Virus record (IMG/VR): IMGVR_UViG_3300032050_000870
Span: 1 to 22,530 of that record
Source of the DNA: a virus
Reading direction: 5' to 3' (one strand)
DNA length: 22,530 bases
The translations under genes and the position numbers were made by a program. The notes beneath the pieces are model-generated. The model was not told where the DNA came from. It searched no databases and saw only the letters and a program-made list of their open reading frames with translations. Shown in pieces: positions 1 through 22,530 of this stretch (positions are counted from its first letter, which is position 1; the number at the start of each line of letters is the position of its first letter).

Positions 1-340
1 CCTTGATATAATCCAAATCATTATCCTTCATCTTCTGGAAAATACCACGGAGCGATTCCACGATAGAAGTACGTAGCGTATCGTCCTTGACCGACTTGTT
101 CATTTCAATCTTAAAGACTTCCAACGTCGGAAGTACCTTATAGTCATCAAAATAATCCAAAGTCGTTTCTACAATCCATTGATTCGCTTCCAACTCAAAA
201 TAGTTTGGGTTGATAACGTCAAACGATTGTGCAACAAAGTCCGGCGAGTTCAACATCGCAGCAACAGCCTTAGACTGAAAACTGGGACCGAACTTTGCTA
301 GAGTGTCTACGTTCTTATCGTACTGCTTATGATTTACCAT
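1..340 (-). CDS. Replicative DNA helicase, T4 gp41-like (5' part only)
   Basis: Partial gene: 113 residues are visible from the ATG at 340, and the rest lies beyond the left edge. I translated it directly from the minus strand. The visible part matches the helical N-terminal domain of the T4 gp41/DnaB-type hexameric helicases: a motif around residues 31-50 (SPDF...NPNYFE) followed by helices around 'DDYKVLPTLEVF' (65-76). T4 gp41 has a comparable pattern near its N-terminus. The Walker motifs would be outside the window, so helicase activity is not shown here. The start overlaps the end of the FEN nuclease gene by 14 nt, so the two are probably translationally coupled within the ssb-recA-fen-helicase transcript. 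Expected role: unwinding DNA at the fork with primase and SSB. An unrelated protein with a similar N-terminal fold is possible, but the neighbours favour helicase. Confidence 0.7.
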   Translation of the reverse strand, partial: MVNHKQYDKNVDTLAKFGPSFQSKAVAAMLNSPDFVAQSFDVINPNYFELEANQWIVETTLDYFDDYKVLPTLEVFKIEMNKSVKDDTLRTSIVESLRGIFQKMKDNDLDYIK

Positions 341-1367
341 AATATCTCGCTAGGGGCGTAAAAGTAAACGTAATCCATTCGTCATAGTTTTGGATACTAC
401 TAATAATATTAGTACGTACCATAAGTCGTGTCAAGTCCGACTTACGAAGTGGAGGACAACTTTCTTCAAATTTATGTAATATCTTCATCTTTGCATCAAT
501 ATTAATATCTACATCACGTAAATTCATCAGTTGCATATTTCTATTTACAATACTACTATTATCTAATATACTCTCTATTACCTTAGGTTTCTTTTTAATA
601 TCAGTATATTTTTGTTCAATTAGATTCAGATTGACCTCAACATTTGGGTCCGCGAATTCTGGAACGTATTTTAATAATGTTTTTTCACCTGCTCCCTTGA
701 TTCCATCAATGTTGTCACTCTTGTCACCAAGTAGTGAACGGAAGAATACAAAGTTGTCTGGATGTACACCGTATGTTTCCAGAATAATATCCACATCAAA
801 TGTCTTTTTCTTGACGGGATTATATACCTTGACGTTTTCATTAACCATCTGTAAAAAATCTTTATCAGTAGAATAAATAATAGATGTCCCACCATTCTTC
901 GTGACCAACTCCGACATATATGCAATAGTATCATCTGCTTCAATATTATCCAGAGCAAGAATAGAAACGGGTAAACATTCCACCATCTCCACCAGAGATA
1001 CGAGTTGATACTTCATATTCTCTTTTTCTTGTTCGTCTGTGGTCATATCATACGACCGATTCAACCGAGTCGGTGGTTTCCGATTTGCCTTGTATTCCTT
1101 GTATATCTTACGCCGACGCTGTGACCCACCTTTACCATCAAATACCAATACAACTCTGGTAGGCTTGAAACTACGAATAGCGAACCCCAAAGATTTCATG
1201 AATCCCGCCATGCCACCGATATGGTTACCATTATCATCTAACGTAGGAATTGCTGCGTAACTTCTCATAAACGTATTCAATGCGTCAACAATAAGGACAC
1301 GGGAATTAAATCCCGTATCCTTACTGTCAAATTGCATCTCATTAAACGCCTTCAATAAATCAGTCAT
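327..1367 (-). CDS. 5'-3' exonuclease / flap endonuclease (T4 RNase H-like FEN)
   Basis: This 346-aa protein is a FEN-family nuclease, expected to remove RNA primers and 5' flaps on the lagging strand. Metal-ligand acidic residues are in family order: D28 (VLIVDALN), D77 (LVFDGKGG), E143/D145/D146 (IEADD), D168 and D170 (STDKDF), then D215/D218 in GDKSDNI. A helix-hairpin-helix-like DNA-binding loop follows (GIKGAGEKT, 222-230). T4 Rnh is of similar size (about 305 aa). The start codon overlaps the 3' end of the recA gene by 8 nt (ATGACTGA), and the 3' end overlaps the helicase start by 14 nt, so expression is probably coupled to both. The 3' half is much more AT-rich than recA next door. The family assignment is firm; whether it acts mainly as RNase H or as flap endonuclease cannot be read from sequence. 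Confidence 0.93.
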   Translation of the reverse strand: MTDLLKAFNEMQFDSKDTGFNSRVLIVDALNTFMRSYAAIPTLDDNGNHIGGMAGFMKSLGFAIRSFKPTRVVLVFDGKGGSQRRRKIYKEYKANRKPPTRLNRSYDMTTDEQEKENMKYQLVSLVEMVECLPVSILALDNIEADDTIAYMSELVTKNGGTSIIYSTDKDFLQMVNENVKVYNPVKKKTFDVDIILETYGVHPDNFVFFRSLLGDKSDNIDGIKGAGEKTLLKYVPEFADPNVEVNLNLIEQKYTDIKKKPKVIESILDNSSIVNRNMQLMNLRDVDINIDAKMKILHKFEESCPPLRKSDLTRLMVRTNIISSIQNYDEWITFTFTPLARYYGKS

Positions 1368-2520
1368 TTAGTAATTGCTTTTTAGATGGTGATACTTCGT
1401 CCTCATCCTCTGCGGCTTCCTTGTTAATCGCAGATGGGTCGAAGTCCTTCTCGTACTTCATAATGAGTGCTTCGCAAATCTTGTCATACAAGTCAGCTTT
1501 CCGTTCTTGGTCAGCTTCGAGGAACGCAGGGAATTCCTTACCTTGGAACTTCTCGTCGTTATAGGAATACCACGCACCTGCTTGCTTGACGATACCATTC
1601 TCCTTCAAGACATCCAACCAACTGCTGTAGTCATCAATACCACGATTGAAATAAATGTTGAATTCAGCCTCACGATATGGCGGACCCAAACGATTCTTGG
1701 TGATGACCGCCTTTGTAGTGATACCAATGATGTTACCTGCCGAATCCTTCAACTTACCAATCTGTGACAGACGGATACGAGTCGAAGCGTGGAATCCGAT
1801 TGCCTTACCACCAGAAGTCGTATACGGGTCAGAGAACGCAGGAGCGTTCATCTTCAAACGTAACTGATTGGTGAATACGAGAGCAATCTTTTCACGACCT
1901 AACAGATTCGTAATCTTCCGCATTGCCTTACTGATAATGATGGACTTTGCAGTTGCATATCCATCCTTATTGAAGTCCGCAGCCATTTCGGTCTTGGTGG
2001 AAGCAGCGGCAACAGAGTCAACCACAATAGTCACCAACTTATCTTTCTTTGCAGATGCACGAACCTTCTCAATGATGTTCACGATAGAGTCAAAGATATC
2101 TTCAACCGTATCGTGCTGAACATAAACGAGCTTCTTCATATCTACACCAACCGCAGAGAAGAATTCATCATTGACGGCGTTTTCCGTATCAATAAGAACC
2201 GCAACACCACCACGCTTCTGTGTGGTAGCAATCAATGAAGCACCAACAAGTGACTTACCAGATGCTTCCAATCCAGTCAATTCCGTGATACGACCGGCGG
2301 CAATACCACCGTTCGGACGATTACTGATTGCGATATCCAACATCGTATTTCCCGTGGAAATGAAATCAGTCAAATCCGTAGGAGTCTCTTCCTCACCATC
2401 AAGGAAGTAAGCAACTTGTCCATCTTTATATAATTTATTCAAGCTATCTGCGATAACTTGTGCCAATTCATCTCTATCTGCCGATGGACTGGACTTCTTT
2501 GTTTTAGTTTCTTTTGCCAT
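1360..2520 (-). CDS. uvsX: UvsX/RecA-like recombinase
   Basis: This RecA-superfamily strand-exchange ATPase is 386 aa from the ATG at 2520. I prefer that start over an in-frame ATG seven codons upstream because AAGGA sits 5-6 nt before it (ATAAGGAATCATATG). Counting from this start, Walker A is GLEASGKS (83-90), the catalytic Glu is probably E113 (LIDTEN), and Walker B is VTIVVD (163-168). A loop-2-like region with FTNQLRLKM and the TSGGKA motif follow. The C-terminus is rich in acidic residues and Lys. Expected role: forming a presynaptic filament on ssDNA for recombination-dependent replication and repair, working with the adjacent SSB and the FEN/helicase genes. It lies just downstream of a hairpin terminator, so its transcription probably depends on read-through or on an unrecognised promoter. 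Base composition is close to 50% GC, like ssb. T4 UvsX is 391 aa, so length fits. Confidence 0.93.
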   Translation of the reverse strand: MAKETKTKKSSPSADRDELAQVIADSLNKLYKDGQVAYFLDGEEETPTDLTDFISTGNTMLDIAISNRPNGGIAAGRITELTGLEASGKSLVGASLIATTQKRGGVAVLIDTENAVNDEFFSAVGVDMKKLVYVQHDTVEDIFDSIVNIIEKVRASAKKDKLVTIVVDSVAAASTKTEMAADFNKDGYATAKSIIISKAMRKITNLLGREKIALVFTNQLRLKMNAPAFSDPYTTSGGKAIGFHASTRIRLSQIGKLKDSAGNIIGITTKAVITKNRLGPPYREAEFNIYFNRGIDDYSSWLDVLKENGIVKQAGAWYSYNDEKFQGKEFPAFLEADQERKADLYDKICEALIMKYEKDFDPSAINKEAAEDEDEVSPSKKQLLND

Positions 2521-2539
2521 ATGATTCCTTATATGTAAC

Positions 2540-2593
2540 AAAACACGCAGGGACTAGGTAGTTTTGAGGCTACCTAGCACCACTACGTGTTTT
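2540..2593. terminator. Two-part hairpin terminator between ssb and recA, possibly bidirectional
   Basis: The gap between ssb and recA contains a nested inverted repeat. The inner stem CTAGGTAG/CTACCTAG (2554-2561 with 2570-2577) is a perfect 8 bp with an 8-nt loop. The outer stem AAAACACG/CGTGTTTT (2540-2547 with 2586-2593) is also a perfect 8 bp, separated from the inner stem by an asymmetric internal loop. On the minus strand the hairpin ends in a T-rich tract (CGTGTTTTGTT), as expected for an intrinsic terminator after ssb. On the plus strand it ends GTGTTTTTGG, so it could also act in reverse. It would reduce recA-fen-helicase transcription relative to ssb, as is sensible for a protein needed in large amounts. 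Confidence 0.75.
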
Positions 2594-2600
2594 TGGTTAA

Positions 2601-3389
2601 TTAATCGTTGAACAACTCGTCAAACGCATCAACTGCGTTCTTGACGTTCTCCTTCGGAGCTGCTGCCGTAACAGTCTCAGACTTGGGAGCTTCAGCTTCA
2701 CGGGCGGGAGTGATGACCGCATTATCGGGGTCAAGATACTTCTCAAGCGTGACCTTCAGTTCGTTGTAGGTCGGCTCGGTGTAAAGTTCCTTGATGTCGG
2801 GCTGTTCAGAGAGCCATACCTTCATCTGAGCTGCGTCAGTAGAAAGCGGAGTCTGTGACGGCTTGACCTTCACAGAAGTCTTAGCAAAACTTGTGTCCGA
2901 CTTCTCCTTCGGAATGTATTCCACTACGATGTCACGACCAGTCTTGGGGTCGGTGATATCGCCGTAATCAGGGTCGGAGATGTACGAAAGAAGTTCCTGA
3001 TAGACCGTCTTACCGAACGAATAGAAACGAACACCCTTATCCTCTTCACCACGAACGATGACAGGAATATAGGTACGGAGCTTCGGCATAAACGGACGAG
3101 CCTCAGCATAGCGCTCCTTCGGGTCACGGGTCTGGTCTGACTTCAGTGCGTCAGCAAACTCCGCAATCGGGTCACGATTACCATACGAGAGAGGCGAGAG
3201 ATGGGTCTTGTTGCCAAGATAGTGGAAGTAGAGTTCAATAAAGGGATTCTCGGGGTTATCCTTCCACGGGACGATACGGATGACGGTCTTTCCTTCCTTC
3301 GGCTTCCAGATAGCGGTATCGCGGTCCCCACCGCCGACACGCTTGAAACTGTTGAGCTTACTCTTTAATGCGTTGATGTCTAATGCCAT
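2601..3389 (-). CDS. 32: Single-stranded DNA-binding protein (T4 gp32-like)
   Basis: This 262-aa protein resembles T4 gp32, which coats ssDNA at the fork and recruits replication proteins. It has a basic N-terminal segment (MALDINALKSKLNSFKRV), a central OB-fold-like core starting near 'TVIRIVPWKDNPENPF', an Ala/Glu/Lys-rich linker around 228-250, and a short acidic tail DAFDELFND (254-262) typical of SSB protein-interaction tails. It lacks any cysteine, so the Cys/His zinc site of T4 gp32 is absent. A strong SD (AGGAG, 7 nt before ATG) and a consensus promoter about 65 nt upstream suggest high expression, and a terminator follows directly. The leader carries three regularly spaced repeats that could be an autoregulatory site. 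GC content is higher than in neighbouring genes (32 of 60 bases in 2641-2700). Confidence 0.88.
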   Translation of the reverse strand: MALDINALKSKLNSFKRVGGGDRDTAIWKPKEGKTVIRIVPWKDNPENPFIELYFHYLGNKTHLSPLSYGNRDPIAEFADALKSDQTRDPKERYAEARPFMPKLRTYIPVIVRGEEDKGVRFYSFGKTVYQELLSYISDPDYGDITDPKTGRDIVVEYIPKEKSDTSFAKTSVKVKPSQTPLSTDAAQMKVWLSEQPDIKELYTEPTYNELKVTLEKYLDPDNAVITPAREAEAPKSETVTAAAPKENVKNAVDAFDELFND

Positions 3390-3402
3390 TGTACTTCTCC
3401 TG

Positions 3403-3428
3403 TGTTTAAAAATGTTTAAGGGTGTTTA
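3403..3428 (-). promoter_or_regulatory. Triple TAAACA repeat in the ssb leader, candidate translational operator
   Basis: The ssb 5' leader contains TAAACA three times on the minus strand (plus-strand TGTTTA at 3403-3408, 3413-3418 and 3423-3428), spaced exactly 10 nt apart. The last copy ends 1-2 nt before the SD (GGAGA). The surrounding leader is AU-rich with only a weak possible stem (GGGT/ACCC). T4 gene 32 is known to be repressed at translation by its own product binding an unstructured A/U-rich leader over the ribosome site. The arrangement here suggests the same logic, but that is inference. Confidence 0.45.
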
Positions 3429-3453
3429 TTGTAATATACCCCAAGTAGGAAGA

Positions 3454-3482
3454 AGTATATTACGGTTTGTTTAGTTTGTCAA
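3454..3482 (-). promoter_or_regulatory. Sigma70-type promoter upstream of ssb
   Basis: On the minus strand a perfect TTGACA -35 box (3477-3482) is followed after 17 nt by TATACT (3454-3459), one mismatch from the TATAAT consensus. The -35 is embedded in ACTTGACAA, shared with two other promoters in this window. A start site near 3447 would give a leader of about 55-60 nt before the ssb ATG at 3389. Confidence 0.85.
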
Positions 3483-3492
3483 GTCCTACTTA

Positions 3493-3894
3493 CTAAAAGT
3501 TTAATATTTCTTTTATTTTGGTTTTAACTGTTTTTAATTGACCATGTGCGGTTACTAAAATAGAATTCTTTAATTCATCCCAATCAATCTTATAGGACTT
3601 ATCTATTTTACCGCCGTTCTTACTGGCGATTAATGCGTTTAATGCATTAATGGTATATATCGTATTCGTTTGTTTCTTTCTATGGACGGATATGGTTGAC
3701 GCAGGTGGTGCGTACTGCGATTTCAATGACCCCGCAATAATATTGTAGGTCAAAATTAATTGATTCGCATCATCCACGTTTTCCAATACATAGATGTTAT
3801 TGAAAGCTAACGTATATGAGTTTTTTATAAGTTCAACGTTTTCTTCCAATTTATCTACTGGAATAAACGTGCATAATAACTGAGTTTCGTTCAT
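3493..3894 (-). CDS. Unknown 133-aa protein downstream of the polymerase
   Basis: I do not recognise this protein with certainty. It is a 133-aa soluble protein without signal peptide or membrane segment. It begins MNETQLLCTFIPVDKLEENV, has a hydrophobic/charged alternating N-terminal half, a basic 'VHRKKQTNTIYTINALNALI' motif (around 90-110 by eye) and a Lys-rich C-terminus. It follows the DNA polymerase gene by 62 nt and precedes the ssb promoter, so it probably belongs to the replication transcript started at 5257-5285. Its own SD is poor (ACGAG upstream of ATG), and a TGATACTTATA motif lies 34 nt before its start. The basic central region could bind nucleic acid or a replication partner. 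A RegA-like translational repressor would fit by location and size, but I see no sequence match to T4 RegA. Confidence 0.75.
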   Translation of the reverse strand: MNETQLLCTFIPVDKLEENVELIKNSYTLAFNNIYVLENVDDANQLILTYNIIAGSLKSQYAPPASTISVHRKKQTNTIYTINALNALIASKNGGKIDKSYKIDWDELKNSILVTAHGQLKTVKTKIKEILNF

Positions 3895-3956
3895 ATGATA
3901 CTCGTAAGACTGTTAATATAACACTTCTTATAAGTATCAAATTAACTTCAATAACA
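3895..3956 (-). promoter_or_regulatory. Short AT-rich gap with possible promoter-like motif
   Basis: The 62-nt gap between the polymerase stop and the 133-aa gene is AT-rich. On the minus strand it contains TGATACTTATA (3929-3939), which matches the first 11 nt of the 17-nt motif at 15681-15697 and 19841-19857 with one difference. The motif includes the palindrome CTTATAAG just downstream. There is no TTGACA box and no convincing terminator. This is weak evidence for a local promoter. Confidence 0.25.
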
Positions 3957-5228
3957 CTATATTTTATATAGGTTTAGTTCATTATAGTTATGACCACGAT
4001 ATTGACGAACGGGAAACCCACCCGCACTCAATAAGTTGGACACGTTTTCCATAGAATCCAGTTCATCGTTGTGAACATCCAATAGAATTGCATCATAGGT
4101 ATATAAAACAACTTTGGATTCAAACATCCCCAAGAAATTACAAACATCTTCAACCCGTGATATAGCTTCTTCGGTTTCAGTCAATTGCATCATATAATTA
4201 AATACTTTATTCTTGGATGGGTCGGTAAGTACCACTTTGCGACCCGTTTGCGACAATACAAATCCATTGTGACGGTATTCGTCCCATAACTTAGAGGAAT
4301 ACTGCTTAATCCTTTGGAAGAACTCTACACCACCCGTATCGTCGGATTGTCCATACATCAGTGCAAATGTTCTGGCTTTAGACTCCTCATATTGCTCCTC
4401 TGTTACTTCATCAACTCCATAGTATTGTTGAGCGAGGTAGGTGTGAAGTGAAGTGGATGGGAGTTGATAGCCAACTAGTTTTCCAGCCAATCGTAAGTGA
4501 AATGCCTCATAGTCAAACTGAACAAGAGTTCCGTGCTTCCCAAATCTGCTGACAAACTTTTCACGGGTACCATCATTCTTATTCAGCGCGGCAAAGTTGA
4601 TACCACCGAACGCATTACTTGGACGGCCAGTAGAGGTATAAATGTTATAATCCGAATACACCAATCCATCGGTGGTTTGAATACCAGACTTTTCAATACT
4701 GGTTAGCGTAGGAATAGTAATCTGATTAATAAATTGAAATGCCGATTCTTGTTCGGTAGACTCATATCGTTTATACAGATGTTCGCAGTGTTGGAGAAAT
4801 GCTTCTGCGGTTTCCACCCATGAAGTCAATGGGATACTATAGTGAAGATTCTTGAACTTGAATTGGTTCTTAATCTGATGTATACCCATCGTATAGAACT
4901 CACGATAAATTGGGATGACATCATTGTTGAGATGTAAGAGTGTTGCCAAATCAACCACATTGACTGCATTAGTGAGATGACGAAGTTCCTTTTGGTGCAG
5001 AGTGACCAGTTTATGTGCGTGGGAAAGGTCAATCTCAAAGTGTGGCGCATCTGGATGATTGACAGATACCGTATAGAACGTCCCATCTTCAAATCGGAAA
5101 TGAATTGAGGACACCTTGTTCTGGACGGGATGTAGAAACGCATCAACCGCTACGAGATAGACATAGGCAGTCTCTTCTCGTAAGCGGTCTGTGAGTTTTG
5201 TAATATCGTCTAGATTTGTAATAACCAT
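3957..5228 (-). CDS. Divergent family A DNA polymerase (PolA-like)
   Basis: This 423-aa protein has the core motifs of family A polymerases and should extend DNA primers. Motif A is FDYEAFHLR, with catalytic D239. The O-helix has K284 followed by F288 and Y292-G293 (KARTFALMYG). The N...Q motif is NYMMQ (344-348). Motif C is YTYDA, with catalytic D379. TGRPS (200-204) matches the TGRLS motif before the palm. Compared with Klenow, several conserved residues differ: E710 to H244, R754 to Y280, H881 to Y378, E883 to A380. The first about 150 residues resemble a shrunken 3'-5' exonuclease domain (VAVDAFL near 26-32, then FEDGTFYTVSVNH) in which the DxE motif has lost its Glu, so proofreading is probably absent. 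T4-like phages normally use a family B polymerase; none is seen here. It has its own promoter at 5257-5285 and precedes the 133-aa gene. Confidence 0.85.
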   Translation of the reverse strand: MVITNLDDITKLTDRLREETAYVYLVAVDAFLHPVQNKVSSIHFRFEDGTFYTVSVNHPDAPHFEIDLSHAHKLVTLHQKELRHLTNAVNVVDLATLLHLNNDVIPIYREFYTMGIHQIKNQFKFKNLHYSIPLTSWVETAEAFLQHCEHLYKRYESTEQESAFQFINQITIPTLTSIEKSGIQTTDGLVYSDYNIYTSTGRPSNAFGGINFAALNKNDGTREKFVSRFGKHGTLVQFDYEAFHLRLAGKLVGYQLPSTSLHTYLAQQYYGVDEVTEEQYEESKARTFALMYGQSDDTGGVEFFQRIKQYSSKLWDEYRHNGFVLSQTGRKVVLTDPSKNKVFNYMMQLTETEEAISRVEDVCNFLGMFESKVVLYTYDAILLDVHNDELDSMENVSNLLSAGGFPVRQYRGHNYNELNLYKI

Positions 5229-5256
5229 TAGTTCCTCAATAATATATTATAATTTA

Positions 5257-5285
5257 AATATAGTATGTTGGAATGTATTTGTCAA
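5257..5285 (-). promoter_or_regulatory. Sigma70-type promoter upstream of the DNA polymerase gene
   Basis: On the minus strand TTGACA (5280-5285) is followed after exactly 17 nt by TATATT (5257-5262). It starts just past the end of the 644-aa structural gene (stop at 5296), so the polymerase does not need transcription from the tail operon. The gene's SD is GAGGA, a few nt before the ATG at 5228. No clear terminator separates the structural gene from this promoter. Confidence 0.8.
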
Positions 5286-5295
5286 GTATGTCGTA

Positions 5296-7230
5296 CTATT
5301 CTGTATATGTCCAAACGTCACCGCCCCACACAGCCGTATCAGGGGCTGCCGACGCTACTATAGTACTTGCACTTAATATTCTTATACTCTTTATTGGATA
5401 ACGTAGGGTTAATGTATCTATTTGTTGTGTTGTTCCCGACGATGATACCTGAGCAGAGATAGAACCACTAGATTCGTTTTTTAGTTGTATAACCCATCCG
5501 GTGGGTACATTATTAAATGTTATGTATCTGTCGGTCATTAAGAAAAACTCTGAGTACGTTAATGTATTTCCTGTACCAGAAGAGTAGTACACTCCAGCGG
5601 AACCATTAAATACAGTTACTCCGCTTAATGAACGAGATACGGCTGCATCATACATATAACTGATTGCAGTAGATTCATTTACATATACAGAAACTCTTTG
5701 TGGTAATGTTCTGTTTACGCTTTCCTGTGAACTTGATTGTAGTACGGTACCAGCCGAATTCTGTTCATACAATCCTTCTGTTCCAGAAAATCCACTAGGT
5801 ATATAGTAGTATACCGATTGTGATGGAGAAGATGCAGCATTAATACGTGTAGCAGCACCGCCCGCTCCTCCGGTAGATTTATTTGCCCATACAGTCTGTA
5901 CGAACATATTCCTTAATTCTCCAGACGGAAGATATCTGCTAAACCCATTAGTATTACTGATTGACGATGTGAACAATAAGTTATTTGAACTGGTTAGTAT
6001 TCTAGTATTAGTTGGGACAGCCCAATCCGCAGGATTAAATGTAGTGGATACAAATCCATCTGCTGTTGCCTGGAATGCTGCTAATTTTCCTGTGGTACTT
6101 CTAGTTAACGATGTAAAACTTTGACTTGTATAATTTTGTACTATTAATTTATTAAATATTGTACCACCTGAGGTTGCCAACGACCAACCCGAATAATATC
6201 CTATTCTCCGTGATGTTATTCCTTGTAATTGCGTTGGTAACGAGGACGAACATGCGAGTACTAACGTGGATGGGTCCGCTCCATAGTCACCATAATATAG
6301 TGATGCTGTATTTTCAAGTACTTGTAACATCACTCGTTTTCCACTTGAAACAGGTAATAATATGTTTTGTGAAGTTGCCAACGTTGTGGTTAGGCCAGAC
6401 GAACTAACAAATTTTATGTCTAGTGACATAGAAGCTGCGCTAACCCTTGTAACTACGCCACGCAGATAATCTGTTCCGTTATAACTAGATATGGGTGTGT
6501 CTGGTATGAACGCGGCTATTCCACCGTCGCCAGCTGTATCTACTGCGAGTCTATTTATATCTGATATTAATCTTATTGATGTATGGTCAAAATTAACGTT
6601 ACTTCTTGCAACATTTATTGTACTTTTACTCACTTTTATGGCATCATAGTCCATGACTGTCCATGTATCTGCTGTATCATTGTACTCGTAAGATGACCAC
6701 CCGCTTGATTGAGGATTAGATATTAAATATCCAGAACCCGATAAATTTACAGTGTATGTACCATTTAAAAACGGGCTATCTTCTGCTATTGTTTGCCAAG
6801 ATAATATTGTAATAGGTGGTTCAGGCGCGGGTTCTGCCAACCCAAACGTTGAAATGTTCGTTTCTGGAATCTCAAGAGTTTTTTCAGTAAACTGCTGTAT
6901 TCGTTTACCTGAAAAATATTCTAGCGGATTAGGTAACATACGTGCTACCCCCGGCATTATTTGATTATAAATTTCTTTTTGATTTTTATTTTGCGTCTCG
7001 GCACCATATAATATTTGGTCACGATTGACAAGTGTATCATTATCATATCCACCAATAATCCATTTTATTTCAATAGTTTGATATGACGTATTAGTTACAA
7101 ATTTAAAATATTGTTGCTTATCTACTTCAACAATTTTTTTTGAATTAAGATACTTTACAAAATACCTACTCACATATCCACGTGCGATATCTTGTTGTGT
7201 TATTTTTGGACGATTACTAATTGGATACAT
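5296..7230 (-). CDS. Virion structural protein, probable tail/baseplate-attached adhesin
   Basis: This 644-aa protein is the last gene of the tail block, starting 6 nt after the hub gene stop. Residues 1 to about 115 are charged, mixed alpha/beta and look like an attachment domain (start MYPISNRPKITQQDIARGY; end near NPLEYFSGKRI). The remaining 520 residues are Ser/Thr/Gly/Tyr-rich and predicted beta, as in phage fibre and receptor-binding proteins. A segment around 225-370 alternates hydrophobic strands in a way reminiscent of a concanavalin/LamG-like jelly roll, and a second similar block follows near 450-580. I cannot assign a T4 counterpart. By place and composition it is probably a baseplate-attached fibre or adhesin. 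It could instead be a baseplate wedge component with a surface-exposed C-terminus. GC is low (16 of 60 bases in 6121-6180). Confidence 0.65.
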   Translation of the reverse strand: MYPISNRPKITQQDIARGYVSRYFVKYLNSKKIVEVDKQQYFKFVTNTSYQTIEIKWIIGGYDNDTLVNRDQILYGAETQNKNQKEIYNQIMPGVARMLPNPLEYFSGKRIQQFTEKTLEIPETNISTFGLAEPAPEPPITILSWQTIAEDSPFLNGTYTVNLSGSGYLISNPQSSGWSSYEYNDTADTWTVMDYDAIKVSKSTINVARSNVNFDHTSIRLISDINRLAVDTAGDGGIAAFIPDTPISSYNGTDYLRGVVTRVSAASMSLDIKFVSSSGLTTTLATSQNILLPVSSGKRVMLQVLENTASLYYGDYGADPSTLVLACSSSLPTQLQGITSRRIGYYSGWSLATSGGTIFNKLIVQNYTSQSFTSLTRSTTGKLAAFQATADGFVSTTFNPADWAVPTNTRILTSSNNLLFTSSISNTNGFSRYLPSGELRNMFVQTVWANKSTGGAGGAATRINAASSPSQSVYYYIPSGFSGTEGLYEQNSAGTVLQSSSQESVNRTLPQRVSVYVNESTAISYMYDAAVSRSLSGVTVFNGSAGVYYSSGTGNTLTYSEFFLMTDRYITFNNVPTGWVIQLKNESSGSISAQVSSSGTTQQIDTLTLRYPIKSIRILSASTIVASAAPDTAVWGGDVWTYTE

Positions 7231-7236
7231 AATATA

Positions 7237-10200
7237 TTAGCCGGTAGGAGCGGTAGTTACTTTAAGAGTTTGTCCTTGTTTTATAAGTCTTACTAATTGT
7301 TGAATAGTCGGACCACTGCGGCGTAACTCTCCATTAACGGGAGTAATATTATTTGCCGTCTGCAACTGTCTAATAAGTTGCGTCGTTCGTGGACCAACAA
7401 TACCATCCGAGTTTAGTGAATTATCGGTCTGAAACTTTTTAATTACTTCAGTATGTAATGACCGTTCTAATAATGAGGTTGAATTAATTGTCGTGGGGTC
7501 TGGAAGACGTTCGGCAAGTGGTTTATCAGATGAAGGTGGTGTTGTAGGTCCGACAGGCGGTGAACTGGGTGGAGCCACTGTAGTGGCGGGTGGCAGTGCA
7601 TCTGGATAATATCGGAATCTTCCTTGAATTTTTGTCGTCCATCCTCGGTCTGCCGAAATCTCATGATTAATTTTAGTTACGCTATAATATCCCTTTGACA
7701 CCACTTGTGGTACTCTGTCTACTAAAAATGACTGAAGTAATTGAATTCCACTGATACCTGGTAATGTTAAATCAATTAGTATTTTAGTTAAATTAGAACT
7801 GTTAAATGCGTGTGCGGTAGGTACGTCTCTAGTACCTGCTTGTATTTCATCCTCACCATTTCGTGAGTCAAGATTCATTTTACGCAACATATTAGCAGGA
7901 TTCAATTCCACATATTCCAAAGCACTACCAAAATCAACATACGAACTTAATCCTGCGCCAAGAACACCAATACCGGCGGGGTCCGCTGCAATACGTGAAG
8001 ACAATTCCCGTATTGCTCGTTGTCTATCAGATTCAGCTCGTCTAATACAAGCTTGTACACCGGATTCGGTCAGAGGTAGTCCGCGAGTTCTTCTTTGTGC
8101 GACTTGTTCTGCGGTCAATTCATTTGCTTCGTATATTGAGTTATCAATATTTAAACGATTAATATCATCTGGAAATGTTAAAGGTACTAATTTTTTACCG
8201 TCATTACCTTCTGTTGGACCAGTTAATAAACAACTTTCAACCGTATACCTGAATGTCTCATCTATTCTGTCTTTTGCTTCTTTGAAAAGAAGTGCAGGAG
8301 TTTTATTACAAGGCCGTACATTAGTATTAGAGGGTTTGCAGTCTGGTGTTACAGAACTTCGCTTAAATATTCGTAATGTATCTAATTCCGGTGTTCCCAG
8401 TGCATTAATAGTTCCTTTTTCTGCCGAGCCACCGACTCCTGCTATGACTTGGGTTGCTATAGCAGTAGGTAAATCTAAATTAAGTGACAGGTCTATAAGT
8501 TCACTAGCAAACGTTTGGTTGTCTTCCAGTATTCTATTACGTTCATTAAATACATACATATATTTGGGCGTATCACCGGTACCAAATTGAGTTTGTAAAA
8601 TTGTATTTTTATTTTGTTGTGGATTTGTTATACTGGTAAGTAACGCGCTTCTATCTTGACGGGCGGTCACTGTTTGGTTCGGTAATCTCTTGGATAATCC
8701 CATGTCTACAACATGAAGTCCAGGATAACGTGAATCATCACTACTAATAAGTTGTAAGTTCCAGTATCCTTCTGTTGCAGAATTCATAGCAACCAACAAC
8801 GCCTGTAATCCTTGAGATATCGTATCCGTTCTACTAAACGCTTCAATAATTGCGTTGGTATTAATCCAAACACCACGAGTTAATGTTGCGGTGCCCGACT
8901 TGTTTTTGTCTCCTCCATTTACCGGCTCAAACGCAAACTTATCACCACCCAGTCTTGATACAATTGGTGATGCAGGAATTTCTCTCCCCGCATTTTCTGC
9001 TCTATAAGTTGCTTTTATTAACTCATAGTCGTTTCTACCATCCTCAAATACTTGCGCAGTCGGATTAACTACGAGCATAGTATTGGGATTTGTGGACCTA
9101 AGTGCAGGATGGTATCCTACTTCATTAGGTATCAATTTATCCGTCGCATACTCTATGGGATTTAATACAGTTAAGGGATTTATCAGTGTTGCTTTTATTG
9201 TGTCTCGTGAGTCTTCTGGAAACAAACTTGCAATACCAAACACCGTATCATTTAATAAAACGTATACGAAAAATCTCCACGTTATTAAATACGCCTTCTC
9301 TCCTCTAGCTCCTTGCTGTGCGGCAGTTGAAGAATCTGCTACCGGGACTATATCATTTTTCCACGTAGCATTCGTTAAATAAAATTCTATAAATTTTGCA
9401 AAAGTTTTTTCTTTCCATGCACTGGTAGTGGAGAAAAACTCACGTACATCTACTGCATTACATTTCTCTGCTGCGTTTGCGCAATTAGACTTTAATGCAG
9501 ATTGTACTGTTGGTACTTCAAATTGTTGGATTGAGTGCATAACCAAGTCTATTTCAAACACATTTTCTCGTGTTTGCTTTATATTAAACTTTACTGCATA
9601 TCCTACTAGAATGTCATAATTACCATAACTGTCGTATACCCGACGATATACAGGACTTTGACGTACTTGCTGTTTGTAGGTAAGAATGTCTTGTAACTCT
9701 GCCGCAATTCCACCTTCACCTTCAATCGGTCTGTTCCAATTAAAAAAATCAATTACATTTCTGTCGTCTTGAGAGGTCAGTCTTCCAAATTCAAATACTA
9801 ATGGAGTACCGGAACGTAAAAAATACTTTAACAATGTATCTACTTGCCCTACAGAGTACGCCACAATTTTCATGTTAATTCTGAACAGACCCCCACGAAC
9901 TCCCATCGGTCCTGCCAAACTTCGTTCTATAGAAACATTTGTTATACCGGGGTAGGGGATAGTATCGGGTTCGCCTTCGGTATTTCTTGCTAATAAACCC
10001 AAAACTCTCTGTGGAGTTGTTGATGATTTATTATCTGGTGGTATAATATACGAACCAACTATACTTCTGGGCGTAGTCTGTGTTTGTGTTGCGTCTGTGT
10101 TTGTGGTAAAGATGTTAGCTAATGGGTTGTATAATTGTTCCGCCCGTAGTATACTAGAATAGTTGTGTAGTCCGATAGACGGACACCACCCCACGGTGTT

Positions 10201-11235
10201 TATATTTACATTTCTAAAATCGGGTTCGTCTCGTTGGACTACATCAGTTTTGTCCACATACATCAACGATGTTAAGTTAACAAAGGGCATGTTTACATTT
10301 ACCATGTCCGTTGAGAATTTTCTTTTGGTTAGTTCGTATTGAATTTTTGGATGAAAAGATTCAAATGTTGATATATACGGAGTTATAGGTGGTAGAGCTC
10401 CGCCGCCGGGCGCAGTAAGAGTATTTGGTACCGATGTTACGGGTAATTCCGCTTGTTGCGCGTCAATTGCACTTCCTTTAGTCCTGAGGAAAGGTTCGGG
10501 GTCTATTGAGGTAAATTCACCCCCACCCACACGATTTTCAATCGTCGTTGACTTTGGTGGAAACTGTCCTCGACGAGGAACACGAAGTTCAAAGTGTAAG
10601 TGGGGTCCACCTGTACGTTCACCGGTGTTTCCAACACGACCAATCGGCTGCCCTGCCTGAACTACATAAAAAGCATTTTTATATTCACTTGTACCACGCT
10701 GTTCTGTCGTACTACTTTGAAGTATCGCACTTCCGCTTATATTTGTTTTCCCTCGTAGTATAAACGTTTTACCTTCTCTATCTAAAGCACTCGCCTGTGA
10801 TTCTTGTACCCAGTTTTGAAACGAGGTGGAGTATACGTATCTATTTACTTCAATCGTGGTAGCCTGTCCATAACTTGCGTTCGGATTGTCTTTTAAATGA
10901 TAATAATGTGTTCTATATACTTGTGGGGGCTCACCTGCAACCGTGGGTGCGTCATGTTCTAAAATAATATAATTTCCGGCATCAGCATCATTTCCCCATT
11001 GAACCACTCTCCCAGCTGCAACTGCGAGTACCGGTGTACCCTCAGACGCTTTATTGTTAGTGGTTGTACTATTAAAATCTATAGCGTAGTGATTGTGGGG
11101 TGTTAAGGTGTTTCCACCTCTAGTTCGTATATTTTCACGGTAAACACCGAACCCTAAACTTCCTCGTGGAAAGTCAGAAGTTGTTAATCCCAAAATTGGT
11201 AGCGAGTCAAACTGAATCCTAATCGTAGTCGTCAT
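7237..11235 (-). CDS. Baseplate hub protein with M23 endopeptidase and peptidoglycan-binding domains
   Basis: This 1332-aa protein has three parts. Residues about 27-220 are an M23/LytM metallopeptidase: zinc ligands H49 and D53 (HYAID) and H214, with catalytic-type H113 (YYHL) and H212 (HLHFE). All are present, so it is probably active in cutting peptidoglycan cross-links during injection. A roughly 65-residue insertion separates YYHLKDN from the GQPIGRVGNTG strand. The long centre (about 290-1200) has segments such as 'VSIERSLAGPMGVRGG' and 'VGYAVKFNIKQTRENVFEID' that look like baseplate hub/tube-fold domains. A Pro-rich linker leads to a C-terminal peptidoglycan-binding domain (about 1255-1325; VIKKFQ...DGIVGPRT). 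T4 gp5 instead carries a lysozyme domain. It overlaps the LysM gene by 4 nt (ATGA). A function in tail-tip hub and cell-wall penetration is strongly implied; the match to gp5 or gp27 is inference. Confidence 0.88.
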   Translation of the reverse strand: MTTTIRIQFDSLPILGLTTSDFPRGSLGFGVYRENIRTRGGNTLTPHNHYAIDFNSTTTNNKASEGTPVLAVAAGRVVQWGNDADAGNYIILEHDAPTVAGEPPQVYRTHYYHLKDNPNASYGQATTIEVNRYVYSTSFQNWVQESQASALDREGKTFILRGKTNISGSAILQSSTTEQRGTSEYKNAFYVVQAGQPIGRVGNTGERTGGPHLHFELRVPRRGQFPPKSTTIENRVGGGEFTSIDPEPFLRTKGSAIDAQQAELPVTSVPNTLTAPGGGALPPITPYISTFESFHPKIQYELTKRKFSTDMVNVNMPFVNLTSLMYVDKTDVVQRDEPDFRNVNINTVGWCPSIGLHNYSSILRAEQLYNPLANIFTTNTDATQTQTTPRSIVGSYIIPPDNKSSTTPQRVLGLLARNTEGEPDTIPYPGITNVSIERSLAGPMGVRGGLFRINMKIVAYSVGQVDTLLKYFLRSGTPLVFEFGRLTSQDDRNVIDFFNWNRPIEGEGGIAAELQDILTYKQQVRQSPVYRRVYDSYGNYDILVGYAVKFNIKQTRENVFEIDLVMHSIQQFEVPTVQSALKSNCANAAEKCNAVDVREFFSTTSAWKEKTFAKFIEFYLTNATWKNDIVPVADSSTAAQQGARGEKAYLITWRFFVYVLLNDTVFGIASLFPEDSRDTIKATLINPLTVLNPIEYATDKLIPNEVGYHPALRSTNPNTMLVVNPTAQVFEDGRNDYELIKATYRAENAGREIPASPIVSRLGGDKFAFEPVNGGDKNKSGTATLTRGVWINTNAIIEAFSRTDTISQGLQALLVAMNSATEGYWNLQLISSDDSRYPGLHVVDMGLSKRLPNQTVTARQDRSALLTSITNPQQNKNTILQTQFGTGDTPKYMYVFNERNRILEDNQTFASELIDLSLNLDLPTAIATQVIAGVGGSAEKGTINALGTPELDTLRIFKRSSVTPDCKPSNTNVRPCNKTPALLFKEAKDRIDETFRYTVESCLLTGPTEGNDGKKLVPLTFPDDINRLNIDNSIYEANELTAEQVAQRRTRGLPLTESGVQACIRRAESDRQRAIRELSSRIAADPAGIGVLGAGLSSYVDFGSALEYVELNPANMLRKMNLDSRNGEDEIQAGTRDVPTAHAFNSSNLTKILIDLTLPGISGIQLLQSFLVDRVPQVVSKGYYSVTKINHEISADRGWTTKIQGRFRYYPDALPPATTVAPPSSPPVGPTTPPSSDKPLAERLPDPTTINSTSLLERSLHTEVIKKFQTDNSLNSDGIVGPRTTQLIRQLQTANNITPVNGELRRSGPTIQQLVRLIKQGQTLKVTTAPTG

Positions 11236-11489
11236 ACATTCGGAATAAGTAATTTGGTTCCACCCACAAGACCAATGGTACCATTCGCAAGATTATTTGC
11301 TTTTGCTATAACCCACCATTTATTAGGTGTTTTATAAAATAAATTAGCAATCGTATCCAGTCGGTCACCTTCTTGGGTAATATAGTAAAATGGTATATCT
11401 TCTGTTGGGACAGAGGATAGTATTGTTGTTTGATAATATGGAATTGATTTGGAATAATCAATTATGAGGGGAGTAGTATATTTGTCCAT
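11232..11489 (-). CDS. 53: Small LysM-domain baseplate protein (gp53-like)
   Basis: This 85-aa protein has a LysM-like module over about residues 34-83 (FYYITQEGDRLDTIANLFYK, then the WWVIAKANN region and a terminal GTKLLIPNV strand). Small LysM proteins of this kind are standard baseplate components next to the tube-initiator and hub genes of contractile-tail phages; the T4 gp53 wedge protein has such a domain. It probably locks hub and wedge together rather than binding cell wall. The start overlaps the upstream stop by 1 nt (TAATG) and the end overlaps the hub gene by 4 nt (ATGA), so the three are translationally coupled. Confidence 0.82.
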   Translation of the reverse strand: MDKYTTPLIIDYSKSIPYYQTTILSSVPTEDIPFYYITQEGDRLDTIANLFYKTPNKWWVIAKANNLANGTIGLVGGTKLLIPNV

Positions 11490-12901
11490 TAGGTTCTAGC
11501 GCTAAGTATGTTGTTTACTGTTCGTGGGTCACTGTCAGAATTAAATGCGGCACTAACCTGTTCGCCACGTACCGGGGTGGGATTTTTCTGTTTGTTGGCT
11601 ACATCTTCAACAATCTTATAGAATGGACTGTTGTAGTATTTACTCGTCTTCTCTATGAGACTCAACTGCATTTTTACCGCAACATGCTGTGCTACACCTT
11701 TATCAATATCAAATGTATTGCTTTCATCCAAAAATTCATAATCTAATGATTCAATAAAACACGGTTGGTCTTCATAGATACCACCGATTGTTATTCTGAA
11801 TAATTGTGGTTGTAAGAAACCAGTTGATGTAACTCCTTTGGGAAATGCCAATCCTGTCAGATAATTTATTTTAGTCCACACGCTATCTATTTCTGACTTA
11901 GAGAACGCAACAATATTAAAATCAAGACTTATACCACGTTTCACACCCGAATACGTTACGAAACGTTCTGTACGTCCTATATACCGTTGTTCATTATAAT
12001 CCGGTTTTACGTTCTCATTAAGTCTTGATATAAAAGCACGGAATGGAATATACTCCGCCTGCTGATTAGTCGGACCTCCGAACGATTTAAATCTAAATGC
12101 AATAATATCTCTATTTTCAGGAGCGTTGAAATCAAACTGTTGGTTTGTTATTAGCGCAGGATTTTTACGTAAAAAGTCATAATTAACGAAAAATGAGGAA
12201 GGTGATGTTGACCCCTTAGGAACGACATCACTTGGATTAAATGCATCAGAGATATTAGACCGTTTTCTTACCCGACCAGGATTGGTGAGAGTAGAGAACT
12301 CTTCTTTGATAGCTTCAAAAATTTTATTTTTTTTACCAGTCGTCGTATTTGTTTTAAAATATCCATTGAGTCCATATGGCCCCAACTCATTTGGAGAAAA
12401 AAGAGGTATGTTACTACTCAATCCCAATGAACTTAATGGATTTCTAATTATATTAGTATCTATAAATCGTTTTGCATGTACACCAGGAACGATTGACGCC
12501 AGTATGGCCGCCGGATTGAAGATTTTTGTTTTACTATAGGGATTAAAGAACTGTAATACAGTCTGATTACTTGCAAATCGTGTACCCGCTGGGCTGAGTA
12601 AAAATTTTGTTATTCTATTATTATCTCTTGCAAATGATACACCGAAGGGTAACAGTCGTATATCATCCTTTGCATTCGCCGTAGATAAAAACGCTCCACG
12701 GTCGCCCTTAAATACACCGGATGTGGTGTTATCTGTACCTGGACCTATATAAATAAATGGCTGATTGGGATTGATTGATGTACGTGGCGTTTTATATGTA
12801 TTCGTGGAATACGCGGCAGTCAACACATTTGTATATACGCTTCCTCCCTGTGTTAACGTCTTAAGTAAATTTCTTTCGTATATTTCTTTTAATCGTGGCA
12901 T
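11489..12901 (-). CDS. Baseplate tail-tube junction protein (gp48/gp54-like)
   Basis: This 470-aa protein has a variable N-terminal region (1-250, many Asn/Pro/Ser) and a more conserved-looking C-terminal region starting near 'EYIPFRAFISRLNENVKPD' and running through 'ERFVTYSGVKRGISLDFNIV', 'SVWTKINYLTGLAFP' and 'CFIESLDYEFLDE'. This strand-rich C-terminal pattern is typical of tail-tube-like baseplate proteins, and its place between the tape measure gene and the LysM/hub genes matches T4 genes 48/54. It probably forms the ring on which the tail tube starts. It is longer than T4 gp48 (364 aa) or gp54 (320 aa), so a merged or extended version is possible. It starts 2 nt after the tape measure stop. 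Assignment rests on position plus fold impression, not on a precise motif. Confidence 0.65.
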   Translation of the reverse strand: MPRLKEIYERNLLKTLTQGGSVYTNVLTAAYSTNTYKTPRTSINPNQPFIYIGPGTDNTTSGVFKGDRGAFLSTANAKDDIRLLPFGVSFARDNNRITKFLLSPAGTRFASNQTVLQFFNPYSKTKIFNPAAILASIVPGVHAKRFIDTNIIRNPLSSLGLSSNIPLFSPNELGPYGLNGYFKTNTTTGKKNKIFEAIKEEFSTLTNPGRVRKRSNISDAFNPSDVVPKGSTSPSSFFVNYDFLRKNPALITNQQFDFNAPENRDIIAFRFKSFGGPTNQQAEYIPFRAFISRLNENVKPDYNEQRYIGRTERFVTYSGVKRGISLDFNIVAFSKSEIDSVWTKINYLTGLAFPKGVTSTGFLQPQLFRITIGGIYEDQPCFIESLDYEFLDESNTFDIDKGVAQHVAVKMQLSLIEKTSKYYNSPFYKIVEDVANKQKNPTPVRGEQVSAAFNSDSDPRTVNNILSART

Positions 12902-12903
12902 GA

Positions 12904-14715
12904 TTATCTCGCGTTACGAACAACGTTTACACCAACCATTTTGAAACGATTCATGGATTGTGAAGAACCATCAACTGTAATCGTAGTATTTGCCGATTGT
13001 ATTGCATTTATCAGTGCCTTAATATCTGCTCTAAGGTCATCGTTTCCACCACCCGACTTATTCATTCCTGCTCCCATAGCTTTTGCTAAACCAACTCCAG
13101 GACTAAGTACGGAGAGCGCACCCTCCCCAAATGACATTAAATCATCTGCTTTAAATAAATTAGTTCCTGCTATAACCGTGTCACGGTTGTTTAATGCGTA
13201 CGCACCTGATGTAGTCAATAGTGTACGATTCCCATAGTCTGAATACATATCATCTTTTTTACCACTATACGCGTACGCACCACCTGCAAGAGCTCCAACA
13301 CCTAACGCAGCTAATGACAATCCTCCAGTAAATGGCGCAAGTGCCAATGCAAGTCCTAATCCACCACCTAGAGCACCAAGTGCGGTACCGGTCTTTACGT
13401 TTCCTTGTTCGGCTAGTTTGTTACCTGCCATAGCACCACCAATACCAAGAGCGGCACCTCCCAGAACACTTCCTGTAGCTCCTAACATTCCCATGCCACC
13501 AAACGCTGTGGCTCCACCTCTGAGTCCTAGTAATTGAGAGGCCCAGCCCTTCGGTAGTCCCGTGACACTTAATGCTAGTAAAGACGTTGCGGCGCCATAC
13601 GCTGCTTTTGCCAACATACCAAATGACCCTTCTACTATATCGGCACCACGAGCTACAGCCGTCATTGCTTTTGCGGTTGCGGTACTGCTAGTTGCCGCTT
13701 TAGTCATCTGACTTTCAATATTTTCTGCTGCACTACCTACTTGCTGTTGACGCAATATCTGTTCTGAATTAATACCTAATTGATTGAATAATGCACGGAA
13801 GCTAGTACTTTGGAATAGGTCGCCGGGTACCGTAGACGAAAGATATTGAAGTACTGCGTCCGGTCCCTCTTGTTCTAGTTTCTGTACTAGTGTACCAAAA
13901 TCTACTTGTGCTCCCAATTGATTTAATTGTGATACTGTATCAATCACATTATCTAAACTACTGACCAAGGATTCCTGCGCACCCTGTATTGCTGCAAGAC
14001 TGATACCAGCTCTTTCGGCGTCGGCAGCTGCTTTGGCAAACTTATTACCGAATAACAAGAATGACATACTGTTTTTATTTACTATTGTAGACAATTGTGC
14101 CGACGACAAGCTTGCACGACCTGTTGCTTGACGGAAGGCATTCATTTGTTCTTCAGTAGTTGCACCAATAACAGTAAGCGCTTTTAAAGAATCACCGGTT
14201 AATTCAAATTCTGACCCAAATCCACCCTTTAAATTTTGGGCAAATTTTGCTGCACCTTCGGCACTAAGTTCAAATCCTGCTCGTGTACTGATAAAAGTAT
14301 CTGTTAATGACTGTTCTGCAGCTTGTATTTGCTGCATATTAACCATTCTATTTAATTCTACTTTACCTATTTGACTTAACAGTGCTGTTCTATTCTTTAG
14401 GTCTAATTCAACTCCTTTGACCGCAGATGTACCAATTTTTTGAGCAAATTCTGTACCTGCGCGACCCATTCTGACTAACTCTTTACCTAAGTCTTTGGCT
14501 TTATCTGCAAACTTATCTAGCGCCTTCCTTGATTCATCAAGTGACTTAGTAGCTTTTTTTCGTGCCTCACGTTCTTGTTCTGCTTCTGCGATGGCTTTAG
14601 CAGTGGCTCGACTATATCCATCGGTGTTGTTTGCAGCATCTTTCATTTGTGCAATCAATAATTGCACCGCTGACCGTAATTCAAATGAGTCGTCTGCGTT
14701 TAATCCATCTGCCAT
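12904..14715 (-). CDS. Tail tape measure protein (gp29-like)
   Basis: This 603-aa protein sets tail length and is ejected or exposed at infection. The N-terminal 300 residues are Ala/Gln/Lys-rich and strongly helical, with coiled-coil-like stretches (e.g. 'AEAEQEREARKKATKSLDE' near 44-62). Residues about 400-487 form a Gly/Ala-rich hydrophobic region with several potential membrane-spanning segments, typical of tape measure proteins. A C-terminal region carries 'YALNNRDTVIAGTNLF' and a short helical end. Length is close to T4 gp29 (590 aa), and the neighbours (gp26/gp51-like before, gp48/54-like after) repeat the T4 order. The start is 3 nt after the small ORF stop, with GAAGAGA serving as SD. 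Compared with tape measure proteins of many other phages it is short, which implies a short tail or a gp29-type mixed hub role. Confidence 0.85.
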   Translation of the reverse strand: MADGLNADDSFELRSAVQLLIAQMKDAANNTDGYSRATAKAIAEAEQEREARKKATKSLDESRKALDKFADKAKDLGKELVRMGRAGTEFAQKIGTSAVKGVELDLKNRTALLSQIGKVELNRMVNMQQIQAAEQSLTDTFISTRAGFELSAEGAAKFAQNLKGGFGSEFELTGDSLKALTVIGATTEEQMNAFRQATGRASLSSAQLSTIVNKNSMSFLLFGNKFAKAAADAERAGISLAAIQGAQESLVSSLDNVIDTVSQLNQLGAQVDFGTLVQKLEQEGPDAVLQYLSSTVPGDLFQSTSFRALFNQLGINSEQILRQQQVGSAAENIESQMTKAATSSTATAKAMTAVARGADIVEGSFGMLAKAAYGAATSLLALSVTGLPKGWASQLLGLRGGATAFGGMGMLGATGSVLGGAALGIGGAMAGNKLAEQGNVKTGTALGALGGGLGLALALAPFTGGLSLAALGVGALAGGAYAYSGKKDDMYSDYGNRTLLTTSGAYALNNRDTVIAGTNLFKADDLMSFGEGALSVLSPGVGLAKAMGAGMNKSGGGNDDLRADIKALINAIQSANTTITVDGSSQSMNRFKMVGVNVVRNAR

Positions 14716-14718
14716 GTC

Positions 14719-14937
14719 TTATCTCTTCGAAGGTTTATCGGATTTGGGTTTCATCATCTCTGCTTCTTTTCTCTTTACAGTTTCTAGTTGTTTTAGATAA
14801 AAATTACGTAAATACACAGGCATACTGTATATTTGTTCAAACGTAAATCCTCCATTACCGTAGTATGTCAATCCAAATATAACCTTGTGTATTTCTAATT
14901 TATCTTCCGAAGTCAGGCCAAAAAAAGTTGGCCCCAA
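14719..14937 (-). CDS. Small gp51-like protein overlapping the gp26-like gene, possible frameshift product
   Basis: This 72-aa reading frame overlaps the gp26-like gene by 38 nt in the +1 frame and ends 3 nt before the tape measure gene. The only early start is TTG at 14937, with GAGGT 6-7 nt upstream; the frame is closed by TAA a few codons further up. It has the pattern 'FEQIYSMPVYLRNFYLKQLE' (about 33-52) and a very basic tail. By position it corresponds to T4 gene 51, which lies right after gene 26 and is needed for hub assembly, though T4 gp51 is much longer. Alternatively it is reached by frameshifting at the T7 run at 14920-14926, giving a fused protein of about 311 aa. Both routes are possible from sequence alone. 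The reading frame is real by size, spacing and composition; the mode of expression is open. Confidence 0.72.
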   Translation of the reverse strand: MGPTFFGLTSEDKLEIHKVIFGLTYYGNGGFTFEQIYSMPVYLRNFYLKQLETVKRKEAEMMKPKSDKPSKR

Positions 14938-15655
14938 TGGGCAACCTCGCTTTTACTTGACTTTCGCATATTACACACTGAAGACTTAAATCAAAATCTA
15001 TATCAGGAGAAACCTCACGTATTTTTTCTCTTAACGCACGAACATCACGAATAATCATTGCTTCAGAAAAATCTTTGATGAGTGTCTTGTCACGATTACC
15101 ATTAACTGAGGTTATTATAAATCGAAGTCTTGTTGTCGTATCACTTTCAAGTGACCCATTCAATTTTTTTAACGCATCAATCTCTGCTTGTATTTCACGT
15201 TCTTTTCCACGAGTCAGTAACTTAAATGTAACTGTTACACCAGTCGGTAATGTTACCGAATACTCACCATCTTTATCTGGTAGTTCTTCGGTTAGTATCA
15301 TATCTAATGTTGACAGGTCGGCAACATAATCAAACTTATTATTACATTGTGTACAGAATAATTGTACAGGATAATCTTTACCATACGCTAGTACTCTGGC
15401 AGCAACCATAACTGCATTTAAATCACCGACCAATAAATCATCGGGTTTTACGCCGGGGGTAACAATTAAACTTTCCATTAGTTTATCTAATACAAGACCT
15501 TTTTGAATTAGATTTGTTGAAGTCAAAATATCCTCTTCTTTTGCGGTCATATACTTGACATCAATTCTCCCACTACGTAATGGGTGTCCCTCTGGATATA
15601 ACTTCCCACCGCTAGGTAAGTCAATCGTTTCTACGGGAAACTTAAAATCACTCAT
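14900..15655 (-). CDS. 26: Baseplate hub / T4 gp26-like protein
   Basis: This 251-aa protein matches the T4 base-plate gp26-type family: near the start it has IDLPSGGKLYPE (11-22), then 'VKYMTAKEEDILT' (33-45) and 'LIQKGLVLDKLMESLIV' (49-65), which are characteristic. Two CxxC pairs, C101/C104 and C227/C230, form a probable zinc site. In T4, gp26 acts in hub assembly. SD is AAGGAG, 6-7 nt before ATG. It is the first gene of the tail block after the SNF2 gene and is preceded by the 17-nt motif at 15681-15697. Its last 38 nt overlap the small gp51-like frame and contain a T7 run. Expected length and family features are all present, so I see no truncation. Confidence 0.86.
   Translation of the reverse strand: MSDFKFPVETIDLPSGGKLYPEGHPLRSGRIDVKYMTAKEEDILTSTNLIQKGLVLDKLMESLIVTPGVKPDDLLVGDLNAVMVAARVLAYGKDYPVQLFCTQCNNKFDYVADLSTLDMILTEELPDKDGEYSVTLPTGVTVTFKLLTRGKEREIQAEIDALKKLNGSLESDTTTRLRFIITSVNGNRDKTLIKDFSEAMIIRDVRALREKIREVSPDIDFDLSLQCVICESQVKARLPIGANFFWPDFGR
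14920..14926 (-). other. T7 run in gene overlap, candidate frameshift site
   Basis: In the gp26-like frame the codons are AAC TTT TTT TGG, giving seven consecutive T on the minus strand. The small downstream frame reads ACT TTT TTT GGC, so a +1 (or -2) shift on the run would join the two frames. Only six gp26 codons remain before its stop. I see no obvious strong downstream hairpin. Independent initiation at the TTG at 14937 is the competing explanation. Confidence 0.4.
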
Positions 15656-15680
15656 AATAACTCCTTAAACTGGTTAGTTT

Positions 15681-15697
15681 TACTTATATAAATATCA
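15681..15697 (-). promoter_or_regulatory. 17-nt AT-rich motif before gp26-like gene, candidate late promoter (copy A)
   Basis: The minus strand reads TGATATTTATATAAGTA, starting at the SNF2 stop codon (TGA) and ending 25 nt before the gp26-like ATG. A second copy at 19841-19857 differs at one base. No TTGACA box is present. T4 late promoters use a single TATAAATA box near -10, and this motif carries TATATAAG here (TATATTAG in the second copy), so it is a candidate late promoter for structural genes. Its plus-strand complement contains an exact TATAAATA. Confidence 0.45.
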
Positions 15698-17584
15698 ATC
15701 ATCCAGATTTTTAATAGAAATATCTTGATTGTACACGGTACTTAATTTCTTGACAAATTCCTTAAAATACGATTTTGACCGTTCTGGTGTGACCAATGCT
15801 CCGTCCACAACCAAGTCTGCCACCTGCTGCTTCTCTTTGAGGATATCTCGCATATATTCATCAATCGTATCGGCACATAACATATAATACACCTGTACCT
15901 GACCTTTTTGACCGATACGGTGGGTACGGTCCTCTGCTTGTTCGTGATTTGCAGGCACCCAATCGCAATTTAGAAATACCACAGTATCTATCTGATGTTG
16001 AAGTCCGTCAATACCCATACCTGCCGCCATCAAACTGAATAGTCCAACTTTAGCCTCACCTTTGGTCAATCGGTCAATGGTATGTTGACGTTCCTTACTA
16101 TTCATTTCACCTGTCAGGAGTGCTGCCTTATCTCCGTACTGTTCAGCCAAGAACTTGAGTGGAGCGATATAATTACTGAAAATAAGGATGGGTTTATCGT
16201 TATCCAAGAATTCGTCCACCATTTCTACCAATCGTGGAATCTTCTTTTCAATTAAGAAGTTTTGAAGTTTCGGCATATGACCGATAGTGGGTTTCTCTAC
16301 CTTCCACCGACCAAACACTTCTCGGAGTAATTCTTTGTATTGTTTCTGTTCGTCCTTTGTTAATTCCACATACAAGTCATTCCGTTGCTTTGCGGGAAGT
16401 TCTGTAAGAATCTGGTCTTTCTTGCGGCGAATGACCAAATCTTTTGTACGGTCATGCAAGTCTTGGAGATTACGAGGTGCTTCTCCTTTCCATCCCCCGT
16501 AACGTTGAGTAAAATGGAAAAAGTTATTGAAACGTTCTTTGTCAAGGAAGTTCAACAAAGCAAATGCTTCTATTGGACGAGACATCACGGGAGTACCCGT
16601 AAGGAAGATACAGTACTTCGTTTTGATACCTGGATATTTTCGTCGTTCTTTATAGGAGCCTAAAATAGACTTTGCTCTGATGGTTTGTCGGTTTTTGAGA
16701 TAGGTGGCTTCGTCACAAACGAGGAGGTCAAAATCTTGCTTCCGTAAATCGCCAACCACTTTGCCAACGGCATCATAATGAACAATATGAAACTGATTGT
16801 TAAGCTTTCCGTAATAATTTTTGCTATCCCATATCGTAGACTCCTTTCCGGTAAACTTTTTAATTTCACGTTGCCAATTCACCACAACGGAGAGTGGGCA
16901 GACGATTATTGTTTTGAGATTCTTATATTGTGCGTACCCAATTGCTTGGGCAGTCTTACCCAGCCCAGGCGCATCCGCAATGAGACACCGACCATCTGCA
17001 CGTTCCACGAACTTGACGCCGACTCTCTGATACGGATAGAGTTGCAATTGCATTCCTTTGATACTGAAATCAATATCTTCTTGGACTCTGATTTCATCCA
17101 AGTCCTCTCTACGGTCCTTAAGTTTTTCCAGCAGAGACAGTACCTTGTCATCACACTTGATATTGGTTGGACCGAATACATTGAACGCCTTTGGAAGATG
17201 GACCGCAGGGAACTCCCACCACTTTTCTTCACCATTCCACTTTCGTCCGTCCACTTCATACTTGAACTTTGCCATCAAGTTGGGATTATATGGCATGACA
17301 ACGACCGCAGTTTTACTATCCTTCAGATGGATAGAAACTACGGTGTCGGTAGAAACTTGTGGTGTGAAAGTGGAAGTCGGATTATTCGTCTTTGCGATTT
17401 TGAGGTGGGAAATATCTTCACCCCTGAGCGTCAGTTGTGCCGCTTCTTTCCAGACTTCGGGTATACCAACCGTTTGTGTCATCCATTGAAGATATGACTG
17501 GTTGTTATAGTATACGTGCGCAAGTGAATAACCTTTAAACTTCCCGAACGTGATTATCGCACGTTCGGCAGATTCGTGTATCAT
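15695..17584 (-). CDS. SNF2-family helicase, SMARCAL1/HARP-like
   Basis: This 629-aa superfamily 2 ATPase has the SNF2 motifs in order: Q-like PYQ (184-186), motif I DAPGLGKT (204-211), motif II DEAT (291-294), motif III LTGTP (328-332), motif V region SLMAAGMGIDG (517-527) and motif VI QAEDRTHRIGQ (549-559). Before the motor, residues 1-40 resemble a small 'FGKFKGYSL...YLQWM' module found on some exonucleases, and residues about 95-140 (MPYNPNLMAKFK...KWWEFP) resemble the HARP domain of SMARCAL1, an annealing helicase. Expected role: remodelling or re-annealing forked or recombination DNA, comparable in place to T4 UvsW though of a different subfamily. It overlaps the upstream 72-aa gene by 4 nt (ATGA) and shares its promoter at 17828-17855. 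DNA-processing genes inside a structural region are unusual here and imply separate timing. Confidence 0.9.
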   Translation of the reverse strand: MIHESAERAIITFGKFKGYSLAHVYYNNQSYLQWMTQTVGIPEVWKEAAQLTLRGEDISHLKIAKTNNPTSTFTPQVSTDTVVSIHLKDSKTAVVVMPYNPNLMAKFKYEVDGRKWNGEEKWWEFPAVHLPKAFNVFGPTNIKCDDKVLSLLEKLKDRREDLDEIRVQEDIDFSIKGMQLQLYPYQRVGVKFVERADGRCLIADAPGLGKTAQAIGYAQYKNLKTIIVCPLSVVVNWQREIKKFTGKESTIWDSKNYYGKLNNQFHIVHYDAVGKVVGDLRKQDFDLLVCDEATYLKNRQTIRAKSILGSYKERRKYPGIKTKYCIFLTGTPVMSRPIEAFALLNFLDKERFNNFFHFTQRYGGWKGEAPRNLQDLHDRTKDLVIRRKKDQILTELPAKQRNDLYVELTKDEQKQYKELLREVFGRWKVEKPTIGHMPKLQNFLIEKKIPRLVEMVDEFLDNDKPILIFSNYIAPLKFLAEQYGDKAALLTGEMNSKERQHTIDRLTKGEAKVGLFSLMAAGMGIDGLQHQIDTVVFLNCDWVPANHEQAEDRTHRIGQKGQVQVYYMLCADTIDEYMRDILKEKQQVADLVVDGALVTPERSKSYFKEFVKKLSTVYNQDISIKNLDD

Positions 17585-17799
17585 TCTTGTGAAGGTTCTT
17601 GTTGTTTAATATATGTCATCGTACTAATATCAAGTCTCCACCCATCACATGGGTCCAAGCCTAATATATCCATCATTTCCTTATTTGCGACTTGTACTTT
17701 TGTTGTTAGTTCTAACTGATAGTTCTGTAACAACGTATTGCTGTTCGTAATCAGTTGTTTTATTGCTTCTGGTACCGGAACCGATTTTACTTCTGTCAT
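17581..17799 (-). CDS. Unknown 72-aa protein, first gene of the SNF2 operon
   Basis: I do not recognise this small protein. It has 72 residues: a helical N-terminal half (PEAIKQLITNSNTLLQNYQLE) likely to form an amphipathic helix, then 'NKEMMDILGLDPCDGWRLD', and a polar end. There is no signal peptide or membrane segment. It begins after a good SD (AGGAG, about 9 nt before the ATG at 17799) and a promoter, and its stop overlaps the SNF2 start by 4 nt, so it is made together with the helicase. It could be a partner or regulator of the helicase, or just a small early protein; nothing in the sequence decides. Confidence 0.7.
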   Translation of the reverse strand: MTEVKSVPVPEAIKQLITNSNTLLQNYQLELTTKVQVANKEMMDILGLDPCDGWRLDISTMTYIKQQEPSQE

Positions 17800-17827
17800 A
17801 TAAAATACTCCTATTATCTATAAGCTA

Positions 17828-17855
17828 AATATAATTATATTATTTACCTTGTCAA
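17828..17855 (-). promoter_or_regulatory. Sigma70-type promoter upstream of the 72-aa/SNF2 operon
   Basis: On the minus strand TTGACA (17850-17855) is followed after 16 nt by TATATT (17828-17833). The -35 lies in ACTTGACAA, as in the ssb and polymerase promoters. It begins 5 nt past the stop of the upstream 131-aa collagen-like gene. The spacer is 1 nt shorter than in the other two. Confidence 0.75.
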
Positions 17856-17859
17856 GTGG

Positions 17860-18255
17860 CTATGGTAACGTATCAGGACATACAACTGTTGTAGTACAAC
17901 TTCCTGTTTGTATACATACGATTGAATACCCCTCAGGTGGTGTCAATCCACTACATAGTACCGACCCTGCGGGACATGATATTAGTGATGGTCCTTGTGA
18001 CCCCGATGGCCCTATAGAACCAGACGGTCCCCTTGGAGCACCAACACCTGGATTTGTTGCAGCACAACTCGCCGAAGTATGTGTCGGACCCACGGAACCA
18101 CTAGCGCCAGTATTTGCGGGAGGGAAATCTGTATAATATGTAGATGTAATTACAGAATTTAATGATGCGGTGAAACTTGCTGTTATTGCAGTCGCAGCAG
18201 TTGTTGCATTAATTGCAGTAGTATTAGTAAATCCAAAAGGAAAAAAGTATGTCAT
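17860..18255 (-). CDS. Collagen-like short fibre protein with Cys-rich tail (third of three)
   Basis: This 131-aa protein starts with MTYFFPFGF, an N-terminal pattern shared with the two genes upstream. An Ala/Thr/Ser-rich helical stretch follows, then two short collagen-like Gly-X-Y runs (GAS GSV GPT; GPS GSI GPS GSQ GPS) and a head of about 45 residues with seven cysteines by eye over the C-terminal half (for example SCPAGSVLC, VCIQTGSC, VVCPD). Collagen-like repeats in phages usually form trimeric stalks of fibres or decoration proteins. It is preceded by an 11-nt gap without a good SD, so it may depend on translation of the gene before it. Its stop is right next to the SNF2-operon promoter. 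Cys-rich heads could be metal-binding; disulfides are unlikely before lysis in a reducing cytoplasm. Confidence 0.72.
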   Translation of the reverse strand: MTYFFPFGFTNTTAINATTAATAITASFTASLNSVITSTYYTDFPPANTGASGSVGPTHTSASCAATNPGVGAPRGPSGSIGPSGSQGPSLISCPAGSVLCSGLTPPEGYSIVCIQTGSCTTTVVCPDTLP

Positions 18256-18266
18256 ATTATTAAGTG

Positions 18267-18785
18267 TTAGAGACTACAGACACCCGAATCATTTGTGATT
18301 TCTCCAGAACCATTTAATTCATAGTACGTACCACTACCATCAGTTATAGCGTTATAAGGTAATGTAGTAATACAAGAAGAATTACTATAAACCTTACATC
18401 CATTTACTAATGAACCGCATGTACTATAAATGAATGACCCGATACTATAAGTATATTTTCCCGTATCGCACTGACCGAATCCGCTAGTGTCTGTTGTTCC
18501 AATCCACCCCACACCAAATGAATCGAAGCGCGTACAACACGACCCCAGTGTACTGGACAATAAGTATATACCAAGTCCTTTTGGTCCTGTTGGACCTGTT
18601 GGGCCTGTTGGGCCTTGTTGGCCCGTGTTTGTAAATGCCGACCCACTAGACCCCGATGGTCCGGGAGCGTTTAACGCAAAACTTGCAGTTGCTACTTTAA
18701 GTGTTGCAAAAGATGCAACGCCCGCCACACTTGCACTAACTGCACTAATTGCAAAACTTGATTTACCTATTGGATATGATTGCAT
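18267..18785 (-). CDS. Collagen-like short fibre protein with Cys-rich head (second of three)
   Basis: This 172-aa protein starts MQSYPIGK, matching the (Y/F)P(F/I)G start of its neighbours, followed by an Ala/Ser/Val-rich segment with a regular 'SAS/FA' pattern. Two collagen-like runs come next (GPS GSS GSA, then GQQ GPT GPT GPT GPK GLG). The head of about 90 residues contains eight cysteines, beginning with a CC pair (SCCTRFD). It probably forms a trimeric stalk with a distal head. SD TAAGG overlaps the stop codon of the 80-aa gene, so translation is coupled. The head is Gly/Ser/Thr/Tyr-rich with no recognisable catalytic motif. Tail fibre, capsid or whisker decoration are all possible. Confidence 0.75.
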   Translation of the reverse strand: MQSYPIGKSSFAISAVSASVAGVASFATLKVATASFALNAPGPSGSSGSAFTNTGQQGPTGPTGPTGPKGLGIYLLSSTLGSCCTRFDSFGVGWIGTTDTSGFGQCDTGKYTYSIGSFIYSTCGSLVNGCKVYSNSSCITTLPYNAITDGSGTYYELNGSGEITNDSGVCSL

Positions 18786-18795
18786 ATACTATACC

Positions 18796-19038
18796 TTACG
18801 AGAACGGACCATCTACTGTACCAACCGGTCCTTGCGGCCCTGACGGCCCTTGTGACCCACTTGACCCCGACACATACAGACAGGCGCCATATGGGCCTTG
18901 TGGACCTGTACTTCCTGATACTGCTCTAGATGCTGATAGTACTACATCTATACTTATGGCAGTTGTTGCATAATTTGCTGATGATGCAGAGACAACCGTG
19001 GTTGAAATAGACCCCGAACCAAACGGATAAAATCTCAT
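18796..19038 (-). CDS. Collagen-like short protein without a head domain (first of three)
   Basis: This 80-aa protein starts MRFYPFGSG and has an Ala/Ser-rich coil (SASSANYATTA...VLSASRA), then two collagen-like runs (GST GPQ GPY GAC; GSS GSQ GPS GPQ GPV GTV) split by CLYVSG, and ends at once with DGPFS. It therefore looks like the stalk of the following two proteins without their Cys-rich heads. It begins 1 nt after the stop of the 260-aa gene, with GAGGA of that gene's last codons as SD. It may be a truncated paralogue or a mixed-trimer partner. Confidence 0.7.
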   Translation of the reverse strand: MRFYPFGSGSISTTVVSASSANYATTAISIDVVLSASRAVSGSTGPQGPYGACLYVSGSSGSQGPSGPQGPVGTVDGPFS

Positions 19039-19039
19039 A

Positions 19040-19822
19040 TTAATCCTCTAATGGGTAAATGTATAACGAGGCAGTAACATTAGTTATTGTCACTGCAGAC
19101 AAATTTTCTATTATATATCCCACTAAATTTTCCCCTTGTTGATATGTTGTCAAGTTATATGCTTGTAACGTAGGAGTTAATTTATATGCATATGAAGCAG
19201 AATCAAAAAGCATATCGGTTATAATGTATGACCCATCACTTGGAGATGTAGAAAATACACGACTTTTTTCAGTTAAACTAACTGATGCCACATCTCTGGA
19301 ATATAAACGTAATCTAGTATTTATAAAGTTTGAGCTTGCACTCATGATTAGAAATGATTTCGGTGATGTTGTATTTCCGAGGTCACTAAATCCAGATGGT
19401 AAACTTGTTGCATAAAAGTTTAGTACTTCTTTTGTAGCATACGATGATTCTATAGGATAATATGTAAATGTTGCAGTCACATTACTACCGCTTATATTAT
19501 ACCATGTAGTACTACCAGAAAATGTAGTACCTATTATTGGTGGGTCAAAATTCAACTGGTACGAAGAACTAGCAATATACGTGTCTACTACCATTCCAAC
19601 AGAAGCACTTACATCCATTGAAGCTGTAGTACGTGGTGCATCAATTCCAAGACTTGCACTATCAGAATATAATCTGATACGACATGGTTGGTCCACGGAT
19701 ACATTTAGTAGAATATATGTACTACCAAACGTAGTAGTACTACCACTATTCGGGGTATTTGTAATTGTTGCTGTTTCTCTGGTAAACCTTGCGCCACTTT
19801 GAATCTGTCCTAATAAACCCAT
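19040..19822 (-). CDS. Structural protein with two similar beta domains
   Basis: This 260-aa protein is Ser/Thr/Tyr-rich and appears to contain an internal duplication. Domain 1 covers about 34-125 (RIRLYSDSAS at 48-57, TATFTYYPIE at 116-125) and domain 2 about 155-260 (RLRLYSRDVA at 170-179, TASLYIYPLE at 250-259). Both look like beta-sandwiches. No signal peptide or membrane segment is seen. It starts 32 nt after the propeller gene stop, behind the 17-nt motif at 19841-19857, and leads directly into the three collagen-like genes. It is probably a tail-fibre, adaptor or decoration component. I cannot name a T4 counterpart. Only one Cys is present, unlike the later collagen-like proteins. Confidence 0.7.
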   Translation of the reverse strand: MGLLGQIQSGARFTRETATITNTPNSGSTTTFGSTYILLNVSVDQPCRIRLYSDSASLGIDAPRTTASMDVSASVGMVVDTYIASSSYQLNFDPPIIGTTFSGSTTWYNISGSNVTATFTYYPIESSYATKEVLNFYATSLPSGFSDLGNTTSPKSFLIMSASSNFINTRLRLYSRDVASVSLTEKSRVFSTSPSDGSYIITDMLFDSASYAYKLTPTLQAYNLTTYQQGENLVGYIIENLSAVTITNVTASLYIYPLED

Positions 19823-19840
19823 ATGTTATCCAGTTTAATG

Positions 19841-19857
19841 TACTAATATAAATATCA
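19841..19857 (-). promoter_or_regulatory. 17-nt AT-rich motif before the 260-aa gene, candidate late promoter (copy B)
   Basis: The minus strand reads TGATATTTATATTAGTA, beginning with the TGA stop of the upstream gene and ending 18 nt before the next ATG at 19822. It matches the copy at 15681-15697 in 16 of 17 positions, with the same relation to stop and start codons. Both lie ahead of structural genes. The short distance to the ATG fits a start site inside a leader of roughly 10-15 nt. Confidence 0.45.
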
Positions 19858-22530
19858 CGTTAATTTTCCTTTAATTCCTTGCCCAACATTAAATGACACA
19901 GAAATTGCGTCATTTGGTGAAATAAATGTGGCAGCAGTATTTCCCGATATCAATACTTTGTTTCCAGACGCCAATGATACCCCATTTCCGAAATCGGCAG
20001 CTCCGGTCCCAATTTGATATTTTTTCCATGTGAATGTGTTGATATCAAATATTGCTACGAAAATATCACTTGCACCATACGCGGTACCATCGTCAGCAAA
20101 GATACCCGTTGTAGACCCCACAATAACGATACGACCGTCTGGAAGATACGCACTTGGTTTACCTAATGTATCCAAACTATCGTTCTGTGTTGTACCTAGT
20201 TGATAAGCAGTTCCCCACGTATCGGTTAGGTAATTAAAGAAAATTATACCAATATCTGCGGCACCTTGATTACTATTTCCACCGACATCACCAGAGGATT
20301 CATACACGACTGCTAACGTATTTGGAATAATATTGTGTACATCATGTACGTTAAACCCACGGTCAGCAAGCCCAGACCCAGTAGTATAGTAGTCGGTTTG
20401 GAACGTGGCACCCGCAGCGGGTGCATTTGTGGCAAGGTTACGTGCATCAATAATACCTAAGAAGATATCATATCCACCTATCGGTTCTCCACCTAAAGTA
20501 CCAGCAGTACGTCCGATGAAGGCAACACGACCATCTGACAATTCTGTTCCTGCATATATTTCTTCATCAAATTCTGTACCAACTTGTGTGATTAAGAATC
20601 CTGTATCTGATAATGGACTCGTTGGGTCGTAGAATGCAACCAAGTAGTCATATACGCCCGTATCACCATTATTATATGCAACTACGTCACCCGACGCCTG
20701 TGCAATAATACACAATCGTCCTGCATTACTACCCGAAGTCAATTCAAATACATCGTACGCAAAAATGTTACCATCGTCGGCTTCCCCATCACCAGCAACA
20801 CCAATTTGTGTCCACGTTATAATATCATTAATTGGATTAAGTTGTCCTTCTACATAACTTCCAGAATTTTTATATTCTTGGATATTATCTAAATCAATTG
20901 TACCAAAAAATCCATCAAATACTTGACTACCTTCGTACACTTCATTCATGTATGAACCAGTCAACGATGTGAATGTCGTTGATGCACTGGTTATTAGTGT
21001 CCCAGAGGAACTTACGATGGTGGAAAATGACCCAAACGTTCCAAGTCCAGTAGACGAACGTAGTGCGGACGCAGAAACATACCACATCGCCATCCCCGCA
21101 TTTCCTTCTAAATGATGGTTACCTGTACCAAATCCATTACGACTAAATCTAAACGTTAGTCCTCGACGACCATTTGTGTGCGACTCCGACCATCCTGCTG
21201 CGATATAATTAAACGTTGTTACATCCCGTTCCACGGTAAGTAAGGATTCTGCGCCATCATGTCCCAATCCATTGATAAAAAATTGATTTCCGTTGTGGTC
21301 AAATCCTGCAATAATTCCATCTCCATTTCCTTGCACGGCTGCTGGTACAGTGGTACCAGAACTACTTGCATATCCGACCACAAACGTATTACGAGATTGA
21401 CTTGCGACAGATGATGGCGTATTTGCTAATGCTTTCCAATATGAACCAGATGTTGTTGTTTTCCATAATTGTGATACACCACTACTTTGGCTGATAAGTT
21501 TAGTGATGAATCCATTTGTTCCCTCGGTTCCTACTATCATATATTCTAACGGACTTGTACCCGTGTTACGTATATCCATTGCTTCCGTATTTGCCGATGC
21601 ACTATTATGTGTACGTACCCAGTTAAGTATTGGCGTAGATAATATAGTACCTACACCAAATGATGCAGTGGTCGGAGTATCGTTTGTTTTACCTGCAAAG
21701 GTAAACTTACCATCGGTAGAGGTTTCGTGTTTACGCACACGATTAACTATAAGATTATTGTGTAATGTTTGCGTTTGAATATCACCGTTAGTGTTGACCA
21801 CGGTAAACGTGGTAGTACTTCCAGATACGATTGGTAGCAACAAGTATTGAGTTCCATCTTTTGTGACAGTATCAATTGCACTTGCATACTGATTTCCTGA
21901 CGTACCGTACATCTTTGTCCACACTATAGACCCCGTAGAGTCTAACTTAGTTAGTAGTGCATCTTCGTTACCACTTCCACTGTTTGTGGTTTTTCCAGCC
22001 ACATACAAATATCCGGATGAGTCTCGTGTAATACCGTATGCAGTGTCTACCAGTGAACCTCCAGAAATATCACGGGACCATTGTAATTCAAAGTTTGCAT
22101 CATATTTAGCAACAACAATACTAGAACTTTGAATATGATTTCCTGCCAAATACTGCGCTCCAGTTGCATCCAATACCATACCAACAAATTCAATTTTTTC
22201 AGTCGTAGTCATAGACTTAACCAATCCACGACCTATACCGTGAGTAAATAAGTTACGGCGAGGTACTAACAAATCTTTGGTAAATCCAACGATATATACT
22301 TTTCCATCTGTAGTTTGTGTCACACCAGTAATAAAGTCGTCAAAACGTCCAGTTATTTCATAGTATTCTGGTGGAGACGTGTCGGATGGACTAAATATTG
22401 TAATGATACCATTGTTATAACTGATGTCAAAATCTGGGTCTATGTCTGCTTTTGTTCCAATAAACAATTGACGACCATCTTGTAATTCTATACCGTATGC
22501 AAATGATTCATTTCCAGACAGTGAGGTTTG
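19855..22530 (-). CDS. Large beta-propeller-like structural protein (5' end beyond window)
   Basis: Partial gene: 891 codons are visible and the frame stays open to the right edge, so the true start lies outside. A TTG at 22467 is not needed as start. The protein is built of repeated beta-propeller-type blades with motifs such as 'DSSGYLYVAGKT', 'DALLTKLDSTGSIVWTKMYG' and, in the C-terminal third, 'LPDGRIVIVGSTTG' and 'SDGRVAFIGRTAG' with a following GGYDIFLGIID strand. A middle stretch (around 'HLEGNAGMAMWYVSASALR' to 'SYVEGQLNPIND') lacks this pattern, so two propeller arrays may flank another domain. Such proteins occur as virion adhesins or fibres; host recognition is an inference. No cysteines are seen in the visible part. 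It ends at the stop codon contained in the 17-nt motif. Confidence 0.75.
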   Translation of the reverse strand, partial: QTSLSGNESFAYGIELQDGRQLFIGTKADIDPDFDISYNNGIITIFSPSDTSPPEYYEITGRFDDFITGVTQTTDGKVYIVGFTKDLLVPRRNLFTHGIGRGLVKSMTTTEKIEFVGMVLDATGAQYLAGNHIQSSSIVVAKYDANFELQWSRDISGGSLVDTAYGITRDSSGYLYVAGKTTNSGSGNEDALLTKLDSTGSIVWTKMYGTSGNQYASAIDTVTKDGTQYLLLPIVSGSTTTFTVVNTNGDIQTQTLHNNLIVNRVRKHETSTDGKFTFAGKTNDTPTTASFGVGTILSTPILNWVRTHNSASANTEAMDIRNTGTSPLEYMIVGTEGTNGFITKLISQSSGVSQLWKTTTSGSYWKALANTPSSVASQSRNTFVVGYASSSGTTVPAAVQGNGDGIIAGFDHNGNQFFINGLGHDGAESLLTVERDVTTFNYIAAGWSESHTNGRRGLTFRFSRNGFGTGNHHLEGNAGMAMWYVSASALRSSTGLGTFGSFSTIVSSSGTLITSASTTFTSLTGSYMNEVYEGSQVFDGFFGTIDLDNIQEYKNSGSYVEGQLNPINDIITWTQIGVAGDGEADDGNIFAYDVFELTSGSNAGRLCIIAQASGDVVAYNNGDTGVYDYLVAFYDPTSPLSDTGFLITQVGTEFDEEIYAGTELSDGRVAFIGRTAGTLGGEPIGGYDIFLGIIDARNLATNAPAAGATFQTDYYTTGSGLADRGFNVHDVHNIIPNTLAVVYESSGDVGGNSNQGAADIGIIFFNYLTDTWGTAYQLGTTQNDSLDTLGKPSAYLPDGRIVIVGSTTGIFADDGTAYGASDIFVAIFDINTFTWKKYQIGTGAADFGNGVSLASGNKVLISGNTAATFISPNDAISVSFNVGQGIKGKLT

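Follow-up and report, generated by a model that had tools for sequence, protein, structure and literature searches.

A compact divPolA1-type DNA polymerase homologue with a near-absent thumb and a co-inherited small partner protein in large aquatic phages

The gene at 3957-5228 on the minus strand of the analyzed DNA (hereafter the window, the whole stretch of 22,530 nucleotides) encodes a compact family A DNA polymerase homologue which almost certainly belongs to divPolA1, a type of phage polymerase first described in 2024 (Yutin et al., Virol J 21:200, PMC11348598). The best explanation of the data as a whole, to which we assign a probability of roughly 0.5, is that this divPolA1 member has lost most of its thumb and its exonuclease site and serves, in addition to the replicase of the phage, as an accessory polymerase of low processivity. 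New here, relative to the main text of that paper, are the wider distribution of the family, an active-site signature found throughout it and a small protein which is co-inherited with it. The gene and its conserved neighbours are as follows.

3957..5228, minus strand: divPolA1-type compact family A DNA polymerase homologue, 423 aa (PF00476, AlphaFold2, family alignment), consisting of a degenerate 3'-5' exonuclease fold (residues ~1-160), a near-absent thumb and palm/fingers (~180-423)
3493..3894, minus strand: small partner protein, 133 aa, with an invariant HRKKxxNxxYTxNxxN core (synteny, co-occurrence)
2601..3389, minus strand: gp32-like single-stranded DNA-binding protein (PF08804, E 2.2e-13; phrog_1192, E 3.3e-17; conserved neighbour)
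1360..2541, minus strand: UvsX/RecA recombinase (PF00154, E 4.2e-51; phrog_97, E 3.8e-73; conserved neighbour)
327..1367, minus strand: 5'-3' exonuclease of the FEN / T4 RNase H type (PF02739, E 3.7e-32; conserved neighbour)

The Pfam profile PF00476 (DNA_pol_A) matches the 423-aa ORF with E 1.1e-8 and 34.9 bits, barely passing the cut-off of 34.3, and the palm aspartates of motifs A and C are present along with this family A profile. The AlphaFold2 model (pLDDT 88.8, pTM 0.88) has a Klenow-like fold, and in a Foldseek search of the PDB it matches Klenow structures best (E 7.9e-20, TMq 0.80-0.82, the Klenow fragment of E. coli Pol I being at 0.82). A founding divPolA1 protein from Flavobacterium phage immuto is 29% identical to the window protein across 91% of the query (E 7e-42), and the immuto divPolA1 proteins were recovered among its relatives. 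In a phylogenetic tree the compact proteins and immuto gp001 form one clade, which is split from seven canonical polymerases with 100/100 support. The clade sits on a branch of 3.3 changes per column, too long for its sister group to be named. The sequence-only reading of the gene product as a reduced enzyme of family A whose active site is altered is supported.

According to the 2024 description (PMC11348598), divPolA1 is present in 14 phages including immuto, whose proteins are among the founders of the family, and each of these phages also has a regular DNA polymerase of family A, B or C. The thumb is reported there as truncated, the 3'-5' exonuclease as inactivated and the replication genes downstream as conserved; as to the role, the authors lean to replication. 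The window gene and its relatives match this description in the homology to immuto, the thumb, the exonuclease, the downstream replication genes and, as seen in the relatives, the extra polymerase. The window gene differs in coming from another phage lineage, one with a T4-type family B polymerase (PolB). The main text of the 2024 paper holds no discussion of the His/non-Arg/Tyr signature, the small partner or a wide distribution. In the literature that we searched, the name divPolA1 occurs only in that paper and its preprint, and biochemical work on any member was not found. The divPolA2 proteins of barbaviruses (PMC11348598) are similar in being an extra PolA homologue beside PolB with no normal thumb; they are described, however, as having a globular domain at the N-terminus and gene surroundings that vary, and barbaviruses are absent from the matches of our homology search with the window protein. 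As a separate observation, a VOG annotated as DNA polymerase I is found in 28 moraphage genomes besides PolB (PMC12619734) and could represent divPolA1 of a further jumbo lineage.

Residue correspondences come from aligning the protein with E. coli Pol I, for which a profile alignment was also used, and with T7 gp5. Every residue said to be kept in the window protein, that is the catalytic aspartates D239 and D379, K284, F288 and Y292-G293 of the O-helix and the N344/Q348 pair, is found at its position, and with E. coli Pol I the protein shares the aspartates of motifs A and C and the equivalents of Lys758, Phe762, Tyr766, Gln849 and Arg668. Both alignments also agree with the proposed replacements: H244 is at the position of E710, Y280 at that of R754 and the motif C sequence Y378-D379-A380 at that of HDE 881-883. 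The compact family is without E710, R754, H881 and E883, all present in E. coli Pol I.

For conservation we used 58 dereplicated, compact full-length relatives (about 290 loci); the IMG/VR searches had yielded 51, 142, 312 and 178 confirmed relatives in overlapping sets, up to 80 being retained each time. D239, K284, F288, Y292, Q348, D379 and R202 are identical in 58/58, and the same is true for H244, E351, T352, Y376 and Y378. At the steric-gate position all 58 have His where the canonical references have Glu (7/7), and motif C is Tyr-Asp and not His-Asp in every member, with Ala or Ser at the position of A380. From the O-helix pattern R...K...F..YG the K, F and YG are kept and the Arg is absent across the whole compact family: Y, T, I and L occur at position 280 among the 58, V was also seen in another family alignment, and R never occurs. 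As far as the alignments go, the constant feature at this position is the loss of Arg, not the gain of Tyr. The only rows with E, R and H in the family alignment are four canonical polymerases, which had been fetched on purpose. Among relatives at 73-89% identity dN/dS is 0.05-0.14, indicating purifying selection; since the changes are moreover fixed throughout the family, they are not drift. The argument that HDE is nearly invariant stands only in part: YDA is present here, but the Glu also varies in canonical phage enzymes (HDS in SPO1-like phages, CRP-3 and PSU4; HDQ in immuto gp199) and therefore carries less weight than was claimed. From what is generally known of Klenow, H244, Y280 and Y378 may affect sugar and phosphate recognition.

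The near-absent thumb of the protein had been overlooked in the sequence-only reading. From IE.G to TGR there are 22-40 residues in the compact members compared with 126-236 in canonical enzymes (126 in E. coli Pol I), from which we conclude that the thumb is almost gone. The distance from motif A to motif C is also shorter, 137-145 residues as against 170-224 (177 in E. coli Pol I). The DxE motif of the exonuclease, previously described as broken, is replaced by L25-V-A27 in the alignment to E. coli Pol I and D501 aligns to a Thr; positions 26 and 28 do not hold conserved acidic residues in the 58-member alignment either. The compact enzyme is thus devoid of the exonuclease metal residues which E. 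coli Pol I has. E. coli Pol I carries its 5'-3' exonuclease as a fused domain; in the window the exonuclease has a separate gene in the same cluster.

T4 relatives normally have a family B polymerase, and it had been proposed that the compact enzyme either replaced this polymerase or is a second one. No family B polymerase was found among the ORFs of the window, which means nothing because the window is a 22.5-kb virus record and itself a fragment. Longer contigs of relatives do contain this gene: G001 (178 kb) and G006 (91 kb), whose compact genes are 89% and 88% identical to that of the window, each carry a family B polymerase too, in G006 about 10 kb from the compact gene on the same strand and past the point where the window ends. 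Overall, a PolB of 831-862 aa is encoded by eight of the IMG/VR contigs (78-178 kb) and by the Microcystis phage Mel-JY01, where it adjoins clamp-loader genes; it is also present in four further genomes of 180-238 kb, and a 484-kb phage has split PolB matches. The replacement of PolB, in favor of which only the window lacking this gene could be cited, is thus rejected, its probability being negligible. All PolB sequences inspected retain the FDIE, SLYPS and DTDS motifs and, judged by these, look intact. Although T4 gp43 is of an unrelated family, polymerases of its type occur in the same phages as the compact enzyme and are probably the replicase here. Immuto and five relatives have a canonical PolA of 778-791 aa where the T4-like relatives have PolB, and the idea of a second polymerase has therefore held up in both major phage groups. 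In some contigs, for example G002, G003, G005, G016 and G031, the compact gene was seen alone; these contigs may be incomplete. Taken together the compact polymerase is very probably accessory and not replicative. What had been observed on this gene is confirmed, and its interpretation is partly supported. Near the canonical PolA of immuto (L136 and L003, record 18.6-37 kb) QueC, QueD, QueE, FolE and DpdA are annotated, a large 7-deazaguanine DNA modification set.

Across lineages the gene order is polymerase, small protein, gp32, UvsX, 5'-3' exonuclease and helicase, the last being a DnaB-type helicase gene which comes after the exonuclease gene in the relatives. With several hundred contigs compared with 14 published genomes, the family is distributed far more widely than published, and many large aquatic phages carry it. 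A cellular origin was rejected, as a search of 84,980 prokaryote genomes gave just three contigs, every one of them from a MAG and probably of phage origin. In Mel-JY01 (L002, 19935-21161 and 25330-26370) there is an apparent annotation mix-up: the gene named DNA polymerase I lies where the 5'-3' exonuclease gene belongs and matches that enzyme, and the label hypothetical protein has gone to the actual homologue of the polymerase. Elsewhere in the window, 15695-17584 on the minus strand encodes a SNF2-type helicase (PF00176) that near its N-terminus has a stretch like the ExoX C-terminal domain and is located within the tail/baseplate block, and 7237-11235 on the minus strand encodes a 1332-aa tail/baseplate protein in which we recognize by eye a putative M23-peptidase-like N-terminus and a peptidoglycan-binding-like C-terminus.

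The small protein encoded downstream of the polymerase belongs to a family with hundreds of members in IMG/VR, whose invariant residues include H71, R72, K73, K74, N77, Y80, T81, N83 and N86. In 226 of the 246 eligible loci its gene lies downstream of the compact polymerase and shares its strand. Among fetched loci with both genes, not all of them independent as some contigs were fetched twice, this arrangement is found in 283/283, with the two genes adjacent in 190; in one subgroup (L108-L135 and L235-L311, 77/283 loci) 1.5-6 kb of other genes lie in between. When we searched with the small protein alone, 39 of the 53 loci with at least 1.5 kb of upstream sequence held the compact polymerase, and in the locus with the longest upstream sequence among those that did not (L339) the polymerase gene is situated farther out in the contig. 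Within 50,697 phage records the small protein is present in six, exactly the six which have a near-full-length compact polymerase. The small protein is thus co-inherited with divPolA1. Fusions of the two proteins were not found among the loci examined.

A Pfam/PHROG search with the small protein gave only weak matches and no convincing family. Its AlphaFold2 model (pLDDT 93.8) is predicted to be mixed alpha/beta, and a fold search of the PDB with this model gave no match at E<=0.001. Going by the model, the protein apparently represents an unannotated family with a new fold. UvsY (PMC7824862) and gp59 are helical proteins. Either of them is therefore an unlikely identity for a small protein with a predicted mixed alpha/beta fold.

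How the compact enzyme would act can be outlined as follows. With its thumb largely gone, its 3'-5' exonuclease site lost and a fixed alternative set of residues in its active site, it would be made alongside the normal phage replicase and would extend or fill short DNA stretches with low processivity in recombination-dependent replication and repair. Its partners would be the products of the neighbouring genes, namely UvsX, gp32, the helicase and the 5'-3' exonuclease, and the small protein might be a dedicated subunit or a factor holding the DNA. The kept catalytic aspartates and O-helix Lys argue for nucleotidyl transfer, the missing thumb and proofreading for short, distributive synthesis, and the neighbouring genes point to recombination-dependent replication or repair, a setting equally compatible with either of the two. 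We propose this specific role of a short-patch accessory polymerase tentatively, at somewhat less than even odds. The two proteins may contact each other, against which speak the lack of fusions and the 1.5-6 kb between their genes in one subgroup, and it is our guess that the small one supplies the missing grip on DNA. In a bolder version, which we regard as unlikely, the two proteins would be obligate subunits of one polymerase, the small one replacing the thumb, and the His/non-Arg/Tyr site together with the invariant E351-T352 would provide a new handling of the sugar and phosphates of the incoming nucleotide.

It is also conceivable that the protein is catalytically dead and has a structural or regulatory function, binding primer-template or gp32-coated DNA and organizing a recombination/replication complex in the manner of the pseudo-polymerase ImuB. 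Losing the equivalents of Arg754, Glu710 and His881 could cripple catalysis, and their loss is fixed; the dead exonuclease, the missing thumb and the separate replicase in the same phages would fit as well. However, both catalytic aspartates and the O-helix Lys, which would be expected to go first, are invariant in 58/58, and ImuB itself is described as catalytically inactive. We consider a dead protein rather unlikely.

The His found invariantly at position 244, where all seven canonical references have the Glu that blocks the 2'-OH, is a point for a specialised polymerase with altered substrate choice, be it translesion synthesis, ribonucleotide use or non-templated addition, and an enzyme devoid of thumb, exonuclease and proofreading would suit such a task. 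A bulky His could, however, itself act as steric gate. DnaG-type primases are encoded in the largest records, which lowers the probability of the compact enzyme being a primase and makes a priming role unnecessary; altered substrate choice we rate as quite unlikely. A part in the main replisome, for example in lagging-strand synthesis or in extending primers before the replicase takes over, is more doubtful still. The fixed neighbourhood of single-stranded DNA-binding protein, recombinase, 5'-3' exonuclease and helicase speaks for it, all the more as the regular polymerase is found in variable context, but the compact enzyme has neither thumb nor proofreading, and PolB is there with its motifs preserved and, in Mel-JY01, next to the clamp-loader genes.

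To our knowledge, hardly any DNA polymerases that naturally do without a thumb have been described. Should the divPolA1 family prove active, it would show how little of the right hand suffices for a polymerase and which natural replacements there are for residues that in family A are held to vary hardly at all. The family occurs widely among large aquatic phages together with an unannotated small protein of apparently new fold, and in Flavobacterium phage immuto, which is in culture, the pair is accessible to genetics.
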